Part shown: piece by piece, positions 1 through 64,000 of the stretch
Numbering within the stretch: the stretch's first letter is position 1
Layout of the letters: the number at the start of each line of letters is the position of its first letter
Assembly: GCA_036001465.1 (NCBI GenBank)
Contig: DASYUH010000078.1
Coordinates: 1-64,000 of the forward strand
Origin: Candidatus Polarisedimenticolia bacterium
Lineage (GTDB): Bacteria; Acidobacteriota; Polarisedimenticolia; Gp22-AA2
DNA: 64,000 nt
Direction of reading: 5' to 3'
Notes under the pieces: model-generated
What the model was told of the DNA's origin: nothing
Databases searched by the model: none
The model's input: only the letters and a program-made list of their open reading frames with translations
Made by a program: the position numbers and the translations under genes

Positions 1-1
1 C

Positions 2-502
2 GAACCGTGGCCGGATCCTCACGCCGCGCCGTCCATGGTGGCAGCCCGGACGTTTTCCGTCCGCTCCCGCCGCGTGCCGGCCTGGGTCGGCCTCCTGGCG
101 CTCCTCGAGGACTTCGTCCTCACCTGGGACCCGCCGCACCGCGTCGCCCGCGCCCCGGCCGGCGCACCGAAGCGTCCTGGCGACCCGGTCTATTCCCGCG
201 CCGGATGGCGATGCACCGCCCCCGGCTGCACCTCGCGCAAGAACCTCGACGACCACCACGTCGTCTACCGCTCCCAGCTTGGCGGCGACGGGCTCGACAA
301 TCGCATCTGCGTGTGCCACTTCCATCACTACCAGGGAGAGCACGGCGAGCTGGCGTCCTGCCGCGGCAAGGCGCCGCTCGGCATCCTGTGGAGGCTCGGG
401 AAGAAGGACCTCGGGGTCTGGTATCGCAACGAGCGGCGGGTGGTCGCGCCAACAAGCGGATCAGCGGCCGGATCGCGCGCCCGTGAAATGCGATCCGAAT
501 GA
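2..502 (+). CDS. HNH endonuclease, C-terminal part (5' end outside window)
   Basis: The reading frame is open to the left edge, so the first ATG at 35 is probably internal and the gene is truncated by the window. The core contains WRCTAPGC, then a DDHHV stretch, then CVCHFHHYQ. This is the beta-beta-alpha-metal HNH fold with its zinc-like cysteine pair and the catalytic histidine. Proteins of this type usually carry a long helical N-terminal domain and the HNH domain at the C terminus. The family cuts or nicks DNA, but the real substrate of these chromosomal copies is mostly unknown. It faces ald tail to tail with a 19-bp gap. The HNH call is firm; the biological role is open. Confidence 0.72.
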
Positions 503-521
503 ACGCCGGGAGGAGTGCCGG

Positions 522-1634
522 CTAGAGAAGGCTCTCGAGGGCCACGTACGGCAGGCCCTGCGAGCGGGCCACCGCCTCGTGCGTCACCTTCCCGTCGAGG
601 AGGTTGACGCCGGCGCGCAGGCTGGGGTCGACCGCCACCGCGTCCTGGAAGCCGCGGTTGGCGATTCGCAGGACATAGGCGAGTGTCGCGTTGGTGAGGG
701 CGAAGGTCGAGGTGCGCGGCACGGCACCCGGCATGTTGGCGACGCAGTAATGGATGACCCCGTCCACCTCGTAGGTCGGCGAGGAGTGCGTGGTCGGCCG
801 GGTGGTCTCGATGCACCCTCCCTGGTCCACGGCGACGTCCACGATCACCGCCCCTTTCTTCATCGTGCCGACCATGTCGCGTGTGACCAGGCGCGGGGCG
901 GCGTCCCCGGGGACGAGGACCGCGCCGATCAGCAGATCCGCGCGCCGCACCGATTCGGCGATGTAGGCGCCGGTGGAGTAGATCGTCACCACCTGGCCGT
1001 GAAAGATCTGGTCCAGGTCGCGGAGGCGCGGCAGGGACCGATCGACGATAGTCACCCGCGCCCCGAGGCCGAGCGCCATCATCGCCGCGTTGATGCCGAC
1101 CGTGCCGCCCCCGAGAATGACGACGTCCCCGGGCGGAACGCCCGGCACGCCCCCCAGCAGGATGCCCCGGCCACCGAGCGTCTTCTGAAGATAGAACGCG
1201 CCGACCTGGATCGACATGCGGCCCGCGACCTCGCTCATCGGCGTCAGCAGCGGCAGGTGGCCGTTGCCGTCGGTGATCGTCTCGTAGGCGATGGCGGTGA
1301 CGCCGGAGTCCACCAGGGCGCGCGTCAGGCGCGCCTGCGGCGCGAGGTGGAGGTAGGTGAACAGGATCTGTCCCCGGCGCAAGGCCGGAATTTCCTCCTC
1401 CAGAGGCTCCTTCACCTTGAGGACGAGGTCGGCGCGACGGTAGACGGCGGCCGCGTCCGTGACGATCACCGCCCCGGCCGCCTGGTAGGCCGCGTTGTCG
1501 ATGCCGCTTCCCAGGCCCGCGCCGTCCTGGACCAGGACCTGGTGGCCGGCCTGCACCAGCGCGTGGACGCCGGCGGGAACCAGGCTGACGCGGTACTCGT
1601 GGTCCTTGATCTCCGTCGGAACGCCGACCTGCAT
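522..1634 (-). CDS. ald: Alanine dehydrogenase
   Basis: Cytosolic NAD-dependent enzyme interconverting L-alanine and pyruvate plus ammonium. The 370-residue length is typical. The pyruvate-site residues known from the family are all in register: R15, K75 and H96, with the catalytic Asp at about 269 in VDVAVDQGG. The NAD-binding glycine motif GGGTVG is at 174-179. I chose ATG 1634 because the protein then begins [16 protein letters not shown], the conserved family N terminus; the frame stays open upstream but is not homologous there. It lies 43 bp behind the aldehyde dehydrogenase and is probably co-transcribed from the promoter at 3226-3254. Confidence 0.95.
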
Positions 1635-1677
1635 CCTGAAGCCTCGCTGCGTCCCGTCCCGCCAGAAGGGACGGCCC

Positions 1678-3174
1678 TCAATTGTTGTCGATCTGGGCCT
1701 TCTGAAGCTTGCCGGAGTAGTCCACATACACCGTCTTCCACTCGGAGAAAATCTCGATCGCGGTGTGCGCCGCCCCCTCGCGGTGGCCGTTGCCGCTCCG
1801 GCGCATGCCGCCGAACGGCAGGTGCGTCTCGGCGCCGATGGTGGAGGAATTGACGTAGGCGATCCCGGTCTCGAGGTCGCGCACCGCCGTGAACGCCTTG
1901 TTCACGTCCTGCGTGTAGATCGAGGAGGACAGCCCGTACAGCGTGTCGTTGGCGATCTCCAGAGCGTCGTCGAGCCCGTCGGCCGCCAGCACACACACGA
2001 CCGGCCCGAAAATCTCCTCCTTCGCGATGCGCATGCCGCGGGTGACGCCGGTGAAAATGGTCGGCGGGAAGAAATACCCCCGGCCGTACTCGTTCTTGGT
2101 CAGGCGCACCCCGCCCAGGACCGGGTCGGCCCCCTCGTCCCGGCCCACCTGGACGTAGTCCATCACCTTCTTCAGCTGCGACTCATTGATCACCGGCCCG
2201 ACGTCGACCGACTCGTCCAGGCCGTCCCCGATCTTGAGGGCCGCGGCCCGCTCCACCAGCCGGTCGACGAATTCCTTCAGGATCTTCTTGTGGACGATGA
2301 CCCGGCTGGTCGCGGTGCAGCGCTGGCCGGCCGTCGCGAAGGAGCCCCAGACGGCCCCCTCGACGGCCAGGTCCAGCCGCGCGTCCTCGAGGACGATCAT
2401 GGCGTTCTTGCCGCCCATCTCGAGGGCCACGCGCTTGAACGTGTCGGCGCACGCCAGGTTCACCTGCCGTCCCGTCTCGGACGACCCGGTGAAGGAGATG
2501 AGCGCCACTCCGGGATGACGCGACAGCGGCGCGCCGACCCCCTCTCCCCCTCCGGTCACGAAGTTGACCACACCTCTCGGGATCCCCAGCTCCTGGCAGA
2601 CCTTGACCAGATGGTACGCGGAGAGCGGGGCCTCGCTGGCCGGCTTGATCACGACCGTATTGCCGCAGACCAGGGCGGGGATGAGCTTCCAGGATGGAAT
2701 CGCGATGGGGAAATTCCAGGGCGTGATCAGCCCGCACACGCCCACCGGCGCGCGCACCGCATGACAGGACTTGTTCGGCAGCTCGGACGGCGTGGTGTAG
2801 CCGTGCAGCCGCCGTCCCTCGCCCGCAATGTGATAGCAGACGTCGATCGCTTCCTGGACGTCCCCGCGCGCCTCGCGCAGGGGCTTTCCCATTTCGCGCG
2901 TCATCTCCCGGGCGTACTCTTCCTTGCGCCGCAGCAGGATCTCGCCCATCCGGAACAGGTACTCGGCGCGTTTGGGGGCCGGCACCTGGCGCCAGCGGCG
3001 GGAGGACTTGCGGGCCGATTCGACGGCCGCGTCCACGTCCGCCTGGGCCGAGCTCTGGAAGGTGCCGATCACCTCGCTCTTGTCGGCGGGGTTCCGGTCC
3101 TCGAACGTTTCGCGGGTCGCCGCTTCGACCCACTCGCCGTCGATGAAGTTTCTGTAGGCTTTCGGCTCGGCCAT
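1678..3174 (-). CDS. NAD(P)-dependent aldehyde dehydrogenase
   Basis: Oxidises an aldehyde to a carboxylate with NAD(P) as cofactor. All catalytic landmarks are present: the oxyanion Asn in TPWNFP (N154), the general base in LEMGGKNA (E252) and the nucleophile in GQRCTA (C286). The length of 498 residues is normal. The C terminus ([16 protein letters not shown]) resembles a group often annotated as semialdehyde dehydrogenases, but the substrate cannot be read from sequence. First gene of an ALDH-ald operon with a near-consensus promoter. Pairing with alanine dehydrogenase suggests amino-acid catabolism, which is inference. Confidence 0.93.
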
Positions 3175-3225
3175 GTCGAGGGTAAGGCCTGTGGTTCCTG
3201 TTCGTTGGGACGTGACGGGAGGGTG

Positions 3226-3254
3226 ATGCTAGCAAACGCCCCCGGCCCTGTCAA
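3226..3254 (-). promoter_or_regulatory. Sigma-70 promoter for aldehyde dehydrogenase - ald
   Basis: On the minus strand TTGACA (3249-3254) is followed by a 17-bp spacer and TAGCAT (3226-3231), with TGC directly before the -10. The -35 is a perfect match and the spacing is optimal. It lies about 50 bp upstream of the aldehyde dehydrogenase ATG at 3174. Confidence 0.75.
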
Positions 3255-3281
3255 GGAACGGGAGAGGAATCGGTCGGACGA

Positions 3282-3584
3282 TCAGGCGGTGTGTTCGCGT
3301 GCGGAAGCGGTGCGGATGCGCCGGGCGACTTCCAGGCAGGCCGCCGCGCGCCGGCGATCCTGCATCCTCTCGAAGACTTCGGAAAGCCCGGTCCAGGCCT
3401 CGACACAGTCGATGTCGCATTCGAGGGCACGCTCGAAGCTCTGCAGCGCGCCGAACAGGTCTCCCTCCCGCGCGTGCATGCTTCCCTGGCCCGCCCAGAG
3501 AATCGCCCCGCCGCCGGCGCCCACCAGCGCGTCGAACGGATCGGAATCGGAGGCGGGCCGTGCCGGCCTCACACTCTTCAGCAT
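3282..3584 (-). CDS. Small TPR-type protein
   Basis: A 100-residue protein with an ATG preceded by a strong GGAGAGGAG ribosome-binding site. Residues about 38-95 form one to two tetratricopeptide-like helical hairpins (REGDLFGALQSFERAL, then AWTGLSEVFERM). No signal peptide or membrane segment is visible. TPR units mediate protein contacts, and no partner can be named from context. It reads toward the ALDH-ald operon, which has its own promoter. It may be a helper protein or the remnant of a longer TPR protein. Confidence 0.6.
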   Translation of the reverse strand: MLKSVRPARPASDSDPFDALVGAGGGAILWAGQGSMHAREGDLFGALQSFERALECDIDCVEAWTGLSEVFERMQDRRRAAACLEVARRIRTASAREHTA

Positions 3585-4153
3585 CGAAAGCTCCTCTCCG
3601 TACCCCGTCTGTCGAGGGGCGCGGTCACGAAATCCAGAGGACGTTCCCTCCCGATGGGATCGCCTTCTCGAGCGCCCCGGCAGCCGGTATTGCCGAGCTC
3701 TCTGCCATCTGCGTACGACGGGGGGAAGGAATCACAAAGCGTGGGGAAATTGGGGTCCAAACACCGGCTGCCGGAGCGCATGAGTGATACGGGCATTTAT
3801 TTTCCTTATAGATATTGTCCGAGCATCCCGAATCGCACCAATTCAGATAGCAAACTTCATGCCGATACATCAGGAAACCGGGAGCTGGGCTCCGTCGGAA
3901 TGCGTAAGTGCCGCTCTGGTTGCACTTGGGCGAGGAATCGATTCGCCATGATCAAAGTGATCAGGGGCTTCTCTTCCATTTCCACAACGGCGTTTTGACG
4001 CGGCTCCGCGTCGCTTCGACGATCTCTCTTGTTTGCATCGATTTGAATTGCGTCAGGAGAGTGGACATGCCGCCAGGTCCCTGACGTTGGCTGTGTCAAA
4101 AGTGGTCAGTTGCTGTCCGCCGGAGGACAGAACCGGAGGATCGGGCCTGCCAT
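3585..4153. other. Gene-free, AT-richer intergenic island
   Basis: No convincing gene was seen in about 570 bp. The part from about 3780 to 4110 is visibly poorer in G+C (near 50%) than its surroundings (near 70%). Short open frames on both strands show no recognisable domain and no good ribosome-binding site. A small perfect stem (ctgtcc/ggacag, 4113-4118 with 4125-4130) lies just past the Nudix stop and might help end transcription, although no T-run follows. It may be decayed foreign DNA or the leader of the small TPR gene. Confidence 0.5.
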
Positions 4154-4843
4154 TCAGGGTTTACGTGTGGCGATCCGCCCCTGGAGCCGCAGGAGGCGCG
4201 AGACGCCGATCTCCAGCTTCGGGTCTTCGATGAGTCCCCGGCGGCACATGTCGAGGATCCGCCCGGCTTCGATGGCTATCGTCCCGGAATCCGCCTCATT
4301 CACCGATCCGTCCCCTGCCTCGGCCATTTGCCGCCGCGGATCGACGCGGAAGGCTCTCAGATGTATTTTTTCGGTCGATTGGCCATGCGACGGGAAGAAT
4401 CCCCCTCCCAGCCGGATCGTCCTTCCTGCGATCGGTCTCAGGCCTGTCTCCTCCAGAAGCTCGGCGCGGGCACGGGCGGAGACTCCGGCCTCCCCCCGAT
4501 CTCCGGGCTCCAGGCTCCCCGCGACCGCTTCGATCATCGACAGGTAGGGCCGGCGGTCGCGCACCGGCAGCGGCAGACTCGATCGCGTGAACAGGCCGGG
4601 GCGGAAGCCGGTCTTGCAGATCACCATCATCCTGCGTGGACGACCCGCGAAGAAGAACGGCAGGATCGCCACGGCGTCGAGACCCCGGCGATGCAGGACC
4701 TCGGACCGATACGGCGGGGAGATCCGGCCGTCGCGATAGAGGTTGCGCACGAGGAAGCGATCGAGTGTCAGGAATCCCGGCCCCGAAGAGGACAGGCGCT
4801 TGACGACCTTCAGGCCCTTCACGGCACGGAGGCGGCGGAGCAC
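4154..4843 (-). CDS. Nudix hydrolase family protein
   Basis: The second half carries a Nudix-box-like segment ending in AELLEETGL, with the metal-binding EE pair; the canonical Arg at the start of the RE pair is Ala. Nudix enzymes hydrolyse nucleoside diphosphates linked to another group, such as ADP-ribose or NADH. The preceding VAILPFFFAGRPRRMMVICKT strand pattern fits an ADP-sugar pyrophosphatase type. The start is uncertain: GTG 4843 or GTG 4822, neither with a good ribosome-binding site. It follows the nicotinate phosphoribosyltransferase by 35 bp, so a role in NAD turnover is plausible but inferred. Last gene of the long run from 18.3 kb. Confidence 0.75.
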   Translation of the reverse strand: MLRRLRAVKGLKVVKRLSSSGPGFLTLDRFLVRNLYRDGRISPPYRSEVLHRRGLDAVAILPFFFAGRPRRMMVICKTGFRPGLFTRSSLPLPVRDRRPYLSMIEAVAGSLEPGDRGEAGVSARARAELLEETGLRPIAGRTIRLGGGFFPSHGQSTEKIHLRAFRVDPRRQMAEAGDGSVNEADSGTIAIEAGRILDMCRRGLIEDPKLEIGVSRLLRLQGRIATRKP

Positions 4844-4878
4844 GACGATCGCCGGCGGCCGTCCGGTTCCCCGCCGCC

Positions 4879-6204
4879 TCACCCCAGCCTCGCCGGGAGG
4901 AGACCCCGAAAGTCGCCCGGACGCCGTCCGGTCTTGCTGGCGACGACGAAGCGTCCGCCGACACGCACGCGCACCACGTCGGCCGTGTACTCGTTCGCGT
5001 CGCCGCGCAGCAGGGCGGAGCCGATGCCGTAGACGTCGACAGGGGCCCGCTCGCTCTCGAAGTACCGGATCTTCTCGCGCGTGAAGCCCCCGGTCGCCAC
5101 GATGCGCACGCCCCGGAAGTAGCGCTCCGCCTCGCGACGCCACCGACCCGCGAGACCCAGGCCGGCGGGCGCGTCGTCGAGGGCCCGGCGCACGATGCGC
5201 GCGAGCACGGGCGTCACGCCGCGCTCCCGTCGCGGATCGGAGGAGGACGGCACTCTCCGGTCCTTCAGATCCTGCGCGGTGTCGATGCGCACCGCGTGCA
5301 GCACGTGGCGCGCCGCCTCGGCGCGGCGCCCGGCACGCAGCAGGCGCAGGCGCTCCGCGAACAGGCCACGCGCCGTGCGCACCGCCTCCCCCGCGCAATC
5401 GTTCGTCGTGTCGACCAGGGCGACGCGCAGGATCCGGGTCGGCATGTGCCGGCAGAGCGCCAGGGTCGCCTCGGCCGTGTCCCCCAGGAAGCACAGCACG
5501 AACGCGTGCGGCATGGTGCCGCCGCCGCGCTGTCCCCAGAGCATCCCCTGGGCGTCGGTCGAGACGTGCGCCGGCACCACGCGTCCCGTCGACCTGGCGT
5601 ACGCCTGGAGGGCCACGCCGTAGGCATAGCCGTCCAGGGGCTGGCATTGCGGCAGATCGAAGCGGGCAGGAAAGAAGAGGATCGGCTTCCCCCGGGCCGC
5701 GACCAGCGCCTCATAGACATTCGTGGCGACCCGGCTGCAGCGCGCCAGAACGCCCAGCATGGGCGTCTCGAGATGGGCGAAATCGCGGTACCGGCCGCGC
5801 ACCACGAGGACCGGCTGGCGGGGGCGCGCCAGGCTCCCTTCGGGAAGCGCGCGCGCGGCGGGGCGCGACCAAGTCGCGGACGGTCCGCGGCGCGGCGCCG
5901 GCAGGCCGTCCCGCAGAATCCCGAGCGCCGGACCGATGCCGGCGGCGAGGAAACGCGGGGCGCGGCGCGCGAAGTACTGCATCTCGACGACCGCATTCCC
6001 CGGCACGTGCCGCGCGATCCCATCCGCCGGGCCGCGGAGGGCCAGGGGCCTTCCCGCGAACCGCTCCCCCGCGCCGGCGCTCAGTCTCAGGATGCACGCC
6101 GCCTGCAGGAAATAGGAATCGCTGTAATACCCGGCGCGCAGGGCGCCCGGCTCGACGCCGGTGACCCGGACGGGACGCGCCGCGCGAGGACGGGCAGGTC
6201 GCAC
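4879..6204 (-). CDS. pncB: Nicotinate phosphoribosyltransferase
   Basis: Salvages nicotinate: nicotinate plus PRPP and ATP gives nicotinate mononucleotide, entering the Preiss-Handler route to NAD. Family motifs are clear: ETPMLGVLARCSRVATNVYE, VDTTND in the phosphate-binding region and GGFTREKIRYFE followed by VDVYGIGSAL near residues 370-400. The GTG start at 6204 is preceded by GGGAGG six bases upstream. The gene lies 15 bp behind the giant TPR gene and 35 bp before the Nudix gene. The 441-residue length is normal. Confidence 0.92.
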   Translation of the reverse strand: MRPARPRAARPVRVTGVEPGALRAGYYSDSYFLQAACILRLSAGAGERFAGRPLALRGPADGIARHVPGNAVVEMQYFARRAPRFLAAGIGPALGILRDGLPAPRRGPSATWSRPAARALPEGSLARPRQPVLVVRGRYRDFAHLETPMLGVLARCSRVATNVYEALVAARGKPILFFPARFDLPQCQPLDGYAYGVALQAYARSTGRVVPAHVSTDAQGMLWGQRGGGTMPHAFVLCFLGDTAEATLALCRHMPTRILRVALVDTTNDCAGEAVRTARGLFAERLRLLRAGRRAEAARHVLHAVRIDTAQDLKDRRVPSSSDPRRERGVTPVLARIVRRALDDAPAGLGLAGRWRREAERYFRGVRIVATGGFTREKIRYFESERAPVDVYGIGSALLRGDANEYTADVVRVRVGGRFVVASKTGRRPGDFRGLLPARLG

Positions 6205-6219
6205 TCGATCCTCCCGCGG

Positions 6220-9200
6220 TCAGCCCAGGAGCTTCTTCAATTCCTTGATTTTTGCGGCGACGTCGCGGTACGTCGAGTCCATGCCGTACACCTCGGAAAA
6301 GGTATGCATGGCCTTCTTGTACTCGCCCTGTTCCCGGTGCACCTCGGCGATGTCGTAGCGCAGGCCGATCGCTTCGTGCTCCCCCAGGCTCGGCGTGTCC
6401 AGCCCCTTCTGGTACCACTTCAGCGCCAGCTGCGGCATGCCCTTCTCACGGAAGCAGAGGCCGAGAATACCGCAGCACTCGACCATCCTTCCCGGATCGC
6501 GCGCGGCGTACTGGAACTCTCCGATCGCCTCGTCCACCAGCCCCATTTCCTTGTAGGCGATCCCCAGGTTGTAATGCGTTTCGTAGTCCTGCGAATCGAC
6601 CTGCTGCTCGACGCCTTTCTTGAAGGCGCGGAAGATCTCGTCGATGCTGTGCCCCGGCCCCTCGAGCGATTCCTGGTCCTGCGTGTCCACCGCCACTTGC
6701 GCCTCCGCCAGGCTGCGATCGAGCTCGCCGGCCAGATCGAAGAAATCGCCGTCGGCCATCTCCTGCTGCTTCTCGACGCGGAACACCGGTTTCGCCCTGG
6801 CGGCGCGCGGCACCTCCGCCGGAGGAGCCACCCGCGGCGCCTGAATGACCATGGTCTGGGCGCCGAAGGCGCGCTCCACGTCCAGGTCGAGTCCGCCCGG
6901 CTCCGGAGCCCGCGCGGCGGGCGGCGGGATCTCGATCACGGGGCGGTTGGCGCGCTCGAAGCGCTGCGCCACCTCCTGGCTTCCGGGGTGCTGCTTCTGG
7001 AGCTGGAACAGGACGGCGCGCGCCTCTTCCAGGAGTCCCTGGTCGATGTAGAAATCAACCTCCCCCAGCTTCTCGGCATCGGGATCGCGGCTGCCGATCG
7101 CCGCGACGGCGGCCGTCTGGTCCGAGCCGGCGGGAACCGGGGCGGGCGAGCCCACGTCCTCGACCTCGATCGTGAACTCGTCGCCGAGATCTCCCAGGGA
7201 CATGCCCCCCGCCATGTCCTCCGGCGTCTCCTCCTCGACCTTCGCGGGCGCCGGCGCCGCGGCCGTGCGGGACGCGGGGGCGGGACGCGGTGCGGGAGGA
7301 GTGACGGCCGGTTTCGTCGGGGCGGGCTCGTCCGGCATCTCGATTTCGAGCTCGAGCCCGGAATCGTCGGGCTCCGCTTCGACGACCGCCTCGGGAGCTT
7401 CCGGCTGGGCGGTCGGTTCGATCTCCAGATCGCCGACCGTGTCCATCTCCTCGATCTCGAGCTCGGGGGCGGGCGCGGGGGCGGGCCGGACCGCCTTCGG
7501 AGCGGGCATGTCGGGCCGTGCCGGCTTCGCCGGTGGCGCGGCGGCGGCCCTCTCCGGCGCGCGCTTCGCCGCGGGCGCCTTGGCCGCAGGCGGCGGGCCC
7601 TTGTCCTCTCCCGCCGGCGCGGAGGGGGACGCGGGCTGAACCGTGAGCTGGCGCAGGCGCGGATTGTTCGGGTCGATGCGGATCGCCTCGTTGAGCTGAT
7701 CCTGGGCCTCCTCCGCCCGGTTCTTGGTCTTCAGGATGTTCGCGAGGGTCAGGCATTCGGAGACCGCCTTCTCCTTGTCGCCTTCCTCGTAGTAGATCTC
7801 CTTCAGCTTGGTGTGCGACGGGATGTGCCTCTCGTACTTGGCGAGAATCTTGAGGAGCTGCTCCTTGGCCTTCTCGAGCAGTCCGTACTTGACGAACACC
7901 TCCGCTTCGGTGAAGTGCTCGCTGATGAAGTCCTCGTCCTCGGCCTCGATCCCCTCCTCGTCCGGCTCGGCCGCCATGTCCTGGATCCTGCTGTGGGGGC
8001 CGACCTCGTCCTCCACGTCTCCGAGCGCGTCGGCGCCGGAGGTCTCCTCCTCGGCCTCCGCCTCGTCCTCCTCCTCGACCTCGATGGGGGTGGACTCGTC
8101 GAGCACGAGGGCCCCTTCCTGGATGTCCTGCACCGCCGCGGGCGCCGGTCGAGCGGGCGCAGCCCCCCTGGCCGGCGCGGCTTTCGCCACGCCGCCCTTG
8201 AGGTGAGTCACGCGCTCGAGCAGCTCGGCGCACTTCGGATGCTGCGGATCGACGCCCTGCATCTGCGTGATGAAGCCGGCGGCCCCGCCGGCGTCGCCCG
8301 CGTGCAGCCGCACCTCCGCGAGCCCGAGGAGCGCCTCGAAGCGGGCCGGCTTGTCCCCCGCCCCCTCGGCGATGGCGGCCTTCTTCTCCAGGCCGCCCGG
8401 GTGGTTGGGAAACGCGCGCAGGTATTCGTCCAGCAGGCCCGTTCCGTCGGTCGCCTTCGAAGCGGCGAGATATCCCTCGGCCGCCCGGGACACCCAGTCG
8501 AGCGCCGAGTCCGCGTCGTCCTTCGAGATGTAGAAGCGCGCCACCGCCGCGGCGACCTCGGGCGGCGCGTCCTTCATTCCCCGCAGCTTCTGGAAGACCT
8601 TCTCCGCGTCCGCTGTCTTGCCGGCCGCCAGGTATGCCTCCCCCAGGAGCGCGAGCGATCTCGGATTGTCGCCGTTCGCCTTGGCGACCTGGACGACGGT
8701 GGCCAGGAGTTCACCGGGGCTCCTCTCCGCTTCCTTTGTGAGCGACAGGACGAGACTCATCATGTCGGCGTCGCCCGGGACCAGCTTGGTCCCCTTCTGC
8801 GCCACCTTGATCGCCTCGTCGAGCATCCCCTTCTTCGCCAGCTCCTGTGCGACCACGCGGAACTCCCGGCCCGCCTCCGGCACGCTTCCCGAGCGCACCA
8901 GCATGTCGGCGTAGGACATGCGGACCTTGATGTTGTCCGGCTCGATCTCCAGGATCCTGGGGAAGACTTCGAGCGCCTTCTTGACCTGCCCGCTCTTGAC
9001 ATGGCGGTCCGCCACCGCGAGGTACTGGGCCTTCGCTTCGATGGTCAGGCCCTGCTGCTGGTACAGCCCCGCCAGCTTCTGCAGGCAGTCGATGTTCGCC
9101 GGATCGAGCTTGCTGATCTTCTTGTACATCGCGATCGCCTTGAGGAAGAAGCCATCGGCGGCGTAGTACTCGGCGATGCGCAGGAAGTAGCGGATGGCGT

Positions 9201-9369
9201 CCTGGTTCTTTCCCGCGCGGACGCACAGGTCGCCCAGCTTGTTGATCACCCCCATGTCGCGGCTGTTGTCCTCGGCGAGCTTCCTGTACTCGGCGATGGC
9301 TTCGGGGATCTTGCCGGCCTTGACCGATTTCTCTGCGTTGGCGAGCGCCTTGGCGCGGTCGAAGGCCAT
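6220..9369 (-). CDS. Large TPR protein with acidic/Pro-Ala linkers
   Basis: A 1049-residue cytosolic protein without signal peptide. Residues 1-400 are a solenoid of tetratricopeptide repeats (for example IPEAIAEYRKLAEDNSRD and QDAIRYFLRIAEYY). Residues about 400-930 alternate very acidic stretches, Pro/Ala-rich linkers and a second short TPR block near 500-570. Residues about 930-1049 form a final TPR unit (THYNLGIAYKEMGLVDEAIG). Similar multi-block proteins are common in deltaproteobacteria and Acidobacteriota and are usually uncharacterised; a scaffold role is likely. Its ATG shares one base with the rnhB stop (TGATG), so translation is coupled. Confidence 0.9.
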   Translation of the reverse strand: MAFDRAKALANAEKSVKAGKIPEAIAEYRKLAEDNSRDMGVINKLGDLCVRAGKNQDAIRYFLRIAEYYAADGFFLKAIAMYKKISKLDPANIDCLQKLAGLYQQQGLTIEAKAQYLAVADRHVKSGQVKKALEVFPRILEIEPDNIKVRMSYADMLVRSGSVPEAGREFRVVAQELAKKGMLDEAIKVAQKGTKLVPGDADMMSLVLSLTKEAERSPGELLATVVQVAKANGDNPRSLALLGEAYLAAGKTADAEKVFQKLRGMKDAPPEVAAAVARFYISKDDADSALDWVSRAAEGYLAASKATDGTGLLDEYLRAFPNHPGGLEKKAAIAEGAGDKPARFEALLGLAEVRLHAGDAGGAAGFITQMQGVDPQHPKCAELLERVTHLKGGVAKAAPARGAAPARPAPAAVQDIQEGALVLDESTPIEVEEEDEAEAEEETSGADALGDVEDEVGPHSRIQDMAAEPDEEGIEAEDEDFISEHFTEAEVFVKYGLLEKAKEQLLKILAKYERHIPSHTKLKEIYYEEGDKEKAVSECLTLANILKTKNRAEEAQDQLNEAIRIDPNNPRLRQLTVQPASPSAPAGEDKGPPPAAKAPAAKRAPERAAAAPPAKPARPDMPAPKAVRPAPAPAPELEIEEMDTVGDLEIEPTAQPEAPEAVVEAEPDDSGLELEIEMPDEPAPTKPAVTPPAPRPAPASRTAAAPAPAKVEEETPEDMAGGMSLGDLGDEFTIEVEDVGSPAPVPAGSDQTAAVAAIGSRDPDAEKLGEVDFYIDQGLLEEARAVLFQLQKQHPGSQEVAQRFERANRPVIEIPPPAARAPEPGGLDLDVERAFGAQTMVIQAPRVAPPAEVPRAARAKPVFRVEKQQEMADGDFFDLAGELDRSLAEAQVAVDTQDQESLEGPGHSIDEIFRAFKKGVEQQVDSQDYETHYNLGIAYKEMGLVDEAIGEFQYAARDPGRMVECCGILGLCFREKGMPQLALKWYQKGLDTPSLGEHEAIGLRYDIAEVHREQGEYKKAMHTFSEVYGMDSTYRDVAAKIKELKKLLG

Positions 9370-10025
9370 CAGCTCACCCGCTCCGCGGCCGCGGGAAACG
9401 GCAGGCCGGCGGGAGCCCCGGCACGCACGCCGCGGAAGGTGGAGCGGTGCAGCGGCGTCGGGCCGAAGCGGCGCAGCGCGTCGTAATGGTCGGGCGTGCC
9501 GTAGCCCTTGTGCCGGTCGAAACCGTAGGCGGGGTACAGGGAGTGGAACGACTGCATCATCTCGTCGCGATAGAACTTCGCGACGATCGAGGCCGCCGCG
9601 ATCGAGGCCGAGATCCGATCCCCGTGCACCAGGCCTCCCTGCGGAATTCCGATTCCCGGAATCGTCAGAGCGTCCACCAGCACGTAGTCCGGCCGCACGC
9701 TGAGAGCCCCCACCGCCCTCTGCATCGCGAGAAGCGTGGCCCGCAGGATGTCGGTCCGGTCGATCTCATCCGGATCCACCACGCCCAGGGCGAACGCGAC
9801 CGCGCGTCCGGCGATCAGCCGCGCGAGGCGCCCGCGCTCCGGGGCCGGCAGGAGCTTCGAATCGCGGAGCCCGCGCACCCACCTCCGCCGGTCGAGGACC
9901 ACCGCCCCCGCCACCACCGGACCGGCCAGGCACCCGCGCCCGACCTCGTCGACACCCGCCACGGACCGGAACCCGTCGGCGTACAGCCGACGCTCGTGGC
10001 GCCAACCGGCAGGGCGTCCCTGCAT
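9369..10025 (-). CDS. rnhB: Ribonuclease HII
   Basis: Cuts RNA in RNA-DNA hybrids and removes ribonucleotides misinserted in DNA. The catalytic carboxylates sit in VAGVDEVGRG and LRDSKLL near the N terminus and in VLVDALTI. The IAAASIVAKFYRD block and the GYGTPDHYDALRRFGPTPLHR tail segment are diagnostic of the HII family. The 218-residue length is normal. It is three bases behind rplS and overlaps the TPR gene start by one base, the conserved rplS-rnhB order of many bacteria. Confidence 0.96.
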   Translation of the reverse strand: MQGRPAGWRHERRLYADGFRSVAGVDEVGRGCLAGPVVAGAVVLDRRRWVRGLRDSKLLPAPERGRLARLIAGRAVAFALGVVDPDEIDRTDILRATLLAMQRAVGALSVRPDYVLVDALTIPGIGIPQGGLVHGDRISASIAAASIVAKFYRDEMMQSFHSLYPAYGFDRHKGYGTPDHYDALRRFGPTPLHRSTFRGVRAGAPAGLPFPAAAERVS

Positions 10026-10028
10026 CTC

Positions 10029-10376
10029 CTAGCCCTGCGTCTCCTCTTCGATGCGCGCCGCCTTTCCCTTGCGGCCCTTCAGGTAGTACAGCTTGGCCCG
10101 GCGGACCCGGCCGCGCCGCACGACTTCGATCTTGCCGATGATCGGCGAGTGCAGCGGGAAGATGCGCTCCACACCGATGCCGTCGGAGATCTTGCGCACC
10201 GTGAACATGCTGCCCGGACCGCCGCCCTTCATGGCGATCACCATGCCCTGGAACACCTGAATCCGGTCCTTGTCGCCTTCCTTCACCTTGACGTGGACCT
10301 TGACCGCGTCGCCCACCCGGAAGACCGGGGGGTTCTCCTTCATTTCGTTCTGCTCGATCAGTCTGACGAAATCCAT
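10029..10376 (-). CDS. rplS: 50S ribosomal protein L19
   Basis: A 115-residue protein of the large subunit near the 30S-50S interface. The signature [20 protein letters not shown] and the block [16 protein letters not shown] are typical, as is the basic [19 protein letters not shown] tail. It lies 27 bp behind trmD, in the classical rpsP-rimM-trmD-rplS order. Confidence 0.98.
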
Positions 10377-10403
10377 GACGGCTGCCTCCGTGCGCTCGTT
10401 GGC

Positions 10404-11123
10404 TCAGTGTTCCTGGGTCGCCCCGGCCTTGCGAGGGGTCCGGGCTTTCAGGAGATCGGGTCGCTTCCGGGCCGTGGCGACGAGCGCCCGGTTCTTGCGC
10501 CACGCAGCGATGTTCTCGTGGTGCCCCGAGAGCAGGACCTCGGGGACCTGGAGCCCGCGAAAATCCGCCGGCCGCGTGTAATGGGGATAATCGAATCCGT
10601 CCTGGCAGAACGAGTCGCGCGCCGCGGCCTCCTCGTCGCCCAGCGCCCCCGGCTGAAGGCGCGTCAGGCTGTCCACGAGGACCATGGCCGGAATCTCGCC
10701 GCCCGTGAGAACGTAATCGCCGATCGAGATCGACTCGTCCACCAGGTGCTCGCGCACGCGCTCGTCCACCCCTTCGTAGTGGCCGCAGATCAGGATCAGA
10801 CGTCGGAACTCCGAGAGCCGCTGCGCCTGCGCCTGGTCGTAGCGCGTGCCCTGGGGACAGAGCAGGATGGTGCGCGAGGGGGACGCCGGGTGATTCTCCC
10901 TGATCGCCTCCACGGCCCTGAACAGCGGGCCCGGCATGAGCACCATGCCTCCCCCTCCTCCGTACGGCACGTCGTCGATCCTGCGATGCCGGTCCGTGGC
11001 GTACTCGCGCAGATCGTGCAGGCGGACCTCGATCAGGCCCCTGTCCGAGGCGCGCTTGACGATGCTCTGCGACAGCGGGCCGGCGAACATGCCCGGGAAC
11101 GCCGTGATGATGTCAAAGTCCAT
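10404..11123 (-). CDS. trmD: tRNA (guanine-N1)-methyltransferase
   Basis: Methylates G37 of tRNAs next to the anticodon using S-adenosylmethionine, preventing +1 slippage. The deep trefoil knot of the SPOUT fold is recognisable in LILICGHYEGVDER and SISIGDYVLTGGE. ATG 11123 was chosen because MDFDIITAFPGMF is the conserved N terminus. It overlaps the 3' end of rimM by 11 bp, so the two are translationally coupled. 239 residues, normal size. Confidence 0.97.
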   Translation of the reverse strand: MDFDIITAFPGMFAGPLSQSIVKRASDRGLIEVRLHDLREYATDRHRRIDDVPYGGGGGMVLMPGPLFRAVEAIRENHPASPSRTILLCPQGTRYDQAQAQRLSEFRRLILICGHYEGVDERVREHLVDESISIGDYVLTGGEIPAMVLVDSLTRLQPGALGDEEAAARDSFCQDGFDYPHYTRPADFRGLQVPEVLLSGHHENIAAWRKNRALVATARKRPDLLKARTPRKAGATQEH

Positions 11124-11697
11124 ACAGTTCCAGCAGGCCCTCGGGGGGATCGATGGTGATCCACCCGGATGCCGGGTCAATGGCCGTGCAAATCGAGCGC
11201 GCGGCCGGCATGAGAATCGGCTCGTGCGTCCCCGCCCCTTCCCCTGCGTCCGGCTCGATCGCCAGGAGCGGGGTTCCGCCCGTCGGCACGACGTCGCGCA
11301 CCCTGCCAATCGTGCGCCCGGCGCGCGTTCGGACGGTCAGGCCGACCAGTTGAAAAATATAGTAGCTGCCCTCCGGGAGATCAACCAACCCGTTGCAGGG
11401 TATCAAGATATCCTGCCCGACGAACGCGGCGGCGGCCTCTGCCGAGTCGACTCCGAGGAACTTCAGCACGAGCCGGTCCCCGTAACTCGAATGTTTCTCG
11501 ACGCGGAGTCTTTTCTGGTCCCCGCCGCCCCGTCCGACAAGGACCCAGTCCCGGCCCTCGAGCTGGTCGATGCCGCCCGGCACCAGGCGGGCCGTCAGGC
11601 TCCCCAGGGCGCCGCGCAGCCTGAGGCCGGTCGCCACCAGGACCCCGGTCTCGTTTCCCGGACGGAGAGGCGCCGGGTCTTCAGTCGACGATTTCAA
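11113..11697 (-). CDS. rimM: Ribosome maturation factor RimM
   Basis: Assists assembly of the 30S head by binding S19. The N-terminal RimM barrel and the C-terminal PRC-like barrel (IFQLVGLTVRTRAGRTIGRV) are visible over 194 residues. The start appears to be TTG 11697, inside the last codons of khpA; no ATG or GTG lies early enough. The final codons overlap trmD. Its place between the KH gene and trmD is the standard order. Confidence 0.93.
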   Translation of the reverse strand: MKSSTEDPAPLRPGNETGVLVATGLRLRGALGSLTARLVPGGIDQLEGRDWVLVGRGGGDQKRLRVEKHSSYGDRLVLKFLGVDSAEAAAAFVGQDILIPCNGLVDLPEGSYYIFQLVGLTVRTRAGRTIGRVRDVVPTGGTPLLAIEPDAGEGAGTHEPILMPAARSICTAIDPASGWITIDPPEGLLELYGL

Positions 11698-11950
11698 AGT
11701 CGTAATACGCCCCGTGCCGGGCCCCCGCCGCCTCCAGCAAGGTCCGAATCGCTTCCGCGGTGCGCCCCTGGCGGCCGATGACCCGCCCCAGCTCCGACCG
11801 GTCGACGGTGAGCTCGAACACGGTCACGCCGTCCTCCTCGAACGTGGACACCGCGACCGCCTCGGGGTGGTCCACGAGGTCGCGCCCGATTGCCTCCACC
11901 CAGACCTTGATGTCGGGGCCGGCCGCCCGCTCTCCCGATCGATCGTCCAT
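11681..11950 (-). CDS. khpA: KH-domain RNA-binding protein KhpA
   Basis: An 89-residue single KH domain. The RNA-binding GxxG loop is in VIGRQGRTAEAIRTLLEAA. In characterised bacteria KhpA pairs with KhpB/EloR and affects small RNAs and cell elongation. The ATG at 11950 shares a base with the rpsP stop (TGATG). Position between rpsP and rimM is conserved across many phyla. Confidence 0.95.
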   Translation of the reverse strand: MDDRSGERAAGPDIKVWVEAIGRDLVDHPEAVAVSTFEEDGVTVFELTVDRSELGRVIGRQGRTAEAIRTLLEAAGARHGAYYDFEIVD

Positions 11951-12198
11951 CAGGAGGCCGGCGCTTCGCGCGCCCTCTCGAGGAGCCGGCGCACCGTGTC
12001 GGAGGCATGGGCCCCCTTCTTCATCCAGGTGTCCGCCTTGGCGACGTCGATCTTCACCACCTCCGGCTTCCTCTTCGGGTCGTAGTAGCCGATCTGCTCG
12101 GTGATTCTCGAGCGCGGCGTGCGCGCCGACTCGGACACCACGACGCGGAAGAATGGCTTGTTCTTGGATCCCGCCCTGCACAATCGAATGACCAGCAC
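11950..12198 (-). CDS. rpsP: 30S ribosomal protein S16
   Basis: An 82-residue small-subunit protein needed for 30S assembly. MLVIRLCRAGSKNKPFFRVV and ITEQIGYYDPKRKP match the family closely. The gene starts 14 bp after ffh and is coupled to khpA. Confidence 0.98.
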   Translation of the reverse strand: MLVIRLCRAGSKNKPFFRVVVSESARTPRSRITEQIGYYDPKRKPEVVKIDVAKADTWMKKGAHASDTVRRLLERAREAPAS

Positions 12199-12212
12199 TC
12201 CGTCACCTCCCT

Positions 12213-13553
12213 TTAGCGTCGAAAGCCTCGCGCGGCACCGAACATCCCGGAGCGCATGGCCGGGCCGCCGCGCGCCATGGTCTTCATCATCTTGCGCATC
12301 TGCTTGAACTGCTTCAAGAGCCGGTTGACGTCCGCGACCGACGTGCCCGATCCGCGGGCGATCCTCAGCCGCCTCCCGCCGTCGATGATTTCGGGCCGCT
12401 GCCTCTCGCCGGGGGTCATGGACGAGATGATCGCGCGCGTGCGCAGGATCTCCTTCTCATCGAGCGGCATGTCCTTGAGCATCCCGGCCCCGGGCAGCAT
12501 CTCCACGATCTGCCGCAGCGAGCCGAGCTTCTTCACCTTGTCGAGCTGCTCGGCCAGGTCCTGAAGCGTCAGCTCGCTCGACTTCAGGCGCCGCGACAGG
12601 GCCCCGGCTTCCTCCCGCGTGGCCACCGCCTCCGCCTTCTCGATGAGCGTCAGCACGTCCCCCATCCCCAGGATGCGCGACGCCATGCGATCGGGGTGGA
12701 ACGTTTCCAGGTTGTCCGTGTGCTCTCCGACGCCGAGGAACTTGATTGGCACGCCCAGGACCTTGCGGATCGACAGGGCGGCGCCGCCCCGCGAGTCGCC
12801 GTCCGCCTTCGAGAGGATGACGCCGGTCAGCCCCAGGCGGGCATGGAAGGCGCCCGCCGAGCGCACGGCGTCCTGGCCGGTCATGGCGTCGGCGACGTAC
12901 AGGATCTCGGCCGGCGCGAGCTCGGCCTTGAGGGCCTCGAGCTCCGCCATCAGCTCCTCGTCGATGTGCAGCCGCCCGGCCGTGTCGACGATGAGCGGCT
13001 CGCGGCCCACCAGCCGCGATTCCTTGAGCGCCGCCCGGCAGACCTCGACCGCGTTCGCGCCGGGCGGGGCGTCGGCGACTGCCACGCCGATCTGCTGGCC
13101 CAGGACGCGGAGCTGCTCGACCGCGGCGGGACGACGCACGTCGGCGGGAACCAGGAGCGGTGTCTTGCCCTGGCCCTTGAGGAACCGCGAGAGCTTGGCG
13201 CTGGTCGTGGTCTTTCCCGAGCCCTGCAGACCGACCATCATGAAGACCGAGGGGGGCCGCGCCGACCGCGCGAGGGTCGCGTCGCTTCCCTCCCCCAGGA
13301 TGGCGACCATCTCGTCGCGCACGATCTTGATCACCTGCTGGCCCGGCGTCAGGCTCTTCAGGATCTCCTCGCTGGTCGCGCGCCGACGCACGGCTTCGCC
13401 GAACTCCCGGACGACCTCGAGGTCGACGTCCGCCTCCAGGAGCGCCGTGCGGATCTCCCGCACGCCCTCCCGGATCTCGCTCTCGGTCAGGTGACCGTGG
13501 CCGCGGAGCTTGCGGAAGGTGGTCTGCAGTCGTTCAGCGAGGGCGTCAAACAT
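12213..13553 (-). CDS. ffh: Signal recognition particle protein Ffh
   Basis: GTPase that binds signal sequences on nascent chains and delivers ribosomes to FtsY and SecYEG. The 446 residues show the N helical bundle, then the G domain with GLQGSGKTTTSAKL, DTAGR and SKADGDSRGG, then the methionine-rich M domain from about 300. In that domain, GSGTSVADVNRLLKQFKQM is the SRP-RNA-binding helix. FtsY lies upstream in the same run, so both halves of the targeting pathway are co-transcribed. Confidence 0.98.
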   Translation of the reverse strand: MFDALAERLQTTFRKLRGHGHLTESEIREGVREIRTALLEADVDLEVVREFGEAVRRRATSEEILKSLTPGQQVIKIVRDEMVAILGEGSDATLARSARPPSVFMMVGLQGSGKTTTSAKLSRFLKGQGKTPLLVPADVRRPAAVEQLRVLGQQIGVAVADAPPGANAVEVCRAALKESRLVGREPLIVDTAGRLHIDEELMAELEALKAELAPAEILYVADAMTGQDAVRSAGAFHARLGLTGVILSKADGDSRGGAALSIRKVLGVPIKFLGVGEHTDNLETFHPDRMASRILGMGDVLTLIEKAEAVATREEAGALSRRLKSSELTLQDLAEQLDKVKKLGSLRQIVEMLPGAGMLKDMPLDEKEILRTRAIISSMTPGERQRPEIIDGGRRLRIARGSGTSVADVNRLLKQFKQMRKMMKTMARGGPAMRSGMFGAARGFRR

Positions 13554-13578
13554 GGACGTTGGCGCGGGACCCGGCCGC

Positions 13579-14826
13579 TCAGACGAGCGACAACAGGTGG
13601 CCCATCTTCTCCTTCTTGGTCTTCAAGTATCGGCGGGAGTTCTCGTTCGGCGCGACTTCCAGTGGGACACGCTCCACGATCTCCAGCCCGTAGCCCCGCA
13701 GCGCGCTGAACTTGCCGGGGTTGTTGGTCAGGACGCGGATCCTGTGGCATCCCAGGTCGCGCAGCATCTGGGCGCCGATGCCGTAGTCGCGGTGGTCGGC
13801 CTTGAACCCGAGCTTGTGGTTGGCCTCCACGGTGTCCCGGCCCCGGTCCTGCAGCTCGTAGGCGCGCAGCTTGTTGATCAGGCCGATGCCGCGCCCCTCC
13901 TGCCGCAGGTAGATGATCACGCCCTGGCCTGCCCGGGCGATGATCTCCATGGCCCTCCGGAGCTGCGCCCCGCAGTCGCAGCGCAGCGAGCCGAACACAT
14001 CCCCCGTGATGCACTCCGAATGGACCCGGACCAGGACCTTGTCCTCCGGCTGGATGTCCCCCAGCACCAGCGCCAGGTGCGTCTTCTTTTCGATGCTGCT
14101 GCGGTACGCCACGAGGCGGAATTCGCCGTCCATGGTCGGCAGGACCGGTTGCGCCACGCGGTGCACCAGGCTCTCGTTGCGCATCCGGTAGGCGATCAGG
14201 TCGGCCACGGTGATCATCAGGATGCCGTGACGCTTCGAGAACTCCACCAGGTCGGGAAGGCGGGACATCGTGCCGTCGTCGTTCATGATCTCGCAGATGA
14301 CGCCCGCCGGGTACAGCCCGGCGAGGCGCGCCAGGTCGACCGCGGATTCCGTCTGTCCCGCGCGTTTGAGCACCCCGCCCCGGTGCGCCCTCAGGGGGAA
14401 CATGTGCCCGGGGCGCGTCAAGTCGCCCGGCCGCGTGCGCGGATCGATCGCCACCTTCACGGTGTGCGACCGGTCGGCCGCCGAGATCCCGGTCGAGACG
14501 TTCCGCTTCGCCTCGATGGAGACGCAGAAGGCCGTGTTGTAGGGGGAGGTGTTGTCCTTCACCATCAGAGGAATGTCCAGCTCCTCGAGCCGTTCTTCGG
14601 TCATCGGCATGCAGATCAGGCCGCGCCCGTAGCGGGCCATGAAGTTGATCCCCTCCGGCGTGACCTTCTCGGCCGCAATCGTCAGGTCCCCTTCGTTTTC
14701 GCGGTCCTCGTCGTCGACGACGATCAGGAAGCGCCCCGCCGCGAACTCGCGGATGGCGTCCTCGATCGCCGCGAAATGCGGGCCGGTCTTGCCGTTACCG
14801 CCCCTGCCGTTCCCGCCCCTGCTCAT
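13579..14826 (-). CDS. ribBA: Bifunctional DHBP synthase / GTP cyclohydrolase II
   Basis: Makes both riboflavin precursors. The N half (DHBP synthase) has [13 protein letters not shown] and the phosphate-binding [10 protein letters not shown]. The C half (cyclohydrolase II) has the zinc cysteines in [20 protein letters not shown] and [11 protein letters not shown]. The ATG at 14826 forms an ATGA overlap with the ribE stop. 415 residues, with a Gly/Arg-rich N-terminal tail. Part of ribD-ribE-ribBA, which lacks ribH here, so lumazine synthase must be encoded elsewhere. Confidence 0.97.
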
Positions 14827-15491
14827 GGCGCCTGGTCCTCTCGCATGAATCCGTGCCGGACGAGGTGCTCCCGGGTCACGGCGGGATGCGGCCGGCCCGC
14901 GGGCTGCCGTCCCTTCAGATACTCGACCACATATCGTCCCATCATGTCCACTTCCAGATTGACCGGCGTGCCGGCGGCATACTCGCCGAGGCGCGTGACG
15001 GCCAGCGTCTCCGGGATCAGGGCGACCTCGAAGGAGAGCCGTCCGCGGGACGCGACCGTCAGGCTCACCCCGTCCACGGCGATCGAGCCCTTCAGGACGA
15101 TGCACTCCGCGAGGGCCGCCGGAAACCCGATGCCGACCCTCGATCCGCCGCCTTCCGGACGGACCGACTCCACGATCCCCACGCCGTCCACGTGCCCCTG
15201 CACCAGGTGCCCGCCGAGTCGATCGCCGAGGCGGAGCGCGCGCTCCAGATTCACCCGGTCGCCGGCGGTCTTCAGGCCGAGCGTGGTGCGCGCCAGCGTC
15301 TCGGGGGAGACGATCGCCTCGAACCACCGGCCGGTCCGCCGGACGATGGTCAGGCAGACGCCGTCTACGGCGACGCTCTCGTCTCGATGCAGATCGGGGG
15401 AGAACGACGCCTCGACGCGCAGGCGCGCCTCGTCCCCGTGCCGCTCGATCCCCTGGACCCTTCCGGTCGATTCCACCAGCCCCGTGAACAT
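14823..15491 (-). CDS. ribE: Riboflavin synthase, alpha chain
   Basis: Dismutates two 6,7-dimethyl-8-ribityllumazine molecules to riboflavin. Two homologous barrels are visible: [12 protein letters not shown] with [11 protein letters not shown] in the first, and [11 protein letters not shown] with [12 protein letters not shown] in the second. 222 residues. It lies 6 bp after ribD and overlaps ribBA by four bases. Confidence 0.97.
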
Positions 15492-15497
15492 GTCTCC

Positions 15498-16673
15498 TCA
15501 GCCCCGCCCGCGCGGGAACACCAGCCGGCCGTCGATCCTCAGATCGCGGCCGAGAGTTCGCACCCTGACCTCGCGCAGCCGCGGCGCATCACGCAGGCGC
15601 GCCGAGCCCCGCCCTCCGAAGGCCGGCAGCGCCCCGCGCCCGCCCAGGACCCGTCCCGCCACGAACAGCACGAGCCGGTCGCCGATCCGGTCGTCCAGGA
15701 CCGAGCCGAGGACCTCCGATCCCCCCTCGACGAGCACGCTGCTGATGCCGCGGCGCCCCAGCTCCCGGAGCGCCTTCTCCAGACTGACGTGGCCGTCGCG
15801 GCCGCCCACCTCGACGACGAGCGCCCCGGCCGCTTCGAGCTTGCGGCGCCGCGCCCGCGGCGCGCCCCGCAGCGTGACGACGATCACCGGCCCCGCGCCG
15901 TCGGCCAGGATCCGCGCTCCCGGCGGCGTCCGCAAACGGGTGTCGAGGACCACGCGCACCGGCTGGCCGCCCCCGTCACCGACGCGCGGCCCCGAGCCGT
16001 TGCCGGGCCGCCGCGCCCCCCGCGCCGACAGGCGGGGATCGTCGCGAAGCACCGTGTTCACGCCGACCAGGACCGCTTCGTGCTCCGCCCGCAGCTCCCG
16101 CGCCGCGGCCCGCGCCGCCGGCGACGTGATCCACTTCGACTCGCCGGTCCGGGTGGCGATCCGTCCGTCGAGGCTCATCCCGGCCTTGAGTGTCACGAAC
16201 GGCCGGCCGGCGACGACGCGCCTCAGGAAGCTCTCGTTCAGCCTCCGCGCCTCGCGCGCCAGCGGGCCCACCAGGACCCTCGTGCCGGCCGCGCGCAGCG
16301 CCCTGAACCCCTTCCCCCGGACCCGCGGGTCGGGATCCTCGAGGCTCGCCACCACCCGCCCGACGCCCGCGGCCAGGATCGAGTCCACGCACGGCGGCGT
16401 GCGCCCGAAGTGGCAGCACGGCTCCAGGTTCACGTACAGCGTCGCGCCGCGCGCCCGCGACCCGGCCTGCGCCAGGGCCACCGCCTCGGCGTGCGGCGCG
16501 CCGGCCCGGGTGTGATACCCCTCGCCGACCACGCGACCGCCGCGGACCAGGATCGCCCCGACCATCGGGTTGGGGGCCGTCTGGCCCTCGCCCCTGGCCG
16601 CGAGGCCCAGGGCCATCCGGAGATACCGCCTGTCGTCCCGTGCGGTCCGCGGGCGCCCCAACGTCCTTTTCAT
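15498..16673 (-). CDS. ribD: Riboflavin biosynthesis deaminase/reductase RibD
   Basis: The N-terminal deaminase has the zinc ligands in [10 protein letters not shown] and [12 protein letters not shown]; the C-terminal reductase starts near 160 ([15 protein letters not shown]). Together they convert the pyrimidine product of cyclohydrolase II to the ribitylamino form. ATG 16673 is preceded by GGAGG nine bases upstream. 391 residues. Only 29 bp separate it from ftsY, too short for an FMN riboswitch, so flavin control at this gene looks absent. Confidence 0.96.
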
Positions 16674-16702
16674 CAACACACCTCCGCCGGGGACGTCCCT
16701 CC

Positions 16703-17644
16703 CTATGCGGCGGAGGGCAGCAGCCCTTCCAGGAACTCGTCCGGATCGAAGTCGACCAGGTCGTCCGGCCCTTCCCCTACGCCCACGTAGCGCAGCGGAA
16801 TGCCGAGCTCCTGCACGATGCGCACGGCCACGCCCCCCTTGGCGGTGCCGTCGACCTTGGTCAGGACGAGACCGTTGACCCGCGCCGCGTCCATGAACTG
16901 CCGCGCCTGGTTCACGCCGTTCTGGCCGGTGGTCGCGTCCAGGACCAGGAGCACCTCGTGCGGCGCCCCCTCGACGCGCCGTCCCACGACCCGCACGATC
17001 TTCTCCAGCTCGCGCATCAGCGGGTCCTGGGTGTGGAGCCTCCCCGCGGTGTCGACGATCAGCGCGTCGGCGCCGCGCGCCACGGCGGCGGCCGCCGCAT
17101 CGAAGATCACGGCCGACGGATCCGCCCCCGGCCGGTGCCCCACGAATCCGGCGCCGACCCGTTCGGCCCACACGCGAAGCTGCTCTCCGGCGCCGGCGCG
17201 AAACGTGTCGGCCGCGCACAGCACGACGCTCTTTCCCTCGGCGCGCAGCCGTCGCGCCAGCTTCGCGGCGGTCGTCGTCTTGCCGCCGCCGTTCACTCCG
17301 ACCACCAGGATCACGCGAGGCGGCCGCGCCGGCTCGGGGAGCGGTGGCCCGGCCGCCAGGATCTCGCGCAGCACGCGGCGCGCCGCGTCCCGCACGCCCT
17401 CCCACGAGGGCGGGACCCTGGCCGACGAGGCGGCGGTCACCGCGGCCACGATCCGGCTCGCGGCCCTCGGCCCGAGGTCGGCCTGGATCAGCGCCGCTTC
17501 CAGGTCACCCGTCCAGTCGCGCGCCGGCGCCTCTCCCCGGATCAGCGCGCCGATTTTTCCCAGGATCCCTTCCCGCGTGCGGCGCAGCCCCTGTCGCAGG
17601 CGCTCGAGGTGTCCGGCGGCTTGCGGCGACTCCGACGCGGTCAT
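16703..17644 (-). CDS. ftsY: Signal recognition particle receptor FtsY
   Basis: GTPase that docks Ffh-ribosome complexes at the inner membrane. G-domain motifs are GVNGGGKTTTAAKL, DTFRAGAGEQL, DTAGR and TKVDGTAKGG. The acidic A domain seen in long FtsY proteins is missing; this 313-residue form starts almost directly with the N domain. Its ATG overlaps the upstream TPR gene stop (ATGA). Confidence 0.97.
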   Translation of the reverse strand: MTASESPQAAGHLERLRQGLRRTREGILGKIGALIRGEAPARDWTGDLEAALIQADLGPRAASRIVAAVTAASSARVPPSWEGVRDAARRVLREILAAGPPLPEPARPPRVILVVGVNGGGKTTTAAKLARRLRAEGKSVVLCAADTFRAGAGEQLRVWAERVGAGFVGHRPGADPSAVIFDAAAAAVARGADALIVDTAGRLHTQDPLMRELEKIVRVVGRRVEGAPHEVLLVLDATTGQNGVNQARQFMDAARVNGLVLTKVDGTAKGGVAVRIVQELGIPLRYVGVGEGPDDLVDFDPDEFLEGLLPSAA

Positions 17645-18330
17645 GAGCCTGCCTGCTTCACCTTCAGGCCGAGCAGCTGGCGGGCCTCCGCGGCTTCGGG
17701 AGAGTCGGGGTCGAGGGCGACGACCTTCTGCAGCTCCTTCTCCGCCAGCCCTTTCTGCCCGGAGCGGGCGTACGCGGTGCCGAGCCCCAGGATGCCGCGC
17801 AGGTAGGCCGGGCTCAGCTGGACCGCCTTCTGGAAACTGGCGATCGCCTCCGGGTACATCTTGCGGGCGAGATAGAGGTGGCCGATGTTGAAGTGGATCT
17901 TCTCCTGCGAGCGGTACGACTTGTCGTTGAGCGCGATGTGGAACTCGTCGAGCGCCTTGTCGTACTCCTGCAGCTCCCGGTAGACCAGGCCCAGGTGATT
18001 GTGGGCGTCGGTGAAGTATGGGTTCAGCTTGATCGCCTTCTTGAACGATTTCGCGGCCGGCTGGTATTCGCTCAGCTGGTAGCGGATGAAGCCGAGATAG
18101 TAGTGGGCGTCCGCGTACCCGGGATCGAGCTTGATCGCCGTTTTGACCGACTCCAGCGCCTCCTGCGTCTTCCCCTGCTCGACCTGGATGCGGGAGAGAC
18201 GGAGCTGGCGCTGCGCTTCGTCCTGCCTCGCCGTCCGCGGCCGCGCGAACGAAGGGATCGCCGCGCAGAGCAGGAGGAGGGCCGCGAGGATCGCGGCCGA
18301 TCGGCCCGGAACACCACGGATTGAATTCAA
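17641..18330 (-). CDS. Exported TPR protein
   Basis: Starts at TTG 18330 with GGGGAG five bases upstream. This gives an N terminus with a hydrophobic stretch (SAAILAALLLLCAAIPSFA), a likely signal peptide or anchor. Residues about 40-225 hold roughly five TPR units, for example YADAHYYLGFIRYQLSEYQ and TDAHNHLGLVYRELQEYD. 229 residues. First gene of the ftsY-rib-ffh run, with a good promoter. It resembles PilF/NlpI-like periplasmic TPR proteins in shape only; the function is unknown. Confidence 0.85.
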   Translation of the reverse strand: MNSIRGVPGRSAAILAALLLLCAAIPSFARPRTARQDEAQRQLRLSRIQVEQGKTQEALESVKTAIKLDPGYADAHYYLGFIRYQLSEYQPAAKSFKKAIKLNPYFTDAHNHLGLVYRELQEYDKALDEFHIALNDKSYRSQEKIHFNIGHLYLARKMYPEAIASFQKAVQLSPAYLRGILGLGTAYARSGQKGLAEKELQKVVALDPDSPEAAEARQLLGLKVKQAGS

Positions 18331-18388
18331 GAGGCTCCCCGCCCGCAAGCGCCGGTGCGCGCCGATTTGCACCGGACAAGAGCGTGTA

Positions 18389-18417
18389 ATCCTATCAAAT
18401 TCAATGACTTTTGTAAA
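18389..18417 (-). promoter_or_regulatory. Promoter for the TPR-ftsY-rib-ffh run
   Basis: On the minus strand TTTACA (18412-18417), 17 bp, then TAGGAT (18389-18394). The surrounding sequence is AT-rich in a GC-rich genome. It lies about 60 bp upstream of TTG 18330 and could drive up to fifteen co-directional genes. Confidence 0.7.
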
Positions 18418-18438
18418 CCGCGGATGCCCTGGATGCCT

Positions 18439-18511
18439 TAGGAGTGTGCCCGAGTATTCGGCCCCACGGCCTCCGGAACGCGACCCGGCCCGATACTCGG
18501 ACACACTCCTA
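18439..18511. repeat. Long inverted repeat (25-nt arms) at operon end
   Basis: Arms at 18439-18463 and 18487-18511 pair at 22 of 25 positions, around a 23-nt loop. The outer ten bases (TAGGAGTGTG) match perfectly. The right arm includes the TAG stop codon of the CpsB-like gene. It could be a transcription terminator, though no T-run follows, or a mobile palindromic (REP/MITE-like) element inserted at the 3' end of the gene. Confidence 0.75.
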
Positions 18512-19309
18512 GGGGCGCCGCCGGGCGAAGAGAGATCCCAGGCGGGCCATCATGCCGCGCCGCGGCGGCGCCACCGCCTCCTCGACTTCGACGTCCTGGC
18601 CGTCGAGGATGGCCTGGGGGATGTCCTGCACCAGGCGGCGCGCGCGGGTCTCGCCGAGGACGGCGGCGGCCGCCCGGAAGCCCTCCGACAGGACGGGAGG
18701 GCGGTAACGCACGTCGTGGCTGTCGGTGGCGAGGACATGAACCAGGTTGCGCCCCAGCATGGCGAGCGCGAAGACGCGCGCCTTGTCGCCGAACTTTCCG
18801 GTGAGAGAGCACGCGGTCACCTGCGTGAGCGCTCCGAGACGGACGGAGGCGGCAACCCGGTCGATGTCCTCGAGATAATAGGCCACGCGTTCGGGATGCG
18901 CCATCAGGGGGGTGATGCGCAGGAGACGCAGCTGGAAGATGGTGTCGTCGACGTGCATCGGACTCTGCTGGTACGGCAGCTCCAGAAGCAGGTATCGGCC
19001 GCGATCCCCCACGGTCATCAGGGCGCCGGCCCTGGCGCGGGCGGCCAGATCGGCGGTGAAGTACACCTCGGCGCCGGGCAGGAGCTCCACGCCTTGTGCC
19101 TCGTCCCCCCGGGCGGCCTCGCGCACCATGGCCACTCTCTGCAGAATCGTGTCGCGCTCGTTGTCGTAGACCCCCGGCTTCATGTGCGGCGTGGCGACGA
19201 CCACGCGGACCCCGTCCCGCCGCGCGATCCGGAGGAATTCCAGCGTCTCCTCGACCTTCTTCGCCCCGTCGTCGATCCCGGGGAGCAGGTGATTGTGCAG
19301 ATCGATCAC
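18509..19309 (-). CDS. CpsB/YwqE-type PHP phosphatase
   Basis: PHP-fold metalloenzyme related to CpsB/Wzb tyrosine phosphatases that control capsule and exopolysaccharide kinases. The metal-binding residues appear in MIDLHNHLLPGIDDG, VVATPHMKPG, LMAHPERV and ATDSHDV. GTG 19309 overlaps the gpsA stop (GTGA). 266 residues, with an additional basic C-terminal tail. Last gene of the pgsA-to-gpsA lipid run. No capsule genes are nearby, so its substrate is uncertain. Confidence 0.87.
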   Translation of the reverse strand: MIDLHNHLLPGIDDGAKKVEETLEFLRIARRDGVRVVVATPHMKPGVYDNERDTILQRVAMVREAARGDEAQGVELLPGAEVYFTADLAARARAGALMTVGDRGRYLLLELPYQQSPMHVDDTIFQLRLLRITPLMAHPERVAYYLEDIDRVAASVRLGALTQVTACSLTGKFGDKARVFALAMLGRNLVHVLATDSHDVRYRPPVLSEGFRAAAAVLGETRARRLVQDIPQAILDGQDVEVEEAVAPPRRGMMARLGSLFARRRP

Positions 19310-20307
19310 GCTTCCTCCTTGAGCGGCCGCGCCAGGAGTCCGGTCACGGCGTCACGCGCGTCCCGGCCCTCGAAGAGGACGGCGTGCACCTGCTCGGCAA
19401 TCGGCATGTCGACGCCAGCGCGCCGCGCGAGCGCCACCGCCGCGCGCGTCGTCGCGACCCCCTCGGCCACCATGCGCATGCCGGCCAGGACGTCCTCCAG
19501 CCGGCGCCCCCGCCCGACCTCGAGCCCCACGGAACGATTGCGGCTCAGCGTGCCGGTGCAGGTCAGGATCAGGTCCCCCGCGCCGGCGAGACCGGCGAAC
19601 GTCTCGGGCCGCCCTCCCAGGCGCGTCCCCAGGCGGGACATTTCGGCCATGCCGCGGGTGATCAGGGCGGCGCGCGTGTTCGACCCGAATCCCTGGCCTT
19701 CGGAGATGCCGGTGGCGATGGCGACCACGTTTTTCAGGGCGCCGGCCAGCTCGACACCCACGCGGTCGGCGTTCCTGTAGACCCTCAGGTTGGCCTGGGA
19801 CAGGACGGCCTGCACCCGCTCCGCCGCCCGCGGGTCCGTCCCGGCGAGGACGACGGCGGTCGGGTCGCCGCGCGCGACCTCCGCGGCGAAGCTCGGCCCG
19901 GAAAGGACCGCGGCCCGCCGGCCCGCCGCCTCGCCGGCCGCCTGGCCCAGCACGTCCGAAAGCAGGAGCAGGCTCTGCTGCTCGATCCCCTTCGAGGCGA
20001 TCACCAGGTCGGCCGCCGCCTCCAGGTGGGGCGCGGCGTCCAGGTAGACCGGCCGGCTCCACTGCGCCGGCACCACGAAGATCACGAGCCCCGCCCCGGC
20101 CAGCGCCTCGTCGAGACGGCCGGTCACCCTGAGCCCCTCGGGGAAATGGTGCCCTGGCAGGTACTCTCCGTTCTGGCGCTCCCTCTGCAGCCGATCCGCG
20201 GCGGCCCCGTCCCGGGCCCACAGGCGCGTAGAAGTACCGGTCCGCGCCAGGTGGAGCGCCAAGGCCGTTCCCCACGAGCCCGCTCCCAGGACGGCGGCGG
20301 CCTTCAC
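19306..20307 (-). CDS. gpsA: Glycerol-3-phosphate dehydrogenase [NAD(P)+]
   Basis: Reduces dihydroxyacetone phosphate to sn-glycerol-3-phosphate, the backbone for phospholipids. The Rossmann motif GAGSWGTALA opens the protein, and the catalytic Lys lies in GALKNVVAIATG. GTG 20307 has GGAGGAG just upstream and forms a GTGA overlap with plsY. 333 residues. Directly next to plsY, which uses its product. Confidence 0.96.
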   Translation of the reverse strand: MKAAAVLGAGSWGTALALHLARTGTSTRLWARDGAAADRLQRERQNGEYLPGHHFPEGLRVTGRLDEALAGAGLVIFVVPAQWSRPVYLDAAPHLEAAADLVIASKGIEQQSLLLLSDVLGQAAGEAAGRRAAVLSGPSFAAEVARGDPTAVVLAGTDPRAAERVQAVLSQANLRVYRNADRVGVELAGALKNVVAIATGISEGQGFGSNTRAALITRGMAEMSRLGTRLGGRPETFAGLAGAGDLILTCTGTLSRNRSVGLEVGRGRRLEDVLAGMRMVAEGVATTRAAVALARRAGVDMPIAEQVHAVLFEGRDARDAVTGLLARPLKEEA

Positions 20308-20903
20308 GCTCCTCCCCCCATGCCCAGCCGGCTCTCGGTCCCCCGGACGAGCCGCGCCAGATTGTCCCGATGCCGCACGATGACCAGGGCCGCGACGGCG
20401 CCGGCCGCGGCGGTCACCGGGCGCGGCGCGCCTGTGAAGTGGGCCGAGACAGGGAGAGCGACGGCCGCGAGGACCGAGGCGAGCGAGACCATGCGGCCGA
20501 CCGAGACGGCGACCACGAAGACCAGGAGCGCCCACAGGATCGCCGCGGGGGCGAGGGCTGCGAACGCCCCCGCTCCGGTCGCCACGCCCTTGCCTCCGCG
20601 GAATCCGAGCCAGGGGGTGAACGCGTGGCCGGCCACCGACAGGAGCGCGGCCAGCGCCTGGATCGCCGGAGTCGCTGCGTCCCCCAGCAGGCTGCGGGCC
20701 ACGATCACGGCCGCCGCTCCTTTGACCGCGTCCAGGATGAGACCGAGAGCTCCGGCCCCGTACCCGAGCGCCCGGGCCAGGTTCGTCGCGCCGATGTTGC
20801 CGCTGCCGACCGATCGAAGGTCGACGCCGCGCAGCCTGGCGATCAGGTGCGAGAAGGGGACGCTCCCCAGGGCGAAGGCCAGGACCAGGACGAGGAGGAT
20901 CAT
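20304..20903 (-). CDS. plsY: Acyl-phosphate:glycerol-3-phosphate acyltransferase PlsY
   Basis: Inner-membrane enzyme acylating glycerol-3-phosphate from acyl-phosphate, the first committed step of phospholipid synthesis. The cytoplasmic motifs are all present: SGNIGATNLARALG, HAFTPWLGFRGGKGVATG and VIVRHRDNLARL. Several hydrophobic segments, 199 residues. Overlaps both neighbours by four bases. No plsX is in view. Confidence 0.96.
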   Translation of the reverse strand: MILLVLVLAFALGSVPFSHLIARLRGVDLRSVGSGNIGATNLARALGYGAGALGLILDAVKGAAAVIVARSLLGDAATPAIQALAALLSVAGHAFTPWLGFRGGKGVATGAGAFAALAPAAILWALLVFVVAVSVGRMVSLASVLAAVALPVSAHFTGAPRPVTAAAGAVAALVIVRHRDNLARLVRGTESRLGMGGGA

Positions 20904-21466
20904 GCCGCTCGGGCCTCCAAGGGGAACCGCTGCAGCGGCGTGTAGACCGACCCGCCCGGCGACAGCAGGCTCTGGAACAGCACGTATTCCCGCACCTCGA
21001 ACTCGCCCCGCGCCAGCTCCCCTGTCTTCTGGAGGGTCGCGCGCCAGTCGCCGCGCGATCGGCCGCGCACGCGTCCCAGCGTCAGGTGCGCCTTGAACTC
21101 GCGTCCCTCCGGCGGAAAACCGAGCGACGCCATCGCCCGGTCGATCGCCGCCGCGAGGCGCCGCACCGATTCCAGGTCGCCTTCGATCTCGGTCCAGATC
21201 AGTCGCGGCGTGCCGCGATCCGGGAACGGGACGGCCCCTCCGGCCATCAGCCGGAAGGGGGCGAGGTCGCGCCCCGCCCCCCCGAGCGCCGCCGCGATCA
21301 CCGCCAGGCGAGCGTCCTCGGTCTCCCCCAGGAATTTCAGGGTCAGGTGAATCCCCTCCGGACGCACCCAGCGCACCTCCAGAGGCGCCGACCGCATCGC
21401 GTCCTGCACCGCGCCGAGCCGCTGACGGAGGGAGAGCGGAAGCTCCACCGCGACGAACAGCCTCAC
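20900..21466 (-). CDS. thpR: RNA 2',3'-cyclic phosphodiesterase ThpR
   Basis: 2H phosphoesterase family member once called 2'-5' RNA ligase. The two HxTx motifs are intact: GIHLTLKFLGE and AHLTLGRVRG. GTG 21466 overlaps the cinA stop (GTGA), and its TGA overlaps the plsY ATG. 188 residues, standard length. The family opens 2',3'-cyclic phosphates on RNA ends. An RtcB ligase is encoded at the right edge of the window, so RNA-end metabolism is represented twice. Confidence 0.93.
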   Translation of the reverse strand: MRLFVAVELPLSLRQRLGAVQDAMRSAPLEVRWVRPEGIHLTLKFLGETEDARLAVIAAALGGAGRDLAPFRLMAGGAVPFPDRGTPRLIWTEIEGDLESVRRLAAAIDRAMASLGFPPEGREFKAHLTLGRVRGRSRGDWRATLQKTGELARGEFEVREYVLFQSLLSPGGSVYTPLQRFPLEARAA

Positions 21467-22707
21467 GGCCCCGCCTCCAGAAGGGCGCGACGCAGCATGT
21501 CGAGCGCCGAACGGCAGGAGCGCTCGCGGATGACGTCGCGGGATCCTGGAAAATTCAGCTCGCGGACCGTCTCGACGCCGGGGCCGACCAGGCCCAGGAT
21601 CGTGGTGCCCACCGGGCGATCGGGCCCGCCTCCATCCGGACCCGCGTATCCCGTGGCCGACAGCGCCCAGGTCGATCCGAACAGTCGCCGCGCCCCGCGC
21701 GCCATCTCCAGCGCGGTCTCCCGGCTGACCGCTCCGCGCTCCCGCAGGGTCTCCGGATCCACGCCGAGGACCGCCCCCTTGGCCTCGTCGACGTAGGCGA
21801 CGACTCCGCCGCGAAAATAGCGGGAAGCCCCGGGGATCCGGGTCACCCGCTCGGCGATGCCGCCGCCGGTGAGCGACTCGGCCGTTGCGAGGGTGGCGTC
21901 TCGGCTTGCGAGGAGGCGTCCGGTGACGTCCTCGATCGTGTCGTCGTCCCGCGCGGCGAGGTGCGCCCCGAGGACCGCGGCGATGGCGCGATCGATCCGT
22001 TCGATTCCCTTCGGCCGCCCTCCTGCGGGCACACGCTCGCGCAGGTGGATCTCGACCTGCGCCGGCGACGCCAGGATGGTCCAGGCGACCGGGGCGGCGG
22101 CCCGCGCCACCTCGTCCAGGCGGCGATCGACCTCCGACTCGGCCAGCCCGGCGATCTTGATGATACGGTGGGCGAAGCGCTCGCCCGATCCCTGCAGGCG
22201 CGGCAGGACCGACTCCTCCGTGATCTGCCGCATCTCTTCGGGCACTCCCGGCAGGAGAACGATGCGCGCCGCCCCGCGGGCGATCCACAACCCCGGCGCG
22301 GTCCCCAGCCGGTTCGGCAGGACTTCGGCCCCCTGCGGCACCATCGCTTGGCGACGGTTCTGAGGCGGCATCGGCAGGCCGTGGCGGCGGAAGCGCTCCT
22401 CGATCCGCCGGAGGATGGCCTCGTCCTGGACGAGTGGCAGGCCGAGGAGCTGCGCGACCGCCTCGCGCGTCAGATCGTCGATGGTCGGCCCCAATCCTCC
22501 CGTCGCGACGATGAGATCGGATCGGTCGAGGGCGACGCGGAAGGCGCCTTCCAGGTCGTCCACCGTGTCGCCCACCACGGTGCGGAAGCGCACCGCGATG
22601 CCGCGCTCGCCCAGGACGCGCGCCAGGTAGGAGCCGTTGGTGTCGGTGCGCCAGGGCTCGAGGAGCTCCGAGCCGACCGCGATCAGCTCGGCGCCCGGCG
22701 CGCTCAT
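21463..22707 (-). CDS. cinA: CinA-family protein (MoCF domain + NMN amidohydrolase domain)
   Basis: The N-terminal molybdopterin-binding-like domain is marked by IVATGGLGPTIDDLTREAVA, and the C-terminal PncC-like domain by ATAESLTGGGIAERVT and GATGYAGP-like residues near 350. In this family the N domain is an ADP-ribose pyrophosphatase and the C domain deamidates nicotinamide mononucleotide, recycling NAD by-products. 414 residues. ATG 22707 overlaps the plsC stop. Confidence 0.93.
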   Translation of the reverse strand: MSAPGAELIAVGSELLEPWRTDTNGSYLARVLGERGIAVRFRTVVGDTVDDLEGAFRVALDRSDLIVATGGLGPTIDDLTREAVAQLLGLPLVQDEAILRRIEERFRRHGLPMPPQNRRQAMVPQGAEVLPNRLGTAPGLWIARGAARIVLLPGVPEEMRQITEESVLPRLQGSGERFAHRIIKIAGLAESEVDRRLDEVARAAAPVAWTILASPAQVEIHLRERVPAGGRPKGIERIDRAIAAVLGAHLAARDDDTIEDVTGRLLASRDATLATAESLTGGGIAERVTRIPGASRYFRGGVVAYVDEAKGAVLGVDPETLRERGAVSRETALEMARGARRLFGSTWALSATGYAGPDGGGPDRPVGTTILGLVGPGVETVRELNFPGSRDVIRERSCRSALDMLRRALLEAGP

Positions 22708-23312
22708 GCGGAAGGCTCGAGGCATCGGATGGCTTCGAGCATCTGCCGCGAAAAGACCCCGAGGGCGTCCCGGCCACCCCCGTCGCGCCCCTTCTCGAAA
22801 CGGAGCGGCCTGCCGAAACGCACGTGGATGCGCGCCGGCTTCGGGAAGAAGTCGCCCACCGGCAGCGAGTCGCGCGCGCCGTCGATCCAGGCCGGCACCA
22901 CCGGTGCGCCCGAGAGGGCCGCGATCATGGCCGCCCCGAGGCGCGGCTCGCTCAGCGTCCCATCGGAGCTCCGCGATCCCTCGGGGAACACTCCCAGGAC
23001 GCGCCCCGATGCCAGAAGGCGCAGCGCCCTCTTGATTCCCTTGGAGTCCCGGCCCTCGCCGCTCACCGCAATCGTCCCCATGCCCCAGTAGAACCAGCGT
23101 ATCAGGATCAGATCGTACATCCATTGCAGGACGAGGAAATGAATCGGCCGGGGCGAGGCGGTGCCGAGGAGGATCGCGTCGACGTAGGAGGCGTGGTTCG
23201 ACACCACGATCGCCGGCCCGCGGCGCGGCAGGTGCTCGAGGCCGTCGCGCGTCATGCCGAGGTAGAAGTGCGCGAACGGGAAGAAGATGGCCTTCACGAA
23301 CCAGTAGAACAT
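22704..23312 (-). CDS. plsC: 1-acyl-glycerol-3-phosphate acyltransferase (PlsC family)
   Basis: Adds the second acyl chain to make phosphatidic acid. The HX4D motif is NHASYVD near residue 39, and the substrate motif is FPEGSRSSDG. A hydrophobic N-terminal segment anchors it to the inner membrane. 202 residues. It completes a gpsA-plsY-plsC set within one run with pgsA. Confidence 0.93.
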   Translation of the reverse strand: MFYWFVKAIFFPFAHFYLGMTRDGLEHLPRRGPAIVVSNHASYVDAILLGTASPRPIHFLVLQWMYDLILIRWFYWGMGTIAVSGEGRDSKGIKRALRLLASGRVLGVFPEGSRSSDGTLSEPRLGAAMIAALSGAPVVPAWIDGARDSLPVGDFFPKPARIHVRFGRPLRFEKGRDGGGRDALGVFSRQMLEAIRCLEPSA

Positions 23313-23339
23313 CGGACTCCCGCCGGCCCGCCGCCCGCC

Positions 23340-24017
23340 TTAGCGCCGCTCCCAGGCGGGGGGCACCACGAGGCCGCCGCTGACGATCGTCTTGATCCCG
23401 TCTTCAATCGACATATCCAGGGGGATCACGTCCTTGTCGGGTACCGCGGCCAGCCACCCGGAGGTCGGATTCGGCGTCGTCGGCAGGAACACCAGCGAGT
23501 GTCCCTCGATCGCTCCGTCCTTCTTCGAGGCGACGAGCGTCGTGTCCTGCTTGGCGAGAAAGCCGATCGTGTACACGCCCGTCCTCGGATACTCGATCAT
23601 GACGACCCTCTGGAAATTGCTGTTCTTGCTGCCGAGGGCGTCGAGGAGCTGCCGGGCCGCTCCGTAGATCGCCTTGATCAGCGGGATGCGCAGCATCAGC
23701 CGATCGAACTCCCTCACGATGCGCTGCCCGAGGAAATTGGCGGCGCTGAGGCCGACCAGGACGATCAGGAGCAGCGTGGCCACGACACCGATCAGGGGGG
23801 CGATGTAGCCGGAGAACGCCGGATCGTCGACGAGGGGGGCGTGCATCAGGCTCAGGATCCTGAGGATGAACGGGGTCGAGACACCGTGCACGAGGTTGAA
23901 CAGGATGCGCAGCATCCAGATGGTGACGAGCAGGGGCAGGACGATCACCAGCCCGGTCAGAAAATGCTGGCGGAGGCGGCCGAGACGCCCTTGGGGGGCG
24001 CGTCGCTTCCTAGCCAG
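23340..24017 (-). CDS. DUF502 family membrane protein
   Basis: Two hydrophobic segments near the N terminus are followed by a soluble domain with the family hallmarks IPLIKAIYGAARQLLDAL and VFLPTTPNPTSGWL. The function of DUF502 proteins is unknown. The start is a problem: the first standard codon (GTG 23948) would cut off RLRQHFLTGL, which belongs to the conserved first segment. The only earlier NTG codon in frame is CTG 24017, with GGGGGAGGG six bases upstream. It overlaps the pgsA stop. I use 24017, accepting an unusual start. Confidence 0.85.
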   Translation of the reverse strand: MARKRRAPQGRLGRLRQHFLTGLVIVLPLLVTIWMLRILFNLVHGVSTPFILRILSLMHAPLVDDPAFSGYIAPLIGVVATLLLIVLVGLSAANFLGQRIVREFDRLMLRIPLIKAIYGAARQLLDALGSKNSNFQRVVMIEYPRTGVYTIGFLAKQDTTLVASKKDGAIEGHSLVFLPTTPNPTSGWLAAVPDKDVIPLDMSIEDGIKTIVSGGLVVPPAWERR

Positions 24018-24606
24018 GGTGCCCTCCCCCGGATGAGACGTGGCCTCCGATGACCCCCAGGCGCCGCGAGAACTGCATGAAGTAGTCGGCGGCCGAAAGG
24101 GTCGCCAGGGCCACCACCACCCAGATCGCCACGTCGCCGGCCAGGTCCCACTTCCCGAGGTACTTGTTCCCGAAGATGAGCAGGACGATCGCCACGACCT
24201 GGGACCCGGTCTTGTATTTTCCCCAGATGGTGGCGCCGATGGTGACCCCCTGGCTGGACGCGATCATGCGCAAACCGTCGACGGCGAACTCGCGCCCGAT
24301 GATGATCCAGACCATCCAGGCGGGCGTCACGCCGATCTGCACCAGCGAAATGAAGGCCGCGGAGGTGAGCAGCTTGTCGGCGATCGGGTCGAGCAGGATG
24401 CCGAGGGTGGTCACCTCGTTGCGCCGTCGCGCCAGCCACCCGTCGAGATAGTCGGTGAACGACGCCAGGAGGAAGACGATGACGCCGATCATCTGCCAGT
24501 CGAGGCCGATCGGCTCGAAGGCGGTGACGCGCGTCATCAGCACGACGACCAGCACGGGCGTCAGGAAGATCCGGATGATCGTGATCCAGGTCGGAAGGTT
24601 GATCAT
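24010..24606 (-). CDS. pgsA: CDP-diacylglycerol-glycerol-3-phosphate phosphatidyltransferase
   Basis: Transfers a phosphatidyl group to glycerol-3-phosphate in phosphatidylglycerol synthesis. The CDP-alcohol phosphotransferase signature is complete: DYLDGWLAR followed by GILLDPIADK. Several membrane helices, 198 residues. MINLPTWITIIRI is the usual N terminus. First gene of the lipid run, divergent from the phosphohexomutase across 126 bp. Confidence 0.95.
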   Translation of the reverse strand: MINLPTWITIIRIFLTPVLVVVLMTRVTAFEPIGLDWQMIGVIVFLLASFTDYLDGWLARRRNEVTTLGILLDPIADKLLTSAAFISLVQIGVTPAWMVWIIIGREFAVDGLRMIASSQGVTIGATIWGKYKTGSQVVAIVLLIFGNKYLGKWDLAGDVAIWVVVALATLSAADYFMQFSRRLGVIGGHVSSGGGHPG

Positions 24607-24698
24607 CGCGTCGGTAGCCGGGGAGTCCGAGTGTAGAATGCCGCGAGGCCGCGCCCCGCTGATGCCCGAGCCGGCCGTCGATCCAGGCGGACCTGAGC

Positions 24699-24728
24699 AA
24701 ACTAACACAGGCCGAGCGGGACGGTCAA
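24699..24728 (-). promoter_or_regulatory. Putative promoter for the pgsA lipid run
   Basis: On the minus strand TTGACC (24723-24728), 18 bp, TAGTTT (24699-24704). It is weaker than the others in the window, but it is the best match in the 126-bp divergent gap. It sits just before the phosphohexomutase start, so the two transcripts' control regions overlap. Confidence 0.45.
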
Positions 24729-24732
24729 CGGG

Positions 24733-26202
24733 ATGATTCTGGTGATTCGCTTCGGGACCGACGGCTGGCGCGGCATCATCGCCGACGAATTCACGTTCGA
24801 CAACGTGCGCGCCGTGGCGCAGGCCGTTGCCGCCGTCATCCGGCAGACGGACGGCTCGGGGAAGCCGGTGCCGGTGGGCCACGACGTGCGCTTCCTGGGC
24901 CCGCGCTTCGCCGAGGCCGCCGCCTCGGTCCTGGAAGGGAACGGCGTCCCGACCCTCCTGCCGGACGGGCCGGTCACCACGCCGATGGTCTCGTGCCAGG
25001 TGGTCGCCTCGGGCGCGCCGCTCGGCGTCTGCATCACCGCCAGCCACAACCCGGCGGCCTGGAACGGCTTCAAGCTCAAGGCGGCGTTCGGGGGCAGCGC
25101 GCCTCCCGAGCTGACGGCGCGCGTCGAGGCGCTTCTGGGGCGGACCCCGCCGCGCACCGCACAGCCTCCCGCGTCGCGCCAGTCGTTCCTGCCCGCCTAC
25201 CTGCCGCGCCTCGGGGCCGTGGTCGATCGCGGCGTGATCCGCCGCGCCCCGCTGCGCGTCGTGGTGGACAGCATGCACGGGAGCGGCGGCCGCATCCTCG
25301 AAGGATTTCTCAAAGGGGGACGGGCCCGGATCGAGACGGTCCGCGCCCTGCCCGATCCGCTGTTCGGCGGCACGCCGCCCGAGCCGCGTCCCGAAAACCT
25401 CGGGCCGCTGCGCCAGGCGGTCGTGCGGGGGCGCGCCCACATCGGGATCGCCACCGATGGCGACGGCGACCGCATCGGCGTGTGCGACGAGACCGGCCGC
25501 GTCCTGTCCCCGTTCCAGATTTTCTCCCTCGTGGCGCTGCACCTGATCGAGAACCGGAAATGGACCGGCGGAATCGCCCGCACGTTCGCCAACACCCTGG
25601 TCGCGGAGCGCATCGCCCGGCGGTTCAACCTGCCGTTCTACGACCTGCCGGTCGGGTTCAAGCACATCGCCGCCCTGATGCGGCAGGAGGATGTCCTGAT
25701 CGGCGGCGAGGAGAGCGGCGGCATCGGCGTGAAGAACTTTCTTCCCGAGCGCGACGGCATCCTGATCGGCCTGGTCCTGCTCGAGATGCTCGCCGTCTCG
25801 GAGCGCCGCCTGACGCGGGCCGTCGCCCGGGTCGAGAAGGAGTACGGCCGCTTCGCCTATCGCCGGGTCGACCTGCCGCTGCGGGTGGAGACGGCGCAGG
25901 AGGGGGTGCGGGGCATCCGGGACGACCCGCCCGCGCGCCTGGCGGGGATTCCGGTCGAGCGCGTCGACCCGCTCGACGGCGTCAAGCTCCTGCTGGGGGA
26001 AGCCGGCTGGATCCTGTTCCGGGCCTCGGGCACCGAGCCGATCCTGCGCGTGTACTGCGAGGCGCGCAGCGAGGCCCTCGTCGACGCCCTCATCGCGGCG
26101 GGGCTCAGGCGCCTGGCGATCGCGTCCGCCCCCGGCCCGGCCGGCGGGCTCAGCGCAGGCCGCGCGTCGCGGAGTAGATCTCGAGCAGGCCGTCGTCGAT
26201 GA
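24733..26202 (+). CDS. Phosphoglucomutase/phosphomannomutase family protein
   Basis: Alpha-D-phosphohexomutase interconverting sugar-1- and sugar-6-phosphates. All four motifs are present: the phosphoserine loop TASHNP (S104), the metal loop ATDGDGDR, the sugar loop GGEESGG and the phosphate loop FRASGTEP. 489 residues with a basic, low-complexity tail. Which sugar it uses cannot be told; glucose, mannose or glucosamine are all possible. Its last 53 bp overlap the convergent glycosyltransferase gene, and the unusual tail (RASRSRSRAGRRR) is encoded entirely in that overlap region. Confidence 0.92.
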   Translation: MILVIRFGTDGWRGIIADEFTFDNVRAVAQAVAAVIRQTDGSGKPVPVGHDVRFLGPRFAEAAASVLEGNGVPTLLPDGPVTTPMVSCQVVASGAPLGVCITASHNPAAWNGFKLKAAFGGSAPPELTARVEALLGRTPPRTAQPPASRQSFLPAYLPRLGAVVDRGVIRRAPLRVVVDSMHGSGGRILEGFLKGGRARIETVRALPDPLFGGTPPEPRPENLGPLRQAVVRGRAHIGIATDGDGDRIGVCDETGRVLSPFQIFSLVALHLIENRKWTGGIARTFANTLVAERIARRFNLPFYDLPVGFKHIAALMRQEDVLIGGEESGGIGVKNFLPERDGILIGLVLLEMLAVSERRLTRAVARVEKEYGRFAYRRVDLPLRVETAQEGVRGIRDDPPARLAGIPVERVDPLDGVKLLLGEAGWILFRASGTEPILRVYCEARSEALVDALIAAGLRRLAIASAPGPAGGLSAGRASRSRSRAGRRR

Positions 26203-28204
26203 TCAAGCTGGTCAAGAGGAACGCCGCCAGGAGGACCCAGGTCGCCAGGCGCGCGATCCTCTCGGTGAGGGCCGACTCGAAGGCCAACCGGACGAGGAAC
26301 GGCAGCAGGGCGATCAGGGCGAAGAGGGCCACGGCCGGCTTGCTCTGGATGAGGAGCGGCTCCCCGGACCAGGCGTACAGCGCCCCGGTCGCCACCGCGG
26401 TGATGGCGAACGGAAACACCCGGTACAGATCCCCCCGGCTGATCATCCTCTCCAGCGCCGTTCCGGCGGCCACGCACAGGAACGGATAGAGCGGGATCCG
26501 GTACCAGCCGTAGATGACACGATGGTCGGCGGTCAGCGCGATCAGGGTGCCGTAGAGCGCCAGCGGCATCAGGATGGCGCGCTCCCTGCGGAAGGCGGCC
26601 AGCCCCGCGCACAGAAGCAGCCACAGGTACCAGCCGCGCCCGAAGTACTTCGTGACGATCTTCCCCGTCAGCAGATCCTGGAGCGACTCCAGGCCGACCC
26701 ACTTGCTCGTCGACTGGGCCTGGATCACCTTGAGGAAGATGCCGAAGTCCTGCGTCCAGGCGTACACGAGATACAGCGCCAGGAAACCCGCCGCCAGTCC
26801 GAGCGCCAGAAGGGCGCCGCGGAACCGCCGGGCCGAGAGGAGGAGGACGAGGACGACCCCCACGACCGCCACGCCGGTCGCCTTGGTCCAGATCGACAAT
26901 CCCCCCAGGACGCCCGCGACGACGGCGTCTCCCATCCGGCCGCTCAGCCGGTGGCGGTGGGCCGCCAGGATCGCCCCCATGAAGAGGATCGCCAGCAGGC
27001 TCTCCGCTTTCACCAGACGGTGCGCCAGCACGATGAGCGGCAGGGTGGCGTACACCAGGGTCCCGAGGAGCGCGGCCCTCTCCGACACCCCGTAGGAGCG
27101 CGCCAGGCGGTACAGGAGGACGATCCCGGCGAGGCTCAGGAGGATCGGCACGACGCGCATCAGTGGCAACGTCCCGGAGAGGAAATCCCAGGGAATGGGG
27201 TAGGTGGCGCTCTGCCTGAGCGACGTCACGAGGCCGACGATCAGGGAGAACAGCGGCGGGTGGTCGAAATACGGCCTGACCACGACGTAGCGGTCGCCGA
27301 ACCAGCGGAAATCGACCGTGTCGCTCATCGGGTACCGGTCCGGGAACATGCTCCAGGCGGCCGGCACACCCTGGTGGAGGAGGGACCAGCCCTCCCAGGC
27401 GTGCTGGTACTCGTCGGCCGTCTCGTGGTGAAACGGCACCAGCGCGTGGTCATGGAAACGCAGGAGCGCCGCCAGGACGATGATCGCGCCGAGGGCCAGC
27501 GTGACCCGCTCGCTCCGCAGAGAGGCGAGAAGGCCCGCTACCGCCCCCCGCTCCCGCCGGCCCAGGATCACGCCGGCGAGCGCCAGCGCCGCGCCCGCCG
27601 CCAGCAGTCCCCAGCCCAGCCCGCGCCGCGTGGACGCGGCCGTGACCGCCGCGGGATCGGGGGCGAAGAAACGGGACGGGATCGGCTGCACCGATTGCCC
27701 CGGTGGCCGCCAGGAGAGGACCACCCTGGCGTCTCCCTGGCCGAGAGCGTAGTCGAAGGCGACCGGGTGCCAGCCGGCGGAGAGGGACCTCTCCGTCAGG
27801 GTGTCCGGCTGCAGCTCGAGCGGCGACCCGTCGATCTGCAGGGCGGCCTCCCCTTGGACGTCCACCGAGAAGCCGTACGTTCCCGGCTGCGGCACGAGCA
27901 GGAGGCCGGTCCAGTGAATGCTGTAGGGCGGCATCGTGGCCGGGAACCCGTGCCTGCGCATGTCCCAGTGGAAGATGTAGGCGGAGTCGAGACGCTGCGG
28001 GACGGGAAAATTCAGATCGGCGTCGATGCGCTCGTGGACGGCGATCTCGACGCCCCCCTCGCCGCGGATGAAGTAGCGGCCGCGCAGGCCGCCCCCGGGC
28101 CGGAGCAGGGCCTGCAGAGACAGCACGTAGACGGCGAGAAGGCCGACGACGACCAGGGCGGAGCGAGGTGCGCGCGGGCTGGCCCGCTCCATGGAGGCGG
28201 TCAC
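26150..28204 (-). CDS. Family-39-type glycosyltransferase with PA14 domain
   Basis: A 684-residue polytopic membrane protein. After a first membrane segment (about 12-30), residues about 45-190 form a PA14-like beta domain (IHWTGLLLVPQPGTYGFSVD, with ALQIDGSPLEL). A transferase of the PMT/ArnT type then follows: HHETADEYQHAWEGW holds the acidic catalytic-type residues, YFDHPPLFSLIVG is the next loop, and about ten further hydrophobic segments follow. Such enzymes use polyprenyl-phosphate sugars at the periplasmic face. PA14 domains often bind carbohydrates. GTG 28204 overlaps the deaminase stop. The acceptor is unknown. Confidence 0.86.
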   Translation of the reverse strand: MTASMERASPRAPRSALVVVGLLAVYVLSLQALLRPGGGLRGRYFIRGEGGVEIAVHERIDADLNFPVPQRLDSAYIFHWDMRRHGFPATMPPYSIHWTGLLLVPQPGTYGFSVDVQGEAALQIDGSPLELQPDTLTERSLSAGWHPVAFDYALGQGDARVVLSWRPPGQSVQPIPSRFFAPDPAAVTAASTRRGLGWGLLAAGAALALAGVILGRRERGAVAGLLASLRSERVTLALGAIIVLAALLRFHDHALVPFHHETADEYQHAWEGWSLLHQGVPAAWSMFPDRYPMSDTVDFRWFGDRYVVVRPYFDHPPLFSLIVGLVTSLRQSATYPIPWDFLSGTLPLMRVVPILLSLAGIVLLYRLARSYGVSERAALLGTLVYATLPLIVLAHRLVKAESLLAILFMGAILAAHRHRLSGRMGDAVVAGVLGGLSIWTKATGVAVVGVVLVLLLSARRFRGALLALGLAAGFLALYLVYAWTQDFGIFLKVIQAQSTSKWVGLESLQDLLTGKIVTKYFGRGWYLWLLLCAGLAAFRRERAILMPLALYGTLIALTADHRVIYGWYRIPLYPFLCVAAGTALERMISRGDLYRVFPFAITAVATGALYAWSGEPLLIQSKPAVALFALIALLPFLVRLAFESALTERIARLATWVLLAAFLLTSLIIDDGLLEIYSATRGLR

Positions 28205-29247
28205 GGCGGCGCCCCCGGGCCGCCGGCCGCGGCCTCGAGCATCGCGGCCGCCAGGACCTCCTTCTCCGCTTCCGGCAGGAAGGTCGAGCGAGCGGTGCGC
28301 ACCCCGATCGCGAGGACCTCCTCCGCCTCGAGCCCCAGGCGCGCCTGCAGCGCCTCCCATTCCCCCACGAGCGTGGTGGAGAACATCGCCGGATCGTCGC
28401 TGCTGACCGTCACGCACGCCCCCGCGCGCACAAGGTCGGCGATCGGGTGCCGCTCCCATCCCGGTGCGACGCCGGTGCGCACGTTGCTCGTCGGGCAGCA
28501 TTCCAGCGGGACCCCGAGGCGGGCGAGCACGCGGAGGAGCTCGGGGTCCTCGACGGCGCGCACTCCGTGGCCGATCCGCTCCACCTCCAGGATCTCGATC
28601 GCCTCCCAGACCGATCGCGGGCCGCCGAACTCCCCCGCGTGCACAGTGGTGCGCAGCCCGCGGCGCCGGGCTTCGCGGTACGGCCCGGCGAACGCCCCCG
28701 TCGGGGCCGACGACTCGTCGCCGCCCATGCCAATGCCGATGACGTCATGGGCGCGGCAGGCGATCGCCCACTCGACGTTCTCCTCCATCCCCTCGACGCC
28801 GAACTGGCGCACGCCGTCGAGCAGAAAACGCAGGCGGGGCCCGCCGTCCTTCTCCCGCCGGCGCGCCGCGGCGCTCACCGCGTCCATGACCTCGAGCGCC
28901 GGGAGGCCGTGCAGCCGCTTGAAGACGGCGGGAGAGCAGAAGACCTCCGCGTACCGGACCCCTTCCCCCTGCAGGCGTCGTGACAGGCCCGTGGCGACGA
29001 GACCGAGGTCCTCGGGGCGGCGGATTTCCTGGCAGACCAGGCGGAAGTTCTGAAGGAAGCCCGGGAAATCGCGGTGAGCATAGAGGGGCGCCAGACGCGC
29101 CCGCGTTTCCGGCCCGGCGTGCTCGCCGCGCGAGCGCAGGATCTCGAGCAGCGTCTCCAGGTCGACCGATCCTTCCAGGTGCAGATGGATTTCCGCCTTG
29201 GGCACCCGGCGGACCAGGTCGACCACGCCCTCGCGATCGGCACTCAA
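28201..29247 (-). CDS. add: Adenosine/adenine deaminase family protein
   Basis: Zinc hydrolase deaminating adenosine (or adenine) to inosine (or hypoxanthine). Metal and catalytic residues are in KAEIHLHLEGS, TVHAGE, HGVRA and SSDDPAMF. 348 residues. The start is TTG 29247, overlapping the transglycosylase stop (TTGA). Substrate choice between adenosine and adenine, or a futalosine-type substrate, is not settled by the motifs. Confidence 0.9.
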   Translation of the reverse strand: MSADREGVVDLVRRVPKAEIHLHLEGSVDLETLLEILRSRGEHAGPETRARLAPLYAHRDFPGFLQNFRLVCQEIRRPEDLGLVATGLSRRLQGEGVRYAEVFCSPAVFKRLHGLPALEVMDAVSAAARRREKDGGPRLRFLLDGVRQFGVEGMEENVEWAIACRAHDVIGIGMGGDESSAPTGAFAGPYREARRRGLRTTVHAGEFGGPRSVWEAIEILEVERIGHGVRAVEDPELLRVLARLGVPLECCPTSNVRTGVAPGWERHPIADLVRAGACVTVSSDDPAMFSTTLVGEWEALQARLGLEAEEVLAIGVRTARSTFLPEAEKEVLAAAMLEAAAGGPGAPP

Positions 29248-29963
29248 GGAGTGGCGTCGGGGGGCGGCGCCGTCGGCGAGGGCGTGCTCTTCGGCGGCTC
29301 CGAGTCGGTCATGTGGACGACTCCGGCGGCGTCGGTATAGGTCTTGATCGGCGCGGCTGTGGGACGGCTCGCCGGCGGACGCGGCGGCTCCCGCGAGATG
29401 ATCGGCTTCTTTCCCCCGAACAGCTGAAGTACCTTGCTGACGTAGCGGCGGGTCTCCGGATAGGGCGGCACGCCGCCCCGCGACAGGACGACGTTCTCGC
29501 CGGCGTTGTACGCGGCCAGGGCCAGCCGCGAGTCCCCCTTGAACAGATCGAGAAGGTAGCGCATGTAGCGCACGCCGCCGAGGACGTTCTGGGCGGGATT
29601 GAAGGCGTCGGCGACGCCGAAGCGCGCGGCGGTGTCCGGCATCAGCTGCATGAGCCCCTGCGCCCCTTTCTCCGAGACCGCCCGCGAGTCGAAGTTGGAC
29701 TCGACCGCCGCGACGGCGAACACCAGGTCGGGATGGATGCCGTGGCTCAGCGCCGTGCGGGCGATCAGCTCGCGGTACTCCTCACCCGAGCTGGTCACCC
29801 GCAGCGGGCCGTGGCCGCGGTAGGCGCGCAGGTCGGTGCTGCTCGGGACGTTGGTCAGGACGAGCGCGCCGCTGGCGTCCTTGCGGTAGTACATCTCGTC
29901 CGCGGAGGCGGCCTGCGCCAGGAGCCCCGCGGTCGCCATGACGAAGCACGCGGCGCGCGTCAC
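29244..29963 (-). CDS. Lytic transglycosylase (SLT domain, DUF4124-like ends)
   Basis: Periplasmic muramidase that cleaves peptidoglycan with 1,6-anhydro formation. A signal peptide (ACFVMATAGLLAQAASA) is followed by a DUF4124-like strand pair (YYRKDASGALVLTN). The SLT catalytic domain has the Glu in AVAAVESNFDSRAVS, then GAQGLMQLMPDTAARFG and ALAAYNAGE. The tail repeats a DUF4124-like motif (TYTDAAGVVHMTD). 239 residues. GTG 29963 overlaps the alaS stop. Enzymes of this kind often open the wall for pili or secretion systems. Confidence 0.92.
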   Translation of the reverse strand: MTRAACFVMATAGLLAQAASADEMYYRKDASGALVLTNVPSSTDLRAYRGHGPLRVTSSGEEYRELIARTALSHGIHPDLVFAVAAVESNFDSRAVSEKGAQGLMQLMPDTAARFGVADAFNPAQNVLGGVRYMRYLLDLFKGDSRLALAAYNAGENVVLSRGGVPPYPETRRYVSKVLQLFGGKKPIISREPPRPPASRPTAAPIKTYTDAAGVVHMTDSEPPKSTPSPTAPPPDATP

Positions 29964-32656
29964 CGCGCCGCCCCGACGCGGCGGATGACCCGCTCGACCG
30001 CCTCCAGCGTCCGTCCGCGCGTCCCCTTCAGGTCGGCGGGGCTCTTGCCGCCGGCCTCCGCCATGTCCGGCTTGCCGCCCCCCCGGCCGTCGAACAGGAG
30101 GGCAAGCTCCTTCACGATCTCGCCGGCATGCAGGGGCGGGATCAGGTCGCGGCTGACCGAGGCGGTCACGGTCACCCGGTCGTCGCGCACCGCCCACTGC
30201 ACGATGACCCCCGAAGGAAGCCGCTGGCGGCTGCGGTCGACCAGCGCCCGGACGGCGTCCTTGTCGAGCCCCTCCTGCGGGCCGCGCACCAGCACCTTCA
30301 CGCCGGCGACGTCGGCCGTCTCGTCCGCGGCCGCCGCGGGGCCGCCGGCGGCCAGGGTGACTTTGATCTGATCCACTTCCCGCTGCAGCGCGCGGTTCTG
30401 CTCCAGCAGGTGCTGGAGCGTCTCGTGCAGGCGCTGCCGCTCCACGTTGAGAGTCGCCTGCACGCGCCCCACGAGGACCTGGTCCTCGCGCGCCTGGCGC
30501 AGGGCCTGCTCTCCCGCAAGCGCCTCGATGCGGCGGACGCCGGCGGCGATGCCGCGCTCCTGGATCACCTTGAGGAGCCCGATCGATCCGGTGCTCTGGG
30601 CATGCGTGCCGCCGCACAGCTCGAGGCTGAACCCGGGGACTTCGACGACGCGCACCGTGGCGCCGTACTTGTCCCCGAAGAACGCCAGCGCCCCGCGCCG
30701 CAGGGCCTCGTCCAGGGGCATGATGGAGGTCCGGATGGGCAGGTCCTGCCGGATGACGTCGTTCACCTCGTCCTCGACCTGCGCCAGGATCTCGTCCGAG
30801 AGCGCCGCGTAGTGGCTGAAATCGAAACGGAAGCGGTCGGGGTTGACCAGCGAGCCGGCCTGCTTGACGTGCAGTCCGACCACGTCGCGCAGCGCCGCGT
30901 GCAGCAGGTGCGTGGAGTCGTGGCTGCGCATCACGGCCTCGCGGCGGCCGCGGTCGACCTCGGCGCGCACCGCCTCCCCTGTGCGCAGCCGGCCCTCCTT
31001 CACCACCACGTCGTGCAGGTTGAGGCCGGGAAGGGGCGCCTGCGTGTCGCGCACCTGCGCCACCCCGCCCGACGCCGTCAGGAACCCGGTGTCCCCCACC
31101 TGCCCGCCCCCCTCCGCATAGAAGGGGGTGCGATCGAGCAGGACCTGGCCCTCCTCCCCCGCGCGCAGCTCGTCCTGGAGGTGCCCGCCCCGCACGAGGG
31201 CGAGGACGCGCGACGCTTCGAGGACCGTCGTCTCGTGGCCGACGAAATCGATCGACCGGGACGGCAGGCGGGACACGACCTCCGGCACGGCGGAGACGGT
31301 CTCCTTCATGCCCCGGCGCGAGCGCTCGCGCTGCTCCTCCATCGCCTCCTCGAAGCCGGCCTCGTCCACCCCCAGGTGCCAGCCGTGGGCCACGTCCTTG
31401 ATCAGGTCGAGCGGCAGCCCGAAGGTGTCGTAGAGGCGGAACGCCTCGGCGCCGGGAATGAGGTTCCTCCCGTCCGCCTTCAGGGTCTTCGCCAGCGCTT
31501 CCACCTTCGTCAGGCCGACGGCGAGCGTCTCGCCAAAACGCTCCTCTTCGCGGCGCGCCGCCCGGGCGATCGTCCCGCCGTGCGCTACAAGATCCGGGTA
31601 GGCGCTCTCCATGACCTCGATGACCGTGCCCGCCAGGTCGCACAGGAAGGGCGTTTCGATCCCCAGGGTTCGCCCGAACCGGATGGCGCGCCGCATGATG
31701 CGCCTGAGGACGTATCCCCGGCCGTCGTTCCCCGGGACGGCGCCGTCCGCCATCAGGAACACCATGGCGCGCACATGGTCCGCGATCACCCGGAGCGCCA
31801 CCCGGTCGTTCTCGTTCCCCGGGTCGGGCCGGTGCGCGCCACGGTGCTCGGCCAGCCGCGCGGCGGCGTCCATGATCGGCGCGAACAGATCGGTCTCGTA
31901 GTTGCTCGCCGCGCCCTGCAGGACCGAGGCGAGACGCTCGAGCCCCATGCCGGTGTCGACCCCCGTCTTGGCCAGCGGCTTGAGCTCCCCTCCCGGCTGT
32001 CTGTCGTATTGCATGAAGACCAGGTTCCAGAGCTCCATGTAGCGCTCGCAGCCCTCGCGCTCGCAGCCCGGAGCGCAGCCGGGCTCGCCGCATCCGAACG
32101 TCTCCCCCCGGTCGTAATGGATCTCGGAGCACGGACCGCACGGCCCCGTGTCCCCCATCGACCAGAAGTTATCCTTCTCCCCCAGGCGGACGATTCTCCC
32201 GGGCGGCAGGCCGATCCCCTTGTGCCAGGCCTCGAACGATTCGTCGTCGCCCTTGAAAATAGTGACCCAGAGGCGATCCTTCGGCAGGGCGAACACGCCC
32301 TCCATCAACTCCCAGGCGAACGCGATCGCCTCCTTCTTGAAGTAGTCCCCGAAGGAGAAATTCCCGAGCATCTCGAAGAACGTGTGGTGGCGCGGCGTGC
32401 GGCCGACCTGATCGAGATCATTGTGCTTGCCGGAGACCCGCATGCATTTCTGCGACGTGGCGGCGCGCCTGTAGGGTCTCTCCTCGCGCCCGAGGAACAC
32501 GTCCTTGAACTGGTTCATCCCGGCGTTCGTGAACAGAAGGGTCGGGTCCTGGGCGGGAATCAGAGAGGAGGAGGGGACGCGCTGGTGCCCGCGCTCCTCG
32601 AAGAAGCGCAGGAACTTCTCGCGAATCCGTGCGGCGCCTGTGTCCGGACGGGTCAT
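29960..32656 (-). CDS. alaS: Alanyl-tRNA synthetase
   Basis: Charges tRNA-Ala and edits mischarged Ser and Gly. The class II core starts at RIREKFLRFFEERGHQ. The editing domain has HDSTHLLH and LELCGGTHA metal ligands, and the C-terminal DHHA1 domain ends with RGGGKPDMAEAGG. ATG 32656 was chosen because the conserved N terminus begins there and GGGGGG precedes it. 898 residues. The zinc-type cysteine cluster near residues 185-205 (CGEPGCAPGCEREGCERY) is common in bacterial AlaRS. Confidence 0.98.
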   Translation of the reverse strand: MTRPDTGAARIREKFLRFFEERGHQRVPSSSLIPAQDPTLLFTNAGMNQFKDVFLGREERPYRRAATSQKCMRVSGKHNDLDQVGRTPRHHTFFEMLGNFSFGDYFKKEAIAFAWELMEGVFALPKDRLWVTIFKGDDESFEAWHKGIGLPPGRIVRLGEKDNFWSMGDTGPCGPCSEIHYDRGETFGCGEPGCAPGCEREGCERYMELWNLVFMQYDRQPGGELKPLAKTGVDTGMGLERLASVLQGAASNYETDLFAPIMDAAARLAEHRGAHRPDPGNENDRVALRVIADHVRAMVFLMADGAVPGNDGRGYVLRRIMRRAIRFGRTLGIETPFLCDLAGTVIEVMESAYPDLVAHGGTIARAARREEERFGETLAVGLTKVEALAKTLKADGRNLIPGAEAFRLYDTFGLPLDLIKDVAHGWHLGVDEAGFEEAMEEQRERSRRGMKETVSAVPEVVSRLPSRSIDFVGHETTVLEASRVLALVRGGHLQDELRAGEEGQVLLDRTPFYAEGGGQVGDTGFLTASGGVAQVRDTQAPLPGLNLHDVVVKEGRLRTGEAVRAEVDRGRREAVMRSHDSTHLLHAALRDVVGLHVKQAGSLVNPDRFRFDFSHYAALSDEILAQVEDEVNDVIRQDLPIRTSIMPLDEALRRGALAFFGDKYGATVRVVEVPGFSLELCGGTHAQSTGSIGLLKVIQERGIAAGVRRIEALAGEQALRQAREDQVLVGRVQATLNVERQRLHETLQHLLEQNRALQREVDQIKVTLAAGGPAAAADETADVAGVKVLVRGPQEGLDKDAVRALVDRSRQRLPSGVIVQWAVRDDRVTVTASVSRDLIPPLHAGEIVKELALLFDGRGGGKPDMAEAGGKSPADLKGTRGRTLEAVERVIRRVGAAR

Positions 32657-32678
32657 CTGTCCCCCCCGAAAGCGCGTC

Positions 32679-32687
32679 ATTATATCA
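32679..32687 (-). promoter_or_regulatory. Extended -10 promoter for alaS
   Basis: A perfect TATAAT on the minus strand (32679-32684) preceded by TGA gives an extended -10 (TGn). No good -35 is present, which is common for extended -10 promoters. It lies 23 bp before the alaS ATG, so the leader would be very short. Confidence 0.6.
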
Positions 32688-32770
32688 AGCCGGACGGCGG
32701 CGCGGCGGGAGCGCGGGAAGACCACGAACTCGGAGACAGGCGGAGGATCGCAGGCGGCCCGCACGGGGGC

Positions 32771-33985
32771 CTATTTCTTGCGGGCGCCGCCCGCGCCGTG
32801 GGCGCGTGACAGATCGAAGACCGAGGCGCCCGGGCCGGACGCGGCGCCGCCCTGCGCGTTCTCGAACCCGGTCTTCAGGGTGCTCTCCATCTCCCGCTGC
32901 GCCACGTCGGCGGTCGACTCGATCCCCTGCAGCTTCAGCTTGAACTCGTCCGGGTTGCTGGCGCGGCGCAGCGCCTCCTCCATGGTGATCAGGTCCTTCT
33001 TGAACAGGCCGTAGATGGATTGATCGAAGGTCTGCATGCCGTACTGCGAGGTCCCCTGGGCGATCGCCTCGTGGATCAGCTTGGTCTTGTCCTTGTTCTC
33101 GATGCAGTCCCGCACGAAGTTGGTGATGCGCAGGACTTCCGCCGCCGGCACGCGGCCGTTGCCGTCGGCGCGCGGCAGGAGGCGCATCGAGATGACCGCC
33201 TTCAGCACGCTGGCCAGCTGCAGGCGGATCTGTTTCTGCTGGTGCGGCGGGAAGACCGAGATCACCCGGTTCACCGTCTCGGTGGCGTCGAGGGTGTGCA
33301 GCGTCGAGAACACCAGGTGGCCCGTCTCGGCCGCGGTCAGGGCGGTCTCGATCGTCTCGTAGTCCCGCATCTCGCCGACCAGGATGACGTCGGGGTCCTG
33401 CCGCAGGGCCGAGCGCAGCGCGGTGGCGAAGGATTTGGTGTCCACCTCCACCTCGCGCTGGTTCACCAGGCTCTTCTTGTCCCGGTGCAGGAACTCGATC
33501 GGGTCCTCGATGGTCATGACGTGCTCGGTGCGCATGTTGTTGATGTAGTCGATCATGGCGGCCAGGCAGGTGGACTTTCCGGACCCGGTGGTGCCGGTCA
33601 CGAGGATGAGCCCGCGGCGCTCGTCGGCGATCGTCTTCAGGACGGGGGGCAGGAGCAGGTCCTCGATGCTCAGGATCTTCGCCGGGATGACCCTCAGGAC
33701 CAGGCCGACGGTGCCGCGCTGCTGGAACACGTTGACGCGGAATCGCCCCAGCCCGGGGACCGAGTAGGCCAGGTCGATCTCGTAGTGATCCTTGAATTTC
33801 TGCTTCTGGCGACCGCTCATGATGCTGAACGCCATGGCGATGGTGTCTTCCTGGGACAGGCGGTTCAGCTCGGAGAGGGGTGTCAGGTGTCCGTTGATAC
33901 GGATCACGGGGTGGCTGCCGACCTTCAGGTGCAGGTCGGACGCCTTGCGCTCCGCCGCGATCTTCAGGAGATCATTGACGTGCAT
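32771..33985 (-). CDS. pilT: Type IV pilus retraction ATPase PilT
   Basis: Hexameric motor that disassembles pilin fibres, powering twitching. The Walker A motif is VTGTTGSGKST, the Asp box is MTIEDPIEF, Walker B lies in DPDVILVGEMRD, and the His box is VFSTLHTLDA. AIRNLIRE-like C-terminal residues are weakly kept, and an additional tail after 365 is rich in Gly and Ala, making it 404 residues. PilU-like function cannot be excluded. No other pilus genes are beside it; the gene stands alone with its own promoter. Confidence 0.93.
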   Translation of the reverse strand: MHVNDLLKIAAERKASDLHLKVGSHPVIRINGHLTPLSELNRLSQEDTIAMAFSIMSGRQKQKFKDHYEIDLAYSVPGLGRFRVNVFQQRGTVGLVLRVIPAKILSIEDLLLPPVLKTIADERRGLILVTGTTGSGKSTCLAAMIDYINNMRTEHVMTIEDPIEFLHRDKKSLVNQREVEVDTKSFATALRSALRQDPDVILVGEMRDYETIETALTAAETGHLVFSTLHTLDATETVNRVISVFPPHQQKQIRLQLASVLKAVISMRLLPRADGNGRVPAAEVLRITNFVRDCIENKDKTKLIHEAIAQGTSQYGMQTFDQSIYGLFKKDLITMEEALRRASNPDEFKLKLQGIESTADVAQREMESTLKTGFENAQGGAASGPGASVFDLSRAHGAGGARKK

Positions 33986-34038
33986 CGATTTGCCGCCGCT
34001 CCCCCGGGCGCGCAGTGCCGCCTCGATCGGACGGGTCG

Positions 34039-34067
34039 AATCTAGGTTCCGGACGGGCGGAAGTCAA
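34039..34067 (-). promoter_or_regulatory. Promoter for pilT
   Basis: On the minus strand TTGACT (34062-34067), 17 bp, TAGATT (34039-34044). It lies in the 105-bp gap between ilvE and pilT, about 50 bp before the pilT ATG. Confidence 0.65.
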
Positions 34068-34090
34068 GAAAGCGGCTTGTTTTCTGGCTG

Positions 34091-35029
34091 TTACGCGGGA
34101 ACGAAATCCGAGACGGGAGAGAGCCAGCGGTGGCGGTCTTCGCTCTGGCCGGAGGTGATCGCCTTGAATTCCGCCTGCAGGCGCGTGGTGATCTCCCCCC
34201 GCCTGCCGCGCCCGACCGTCACGCGGTCGACCGACCGGATCGGCGTCACCTCGGCGGCGGTGCCGACGAAGAAGACTTCCTCGGCCGTGTACAGGGCCTC
34301 GCGCGGAATGCTCCGCTCGATCACCGGGATCTTGAGGTCCTGAGCCAGCTGCAGGATGGTGGCGCGCGTGATGCCGGGCAGGATCGAGGCGGTCAGGGGC
34401 GGGGTGTACAGGCTCCCCTTCTTCACCAGGAACAGGTTCTCGCCGCTCCCCTCGCTCACGAAGCCGGTGGAGTCGAGGGCGATCCCCTCGACGTATCCGT
34501 TGACCAGCGCCTCCATCTTGATCAGCTGCGAGTTCATGTAATTGGCGCTCGCCTTGGCCATGGCGGGGAGCGTGTCGGGGGCCTGCCGCCGCCAGGAGGA
34601 GACCATGACGTCCACCCCCTTCTCCGCGGCGTCCTTGCCGAGGTAGGAGCCCCACGGGTACGCCGCCACCGCCACGTCGATGGGGCACGGGAACGGATCG
34701 ACGCCCAGGGACTCGTACCCGCGGTAGGCCAGCGGGCGGATGTAGCACGCCTCCAGCCGGTTGGCGCGAATCGTCTCGAGGATCGCCGCCTCCAGCTGCT
34801 CGCGCGTGTACGGGACTTCCATCCGGTAGATCGCGCACCCCTCGAAGAGCCGGTCGACGTGATCGCGGAGACGAAAGACGGCCGGGCCCCGCTGCGTCTT
34901 GTAGCAGCGGATCCCTTCGAAAATGCAGGATCCGTAGTGGATGACGTGTGACAGGACGTGCACCGTCGCCTGCTCCCATGGGACCAGACGGCCGTTCATC
35001 CAGATCGTCTCGGCCTTCGTGAAGGCCAT
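34091..35029 (-). CDS. ilvE: Branched-chain amino acid aminotransferase
   Basis: PLP enzyme performing the last step of Leu, Ile and Val synthesis or the first of their breakdown. The fold-type IV signatures include HVIHYGSCIFEGIRCYKT, YIRPLAYRG and the PLP Lys region around MAKASANYMNSQL. SGENLFLVKKG and LPGITRATILQLA are also conserved. 312 residues, with ATG shortly after a GAGG-type ribosome-binding site. Confidence 0.96.
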   Translation of the reverse strand: MAFTKAETIWMNGRLVPWEQATVHVLSHVIHYGSCIFEGIRCYKTQRGPAVFRLRDHVDRLFEGCAIYRMEVPYTREQLEAAILETIRANRLEACYIRPLAYRGYESLGVDPFPCPIDVAVAAYPWGSYLGKDAAEKGVDVMVSSWRRQAPDTLPAMAKASANYMNSQLIKMEALVNGYVEGIALDSTGFVSEGSGENLFLVKKGSLYTPPLTASILPGITRATILQLAQDLKIPVIERSIPREALYTAEEVFFVGTAAEVTPIRSVDRVTVGRGRRGEITTRLQAEFKAITSGQSEDRHRWLSPVSDFVPA

Positions 35030-35071
35030 CCCGGACTCCTCAGAGAGACTCGGTCACTTGTGGGCCGCGCC

Positions 35072-35101
35072 AGTATAGGGCAGGGGGTGAAACGATATCA
35101 A
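35072..35101 (-). promoter_or_regulatory. Promoter for ilvE
   Basis: On the minus strand TTGATA (35096-35101), 18 bp, TATACT (35072-35077), about 45 bp before the ATG. Its leader is too short for a T-box or peptide attenuator. Confidence 0.65.
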
Positions 35102-35332
35102 GGACAATGGCGGCCCCATCGCCAGCGGTCCCGGGAGCGGGGCGCGCGCGGGTCCGCGGGTGTTGCTGCCACACCGACCGAGAGTCTCGGACTCTGGAAA
35201 GGGCAGGAACCGGGCCAGGTCCTCACGGATCTCGAAGCCATCCTGCCTAAGCGCACGCTTCAGTCGGAACCTGCGAGTAGCACAGAGAATGGCGGCGAAG
35301 AGGTCAGAGATATGGATTCGCCTCTTGGACGA

Positions 35333-35354
35333 CCGGCCCCCGCCCGGGGGCCGG
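35333..35354 (-). terminator. GC-rich hairpin after the secreted-protein operon
   Basis: A perfect 9-bp stem (ccggccccc/gggggccgg) with a four-base loop lies 17 bp past the stop codon at 35372. No T-run follows, so it may act as a weak intrinsic terminator or an RNA 3' end protector. Confidence 0.5.
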
Positions 35355-35371
35355 CCCTCGGATCCCCCGGT

Positions 35372-36958
35372 CTACTCCTTCACCGCCGGCCCGACCACCA
35401 CCACGACACCGTTCAGCTTCAGTATCTCCAGGAAGATGTTCCGGCCGCTCTTGTGCTTCGGGATGGTGGAGCTGTACGCATGCGAGACCCCGGTGACGCA
35501 CTCCTCGCAGGGGATCAGGACCGGATTCAACTGGGTCCGGTTCCCCTGCTGGTCGATCATCACGAGGTTGAACCCCACCAGGTCGAGCTCCGGGCAGGTT
35601 ACCCAGTTCACCAGCCCCGATCCCCGGCCGAGCGGGCTCGAGAAGTTGATCGTGGGTGCCGACGGATCGCAGTGGCAGTCGAACGGATCCTGATTCGGGT
35701 TGGGAAAGAGCGGACAGTTGTCGCAGACATCGCCGACGCCGTCGAAATCGGTATCCCGTTGATCGGGGTTGGGGTCGGTGGGACAATTGTCACAGACGGT
35801 CCCCACTCCATCCGCGTCGAGGTCGTCCTGATCCTGGTTGGGCATCTGCGGGCAGTTGTCGCAGGCGTCGCCGACGAAGTCCAGGTCCGCGTCCTCCTGA
35901 CCGGGGTTGGGCACGTTCGGACAGTTGTCGCAGCCATCCGGTACCCCGTCCCCATCGCCATCGGGACCGGTCGCGGACTCATCGATCGCCCCGTCGCAGT
36001 TGTCGTCGATGCCGTTGCACGCCTCCGGGGCGCCGGGATGGATGGCCGGATTCCGGTCATTGCAGTCACCCCGGCAGGCGCTGAATCCATCCTGATCCTG
36101 ATCCGGGCATCCGACTCCAGCCAGCCGCAGGAACCCGACGACCGCCCCGCTCTCGGCCCCGCCGATGTTGGCCGTGTATCCGATCGAGACGCACGGGAAA
36201 CCCGGCCCACGGGGCAACGTCAAGGACACGTTGCCTCCGGCGTCCGGCAGCACTGCGGCGTCGCCCCACGCCTCCCGGCGCAGGTCCACCGGCAGTTCGC
36301 AATCCTCGTTCAGGACGATTCTGGCCACAGACGGGTCCGCCCTGAAGCCATCGGGACAGGTCGTGCCCAAAGAGGCGCCGAGCGTATCCGGATCGCAGTC
36401 GCTGTAGACCGTCGGGGGCGTGAGGTGCAGGTTGACCGTGACGGTGCCGTCCGGATTGCCGGACGAGGAGATCAACGTGGGGCGGTTCCGCCCGCAGACA
36501 AGGGGCGCGACGTCGCTGGTCGCGGTGTCGAACGGGTGGGCCGCCTCGACGATATAGCCCAGGGAAGGGTCGGCTCCGCTCAGCGACAGGACGAGCCCCT
36601 CACCATCCGACGCCTGCACGACGATCACCACCCTGTGCGCACCAGGAAAAGCGGGACATCCGGAGACACCCGGGTTCCCCCAGTCGCTCTCGATGGTGAC
36701 CCTGCCGTCCCCGGAGCCGCCGCTGTCGCCGAAGCAGGCGGGGCCCAAGGCTTCGCAAGCAATGTCCTCCGTCCCCGTGTTCACACGCAGCGGGTCGGAG
36801 ATCTGGTAGGCCAGCGCCGACACGCCGGATGCGTCGGCACAGGAGAAATGAGACTGGACGTGGTACATGGGAACGGAGTCCGGGCAAGTGGCCCAGGCGG
36901 TGGATGCTCCCAGAGCCAACGCGCTCAGGAGCGCAAGAGCCCGAAGGCGTATCTGCAT
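35372..36958 (-). CDS. Secreted MopE-like / thrombospondin type-3 repeat protein
   Basis: Signal peptide [20 protein letters not shown] with cleavage likely after AWA. Residues 30-280 form an unrecognised Cys-containing region. Residues 285-328 carry the MopE-type metal-binding motif ([13 protein letters not shown] then [11 protein letters not shown]). Four thrombospondin type-3 repeats follow, with CDNCP at 343, 366, 389 and 412, exactly 23 residues apart. These are Ca-binding in known proteins. The last 100 residues may be a beta domain. ATG 36958 has GGAGGG nine bases upstream. Extracellular adhesion or matrix is a guess. Confidence 0.85.
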
Positions 36959-37062
36959 GATGAACCCTCCTTGCGGAGTGAGGCGGGCTTGATCGATGTC
37001 CGGAGCTCGTCTCCGTGGTTCGTGAAGCATTCGCAGAATCCAGGTCGGCCCCCCTGGAGCCC

Positions 37063-37848
37063 TCAATCGCATGGGGCGATCCCCTTGGTGCAGCAGCACA
37101 GGCCGCACACGGTCTTGACCGCGTCGACGCAGCCCTGGTGCCATCCGGCCGAGCAGCAGTAAGGATCGACCTCGCAGATGCGGGCGACGCAGGTCGGGTC
37201 AATTTCGGGCTGGCAGGTCGGCGAGAGCGGCCCTCCGACGCTGCAGAGCGAGTGCGCGCAGTTCCCCCGGATTCCCCCGCATATCGGGGGATCGATATGC
37301 AGCTTGAAGAACAGCGTCCCGCCCTGAATGCGCCTGTTGAAGTTGAGGCCGGAATCCTGGAACACGACCCGTGCCTCGAACACGGCGCTGGGTGGCGGGT
37401 CCCCCAAGGGGCAATCGACCTGCATCTTCCCCGGGATCCCGGCTGTCTGGCCCGCGGGGATCAGATCGATGCGGAGTTGCAGCTGACCGCCCAGGCCATC
37501 GTAGGAGTTGAAGCTCAGGAACTCCACCGCGATCCAGCTCCCTCGACGGATCTCGTTGCCGGTGGCGTCCTTGTGGACGAACGTCCCGCCGCCAAAGATA
37601 TCCTTCGGCCAGATCTGGAAGTCGCCTTCGCCCCGGATCTCCAGCCGGTCCCCGTTGTCGGCGGCCATGATCACCGGGTCCAAGGTCGGATCGAACCCGC
37701 CCAGCAAATCCCCGCCGACGAAGAAGATGTACGTTGCCCCCTGGGAGGGGTTTCCACCAGCCGCCGGGGGAGGCTTTCGCTGCGCCAGCGCGGCGCCCGG
37801 AAGCAGCAGGAGAGATACCGCGACAGCCGCCGGAAAGAGTCTGCGCAT
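37063..37848 (-). CDS. Secreted Cys-rich protein
   Basis: Clear signal peptide ([16 protein letters not shown]) and a strong AGGAGG ribosome-binding site. Residues 30-190 look like an all-beta domain of unknown kind. The C-terminal 65 residues are very Cys-rich, with [20 protein letters not shown], a motif seen near the ends of secreted proteins in myxobacteria and related groups. 261 residues. It precedes the thrombospondin-repeat gene by 104 bp and is probably co-expressed. Function unknown. Confidence 0.8.
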
Positions 37849-37894
37849 GGTGCGCCTCCTTGGAAACGGGTCGCGTACGGGACTGAATGTGATC

Positions 37895-37923
37895 CATATA
37901 CGCCCATCCTCTCACTCATGCAA
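37895..37923 (-). promoter_or_regulatory. Putative promoter for the secreted pair
   Basis: On the minus strand TTGCAT (37918-37923), 17 bp, TATATG (37895-37900), about 45 bp before the ATG at 37848. Moderate match. Confidence 0.5.
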
Positions 37924-37976
37924 CTACGCCTCCGGCTCTTCCGATGCGCCGTCCATTCGGGACGAGCCGAAGATGG

Positions 37977-38810
37977 TCACCGGCGCAGAACCAGGGCGGA
38001 CCAGGGGCGGGATCGGCGCTTGTCCTCGAGGACCAGGCCGACGCGGGTGGCGGCCTGGAGAAGTTGCTTCTCGTCCTCCACCAGGAGTCCGGCGAGAATG
38101 GCGCGGCCGCCCGGGGCCAGGGCGAGGGCCAGGGGGGGGAGGATGCGCTCGATCGTGGAGGCGCCGATGTTGACCAGCGCCAGGTCGAACGGCCCCGGCC
38201 GGCAGGCACGGGAGGCGTCGGCGAGGCGCAACTCGATCTGCCCGGCGAGGCCGTTCGCAGCCAGGTTGGCCCGGGCCACCTCGAGGGCCACGTCGTCGTT
38301 GTCGGCGGCGACGACCCGGGACGCCCCGAGCCGCAGGGCGGCCATGGCGAGAATTCCGCTCCCGGTCCCCAGGTCGACGACGCGATCGTTCCGCACGAGG
38401 TGCTCGCTCAGGAGACGCAGGCAGAGGCGCGTGGTGGCGTGCTCGCCGGTGCCAAACGCCTGCCCGAAGCGCACGCGCAGGACCGCCCGGCCCCGGGCCG
38501 CCGGCGCCCGGCAGCCCTCGGGCACCACGAGAAAGGGACCGATGGTGATCGGCCTGAGGGTGCGTTGCCAGCTCTCGACCCAGCGGCGGGCGCGGGCCGG
38601 GCTCAGGCGTGCGCGTGTCCCGGCTCCTAGACCAGCCCGTTGGAAGGCGCGCCGGAGCCTTTCGTCCAGGCGCCGCTTGTCGGCCTCGACGGAAAAGTAG
38701 GCGTCGAGCGTCAGCCTTCGGGCGCGCCCCTCGGCCAGGACCTGCACGCCCAGGCAGCCGCTGTCCCAGAAGGCGACGACCGCCGGCTCCTCGTGGTCCG
38801 GAGCGACCAC
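37977..38810 (-). CDS. prmA: Ribosomal protein L11 methyltransferase PrmA
   Basis: SAM-dependent methyltransferase family that trimethylates ribosomal protein L11. The SAM motif is VVDLGTGSGILAMAAL, preceded by FGQAFGTGEHATTRL, the PrmA hallmark, and followed by DLALVNIGAST. GTG 38810 is the first standard start, but it trims the family N-terminal strand. CTG 38858, overlapping the dnaJ stop as CTGA, would add 16 residues and fit better. Last gene of the heat-shock operon, as in many bacteria. Confidence 0.87.
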   Translation of the reverse strand: MVAPDHEEPAVVAFWDSGCLGVQVLAEGRARRLTLDAYFSVEADKRRLDERLRRAFQRAGLGAGTRARLSPARARRWVESWQRTLRPITIGPFLVVPEGCRAPAARGRAVLRVRFGQAFGTGEHATTRLCLRLLSEHLVRNDRVVDLGTGSGILAMAALRLGASRVVAADNDDVALEVARANLAANGLAGQIELRLADASRACRPGPFDLALVNIGASTIERILPPLALALAPGGRAILAGLLVEDEKQLLQAATRVGLVLEDKRRSRPWSALVLRR

Positions 38811-38854
38811 GAGCCGGGCACGGATGAAGCCGGGCGGTTTTCCGATCGCGGGTC

Positions 38855-39973
38855 TCAGCTGAAGATGTCCTTGACGCGTCCCAGGATGTCCTTGTCGGCC
38901 GGCTCCTCGTCCTCGAGGAGCTTCTCGTACAGCTCGCGCTGCTTGCGGCTGAGCCGTGACGGCATGCTGAACGTGACGGTCGCGTAGAGATCGCCGCGCG
39001 CGCCGCCGTCCGGGCGGGGCAGCCCCTTGCCGCGCAGGCAGAAGACCGAGCCGTGCTGGGTGCCGGCGGGAATCGTGATGCGCGCGGAGCCCTCGAGAGT
39101 CGGCACCTGCGCCTCGCATCCCAGGACCGCCCGCGGGATGGCGACGGGCAGCTCCACCAGGAGGTTCGGGCCGTCCCGCCGGAAGACGTCGTGCTCCTTC
39201 ACCTGCAGGACCACGTACAGGTCCCCCTGTCTCCCGCCCTGAAGGCCGCCCTCCCCTTCCCCGGTCACGCGCAGGCGCATGCCGGTGTCGACCCCCGCGG
39301 GGATCTTGACGCTGAGGCGGCGCACTTCCCGGCGCCGTCCCTCGCCGCGACATGCCGGGCAGGGATCGCGCACCACGGTGCCGGCCCCGTCGCAGGCGCC
39401 GCACGTCTGGCTCAGCGCGAAGAACCCCTGGCGATGGAGGATCTGCCCCTGGCCGTGGCAGGTTCCGCACGGAAGGCGCTCGCCCCCCTTGGATCCGCTG
39501 CCGCGGCACTCGGCGCAGGGCTCGAGGCGCGGCACCTGGACCTCCTTTTCGACGCCCACGGCCGCCTCGAGAAACTCGATCTCCAGGTCGAACCGCAGGT
39601 CGGCCCCGCGCCGCCGGCCGCCGCCGCGCGCCCGCCCTCGCCCGCCACCGAACAGGTCTCCGAAGCTGAAGCCGAAGAACGATCCCAGGATGTCCTCGAA
39701 GTCCGAGAACACCTCGGGGTTGAAGCCGCTGAATCCCTCGGCGCCACCGAGCCCCGCGTGGCCGAAGCGATCGTACCGGGCGCGCTTCTCGCGATCCGAC
39801 AGGACGGCATAGGCCTCGGCGGCCTCCTTGAACTTCTCCTCGGCGTCCTTGTTCCCGGGATTCCGGTCGGGATGGTGCTTCATCGCCATCTGGCGGTAGG
39901 CCTTCTTGATCTCCGCCTCGCCGGCGTCCTTCTTGATGCCGAGGATGTCATAGTAGTCGTGTTTTTTCTTCAC
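38855..39973 (-). CDS. dnaJ: Chaperone DnaJ
   Basis: Hsp40 co-chaperone stimulating DnaK ATPase. The J domain has the HPD tripeptide (KHHPDRN, near 34). A G/F-rich linker follows, then four zinc repeats CAECRGSG, CGTCHGQG, CGACDGAG and CPACRGEG, then the substrate-binding C domains. 372 residues, a complete type I DnaJ. It follows dnaK after 103 bp. Confidence 0.97.
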   Translation of the reverse strand: MKKKHDYYDILGIKKDAGEAEIKKAYRQMAMKHHPDRNPGNKDAEEKFKEAAEAYAVLSDREKRARYDRFGHAGLGGAEGFSGFNPEVFSDFEDILGSFFGFSFGDLFGGGRGRARGGGRRRGADLRFDLEIEFLEAAVGVEKEVQVPRLEPCAECRGSGSKGGERLPCGTCHGQGQILHRQGFFALSQTCGACDGAGTVVRDPCPACRGEGRRREVRRLSVKIPAGVDTGMRLRVTGEGEGGLQGGRQGDLYVVLQVKEHDVFRRDGPNLLVELPVAIPRAVLGCEAQVPTLEGSARITIPAGTQHGSVFCLRGKGLPRPDGGARGDLYATVTFSMPSRLSRKQRELYEKLLEDEEPADKDILGRVKDIFS

Positions 39974-40076
39974 GTCTCGATACCCGTAGGCGCGCGCCGA
40001 AACAGACAGCCGCGGACGCCCGACGCGGCGCCGCCGGCCCCGCCCATGGTCGTCCGGCCTGCCCAGTCCTGGTTCT

Positions 40077-41936
40077 TCAGGAAGTCCGCGCCGGCCCGCC
40101 CGAACCGCCGGCGGCCCCCGGCGCGTTGGGGGAAGGATGATACATGATCACCTCGGTCAGAATCTCGGAGGCCTCCCCGAGCTTCTCGAGCGAGGCGGTG
40201 CATTCGGAGATGCTGGCGGAGGCGAGCGCCTTGCGCGCCCCTTCGAGGATCTTCTTGACCGTGTTGCGCTTCTCCTCGTCCAGCAGTGTGCCGAACTCGG
40301 CGAACGACTTCATGTTCGACTCCAGGAGTCCCTCCAGCCGAGCCTGGATCCGGAAGAGCTCCGCCTTCTTCCTGTCGGCGTCGGCGTTCTTCTTGGCGTC
40401 GTCGATGATGTCGCCGATCTCCTTCTCGCTCAGGCCGCCGGACGGCGTCACGACGATGGTCTGTTCCTTGTTCGTCGCCATGTCGCGCGCCGAGACGTGC
40501 ACGATCCCGTTGCTGTCGATGTCGAACGTGACCTCGATCTGGGGCACGCCCTTCGGCGCGGGCTGGAAGCCGATCAGCTCGAAGCGGCCGAGCGACTTGT
40601 TGAAGGACGCGACCTCCCGCTCGCCCTGCAGGACGTTCACCTCCACCTTGGACTGGTTGTCGGCCACGGTGGTGAAGATCTTCGTCTTGCGGGTCGGGAT
40701 GGTGGTGTTCCGCTCGATGAGCTTGGTGAACATGCCGCCGCGCGTCTCGATCCCCAGGGACAGAGGCGTCACGTCCAGCAGGACCATGTCCTTCACTTCC
40801 CCCTGCAGGATGCCCGCCTGAATGGCGGCCCCTACGCCGACGACCTCCTCGGGGTTCTTGTCGCGGCACGGCTCCTTGCCGAAGATCTCGCGGACCGTGT
40901 CGATGACCTTGGGGACGCGGGTCATGCCGCCGACCAGGAGGACCTCGTCCACGTCGGCCGCCTTCAGGCCGGCTAGGGAGAGGGCCTCGAGGCAGGGCTT
41001 GCGGGTGCGCTCCACCAGGTCCGCGGTCAGCTCGTTGAACTTGTCGCGCGACAGGACCACGTTCAGGTGCTTCGGGCCCTTGGCGTCGGCGGAGATGAAG
41101 GGCAGGTTGATCTCCGAGCGCGCCTCGGCCGAGAGCTCGCATTTCGCCTTCTCGGCCGCCTCCTTGAGCCGCTGCAGGGCCAGGCGGTCTTCGCGCAGCG
41201 AGATGCTCTCCTTCCGCTCGAACTCGACGAGGAGCCACTCGAGGATCCTCTGGTCGAAGTCCTCCCCGCCCAGGAAGGTGTCGCCGGAGGTCGACTTCAC
41301 CTCGAACACGCCCTGGCCGAGCTGCAGGATGGAGACGTCGAACGTCCCGCCTCCCAGGTCGTAGACCACGATCTTCTTCTCGGACTCCTCGTTCAGCCGG
41401 TAGGCCAGGGAGGCCGCGGTCGGCTCGTTGATGATGCGCAACACCTTCAGGCCCGCGATCCGGCCGGCGTCCTTGGTCGCCTGCCTCTGGCTGTCGTCGA
41501 AGTAGGCCGGCACGGTGATGATGGCCTCGTGCACCTCCGCCTGCAGGTGCTCCTCCGTCATCTCCTTCAGGCGCTCCAGGATCATGGCGGAGATCTCCGG
41601 GGGGCTGTAGTCCTTGTCACGCACCCGGATGCGCACGTCGCCGTTCTTGGCGTCGACGATCTGGTAGGGCGCGAAGCGCTTCGCCTGCTGGACCTCGGGG
41701 GAGTTGAACTTCCGGCCGATCAGGCGCTTGACCGCGTACACCGTGTTGGTCGGGTTGGTGACCGACTGACGCTTGGCGATCTGCCCCACCAGCCGCTGCC
41801 CCTTTTCGGTGAAGGCGACGATCGACGGGGTGGTGCGGGCCCCCTCCTTGTTGGGGACCACCAGGGGCGTCCCACCGTCCATGACCGCGACGCAGCAGTT
41901 GGTCGTGCCCAGGTCGATGCCCATCACCCTGCTCAT
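40077..41936 (-). CDS. dnaK: Chaperone DnaK (Hsp70)
   Basis: ATP-driven chaperone. The nucleotide-binding motifs [28 protein letters not shown] and [12 protein letters not shown] are intact, and the substrate-binding domain starts near 385 ([16 protein letters not shown]). 619 residues with a Gly/Pro-rich tail. ATG 41936 overlaps the grpE stop (ATGA). Regulated through the CIRCE site upstream of hrcA. Confidence 0.98.
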
Positions 41937-42619
41937 GAATCCTCCCCCGCCTCGCGCTCCGCGTGGTCCTTCGGCGCCTTGCCCGAGGACACCTTGACGA
42001 GCGCCGGTCGCAGCAGCCTGTCGTTCTGCGTGTATCCCCTCTGCATCTCCTCCAGGACCATGTCCGGCTCGAATCCCGCCACGTCGAGGACTTCCACCGC
42101 TTCATGCAGGCGCGGATCGAACGCTGTCCCCAGCGATTCGATCGGCTGCACGCCCTCCTTCTTGAGCAAGTCGAGGAACTGCTGGTGCACCAGCTCGATC
42201 CCCTTGCGCAGCGGGTCGCGCGACGCCTCGGCGGTCTTCAGGGCGCGCTCCATGTTGTCGAGGACCGGCAGGAGCCGCTTCAGGACCTCGCGCGCCGCCA
42301 CCGCGCCGCTCTCATCGCGCTCGCGCTCCATGCGTTTCCGGTAGTTGTCGAAATCGGCCTGCTTGCGCAGCAGCTGATCGTAGAGCCGGTCCTTCTCCTT
42401 GACGGCCTCGTCGAGGAGGCGAGCCTGGGCGTCGTTCTCCGGGTCCGGCTCGATGGCCTTGCGCTCGGAGCCGGCCGGCCGGTGCGCCTTGTTCTTCTTG
42501 ACGGCGCCGGTCGTCTCATCGACTCCGACGACTTCGAGGATCTCGATGGGCTCCTCCTCGTCCCCGCCGGGCCCCCGGGCTTCCGGCAGATTGGTCGGCT
42601 TGCGCGGGCGCGTCGGCAT
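41933..42619 (-). CDS. grpE: Nucleotide exchange factor GrpE
   Basis: Releases ADP from DnaK. The long N-terminal coiled coil ([20 protein letters not shown]) and the C-terminal beta wing ([39 protein letters not shown]) are typical. 228 residues with an acidic, disordered start. It lies 23 bp behind hrcA. Confidence 0.97.
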
Positions 42620-42642
42620 ACAACCTCCCGCCCGAATATAGG

Positions 42643-43674
42643 TCAGTGAGGGTGGCTGGTCAATAAACTGGAGAGAAGACGGGAGATATAGCCCACCAGG
42701 GTGACCGCCCGCTCGTATTCCATGCGGGTGGGGCCGAGAACGCCCAGGAGGCCCGTGGTGCGCTCGTCCAGGCTGTAGGGGGAGGCGACCAGGGCCAGGT
42801 TGCCGAGCGCCGGGTCGTCCGCCTCCGAGCCGATGACGACCCGGACCCCGGGCTGGCTGATGCAGCGATCCAGGAGGCTGACGAGGCGGTGCTTCTCCTC
42901 GAAGGTCTCGAACAGGCGCCGCATGGTCTCCATGTCCGAGAACTCCGGGTGCTTCATGATGTTGGTCGTCCCCTCCAGGACCAGCCGGCGGTCGTCCTGC
43001 TCGGCGTCGAGGTAGCGGGTCCCCAGGGTGACGGCGTTCTTGAGAAGCTGGTCGAAGGTGGCCTTCTCCTGGGCCATCAGGCCGACCAGGCGCGTGCGGA
43101 TGTCACCGAGGGTCAGCCCGGCGAACTCCTCGACCAGATAATGCCCGGCCCGCTCCAGATCGGCCTGCCGATAGTCCTCCTCCACCTCGATCAGGCGATG
43201 GCTGACCACCCCCGAACGATCGACGAACACGCACAGGACCTTGTGCTCGTGCAGCCTCACGAACTCGATGTGCTTGAGGACCGCTTCCTTGATCGGGGGG
43301 GCGATGACGTAGCCGATCTGGCTGGTCAGGCGCGACAGGAGCTTCGGGATGATCTCCATCGCCTCGCTGAAGTCGCCGCCGGTTCTGGACAGGCTCTCGT
43401 CGATCAGGGCCCGATCGCGGGACGGGATGCGCGCGGGCTCCAGCAGGGTGTCCACGTAGTAGCGGTACCCCTTGTCGGTGGGGATCCGTCCAGCGGAGGT
43501 GTGCGGCTGGGCCAAAAACCCCATCTCCTCCAGGTCCGACATGACGTTGCGCACGCTGGCGGGGCTCAGCCCCTCCTGGATGATCTTGGAGATCGTCCTG
43601 GATCCCACCGGCTCCCCGGTGAGGATGTAGTTGACGATGATCTTCTTGAGGATTTCTTCGGCGCGGACGTCCAT
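42643..43674 (-). CDS. hrcA: Heat-inducible transcription repressor HrcA
   Basis: Represses heat-shock operons by binding CIRCE. The winged helix is visible in GEPVGSRTISKIIQEGLSPASVRNVM and HTSAGRIPTDKGYRYYVD, and the GAF-like domain follows. ATG 43674 was chosen because MDVRAEEILKKIIVNYI matches the family start. It opens the hrcA-grpE-dnaK-dnaJ-prmA operon and thus controls itself. 343 residues. Confidence 0.97.
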   Translation of the reverse strand: MDVRAEEILKKIIVNYILTGEPVGSRTISKIIQEGLSPASVRNVMSDLEEMGFLAQPHTSAGRIPTDKGYRYYVDTLLEPARIPSRDRALIDESLSRTGGDFSEAMEIIPKLLSRLTSQIGYVIAPPIKEAVLKHIEFVRLHEHKVLCVFVDRSGVVSHRLIEVEEDYRQADLERAGHYLVEEFAGLTLGDIRTRLVGLMAQEKATFDQLLKNAVTLGTRYLDAEQDDRRLVLEGTTNIMKHPEFSDMETMRRLFETFEEKHRLVSLLDRCISQPGVRVVIGSEADDPALGNLALVASPYSLDERTTGLLGVLGPTRMEYERAVTLVGYISRLLSSLLTSHPH

Positions 43675-43699
43675 CAGGCGTTTCCGCTCGGTCGGCTCA

Positions 43700-43726
43700 T
43701 TAGCACTCGTTGACCTCGAGTGCCAA
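43700..43726. promoter_or_regulatory. CIRCE operator
   Basis: The inverted repeat TTAGCACTC, nine bases, GAGTGCCAA differs from the consensus (TTAGCACTC-N9-GAGTGCTAA) at one position. It abuts the -10 box and ends 25 bp before the hrcA start, so bound HrcA would block initiation. Confidence 0.95.
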
Positions 43727-43754
43727 ATATACCGGCGACCGGGGCTCCTGTCAA
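43726..43754 (-). promoter_or_regulatory. Sigma-70 promoter of the hrcA operon
   Basis: On the minus strand TTGACA (43749-43754), 17 bp, TATATT (43726-43731). The -10 touches the CIRCE arm, and the -35 contains the stop codon of prfB, so the promoter lies in and just after that coding end. Confidence 0.85.
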
Positions 43755-44900
43755 CGAGCCGCGCTGCCGGCCGCTGCGCCGGCACCCCGGCTGCGGCCCA
43801 AGAGGAAGGCCCGGATGAACGGGTCCAGGTCGCCGTCGAGGACGCGCTGCACGTCGCCGCGCTCAAACCCGGTCCGATGGTCCTTGACCAGGGTGTACGG
43901 CTGCAGGACGTAGGAGCGGATCTGGCTGCCGAAATCGATGTCCTTCTTCGCCCCCTCCTCCACGGCGCGCTTCTCGTCGCGCTTGCGGCGCTCCATGTCG
44001 TAGAGGCGCGCCCTGAGGACCTTCATGGCCATGTCGCGGTTCCGGTGTTGCGACCTTTCGTTCTGGCATGAGACGACGATCCCGGTCGGCAGGTGGGTGA
44101 CACGGACCGCGGAGTCGGTCACGTTGACGTGCTGGCCTCCCGCTCCGCTGGAACGGTACGTGTCGACCCTCAGGTCCTTCTCCTCGATCGCCACGTCGAT
44201 TTCGTCGTCGAGATCGGGATAGGCGTAGACCGAGGCGAACGAGGTGTGACGCCTGCCCGACGAATCGAAAGGAGAAATGCGCACCAGCCGGTGGACGCCG
44301 CTCTCGGCGCGCAGAAAGCCGTAGGCATCCCGACCTCTGATCATCAGAGTGGAGCTCTTGATCCCCGCTTCGTCCCCCTTCTGGTAGTCGAGCGCCTCGA
44401 TGCGGTAGCCCCGCCCCTCCGCCCAGCGCAGGTACATCCGGTAGAGCATCTCGGCCCAGTCCTGCGACTCCGTGCCGCCCGCGCCGGGGTGGATCGTCAG
44501 GATGGCGTCCCCCGCATCGTGCTCGCCGGTCAGCATCACCTCCAGCTCGCGCTCGTCGAGCGCCGCCTGGAGCGCCTCGACCGCCTGCTTGAGGTCCGCG
44601 CCGACGTCCTCCCCTTCACGGGCGAGCTCGGCGCACACCTCCGCATCCTCGAGCCTTTTCTCGAGCTGCCGGAACGCCTCGATTTCGGAGTTGAGCCGGG
44701 TGCGGGACTTGAGGGCGGCCTGGGCGCCCGAAGGATCGCTCCAGAGTTTCGGGTCGGCGACCTTCTTTTCTATCTCCGCGAGCTCGCGGGCGCAGGCGTC
44801 GAGATCAAAGATGCCCCCTGAGTTCCGTGAATCGCCCCTTGAGGGCATCCACCCTGCGGATGAGGTCGTCGATCTCGAAGCTGCGCGGTGCTTTCGCCAC
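43751..44900 (-). CDS. prfB: Peptide chain release factor 2 (programmed +1 frameshift)
   Basis: Terminates translation at UGA and UAA. The first reading frame runs from GTG 44900 for 31 codons (ending ELRGHL) to an in-frame TGA at 44805-44807. The rest continues in the +1 frame (DLDACARELAEIEKK). The slip site CTT TGA follows an SD-like AGGGGG with the usual three-base spacer. The main part holds the stop-recognition SPF (ISPFDSSGRR) and the catalytic GGQ (SGAGGQHVNVTDSA). Joined length is about 382 residues. The GTG has a TAA directly before it. Confidence 0.95.
44805..44819 (-). promoter_or_regulatory. RF2 autoregulatory frameshift site
   Basis: The minus strand reads AGGGGG CAT CTT TGA: an internal Shine-Dalgarno (44814-44819), a three-base spacer and the slippery CTT with the UGA stop. 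When RF2 is scarce the ribosome pauses at UGA and slips forward, making more RF2. Confidence 0.95.
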
Positions 44901-44928
44901 TTAGGAGCCAGTCCGGGTCTGCGGCCGC

Positions 44929-46551
44929 TCAGGGGCTGCCGATGCCCGATCGCAGAAACGCCGCGCGGAGCGCGGCGACTTGAAGAGCGGTCAGTATAGC
45001 ACAGCCCCAGGCGAAGAGATCGCCGCAGCGAGCGTACACGGTCCGATCGTGACGCGCGCGGATCGTCCCGCCAAGCACCGCGCTCTCCTCGATGCCGGTC
45101 CTCGCCAGGATGCGCCCGAACGGATCGATGAGGGCGCTGATCCCGGTGTTGGCGGCCCGCACCATGTAGCGGCGGTTCTCCGCCGCGCGCACCGCCGCCA
45201 TGGCCAGATGCTGGTAGGGGGCGGCCGTGCGGCCGAACCAGGCGTCATTCGTGATGTTCACCAGAAAGGCGGCGTCGCGGCCGGCCACCCGCCGGACGAT
45301 TTCGGGAAAGATGGCCTCGTAGCAGATGACGGTCCCGGCGCGGCCGACGGACGTCGGCAGGGGCTCCAGACGCGTTCCCGCATCGAACTCGCCGATCGAT
45401 CCGCTGACCATCCGGTTGACGAAGAAGAGCGCCCGGGCGAGCGGCACGTATTCGCCGAACGGCACCAGGTGGACCTTGTCGTAGGTCGCGCCCAGGGTCC
45501 CGTCGGCGCCGACGGCGAGGGCGCTGTTGTAGGCGCGAACGGTCTCGCCGGCCGCTCGATAGTCGACGCTCCCGACGATCAGGTCGGCGTGCAGCGAGCG
45601 CGCCAGATCCCCGAGAAAGGCGGCGTAGGCGGCGTCGGTCTCGACCCCCGGGCCGGACGCCCGGTCGCCACCCGGGCGGCGCACGGAGAACGGGCTCGAC
45701 GATTCGGGCCACACGATGAGCCGGGCCCCGGAGGACGCGGCCTGCCGGCTGAGGCGGGCCAGATCGGACAGAGTGCCCGCGGCCGCCTTCGGGTCCCATT
45801 TGTGGTCCTGCGCGACGTTGGCCTGGATGGCGGCGACCGGGATGGCGCCTCCGTCTCCGTCCGCCTCGTGCCCGGCCTCTCGCCCCAGGGCCAGCCTGCC
45901 CCCCATGAAGGACAAGGCCGACACGGCGATCAGGATCGCACCCGCTATCCGCGCCCGGGACGCGGCCGGCTGGAGGATCAGAAGCGCCCCTCCGGCATTC
46001 ACGGCCATGACCAGGAACGAGACCGCAAAGATCCCGCCCCACACCGCGGCCTGCAGGAGCGCCGGGTTCCGGTATTGCGTGTAGCCCAGGAGTCCCCAGG
46101 GGAACCCGGTCAGCAGGCGGGCGCGCGCGATTTCCAGCGCCACCCAGCTCACGGGCGCGAAGGCCAGGGCCACGGGTCCGTATCGCCGCCAGGCGACGCT
46201 GACGATCCAGGCGAACAGCGCAAAGAAGGTCGCCAGATAGAAGACCAGGAGCGCCTGCAGGAGCCAGGCTACCGGAAGCGGCAGTCCGCCGTAGGTCTCC
46301 ATGACTGCCGGAATCCAGTACAGCAGAATCGCGAAGAAGCTCCCGCCGCAGGCGTAGCCGCGGAGCAGGGCGGTTCCCTTTTCCGTGGCCTGGAGCGACA
46401 GGAGGAAGGGGATCAGCGCGACCAGGGCCAGGATGCCCCGGTCGGCAAGCGGATAGGCAAGCGCCAGGACCGCTCCCGAAGCGCACGCCCACAGCGTGCC
46501 ACGAAAACCGGCGTGAGGCGCCTTGCCGATCGCGGCGGGGCTATCTCTCAT
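44929..46551 (-). CDS. lnt: Apolipoprotein N-acyltransferase
   Basis: Inner-membrane enzyme adding the third acyl chain to lipoproteins. About six hydrophobic segments fill residues 15-215, then a nitrilase-like domain. Its triad is visible: Glu in IVWPESSSPF, Lys in YDKVHLVPFGEYVP and Cys in GTVICYEAIFPE. 540 residues. ATG 46551 overlaps the 3' end of the GspE-like gene by 11 bp. Its substrates include Pal and CpoB-type lipoproteins encoded in this window. Confidence 0.94.
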   Translation of the reverse strand: MRDSPAAIGKAPHAGFRGTLWACASGAVLALAYPLADRGILALVALIPFLLSLQATEKGTALLRGYACGGSFFAILLYWIPAVMETYGGLPLPVAWLLQALLVFYLATFFALFAWIVSVAWRRYGPVALAFAPVSWVALEIARARLLTGFPWGLLGYTQYRNPALLQAAVWGGIFAVSFLVMAVNAGGALLILQPAASRARIAGAILIAVSALSFMGGRLALGREAGHEADGDGGAIPVAAIQANVAQDHKWDPKAAAGTLSDLARLSRQAASSGARLIVWPESSSPFSVRRPGGDRASGPGVETDAAYAAFLGDLARSLHADLIVGSVDYRAAGETVRAYNSALAVGADGTLGATYDKVHLVPFGEYVPLARALFFVNRMVSGSIGEFDAGTRLEPLPTSVGRAGTVICYEAIFPEIVRRVAGRDAAFLVNITNDAWFGRTAAPYQHLAMAAVRAAENRRYMVRAANTGISALIDPFGRILARTGIEESAVLGGTIRARHDRTVYARCGDLFAWGCAILTALQVAALRAAFLRSGIGSP

Positions 46552-48250
46552 GAAGCAGAAGACGGAGCGGTTCCCTGACGTCGACGATACCGGCCGCCGC
46601 CTTTCGCAGGCCGGCCAGACCGAGCGTCTCTGCTCCCCTGCGCACCCTCTCCCGGCGCAGGGCCGCGGCGGAGGCCTGGCGCTCGAACAGGCCGTCGTCC
46701 GGGGACGCCGCCATGAGCTCGAAGACCGGGTGGAGGCGGAGCAGTCCCGATCCCCGGCAGGCGGCGCACCCCTGGGCGGCACCGTACCGACCCTGGGGCG
46801 GTCGGCGGTGGGGGGGCGCGGGAGCCAGCAGGTCGACCAGATCCACGGGACGCCTGCACGCCGCGCAGAGCTCCTCCATGAGACGGATGGCGAGGATCCC
46901 TGAGAGCACCGGGCGCACCCGCCGGCCGAGCCCCGCGCGGAGAATCGACTCGACGGCGGCAGCCGCGTCGCTGGCCGGGGTGATCGTGGCCAGGACGATG
47001 CGCTGTACCGCCTGCTCGGCGGCGGCCGCGGCACGGCCTGGCTCGAGGAGGTCTGGAATCAGCACGATGTCCGGCGAGACCTGCAGGGCCCGATCGAGAC
47101 TGTCCGCGAAGGCGACCTCCTCTCCGGCGCGCGCCAGCGGGAAGGCCTCAAGCCCGGCCATCGCACCGGTGTCGCCGAGGCCGACGCGGCGCGGGCGGCG
47201 ACCGCCCAGCATGTCGAGCACGCAGCGGATCGCCGCCCCCGCGCCGAATGAATCCGCGGCCGCCATCACGAGAAGGCCTCGTCCGTCTTCGTCAAGCCGA
47301 TCGAGAAGGGGGACCAGTCCCGGAAGATCGTCCTGGATCTCCGGCCCCTTCAGGGTCGCGATCCGCTCATCCCGCAGATCGAGGGTGTAGGTGTCCCCCT
47401 CGAGCCCGGGGAGCGCCGAGACCGAGATCGCCACGCGCCGGGATTCGATCCGCAGCGTGAATCGCCCCACCTTGGGGATCACGCGGCCGCGCGCCGCCAT
47501 TCCAGACAGCCCCTCGATGAGGCGGGCCAGGCCCGGGTAGCTCCCGCGCTCCTGCACGGCCACCTCGTCGTCGACGTGCGGGCCGCTGAAGACGATGCGG
47601 ACGGCCCTCGGCTGCGGCTCGACCCGGATCGACCGCGCGCCGCGGCGGACCGCCTCGGCGGCGATCGCGCGCAGCCTGTCGGATGGCACCGCGTTCGCGC
47701 GCAACACTTCCGGCAGGACCGGGAGGATGCCCCGGCCGCGATCCGCCAGCACGAGGTGATTCTCGGCGCCCGGATAGTAGAAGACTCCGGTCTCGACCTC
47801 CGCGGGATAGAAACGGCGCAGCACTTCCGAGATGATCGACGGGGGGCAGATCAGGGGATCGACACGGAGACCGGTGAGCTCCTCCACGGCAGGGACCAGC
47901 GCGGGGACGTCGGCGGACGACAGGCCGAGGGCCAGGACCCCGTCCTCGACCCCGACCGGCACCATGCCGTAGTAGTGCGCGAGCCTTCCGGGAATCCGAT
48001 CGACCGGCGGGCGGGTGAGAAGCTCGCCGGCGAGCCCGGGCTGGAGGACCTCGAAATGGTCCTCGAGGAACAGGTGCAGGGAGGCCGGCGTCGCCAGCCC
48101 CATTTTCAAAAGGTTGTAGCCGAGCCGGCCGCCTCGGACCCGCTGCTCCTCCAGCCCGCTCGCGATCGCATGCCGGGTCGCGATGCCGGCCTCGATCAGG
48201 AGGTCGCCCAGGAGCCTGCGATCCTCGACCGGCGGGCGCCTGTCGCTCAT
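46541..48250 (-). CDS. GspE/PilB-family protein with lost ATPase motifs
   Basis: 569 residues with the layout of a secretion/pilus assembly ATPase: MshEN-like N domain (about 10-150), then a T2SSE-like core. The P loop is replaced: where GPTGSGKT is expected there is AAADSFGAGAA (about 330-340) with no Lys. The Walker B Glu region reads DIVLIPDLLEPG (394-405), and the His box reads IVLATITPAS (418-427) without His. The C-terminal zinc-type cysteine pairs remain (C462/C465 and C495/C498). It cannot be a normal ATPase; a structural or regulatory role is likely. The N domain may bind c-di-GMP, since a GGDEF gene is two genes upstream. Confidence 0.8.
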   Translation of the reverse strand: MSDRRPPVEDRRLLGDLLIEAGIATRHAIASGLEEQRVRGGRLGYNLLKMGLATPASLHLFLEDHFEVLQPGLAGELLTRPPVDRIPGRLAHYYGMVPVGVEDGVLALGLSSADVPALVPAVEELTGLRVDPLICPPSIISEVLRRFYPAEVETGVFYYPGAENHLVLADRGRGILPVLPEVLRANAVPSDRLRAIAAEAVRRGARSIRVEPQPRAVRIVFSGPHVDDEVAVQERGSYPGLARLIEGLSGMAARGRVIPKVGRFTLRIESRRVAISVSALPGLEGDTYTLDLRDERIATLKGPEIQDDLPGLVPLLDRLDEDGRGLLVMAAADSFGAGAAIRCVLDMLGGRRPRRVGLGDTGAMAGLEAFPLARAGEEVAFADSLDRALQVSPDIVLIPDLLEPGRAAAAAEQAVQRIVLATITPASDAAAAVESILRAGLGRRVRPVLSGILAIRLMEELCAACRRPVDLVDLLAPAPPHRRPPQGRYGAAQGCAACRGSGLLRLHPVFELMAASPDDGLFERQASAAALRRERVRRGAETLGLAGLRKAAAGIVDVREPLRLLLHER

Positions 48251-48251
48251 G

Positions 48252-48803
48252 TCAGTCCGCCCCCTCCAGGATCCACGCCGTCAGGTGCAAGTCCCGTCGG
48301 AGGATCTGCACCGCCGCCTCCGCCTCGGCGCGCGTACGGTAACGGGCGGCGCGCACCCGATAGACGACTGCGGTCTCCGTCCGGTCCTCCTGAACGATCG
48401 CCGGGAACCCGCGCGACGCGAGACGGGCCTTGAGCCGCCGAGCCGCGCCCAGGTCGCGCGTGGCGAGCGCCTGGACGACGTACCCCCCCTGCCCGGTGCG
48501 GCCCTGCCGGGAGGCGGCCCCTCCCTGGTCATCATTATTACTACGGCTGTCGGAGGGGAGCCCACCGGTCGGAGGGGGCGCCGGCTTGCCGCTGCCCAGA
48601 GTCTTGTAGAAGCTCAGGTCGCCGGGGAGGGACATGCTGTCTGGCCCGGCGCCCCGGGTCGACACCGCCGGATCGCCCGGCGGCGTCCCACCCGCTCCGC
48701 CCGTCCCCGCTCCGCGCCCGGCCCAGCGGGCCAGCCCCACCATGAGCCCCGCGACGATCACCACCTGGACCAGGAGCCTCTTGACGGAGGGCGGTCGCGT
48801 CAA
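48252..48803 (-). CDS. SPOR-domain protein
   Basis: 183 residues: one membrane segment (LLVQVVIVAGLMVGLA), a Pro/Gly/Ser-rich periplasmic linker, and a C-terminal SPOR-like domain (YVVQALATRDLGAARRLKARL, then VYRVRAARYRTRAEAEAAVQ). SPOR domains bind denuded peptidoglycan at division sites. The TTG start at 48803 overlaps the GGDEF stop. It sits one base before the GspE-like gene. Confidence 0.82.
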   Translation of the reverse strand: MTRPPSVKRLLVQVVIVAGLMVGLARWAGRGAGTGGAGGTPPGDPAVSTRGAGPDSMSLPGDLSFYKTLGSGKPAPPPTGGLPSDSRSNNDDQGGAASRQGRTGQGGYVVQALATRDLGAARRLKARLASRGFPAIVQEDRTETAVVYRVRAARYRTRAEAEAAVQILRRDLHLTAWILEGAD

Positions 48804-49849
48804 CGTTTCCCTCCCGCCGCCTGCGGGGAATCTTCGTCGGCCTCGGAGACCCCGATCGAGTTCTTGCCCGCCTGCTTGATCTTCTGCATCGCCTTGTCGG
48901 CGCATTTGATCAGCCCGAGGCTGGTGCGCGCGTGGTCCGGGTAGGCGGCGATGCCGAACGAGGCGGTCAGGGTCATTCCGGGCGTGTCGTCGACCAGGAA
49001 GGTCCGTCCCTGCAGCGATGTGCGAAGCCGCTCCGCGAGCTCGCAGGCCCCCTGCAGGTCGGTCTCCGGAAGCACGATGCAGAATTCGTCGCCGCCGTAG
49101 CGGAACACCTTGTCGCTGCCGCGGATCTCGCCGACCAGCCGCCGCGACACCTCCCGGAGTGCCTTGCTCCCCATGGAGTGGCCGAAGCGGTTGTTGATCT
49201 CCTTGAGATTGTCCATGTCGAGGAAGATGAGCGACAGCGGGGTCGAGTAGCGATGCGCCCGGTACACCTCCTCGCTCAGGAAGCGATCGAAATAGCGCCG
49301 GTTGTAGGACTCGGTCTGATCGTCCTTGATGATCAGCTCCTTGTAGCGCTCGACCAGGAGGGCGTTCAGGAGGGCCGGGATCAGCTCGGGCACGAGTCGC
49401 CCGATGCGCTCCTGGTCGGCCGCCGACAGGCCCTCCGTCTCGCGGGACAGGAGGAGCATTCCCAGTATCGCGCCGCCGCCGGGGAGCGGCATCGAGAGGA
49501 CCTGCTCGATGCCGAGGCGGCGCAGGGCCTCGGGGGCGCGCGCCGTCCGCGGCATGTACGAGGCCGGCGGGCCGGGGCCGCGAAGGTCGGCCAGGTCGAG
49601 CGTCAGGATTCCCTTGCGGCGCGGGTCGTCGGGCGGAATGTGTGCCGCCCTCAGATGAAAGGTGTCCTGCTCGCTGTCGTACAGATAGAGCAGGGCCCCT
49701 GTCGCCTGGACGGCCTCCATGCCGGCGCGGACGATGGCGTCCGCCACCACCGTGAGATCGAGCTGGCGGGCCACCCCCAGGGCGGCGCGTGCGATTCTCA
49801 GATCCTCTTCAAGCCTGTCCGTGCTCACGGGGTCTTCGCCCGGCGCCAC
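48800..49849 (-). CDS. GAF-GGDEF diguanylate cyclase
   Basis: A soluble protein with no membrane segment: a GAF-like sensor (about 20-165) followed by GGDEF. The active-site signature is intact (FRYGGDEFCIVL, 249-260), and an inhibitory site RGSD (243-246) lies five residues before it. It should make c-di-GMP from two GTP, with product feedback. GTG 49849 gives 349 residues; GTG 49828 is also possible. It is the only c-di-GMP gene in the window. Confidence 0.9.
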   Translation of the reverse strand: MAPGEDPVSTDRLEEDLRIARAALGVARQLDLTVVADAIVRAGMEAVQATGALLYLYDSEQDTFHLRAAHIPPDDPRRKGILTLDLADLRGPGPPASYMPRTARAPEALRRLGIEQVLSMPLPGGGAILGMLLLSRETEGLSAADQERIGRLVPELIPALLNALLVERYKELIIKDDQTESYNRRYFDRFLSEEVYRAHRYSTPLSLIFLDMDNLKEINNRFGHSMGSKALREVSRRLVGEIRGSDKVFRYGGDEFCIVLPETDLQGACELAERLRTSLQGRTFLVDDTPGMTLTASFGIAAYPDHARTSLGLIKCADKAMQKIKQAGKNSIGVSEADEDSPQAAGGKR

Positions 49850-49859
49850 GAGGGGCGCA

Positions 49860-50627
49860 TCAGACGATTTTCCGCTTCAGGGCGTCGAAAAGATCGATTG
49901 GGACCGGGAAGATGATGGTCGAATTCTTCTCGGTGGCGATCTCGGTCAGCGTCTGGAGGTAGCGCAGCTGCAGGGTCGTCGGGTTCTCCGACATCACGCC
50001 CGCCGCTTTCGCGAGCTGCGCCGACGCCTGGAACTCCCCCTCCGCGTGGATGATCTTGGCGCGCTTTTCGCGCTCCGCCTCTGCCTGCTTCGCCATGGCG
50101 CGCTGCATCTCCACCGGCAGGTCCACGTGCTTCACTTCTACCATCGACACCTTGATGCCCCAGGGATCGGTGTGGCGGTCGAGGATCTGCTGCAGCTCCG
50201 CGTTCAATCGCTCGCGCTGGCTCAGCAGGTCGTCGAGCTCGCACTGCCCCAGGACCGAACGCAGGGTCGTCTGCGCCAGCTGCGAGGTGGCGTAATGGTA
50301 CTGCTCAACCTCGACCACCGCTCTCTTGGGATCGATGACTCGGTAGTAGACCACCGCGTTCACCTTGACCGAGACGTTGTCGCGCGTGATCACGTCCTGC
50401 GACGGCACGTCGTGCACGATGGTCCTGAGGGAGATGCGCACCATCCGGTCGATCGGGAAGAACACGAAGGCGATCCCGGGCCCCTTGGCGGTCCCGAGCA
50501 GGCGCCCCAGGCGGAAGATGACCGCCCGCTCGTACTCGTTCAGGATCTTGATGCTCGAAATCATCCAGAACACGAAGGCGAACACGAAAAACAGAGCACC
50601 CGACCCCGCTCCCACTGCACCCATCAT
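49860..50627 (-). CDS. SPFH/band 7 protein (slipin)
   Basis: Stomatin-like membrane scaffold. An N-terminal membrane segment is followed by the SPFH domain ([42 protein letters not shown]) and a helical stretch rich in Ala and Glu ([21 protein letters not shown]). 255 residues. It lies 27 bp behind the NfeD-type protease, a partnership conserved throughout bacteria and archaea. Confidence 0.94.
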
Positions 50628-50654
50628 CGGCCTCCTTCGCGGATTACCGCGGTG

Positions 50655-51995
50655 TCAGGAAATCTCCTCGACTTCGATCGCCAGGTCCTGAACGCGCGTC
50701 ACGCGCACCGCGGTCCCCTTCGGGATCGGGCGCGCCGCCCGGGCGTTCCAGTACTCCCCGTGCACGAACACCCGTCCCCCGGGATCGAGGTCGGTCAGGG
50801 CCGTTCCACGCTCCCCCACCAGGCCCACGGACCCGGTCGTCGGCCTGCGCCGCGACACGCGGACCACCAGGGTCGTCAGGATGGCCATGATGACGCCGGC
50901 GGTCCCCGCGATCGACAGGATGGCCCAGCGCGCCACGCCGATGCCCGGCGCCGACGGTGCCCCCTTGAACAGCAGCATGGCGCCGAGGACCAGGCAGACG
51001 ATGCCGCCGATGGTCAGCGTCCCGTAGCTGGGCACCTTCAGCTCCAGCAGGAACATCGCGATCGCCAGGACCACGAGCGCCACGCCGACCCAGCTCATCG
51101 GCAGGATTTGCGAGGACAGGGCGAACAGGAGAAGGCAGACGCCGCCCACCACTCCCGGGGCGATCATCCCGGGATGGGTGAACTCGATGTACAGCCCGAC
51201 CACGCCGGCGAAGAGCAGGAAGAGCGCCACGGTCGGGTTCGCCAGGACGCTGAGCAGGCGCTCCCGCGTCGACATGTCCAGCGACACCACCCGCACGCGG
51301 CCGAGCCGCAGGGTCTCGGTGCGGCCATCGAACCGCCGGATCGTCTTGCCGTCGAGCACCGCGAGAATCTCTCCTTCGTCGCGGCAGACGTAGTCGATCA
51401 GCCGCAGCTTGAGCGCCTCGCGCTCCGTGAAGGCGCTGCTTTTGCGCACAATCTCCTCCGCAACCTTCTCGTTGCGGCCGCGGTTGCTCGCGAGGCTCCG
51501 CGCGTAGGCGGCGGCGTCGTTCTCGATCTTCGCCATCATCGGCGAGTCCTTCGGGATCTCCCCCATGGCCGCCACCGGATGGGCGGCGCCGATGCGGGTC
51601 CCGGGCGCCATCACCGCCACGTCCGCGGCGATGGTGATGAAGAAGCCGGCGGAGGCCGCCTTGCTGCCGTTGACGAACACCACCACCGGCACCCGCGACG
51701 AGGTGATGTCCCGGATCATCTCCTCGGTCGAGTTGAGCCAGCCCCCGGGCGTGTCGAGCTTGACGATCAGGAGCGCGGCGTCCTCGCGGTTGGCGCGCGC
51801 GATCGCCTCCTTGAGGAAGCGGGCGGTGATCGGGTGGATGGCGTCGTCGATGGTGACGGTCAGGACCAGCGCCTCGCCCGCCGTCGGGGACGGCGCCGGC
51901 GCGACGCCCCGGGCCGAGGCGGCGCAGGCGGCGATCGCCACGACGGCCAGGACCCTGAGCAGGGAGCCGGCCGGCCTCCTGGTGATCCGTCGCAT
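50655..51995 (-). CDS. NfeD-family membrane-bound serine protease
   Basis: Signal peptide or anchor at the N terminus. A ClpP-like protease domain has the Ser in NGSKAASAGFFITIAAD and a candidate base Lys in EKVAEEIVRKSSAF. Several membrane helices (about 230-370) follow, then a C-terminal NfeD OB-fold (TALTDLDPGGRVFVHGEYWNA). 446 residues, the long form. Family members cut near the C terminus of their partner stomatin. ATG 51995 shares a base with the aminotransferase stop. Confidence 0.92.
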   Translation of the reverse strand: MRRITRRPAGSLLRVLAVVAIAACAASARGVAPAPSPTAGEALVLTVTIDDAIHPITARFLKEAIARANREDAALLIVKLDTPGGWLNSTEEMIRDITSSRVPVVVFVNGSKAASAGFFITIAADVAVMAPGTRIGAAHPVAAMGEIPKDSPMMAKIENDAAAYARSLASNRGRNEKVAEEIVRKSSAFTEREALKLRLIDYVCRDEGEILAVLDGKTIRRFDGRTETLRLGRVRVVSLDMSTRERLLSVLANPTVALFLLFAGVVGLYIEFTHPGMIAPGVVGGVCLLLFALSSQILPMSWVGVALVVLAIAMFLLELKVPSYGTLTIGGIVCLVLGAMLLFKGAPSAPGIGVARWAILSIAGTAGVIMAILTTLVVRVSRRRPTTGSVGLVGERGTALTDLDPGGRVFVHGEYWNARAARPIPKGTAVRVTRVQDLAIEVEEIS

Positions 51996-53185
51996 CACGC
52001 GTCCCGCGCGCCGAGAAGGCCGCGCAGGCGCTCCACGCCGGCGCGGATCCGGTCGAGGCTCAGGGCGTAGGACAGGCGCACGAAGCCGGGCATGCCGAAC
52101 GCCTCCCCGGGGACGGTCGCCACACCGATCTCGGCCATCAGGCGGCGTCCGAAGTCGATCGATGTGGCGCAGCCGAGGGCGCCCATCGCCCCCGTGACGT
52201 TGGGGAAGACATAGAAGCTCCCCGGGGGCAGCATACAGGCAATCCCCCGGATCCGGTTGAGCGATCGGACCAGCTCGTCGCGCCGCCTCAGATACTCCTC
52301 GCGCATGGCGGCGACCGAGTCCTGAGGACCGCGCAGCGCCTCGACGGCGGCGGCCTGCGAGATCGAGGAGGTGTGCGTGGCGTCGTGCGACTGGATCTTG
52401 CGCAGCGCGTCGATGAGCGGGCGCGGCCCCAGCGCGTAGCCCACCCGCCAGCCGGTCATGGCGTAGGTCTTGGAGAGCGAGTTGACCAGGATCAGGCGGT
52501 CCTTCAGCCGGGCGCGCTGCGAGGCGAAGGAGGCGAAACGGCCGGGGCCGTAGTGAAAGGTGTCGTAGGTCTCGTCCGAGATCAGCCAGCAGCCGGACTT
52601 CGCGGCGTAGGCCGCCAGGCGCTCCACCTCGTCGGGAGGGATGACGGCGCCGCTCGGATTGCACGGGGAGTTCACGATGATCGCCCGGATCCCCCGGTGC
52701 GCATCGAGGTCGCGCGCGCGCGGCACGAATCCGTCGTCCTCGCGGGTCGTGACGATGACCGGTTCGGCGCCGCACAGCTTCACCTGCTCGGGGAACGACA
52801 CCCAGTACGGCGCGAAGATCGCCACGCGGTCGCCCGGATCCAGAAGCGCCATCGCCGTCAGGAACAGGACGTTCTTGCCGCCGCAGCCCGTGATCACCTC
52901 CTCCGGTCCCCAGGCGCCGCCCGGGGCGTCGCCGTAGCGGGCGGCGATGGCCCGGCGCAGTTCGAGGACACCGGCGGTGTCGGTGTAATGCGTCTGGTTG
53001 TTCGCGAGCGCCTTGACCGCCGCCTGCTTGATGTTCTCGGGCGTATCGAAGTCCGGCTCGCCGGGGCCGAAGTCGATGACGTCGACGCCGCGCTCCTTCA
53101 GCGCCCGGGCCTCCATCATCACGGCGAGCGTCGGCGAGACGCTCACCACCTCCAGCCGTCCCGCCAGTCGCGTGGAGTCGGACAT
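51995..53185 (-). CDS. Class I aminotransferase (AspB-like)
   Basis: PLP enzyme moving amino groups between amino and keto acids. The PLP Lys is in NSLSKTYAMTGWRVGYA, with NSPCNPSGA and SDETYDTF as the cofactor-binding blocks. 396 residues, similar to aspartate aminotransferases of the Ib type. The exact substrate cannot be read. It is coupled to coaD by a TGATG overlap. Confidence 0.92.
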   Translation of the reverse strand: MSDSTRLAGRLEVVSVSPTLAVMMEARALKERGVDVIDFGPGEPDFDTPENIKQAAVKALANNQTHYTDTAGVLELRRAIAARYGDAPGGAWGPEEVITGCGGKNVLFLTAMALLDPGDRVAIFAPYWVSFPEQVKLCGAEPVIVTTREDDGFVPRARDLDAHRGIRAIIVNSPCNPSGAVIPPDEVERLAAYAAKSGCWLISDETYDTFHYGPGRFASFASQRARLKDRLILVNSLSKTYAMTGWRVGYALGPRPLIDALRKIQSHDATHTSSISQAAAVEALRGPQDSVAAMREEYLRRRDELVRSLNRIRGIACMLPPGSFYVFPNVTGAMGALGCATSIDFGRRLMAEIGVATVPGEAFGMPGFVRLSYALSLDRIRAGVERLRGLLGARDA

Positions 53186-53700
53186 CAGCCTCTCGCTTTC
53201 CGCGCGGTCGCCCGCCCGGGGGCCGCGAAACGCCTCTTGAGCCGGGCAATGACCTCGGGAGGGACAAGGCCCGTCACGTCCCCCCCGAGACGGGCCACCT
53301 CCTTCACCAGGCGGCTGCTCACGTAGGAATAGGCCTCGGACGGCATCATGAAGACCGTCTGGATCCCCGGCTCGAGCCTCTGGTTCATCAGGGTCATCTG
53401 GAACTCGTATTCGAAATCGGACAGCGCCCGCAGCCCCCGCACGATCACCTGCGCCCCCTGGGAGCGGGCGAAATCGACCAGCAGGCCGTCGAACGAGACC
53501 ACCTCCACGTTCGACCAGCGGCCGACCACCGAGCGCAGGATGTCCACGCGCTCCTCGAGCGGGAAGAGGGGATCCTTGTCCGGATTGCGCAGGATGGCGA
53601 TGACGATCCGGTCGAACAGATCGCGGCCGCGCGAAATGATGTCGAGATGGCCGTTCGTGATCGGGTCGAACGTGCCCGGGAACACCGCCGTCAGCTTCAT
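53185..53700 (-). CDS. coaD: Phosphopantetheine adenylyltransferase
   Basis: Fourth step of coenzyme A synthesis: adenylates 4'-phosphopantetheine. The nucleotidyltransferase motif FPGTFDPITNGHLDII and the C-terminal ISSTLVR-type segment (YSYVSSRLVKEVARLGGDV) are clear. 171 residues with a short basic tail. Overlaps the recN stop (ATGA). Confidence 0.97.
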   Translation of the reverse strand: MKLTAVFPGTFDPITNGHLDIISRGRDLFDRIVIAILRNPDKDPLFPLEERVDILRSVVGRWSNVEVVSFDGLLVDFARSQGAQVIVRGLRALSDFEYEFQMTLMNQRLEPGIQTVFMMPSEAYSYVSSRLVKEVARLGGDVTGLVPPEVIARLKRRFAAPGRATARKARG

Positions 53701-55433
53701 CCCCCCGCCTCCGGCCCGGCCGGCTTGTGCCCCCGGGCGCGCATCTCCGCGGCGTGCCGCAGCGCCGCCGGAGTCACCTTCTCGCCGGCCAGCATGCGCG
53801 CCAGCTCCTCGACCCTGCCCTGATCGTCGAGCACGTCCACCTCGACCTCCGTGCGGCCCCGCGCCTGGCGCTTGCCGACCTTCACGTGCCGGTCGGCGTA
53901 CGAGGCAATCTGCGGCAGGTGCGTGACGCAGATCACTTGGTGCTGTCGCGACAGGGACTTGAGCCTCCGCCCGACCGCCTCCGCCACCGCCCCGCCGATC
54001 CCCGCGTCGACCTCGTCGAAGACCAGGGACCGCGGCTCGGCCTCGCGACGCAGGACCACTTCGAGGGCCAGCATGACACGCGACAGTTCGCCGCCCGAGG
54101 CGACCTCCGACAGCGGCCCCGGTGGCTCGCCGGGGTTCGCCGACAGGCGGAATTCGACCACGTCGTATCCCGTCGCGTCAACGGCGACCTGCTCGTCGCC
54201 CTCCGGCCGGCGGGAACCTGGCGCGAGGCGGCGCCCGATCTCGATCGCAAAACGCGACCTGGCCATGGCCAGTCCCGCGAGCTCTTTCTCGACCTCGCGC
54301 TCGAGGACGCGCGCCGCGGCGCTGCGGGCCCGTGACAGGGACGCCGCGTGGCGCAGGGCCTCGGCGCGCAGGTCCTGCACGATCCTCTCGAGCTGTTCCG
54401 GAGTCTCCCCGCCGCCCGTCAGCTCGCCGAGCTCCGCCTTCGCCTCCCCGGCCAGACGCAGTAAATCGTCCTCGTCGCCTCCCGGCGCATGGCGGCGCAG
54501 CAGCGTCTCCAGCGCCTGGATGCGGTCGTCGATCGCCTGCAGTCGGTGCGGCTCGAACTGCAGGCGCGCGGGATAGTCGCGCAGCATGATCGCGATGTCC
54601 TGCAGGTCGGCCCGCGCCGACTCGGCCCGCGTCAGGTGATCCTGCAGGGCCGGGTCGAACCGCGCCAGGTCGCGGAGGTCCCGGATCGCCTCCGCCAGCC
54701 GCGACAGCGCCGCCCCCTCCCCCTCGTAGAGGGCGTCGTACGACTGGCGCGCGTGGCGCAGGATCGCCTCGGCGTTGCGCAGGAGGTCGCGCTCGGCGCG
54801 CAGCCGGGAGCGCTCGCCCGGCTGGACGGCGGCCCGATCGATCTCCTCGGCCAGGGATCGGAGCAGGTCGACGCGGGCGGCCCGGCGGTCCGCTCCCTCG
54901 CGGAGCGCTGCCAGCCGCTCGGTGGCCGCTTCCAGGCGGCGCGACACCGCCGCCATGTCGTCCAGGTCCCGGTCCAGCCCGGCGTGACGATCGAGGAGAT
55001 CGCGGTGATTCGCCGGCGTCAGGAGTGATTGCTGCTGGTGCTGGCCGTGCAGATCGACCAGGATCGAGCCCAGGGCCCTGAGATCCGCGACCGACGCCAG
55101 GCTCCCGCCCAGGAAGGCCCGTCCCTTCCCCTGCGCCAGGACCTCCCGCCGCACCACGACCGTGCCGTCGTCCACCCGGTAGCCGCGCTCCTCGAGACAC
55201 TGGCGCGCGGCGCGGTTGGAGGAGACGTCGAACTCCGCCTCGACGGAGGCGCGCTCGGCGCCGGACCGGATCATCTCGGCCCCCGATCGGCCTCCCAGGA
55301 CCAGCGACAGGGCGTCCACCAGAATCGATTTTCCGGCGCCGGTCTCCCCCGTGAGAAGGTTGAGTCCCGGCCCGAGGTCGAGGGTCAGCTCGCGAACGAT
55401 CGCGAGGTGGGTGATGTGCAGGCAACGGAGCAT
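53697..55433 (-). CDS. recN: DNA repair protein RecN
   Basis: SMC-like ATPase involved in double-strand break repair. Walker A is LLTGETGAGKSILVDAL (about 27-43), a long coiled-coil middle follows, and the C-terminal signature and Walker B are in VASGGELSRVMLALE and LVFDEVDAGIGG. 578 residues. It starts the minus-strand run down to prfB and shares a promoter region with tolQ. Confidence 0.96.
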   Translation of the reverse strand: MLRCLHITHLAIVRELTLDLGPGLNLLTGETGAGKSILVDALSLVLGGRSGAEMIRSGAERASVEAEFDVSSNRAARQCLEERGYRVDDGTVVVRREVLAQGKGRAFLGGSLASVADLRALGSILVDLHGQHQQQSLLTPANHRDLLDRHAGLDRDLDDMAAVSRRLEAATERLAALREGADRRAARVDLLRSLAEEIDRAAVQPGERSRLRAERDLLRNAEAILRHARQSYDALYEGEGAALSRLAEAIRDLRDLARFDPALQDHLTRAESARADLQDIAIMLRDYPARLQFEPHRLQAIDDRIQALETLLRRHAPGGDEDDLLRLAGEAKAELGELTGGGETPEQLERIVQDLRAEALRHAASLSRARSAAARVLEREVEKELAGLAMARSRFAIEIGRRLAPGSRRPEGDEQVAVDATGYDVVEFRLSANPGEPPGPLSEVASGGELSRVMLALEVVLRREAEPRSLVFDEVDAGIGGAVAEAVGRRLKSLSRQHQVICVTHLPQIASYADRHVKVGKRQARGRTEVEVDVLDDQGRVEELARMLAGEKVTPAALRHAAEMRARGHKPAGPEAGG

Positions 55434-55484
55434 CGAACTCGTCTTGTGGTGGGTGCCAGAGCGCGCGGGTTCGATCGGACACGC

Positions 55485-55513
55485 ATGCTATCAGAGGGAT
55501 CCAGGGTTGTCAA
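55485..55513 (-). promoter_or_regulatory. Sigma-70 promoter of recN
   Basis: On the minus strand TTGACA (55508-55513), 17 bp, TAGCAT (55485-55490). The same -35/-10 words with the same spacing occur at the aldehyde dehydrogenase promoter. No LexA box was recognised nearby. Confidence 0.75.
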
Positions 55514-55535
55514 GGAAGGGTCCGTGTGCTAACTT
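55507..55535 (+). promoter_or_regulatory. Promoter of the tol operon
   Basis: On the plus strand TTGTCA (55507-55512), 17 bp, TAACTT (55530-55535) with TGC before the -10. Its -35 overlaps the divergent recN -35 by five bases, so the two promoters may compete. Confidence 0.55.
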
Positions 55536-55586
55536 ACGACGCTCGAACCTGTTGCGCGATCGCGCAGCCCTATCAGGAGATCCCGG

Positions 55587-56372
55587 ATGCTGATTTTGAC
55601 CACCCCCGTCCTGGCGGCCGCGTCCGCGGGATACGGGGGGGATGTCCTGCGCCTGATTGCCGATTCGGGTGCCCTCGTCAAGTTCGTCCTGCTCATCCTC
55701 CTCGGTTTCTCCGTCCTGTCATGGGCGGTCATCTTCGAGCGCTACCGTGGCCTCAAGCGCGCCGAGGAGCACTCGGCCCGGTTCCTGCAAGCCCTGGATG
55801 AAGGTCGCCGCCTGGCCGATCTCAAGGACCACAGCACGCGCTTCGCTCGCAGTCCGCTGGTGCCGATCTTCCTCGCCGGCTTCAGGGAGCTGACCTCCGG
55901 CATCGCCGAAAATGTCAGCCGGTTCCGCGGCAGCGCCGGCATGCCGGACGAGGCCCGCGACAGGATCCTGGAGCGCGTCCGGAGGCGCCTCGAGGAAGCC
56001 GCCGCGGCCGAGGCGGATCATCTCGACAGTCATCTCGGCATCCTGGCGACCACCGGCACGGTGACGCCGTTCGTCGGCCTGTTCGGCACCGTGTGGGGAA
56101 TCATGAACGCCTTCCAGGGGATCGGCATCACCGGATCAGCCAGCCTGGCGGCGGTCGCGCCCGGAATCTCCGAGGCGCTGGTGACGACCGCGGCGGGGCT
56201 GTTCGCGGCCATCCCGGCGGTGATCGGCTACAACGTCCTCCTCGCCCGGGCGCGCCGCCTGGGCGGTCGCATCGATCGATTCGTCCTCCACTTCGCCTCG
56301 ATCGCCGAAACGCAGATCGAAGCCGGGAGAACCGCCGCGGCCACCGCCGAGGCGGCCAAGGTCCGACTCTGA
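55587..56372 (+). CDS. tolQ: Tol-Pal motor protein TolQ
   Basis: Proton-channel subunit in the inner membrane, homologous to ExbB/MotA. Three hydrophobic segments: near 30-48 (FVLLILLGFSVLSWAVIF), 150-175 (GTVTPFVGLFGTVWGIMNAF) and 190-215. 261 residues. First gene of tolQ-tolR-tolA-tolB-pal-cpoB. Confidence 0.94.
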   Translation: MLILTTPVLAAASAGYGGDVLRLIADSGALVKFVLLILLGFSVLSWAVIFERYRGLKRAEEHSARFLQALDEGRRLADLKDHSTRFARSPLVPIFLAGFRELTSGIAENVSRFRGSAGMPDEARDRILERVRRRLEEAAAAEADHLDSHLGILATTGTVTPFVGLFGTVWGIMNAFQGIGITGSASLAAVAPGISEALVTTAAGLFAAIPAVIGYNVLLARARRLGGRIDRFVLHFASIAETQIEAGRTAAATAEAAKVRL

Positions 56373-56391
56373 TCGGAGCCGGAGCCATTCC

Positions 56392-56838
56392 ATGGGCATG
56401 AACCTGCCGGCGCGGGGCCGCGGGCGCTTCGGGCCGGCGCTGTCGGACATCAACGTGACGCCCCTGGTGGACGTCATCCTGGTGCTCCTGATCATCTTCA
56501 TGGTCACGGCGCCGATGATGACGCGCGGCATCGACGTGAAGCTCCCGAAGACCGAGTCGGGCGCCGACGCGACCGAGCAGCGCCTGATCGTGAGCGTCGA
56601 CCGCGAGAACACCGTGTATCTCAACGACCGGCCGGTGAACCTGAACCTGCTCGACGATCGCCTGAAGACCGAGATGAAGCGGACCGGCGTCGATTTCGTC
56701 TTCCTGCGCGCCGATCAGGACGTCCCGTACGGCAGGGTGATGCTGGTGATGGACCAGATCAAGAAATCGGGGGCCGATCGGGTCGGCATGGTGACCCAGC
56801 CGGCCCGGCCGCCCCAGAAGAAGGGGGCGGCGAAATGA
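56392..56838 (+). CDS. tolR: Tol-Pal motor protein TolR
   Basis: Single membrane segment with the conserved Asp (INVTPLVDVILVLLIIFMV) that binds protons, then a periplasmic peptidoglycan-binding-type domain. 148 residues. Its stop overlaps the tolA start (ATGA). Confidence 0.95.
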   Translation: MGMNLPARGRGRFGPALSDINVTPLVDVILVLLIIFMVTAPMMTRGIDVKLPKTESGADATEQRLIVSVDRENTVYLNDRPVNLNLLDDRLKTEMKRTGVDFVFLRADQDVPYGRVMLVMDQIKKSGADRVGMVTQPARPPQKKGAAK

Positions 56839-57650
56839 GGCCCCGGCTGGACGCCGCCGACGTCGGTCCCCCTTCGCTGCCCTGGAGAACGACCCTGACG
56901 CTGTCCATGGCGCTGCACCTCCTTGGCTTCGGCTTGGCCGTGGGGCTCCCGCGACTCCTGCCGCGGCCGGCGCTCAAGCCGGTCTATGTCGTCGACCTGG
57001 TCGCGCTGCCGGGCGGGCCGGCAACCGACTCCCCTCCGCCGCCGGCCGCGGCGCCCCCGAAGGCCGCGGCCCCGTCCGCGCCCAAGAAGGACGAGAAGGC
57101 GATCACCCTCCCGGAGCCGCGCAAGCCCAAGCCGGAGCCGAAGAAGACTCCGGAGCCGAAGAAAACCCCGGCGCCGAAGAAGACGCCCCAGCCGAAACCG
57201 GCCGATTCGTCCGCCGCAGCGGAGACCGGCACCGCCTCGTCGCCGGCGCAGGCGCCCGCGACGGACAAGCCCGCGGCGACCGCCCGGGAAACCGGTGTCC
57301 CCGGCGGCACCGGGGCCGTGGCGGGCGGCTTCGGCGGCACCGGCGCGGCCGTCGACGACGCGAGGACGTTTTACTATTCACTCGTGAGCCGAAACATCGA
57401 GAACGCCTGGAAGAAGCCGATCTACCCGCCGACCGAGAGCGGCCGGCGGGTGTTCACCACGCAGATCCGCCTGACGCTGACCAGTAGCGGGCGGGTATCG
57501 GACGTGAAAGTCCTGACCCCGAGCGGCTACGAGGCGATGGACCGATCGGTCCTCGCGGCGGTCAACGAAGCGATGATTCCGCCATTCCCGTCGTCGCTCC
57601 CTGTCCCGTCGCTGCAGATCCAGCTCGAGATGGTCCTGACTCCCGACTAG
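56835..57650 (+). CDS. tolA: TolA/TonB-like energy-transducing protein
   Basis: One membrane segment (residues about 20-40), a Pro/Lys/Ala-rich periplasmic linker (KKTPEPKKTPAPKKTPQPKP), a Gly-rich hinge, and a C-terminal TonB/TolA-type domain (SRNIENAWKKPIYPP, then SSGRVSDVKVLTPSG). 271 residues. It carries force from TolQR to TolB/Pal. TonB is an alternative name by sequence, but the operon context fits TolA. Confidence 0.88.
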   Translation: MRPRLDAADVGPPSLPWRTTLTLSMALHLLGFGLAVGLPRLLPRPALKPVYVVDLVALPGGPATDSPPPPAAAPPKAAAPSAPKKDEKAITLPEPRKPKPEPKKTPEPKKTPAPKKTPQPKPADSSAAAETGTASSPAQAPATDKPAATARETGVPGGTGAVAGGFGGTGAAVDDARTFYYSLVSRNIENAWKKPIYPPTESGRRVFTTQIRLTLTSSGRVSDVKVLTPSGYEAMDRSVLAAVNEAMIPPFPSSLPVPSLQIQLEMVLTPD

Positions 57651-57669
57651 AATCGCATCCGGAGATCAC

Positions 57670-59004
57670 TTGAAAATCGCCAGACGATTCGCGTTCCCTC
57701 TCGTTTCCCTGGGCGTGGCGGCCGCCGTCACGTCGTTCGCGCGGCTGGAGGGCCAGACGCCCCCCCCCGACGCGCCGATCCCGTCGGTGCCGATCATCCG
57801 CATCGTCGGCGCCGCGCGCCCGAAGATCCCGATTGCCCTGCCGGCCTTCCAGTCCCCGACCGACGCGAGGGCGCAGGACGTGGCGAGGACGATCCGGGAC
57901 ACGGTTCGGGACGATCTCGATTTTTCCGGCTTCTTCTCCATCGTGCCGGAGGAGTACCACAAGCTGGTGCGCGCCGACACGGGCGGCCGGATCGGGTTCA
58001 AGGAGTGGCAGGGTGTCGGGGCCGACGCCCTGGTCATCGGGAGCCTGGGCCCCGATCCCGCAAGCGTCGTGGTCGAGTGGCGTCTCTACGACACCACGGA
58101 CCAGAAGGTGCTCCTGGGCAAGCGCTACCGCGGCGAGTCGGACCAGGCGAGGCTCATCGCCCACCGCCTGAGCAACGAGATCATCCAGCAGTACACGGAC
58201 CAGCCGGGGATCTCGCTCACGCGGATCGCCTTCGTCTCGCAGGTCGGCAAGTCGAAGGAGATCTACGTCATGGACTACGACGGGGCGCGGCCGAAGCGGA
58301 TCACCGCGAACGGCTCGATCAACCTGTCGCCGACCTGGTCCGCCGACGGCCGCCAGATTGCCTTCATGTCGTACCGCTCCGGAACGCCCGAGCTGATGAT
58401 CATCAACAACGAGGGGGAGCTGCAGAGGGCGTTCCCGCAGCAGGGGGAGCTCAACAGCGCCCCCGCCTGGTCCCCGGACGGCAGCACGCTCGCCTTCACC
58501 AGCAGCCGGGACGGCAACGCGGAGATCTACCTCCTGCGCCTCTCCAACCGTTCCCTGACCCGCCTGACTCGCAGCGAGGCGATCGACACGTCCCCGGCCT
58601 GGTCGCCGGACGGCCGGAAGATCGCCTTCACCTCCGACCGCGCCGGGAGCCCGCAGATCTACGTCATGGACGCGGACGGCGGAAACGCCAGGCGGCTGAC
58701 GACGGAGGTCTCCTACTGCGACGCCGCCTCCTGGTCGCCGCAGGGGGACAAAATTGTATTCACCGCCCGCGTGCCGGGCGGGTTCGACATCTTCCTGAAG
58801 GACCTGAAGACCGAGCAGATGGGCCGGCTGACGGAAAATGCCAACATCAACGAGTGGCCGCGCTGGTCGCCGGACGGCCGCCACCTGGTGTTCGCGTCGA
58901 ATCGGACCGGTAATTTCGACATTTACACCATGGACGTGGACGGATCGCGCGTGAAGCGGCTCACCCGCGGCGGGAACAGCTATTCTCCGTCCTGGTCCAG
59001 GTGA
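57670..59004 (+). CDS. tolB: Tol-Pal periplasmic protein TolB
   Basis: Signal peptide, then an N-terminal alpha/beta domain and a six-bladed beta propeller of WSPDG repeats (PTWSADGRQIAFMS, PAWSPDGSTLAFTS, PAWSPDGRKIAFTS and further copies). TTG 57670 has GGAG seven bases upstream. 444 residues. It binds Pal in the periplasm. Confidence 0.95.
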   Translation: MKIARRFAFPLVSLGVAAAVTSFARLEGQTPPPDAPIPSVPIIRIVGAARPKIPIALPAFQSPTDARAQDVARTIRDTVRDDLDFSGFFSIVPEEYHKLVRADTGGRIGFKEWQGVGADALVIGSLGPDPASVVVEWRLYDTTDQKVLLGKRYRGESDQARLIAHRLSNEIIQQYTDQPGISLTRIAFVSQVGKSKEIYVMDYDGARPKRITANGSINLSPTWSADGRQIAFMSYRSGTPELMIINNEGELQRAFPQQGELNSAPAWSPDGSTLAFTSSRDGNAEIYLLRLSNRSLTRLTRSEAIDTSPAWSPDGRKIAFTSDRAGSPQIYVMDADGGNARRLTTEVSYCDAASWSPQGDKIVFTARVPGGFDIFLKDLKTEQMGRLTENANINEWPRWSPDGRHLVFASNRTGNFDIYTMDVDGSRVKRLTRGGNSYSPSWSR

Positions 59005-59020
59005 GAGGGGTGCTGACGCA

Positions 59021-59029
59021 TGCTATAAT
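59021..59029 (+). promoter_or_regulatory. Extended -10 promoter before pal
   Basis: A perfect TATAAT (59024-59029) preceded by TGC, in the 147-bp gap before pal. No good -35. It may give pal, cpoB, rpsT, hsp20 and lon additional transcription independent of tolQ. Confidence 0.55.
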
Positions 59030-59151
59030 TCGTTCGATTTCGAGGGTGCGCATTGCGAGTGAGTGTCGCGCGTCACGACGGTCCCGCGCCGTGCCGTGCG
59101 GGCCGCCCGCAGGGTTCCGACCGGCTGTTCCGCCCCACAGGAGGTGACCCG

Positions 59152-59733
59152 ATGGCTCATGGTGTATCCCGCAATCTGGCGCTTGCGTTCATCGCCCTGT
59201 CACTGGCCCTGGCGATCGCGGCCTGCAAGAGCGCGCCCGTCGCCGAGGCTCCGGTCTCGACGCCGCCGGAATTCGGATCGGGAGACGCGCGGCAACCCGC
59301 CGAGAAGGTGGACGAGACGTCCGGCTTCAAGGAGCAGAACCCCTCGGACGAGTCGATGCGGGACTCGGGCTCGTCGGCCGACAAGCTCAACGCCCAGGGT
59401 GTCCTGAAGCGGGTGCAGTTCGACTTCGACAAGTACGATCTGCGTCCGGACGCCATCCGCACGCTGGGCGACGACGCCGCCACGATCAAGCAGCACTCCC
59501 AGTTCAAGGTTCGAATCGAGGGACACTGCGACGAGCGCGGCACGGTCGAATACAACCTGGCCCTGGGAGAGAAGCGCGCCCGGGCGGCGCGTGATTACCT
59601 GGTGTCCCTCGGGACGCCGGCAGGGCGCCTGCGCATCGTCTCGTTCGGCAAGGAAAAGCCTCTCGACCCCGGCCACAACGAAGAGGCCTGGGCCCTGAAC
59701 CGGCGCGCCGAACTCGTCTTCCTGTCCGAGTGA
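59152..59733 (+). CDS. pal: Peptidoglycan-associated lipoprotein Pal
   Basis: Outer-membrane lipoprotein with an OmpA-type peptidoglycan-binding domain. Lipobox LAIAAC gives acylated Cys near 25; the OmpA motif is RIEGHCDERGTVEYNLALGEKRA. ATG 59152 is preceded by AGGAGG. 193 residues. The frame is open further up (GTG or TTG starts), but the lipoprotein signal fixes this start. Confidence 0.96.
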   Translation: MAHGVSRNLALAFIALSLALAIAACKSAPVAEAPVSTPPEFGSGDARQPAEKVDETSGFKEQNPSDESMRDSGSSADKLNAQGVLKRVQFDFDKYDLRPDAIRTLGDDAATIKQHSQFKVRIEGHCDERGTVEYNLALGEKRARAARDYLVSLGTPAGRLRIVSFGKEKPLDPGHNEEAWALNRRAELVFLSE

Positions 59734-59761
59734 GGCGGGAGCTCGAAAGGACCGCGGTGTC

Positions 59762-60646
59762 GTGGTAAAACGCGAGCGGGGCGGCGGAGCACTCCTCGTC
59801 GTCATTCTGGCGGTCTCCCTCGGGTGGTCGGGAATGGGTTGCGCCACGACCACGGGGACGACCCAGCTCCAGGCCGATCTCGACACCCTGCAGCAGCAGG
59901 TCTGGAAGCTCCAGAAGGAGAATGCGGCCCGCGCGCAGCAGGTCGCGCAGGCCGCTCCGCCGGCGGCCTCCGCGCCGCCCGAGCAGCCGACGGCGGAGTT
60001 CCGGGCCCGTCTCGAGAGCCTGGCGCACGAGGTGCAGGTGCTGCAGACGCGGGCGGAGGAATCGGAACAGCGGATCAACTCGTTGACCAACGACCTGCGC
60101 GCCGCCCGCGCGGCGCTCGAGACGATGGGAAGGGCGCAGGCGGCCCTGCCGGTCCTGCCTGTCCCGGGCGCCGCGGCACCTCCGATGGGGACCGCCGCCC
60201 GGGCCGGAAACGGGCAGGAGCCGCCTCCGGGTCCCCCGCCGCCGATGGCGCCGGCATCGGGATCCGGGGCGGACCTGTTCCGCGCGGGCTACAGCGATTT
60301 CGGCCGCCAGAACTACGATCAGGCGCTCTCCGAGCTGGAGGAGTTCCTGCGGCTCCATCCGGACGACGATCTGGCGGACGATGCGCAGTACCTGATTGGC
60401 GAGGTGCAGTTCAGTCAGCAGAAATACCCGGAGGCGATCGGCGCGTACGATCGCCTTCTCAAAGAGCATGCGGACAGCGATCGGGCCGCATCCGCGCATC
60501 TCAAGAAGGGGCTCGCGCTCCTCGAAATGAACCGGACCGCCGACGCGGTCATTCAGTTCCAGCACGTGGTCAGCGCCTACCCGAAGTCGGAGGAAGCCCG
60601 GATCGCCCGCGAGCGACTCCGGGCGCTCGGGCTCCGGGAGCGCTGA
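59762..60646 (+). CDS. cpoB: Cell division coordinator CpoB/YbgF
   Basis: Lipoprotein signal (LGWSGMGC), a coiled coil (about 35-120, with LQADLDTLQQQVWKLQKEN), a Pro-rich linker and C-terminal TPRs (GYSDFGRQNYDQALSELEEF). GTG start at 59762. 294 residues. Couples outer-membrane constriction to wall synthesis in characterised species. Usually the last gene of the tol operon. Confidence 0.92.
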   Translation: MVKRERGGGALLVVILAVSLGWSGMGCATTTGTTQLQADLDTLQQQVWKLQKENAARAQQVAQAAPPAASAPPEQPTAEFRARLESLAHEVQVLQTRAEESEQRINSLTNDLRAARAALETMGRAQAALPVLPVPGAAAPPMGTAARAGNGQEPPPGPPPPMAPASGSGADLFRAGYSDFGRQNYDQALSELEEFLRLHPDDDLADDAQYLIGEVQFSQQKYPEAIGAYDRLLKEHADSDRAASAHLKKGLALLEMNRTADAVIQFQHVVSAYPKSEEARIARERLRALGLRER

Positions 60647-60667
60647 GCCACCCGGGAGGTCGGAGTC

Positions 60668-60937
60668 GTGGCACGCATCCAGTCCGCCGTCAAGAACATC
60701 CGCAAGAGCAGGAAGCGCAATGCCGTCAATACCGCGCGCCGCAGCCAGCTGCGCTCGCAGCTGCGGAAGCTCAGGGGTCTCCTCGCCCAGAAGGACGCCG
60801 GCGCGGCGCGGCGCGAGCTCACCAGGACCCTGTCGATCCTGGACCGCTCCGTCAGCAGGGGTATCCTGCACCGCAACACGGCGGCGCGGCACAAGTCGCG
60901 CCTGACGCGCCAGGTCAACGCTCTGGGCGTCCGCTGA
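60668..60937 (+). CDS. rpsT: 30S ribosomal protein S20
   Basis: Basic helical 89-residue protein (SAVKNIRKSRKRNAVNTARRS and GILHRNTAARHKSRL) in the 16S rRNA 5' domain. GTG start with GGGAGG upstream. 21 bp behind cpoB. Confidence 0.95.
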   Translation: MARIQSAVKNIRKSRKRNAVNTARRSQLRSQLRKLRGLLAQKDAGAARRELTRTLSILDRSVSRGILHRNTAARHKSRLTRQVNALGVR

Positions 60938-60953
60938 GCCGGGCGAAACCGGC

Positions 60954-61367
60954 ATGGTCCGCATCCGCAGGAGCCCGCCCGCACCGGTGCTCGAGCTGCA
61001 CCGACGGATGGAGCAGGTCATGGCGCACCTGCTGCGCGATGTCCGGCCCATGGACACGCCCGCCCCATGGGTGCCGCGGGTGGACATCTTCGAGACCGCC
61101 GACGGCTTCGTCGTGACCCTGGAGCTCCCGGGAGTGGAGCGGGAGGGGATCGACATCGTCGTCGAGGACCGGTGCCTGAGCATCTGCGGCACCAGGCCCG
61201 AACCCGCTCCCTCCGGGTGCGTGCGGTGGCACCAGATGGAGATCGCCCAGGGGCGCTTCGAGCGGGTGCTGATGCTGCCCTACGAGGTCGACCCCGACCG
61301 GATCACCGCGACTCACAAGGACGGTTTCCTCCGCATCGAGATTCCGCGCGGCACGTCCGGGAGGTAG
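60954..61367 (+). CDS. Small heat-shock protein (Hsp20/alpha-crystallin)
   Basis: 137 residues. The alpha-crystallin domain occupies about 40-130 (VPRVDIFETADGFVVTLELPGV, then GRFERVLMLPYEVDPDRI and a final RIEIPR). ATP-independent holdase. It precedes lon by four bases. No CIRCE site lies in front of it. Confidence 0.93.
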   Translation: MVRIRRSPPAPVLELHRRMEQVMAHLLRDVRPMDTPAPWVPRVDIFETADGFVVTLELPGVEREGIDIVVEDRCLSICGTRPEPAPSGCVRWHQMEIAQGRFERVLMLPYEVDPDRITATHKDGFLRIEIPRGTSGR

Positions 61368-61371
61368 ACCG

Positions 61372-63852
61372 GTGGACGAAGAAGACACGGACGACCCGAC
61401 CCCCCTCCTCGAAGCCACCGAGGCTCCCGGCGCTCCGCAGGGGGACCTGCCGCGCGTCCTGCCGGCCGTCCTGCCGATCCTGCCGCTGAAGAACACCGTC
61501 GTCTTCCCCCACTTACCGACTCCCCTGGTGGTCGGGCGGGCGTCCTCGTCGAAGCTGATCGACGACGTCATGCTGAAGGATCGCATGCTGGGCCTCGTCC
61601 TCCAGAAGGACCCCGGGGTCGAGGACCCGAAGGAGAAGGATCTGCACGCGATCGGGACGGCGGCCGTCATCCAGCGCATGCTGAAGTTCCCGGACGGCAC
61701 GATGCGGGTGCTCATCACCGGCTTCGAGCGGATCCGCCTGAGCCGCGTCGTCCGGACCGAGCCGTACCTGGTGGCCGAGCTGGACCGCCTGCCGGATCAG
61801 ACGGAACAATCGGTGGAGATGGAGGCCCTGGTCGCCAACCTCAGGAGCCAGATCACCAAGATGCTGTCGCTCATGCCGATCGCCTCGGAAGAGATCGGCG
61901 TGGCGCTCCTGAACGTGCAGGCCCCGGGACGGCTGGCCGACATGGCGGCGGCCCTTCTGATCCGCGACGCCAAGGACAAGCAGGACTACCTCGAGACGGC
62001 CTCGGTGCGCGAGCGGCTCGTCAAGCTCACGCGGCAGATCAGTCGCGAGATCGAGGTGCTGGAGCTGGGCACCAAGATCCAGAAGGAAGTCCAGGATGAG
62101 ATGGAGAAGGGCCAGCGCGAGTTCGTGCTGCGCCAGCAGCTCAAGGCGATCCAGAGGGAGCTCGGGGCCACCGACGAGATCGAGGCGGCGATCGCGAAGC
62201 TCAAGGAGGACATCGAAGCCGCGGGAATGCCGGTCCAGGCCCGGGAGGCCGCCGAGCGTGAGCTCAACCGCCTGCGCACCATGCCGCCCGCATCGGCCGA
62301 GTACGTCGTCACCCGGACCTATCTCGACTGGCTGATCTCGCTACCCTGGGCGAAGCACACCGCCGACAAGATCGAGCTCCAGGAGGCGCGCCGCATCCTG
62401 GACGAGGACCACTACGATCTGAAGCCCGTCAAGGACCGCATCCTCGAGTTCCTGGCGGTGCGCAAGCTCAAGACCGAGTCGCGCGGGCCGATCCTGTGCT
62501 TCGTCGGCCCGCCGGGCACCGGCAAGACCTCGCTCGGCCGGTCGATCGCCCGTTCCATGGGCCGCGCCTTCCATCGGCTGTCCCTGGGCGGCATCCGAGA
62601 CGAGGCGGAGGTCCGCGGCCACCGGCGCACCTACGTGGGCGCCCTGCCCGGCCAGATCATCCAGGGAATCAGGCGCTCGGGCCAGAACAACCCGGTGTTC
62701 ATGCTCGACGAGGTCGACAAGCTCGGATCGGACTTCCGGGGCGACCCGTCCTCGGCCCTTCTCGAGGTCCTCGACCCCGAACAGAACTCAAGCTTCGTCG
62801 ATCACTACCTCGACGTGCCGTTCGATCTGTCGCGAGTGATGTTCATCACCACGGCCAACATCCTGGACACCATCCCCGCCCCGCTGCGCGACCGCATGGA
62901 GGTCCTCGAGCTGCCGGGGTACACGGACGAGGAGAAACTCGAGATCGCCCGGCGCTACCTGATTCCCAGGCAGGCTCGCGAAAACGGCCTGTCGCCGGAG
63001 GACCTGAAGCTGGACGACGGGGCGCTGCCGGCGATCATCTCCGGCTACACGCGGGAAGCCGGACTGCGCAATCTCGAGAGGGAGATCGCGAAGATCGGCA
63101 GGAAGATCGCCCTCGGAAAGGCCGAGGGCCGGACCGATCCGGTGGCGGTGCGCGCCGAGGACCTGGTCTCGTACCTCGGGCCGCGGAGGTTCGACCAGGA
63201 GGTTGCGGAACGGCTGAACGTCCCCGGTGTCGCCATCGGGATGGTCTGGACCCCGTTCGGAGGGCACGTCCTGTTCATCGAGGCGACGCGCATGCCGGGC
63301 GGCCACAGGCTCATCCTGACCGGGCAGCTCGGCGACGTCATGCGCGAGTCGGCGGAGGCGGCGCTGTCCTACATCCGGAGCCGCGCCTCCGACCTGGGCA
63401 TCAACGCGGGGTTCTTCGAGAAGACGGACATCCACGTCCACGTGCCGGCGGGGGCGGTGCCGAAGGACGGTCCATCGGCCGGCGTGACCATCGCGACCGC
63501 CATCGCCTCGCTCCTGACGGGCCGCCTGTGCAAGCCCTCGACCGCCATGACCGGCGAGATCACGCTGCGGGGCAAGGTGCTGCCCATCGGCGGAGTCAAG
63601 CAGAAGGTCCTGGGCGCGCGCCGGGCCGGCATCACGACCATCATCCTGCCCGCGGAGAACCGGAAGGACCTGACCGACATCCCGAACAGTGTCCTGGCCA
63701 GCCTGGAGTTCTGCTACGTGAAGACGGTGGACGAGGTGCTCGAGGCGGCCCTGCAACCCCGGAAAGAGAGCGGGAAAGCGGCGGCGACTCCCGGCCGGCC
63801 CTCCTCCCGCCCGCGGAGCGTCAGGCGCCCCCGGCAGAGCCTCAACCCTTGA
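61372..63852 (+). CDS. lon: ATP-dependent protease Lon
   Basis: AAA+ protease for damaged and regulatory proteins. N domain, coiled coil, then Walker [14 protein letters not shown] (about 379-391) and VFMLDEVDK. The protease Ser is in PKDGPSAGV (S702) and the Lys in PIGGVKQK (K743). GTG start with GGGAGG upstream. 826 residues with a basic tail. The last 11 bp overlap the convergent rtcB. Confidence 0.97.
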
Positions 63853-64000
63853 TGACGGCGACGGGCACGAGCCGCGCGACCCTGCGCGAGATCCCCGCCC
63901 GATCGACCACGTCCACGACCTCCGCGACGTCCTTGTAGGCCTCGGGGATCTCCTCGGCCAGGGTCGCGTACCCGTCCGAGCGCACGAAGATTCCACGGTC
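63842..64000 (-). CDS. rtcB: RNA ligase RtcB, C-terminal end (cut by window edge)
   Basis: Only the last 52 codons are inside the window. They read [19 protein letters not shown] then [17 protein letters not shown] and a stop, the conserved end of RtcB. The enzyme joins RNA 2',3'-cyclic phosphate ends to 5'-OH ends with GTP and Mn. It is convergent with lon and overlaps its stop. Confidence 0.85.

Follow-up and report, generated by a model that had tools for sequence, protein, structure and literature searches.

A 569-residue protein encoded in the window (the whole stretch of 64,000 nucleotides analysed here) belongs, as judged from descent and predicted fold, to the GspE/PilB superfamily and consists of an MshEN domain, N2D, a RecA-like core and four zinc-type cysteines. 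Its residues indicate that it is not a working GspE/PilB-type assembly ATPase, given that Walker A, the catalytic Glu and both arginine fingers are missing, and we refer to it below as the dead protein. The gene is under purifying selection, has relatives in several families of the Acidobacteriota and commonly lies beside a SPOR gene. We propose, with a probability of roughly 0.45, that the dead protein may be a non-catalytic GspE/PilB-fold adaptor that works with the SPOR membrane protein, and we infer both this partnership and its output.

Sequence, predicted fold and operon

The dead gene and its neighbours, with the parts of the protein that are discussed below, are located in the window as follows.

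44929-46551, minus strand: Lnt, apolipoprotein N-acyltransferase (Pfam LNT_N 3e-35, CN_hydrolase 2e-42)
46541-48250, minus strand: predicted catalytically dead GspE/PilB-family protein (ATG start, 569 aa, no internal stop)
46757-46867, minus strand: tetracysteine (zinc-type) motif, Cys 462, 465, 495 and 498, CxxC...CxxC, invariant in the family
47042-47077, minus strand: former Walker B/catalytic Glu stretch, residues 392-403, SPDIVLIPDLLE
47237-47260, minus strand: former Walker A (P loop), residues 331-338, AADSFGAG; live ATPases read GPTGSGKT
48056-48211, minus strand: MshEN N-subdomain, residues 14-65, half-degenerate c-di-GMP motif with R9 to L and Q61 to H
48252-48803, minus strand: SPOR protein (Pfam SPOR 4e-13) with a short N-terminus, one hydrophobic TM-like stretch and the SPOR domain
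48800-49849, minus strand: GAF-GGDEF diguanylate cyclase, RYGGDEF and RxxD I-site intact
49860-51998, minus strand: SPFH (slipin-like) and NfeD-like genes, upstream in the same operon, named from sequence and used as synteny anchors

Pfam recognizes T2SSE (2e-15) and MshEN (2e-8) in the dead protein, and the top PDB sequence match is Geobacter PilB (5zfr; 1e-28, residues 7-565), with an identity to live PilB and GspE proteins of only about 21-27%. An AlphaFold2 model built from an eight-sequence alignment is of moderate confidence (mean pLDDT 72), with the zinc region (residues 462-500) badly modelled. Foldseek places GspE, PilB and PilF at the top of its matches to this model (3.5e-18). A second structural aligner pairs the model with EpsE (Z 20.5, 326 aligned, rmsd 8.7), where the large rmsd is probably an effect of domain arrangement, and with the N-domains of PilB and MshE (Z about 10). 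The predicted fold is that of GspE/PilB and not a different one, and the four conserved cysteines appear to be the zinc-type module of the PilB/GspE clade.

Which elements of an assembly ATPase has the protein lost? The motifs were read from an alignment with the three live ATPases of its own genome, namely PilB (C86), a PilB-like protein (C22) and GspE (C84). The live GEIRD stretch is aligned with PDLLE, which puts an Asp at the catalytic Glu position, and orthologues have D, G, Q, R, C or A in this column. Neither His of the HIS box is left, and the ASP-box Glu is also lost. Among 25 aligned dead members of the wider family, none has Walker A (GxxxxGK[ST]) and none has a Glu at the catalytic column after Walker B. 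The arginine finger R271 (numbering of G. metallireducens PilB, from PMC5424180) is absent in 25/25 and R286 in 22/25, the latter being retained only in three proteins of family f2, and R257 at the PilB interface is conserved in 25/25. The sequence-only reading had described a GspE/PilB paralogue without its P-loop Lys, Walker B Glu and HIS box and with its N-terminal domain and cysteine pairs in place; the alignment confirms this description and adds the losses of R271 and R286.

The dead gene is tightly coupled to its neighbours. The GGDEF and SPOR genes overlap by 4 nt (TTGA), 1 nt separates the SPOR gene from the dead gene, and the dead gene overlaps Lnt by 11 nt at the Lnt start. The likely SPOR start is a TTG at 48803 that overlaps the GGDEF stop and yields a protein of about 184 aa, not the 217-aa ORF. 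SPOR genes number only three in the genome. No gene for the platform protein T2SSF was found at the dead-gene locus, and the T2SSF genes of the genome lie only on C86 (with PilB) and C84 (with GspE). Likewise, no pilus or Gsp genes adjoin the dead gene in the loci read.

Other proteins of this kind are encoded in the same genome. A PilT-like ATPase with an intact GTTGSGKS, GEMRD and HIS box is located in the window at 32771-33985 (minus strand), some 13 kb away from the dead gene, and is a convenient live control. Another degenerate T2SSE protein (G000:C56; L056:5001-7334, minus) has 778 aa, a P loop that reads GGPATGRTT (Lys to Arg) and a long C-terminal region that is HD-like by eye and has no Pfam match; it is kept in 7/8 f1 genomes (54-71% identity) and is absent from the rest of the class. 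A third degenerate T2SSE protein (G000:C59; L055:6415-8577, plus) consists of a Cys-rich N-terminus, MshEN and T2SSE (5e-37) and has SSPPHNGLQTT in place of the P loop.

Conservation within the order

The dead gene is present in the same operon in 12/12 genomes of the order (Acidobacteriota, subgroup-22 MAGs; families f1 and f2), the records of which include Acidobacteria gp22 AA2/AA3/AA4, AA152 and PMV_2.74 MAGs, among others. Two copies (G002 and G007) are incomplete and end at contig ends. All full-length copies but one keep an open frame; the orthologue of G004 (L045, 9215-9291) is broken into two overlapping frames around residues 138-166. Within the stretch that each contig covers, the loci read have the order RecN-CoaD-aminotransferase-NfeD-SPFH-GGDEF-SPOR-dead ATPase-Lnt-PrfB-HrcA-GrpE-DnaK, in which RecN and CoaD were named by eye from sequence and from which NfeD and SPFH are missing in G009. 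Wherever the contig reaches, the GGDEF gene is located two genes upstream of the dead gene, and the GGDEF enzymes across the order look active from their motifs.

Omega (dN/dS, whole genes) is 0.04-0.38 overall, with values of 0.04-0.13 in six of nine pairs and of 0.27-0.38 in three f1 pairs in which dS is high. Conservation peaks in the MshEN domain (residues 121-140, mean 0.88) and the C-terminal tail and is at its minimum in the ATPase core (residues 361-380, 0.45). A local sequence error or a fresh pseudogene is ruled out because the full-length orthologues share the motif losses and their frames are open. The sequence-only view of an intact, tightly coupled frame that is no fresh pseudogene is supported, and orthologues with intact P loops, which that view had named as a refuting observation, were found neither in the order nor in the wider family.

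Distribution and descent in the Acidobacteriota

Two profile searches of 396 phylum genomes, the second with a broader profile, detected full-length relatives of the dead protein in families f14 (8 genomes), f39 (4), f16 (2) and f31 (1). A clear score gap separates the full-length dead rows (566-794 bits) from ordinary PilB (331 bits or less). A distant member in f46 scores 327.7 bits, which is within the PilB range, and was recognised only from its motifs and its SPOR neighbour. The dead family is thus found in at least five further families of the phylum (f14, f39, f16, f31 and f46), which argues against an invention specific to the order.

Every member tested (the 25 aligned and that of f46) lacks both a functional Walker A and the catalytic Glu, and the degeneration is otherwise graded. 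The ASP-box Glu is retained in members outside the order, as is one HIS-box His in f14 and f39, and remnants of the P loop are seen in f31, which reads GPDGSGRT, and in f16, which has a Lys in the broken loop. A careful tree without f46 separates the dead rows from live PilB on one branch (support 100/100, 200/200 bootstrap trees), and the f46 row groups with the dead clade in a quick tree. The stem of the dead clade is long (1.55), so long-branch effects are possible, although the shared losses fit one origin of the clade. That the protein is both dead and selected is well supported.

Which neighbour accompanies the dead gene most faithfully? SPOR lies directly upstream of it in f1, f2, f16, f31 and f46, and a GGDEF gene upstream of SPOR was not found in the f16, f31 and f46 loci. 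SPOR, and not the diguanylate cyclase, is therefore the most constant partner of the dead gene. The GGDEF-SPOR-dead GspE-Lnt arrangement that the sequence-only reading had suggested looking for in relatives holds within the order, and in these three families SPOR and the dead gene stand together without GGDEF. Sister orders that lack the dead gene have GGDEF-SPOR-Lnt (e.g. G014, G025 and G020) or SPOR-Lnt (G017 and G022), which indicates that SPOR does not need the dead gene. Because SPOR and the dead gene occur elsewhere without GGDEF, and GGDEF-SPOR-Lnt occurs in sister orders without the dead gene, the four-gene block looks like a combination of these two units. An insertion of the dead gene between SPOR and Lnt in the ancestor of the order is weakened as an explanation by the presence of SPOR-dead gene(-Lnt) in f16 and f31, and an older presence followed by loss in the sister orders explains the distribution equally well.

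The dead genes of f14 and f39 do not adjoin SPOR. In f14 (L121, L124) and f39 (L129, L130), a gene for a small protein of about 150 aa, which looks exported and has no Pfam match, precedes the dead gene, and an HU-type gene is located downstream of it in f14. In G016 (L076, 10161-11246), a frame that is LipA-like by eye (radical SAM, lipoate synthase) lies between SPOR and Lnt and occupies the spot of the dead ATPase in the order of the window.

Possible functions

What is the biological function of an assembly ATPase that has lost catalysis? In the adaptor model that we favour, a PilB/GspE-type assembly ATPase would have been duplicated early in the Acidobacteriota, and one copy would have become non-catalytic. 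This copy would retain the three-domain fold and the zinc module and would neither hydrolyse ATP nor lend catalytic residues to a neighbouring subunit. It may serve in the cytoplasm as an adaptor, perhaps still in a ring that the zinc module holds together, and be produced along with the single-pass SPOR membrane protein. The conserved MshEN and C-terminal surfaces would be its working parts, and the core would be a dead spacer. SPOR domains recognise denuded peptidoglycan at division or remodelling sites. With the SPOR periplasmic domain at such peptidoglycan, the adaptor could position an envelope or pilus-type machine at these sites or gate it. The N-terminal domain might dock to the membrane close to the SPOR protein, by analogy with GspE on GspL. 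The model draws on the loss of all cis and nearly all trans catalytic residues, the predicted fold, the single clade, the purifying selection and conservation pattern, the adjacency to SPOR and the T2SSF genes being found elsewhere in the genome. Precedents are available for N-terminal docking in the GspE-GspL and PilB-PilZ pairs (PMC8389850), for a zinc module that holds the hexamer conformation in EpsE (PMC5061722) and for signalling by an ATPase-deficient PilB (PMC5544727). The docking idea is weakened by the f1 SPOR protein, in which only about nine residues precede the TM stretch and offer a small dock. The pairing with SPOR is weakened by the f14 and f39 members, which are not beside SPOR, and by the persistence of GGDEF-SPOR-Lnt and SPOR-Lnt without the dead gene, and the moderate confidence of the structural model also counts against the adaptor.

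A serious rival is that the dead protein regulates the type IV pilus or type II secretion machine of its own cell by mimicking nucleotide-free PilB or GspE, a role that we regard as possible but doubtful. The live motor would be damped or gated either through mixed rings or through the occupation of PilC/PilM-type partners. The rival is serious because PilB of Myxococcus can signal to EPS production even when deficient in ATPase activity, presumably with its nucleotide-free form as the active signal (PMC5544727). Furthermore, PilB, PilT, PilC and GspE are intact in the same genome, and the dead protein keeps the N-terminal domain, the zinc module and the interface residue R257. However, a mixed ring would contain broken sites, given the lost arginine fingers (R286 in all but three members) and the HIS box that is missing throughout the order, and both the low identity to live PilB/GspE and the lack of adjoining pilus genes in the loci read argue against such a regulator. 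That the protein contributes to catalysis in trans within mixed rings is also unlikely since the arginine fingers are gone.

The sequence-only reading had instead suggested a scaffold that reads c-di-GMP and links the diguanylate cyclase upstream with the cell wall by way of SPOR. The tie to SPOR is strengthened by adjacency, whereas the reading of c-di-GMP is weakened, and we consider the combined proposal unlikely. In the numbering of VcMshE (PMC5013675), the window protein keeps L10, G11, G18, L29, Q32, R38, L39, G40, G47, L54 and L58, its tandem RLGxx..Q motifs retain their 5-residue spacing and most hydrophobic and Gly positions, and it narrowly passes the NCBIfam c-di-GMP motif model (39.6 against a cut-off of 38). 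G11, G18, L29, Q32, R38, G47 and L58 are retained throughout the order, in which the GGDEF neighbour is in place, and single R9 or Q32 changes in VcMshE lower binding at most about fivefold (PMC5013675). However, R9 is replaced by L, M, V, T or S in 25/25 dead rows and is R or K in 21/21 live PilBs, and Q61 is replaced by N, H, S, T, Y or K in 25/25 dead rows and is Q in 21/21 live PilBs. In addition, Gly40 is Cys in f2, most of the motif is lost in f16, and the dead gene is not linked to GGDEF outside the order. In Thermus PilF GSPII-A, the matching Gln positions and the motif-II Arg deviate, and c-di-GMP is bound only once these are restored (PMC12002112). Binding by the dead family is expected to be weak or none; it is least likely in f2 and f16 and may still occur in f1, given the narrow pass of the motif model. 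A GGDEF gene adjoining an MshEN gene is not by itself evidence for c-di-GMP reading.

It is similarly unlikely that the protein forms a dead pilus-type ATPase ring that is anchored by SPOR and serves as a cytoplasmic scaffold placed by the state of the peptidoglycan, independently of pilus and type II secretion machines; if true, this would define a pseudo-motor family of the Acidobacteriota with a dead ring positioned by cell-wall state. The disfavoured view that the protein is a relic, left over from a copied pilus ATPase and on its way to being lost, could draw on the fast-evolving core and the one MAG with a broken frame but is highly improbable, given that all 12 genomes carry the gene, that the frames are otherwise open in full-length copies, that omega is well under 1 and that the same clade is dead in other lineages.

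Comparison with known systems

In the open-access literature, we found no description of dead PilB/GspE paralogues or of SPOR together with MshEN/GspE, and the type II/IV motor family seems to have no described pseudoenzymes there so far. The dead clade, which has one apparent origin and has been kept in several lineages of a large phylum of soil bacteria, usually beside SPOR, is well suited to asking which roles the non-motor parts of PilB and GspE play. It also allows one to ask whether the GspE/PilB fold can be an adaptor between the cytoplasm and the cell wall.

PilB, the extension ATPase of the type IVa pilus (Geobacter 5tsg/5tsh/5zfr), has the same order of MshEN, N2D, RecA core and tetracysteine and gives the top sequence match to the dead protein and one of its best fold matches. 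In contrast to PilB, the dead protein lacks Walker A, the catalytic Glu, the HIS box and the arginine fingers, its MshEN pocket differs, and pilus genes are not nearby. GspE/EpsE, the type II secretion ATPase (1p9r/1p9w), provides the highest structural Z, shares the zinc module and offers in its N-terminal docking domain a model for membrane recruitment of the dead protein. It differs in its catalytic motifs, which the dead protein has lost, and no Gsp genes are present at the dead-gene locus; the dead protein also has the ND0 subdomain, which is missing from V. cholerae EpsE (PMC8389850). NfrB-type glycosyltransferases likewise carry MshEN outside a working secretion motor, and the NfrB model matches residues 11-152, but MshEN is accompanied by a glycosyltransferase there and by a dead ATPase here. 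Finally, the N-domain of Xanthomonas PilB (7lko; Z about 10), an MshEN fold without the c-di-GMP motif, acts as a protein dock that binds PilZ (PMC8389850). Unlike the MshEN domain described here, it belongs to a live ATPase.
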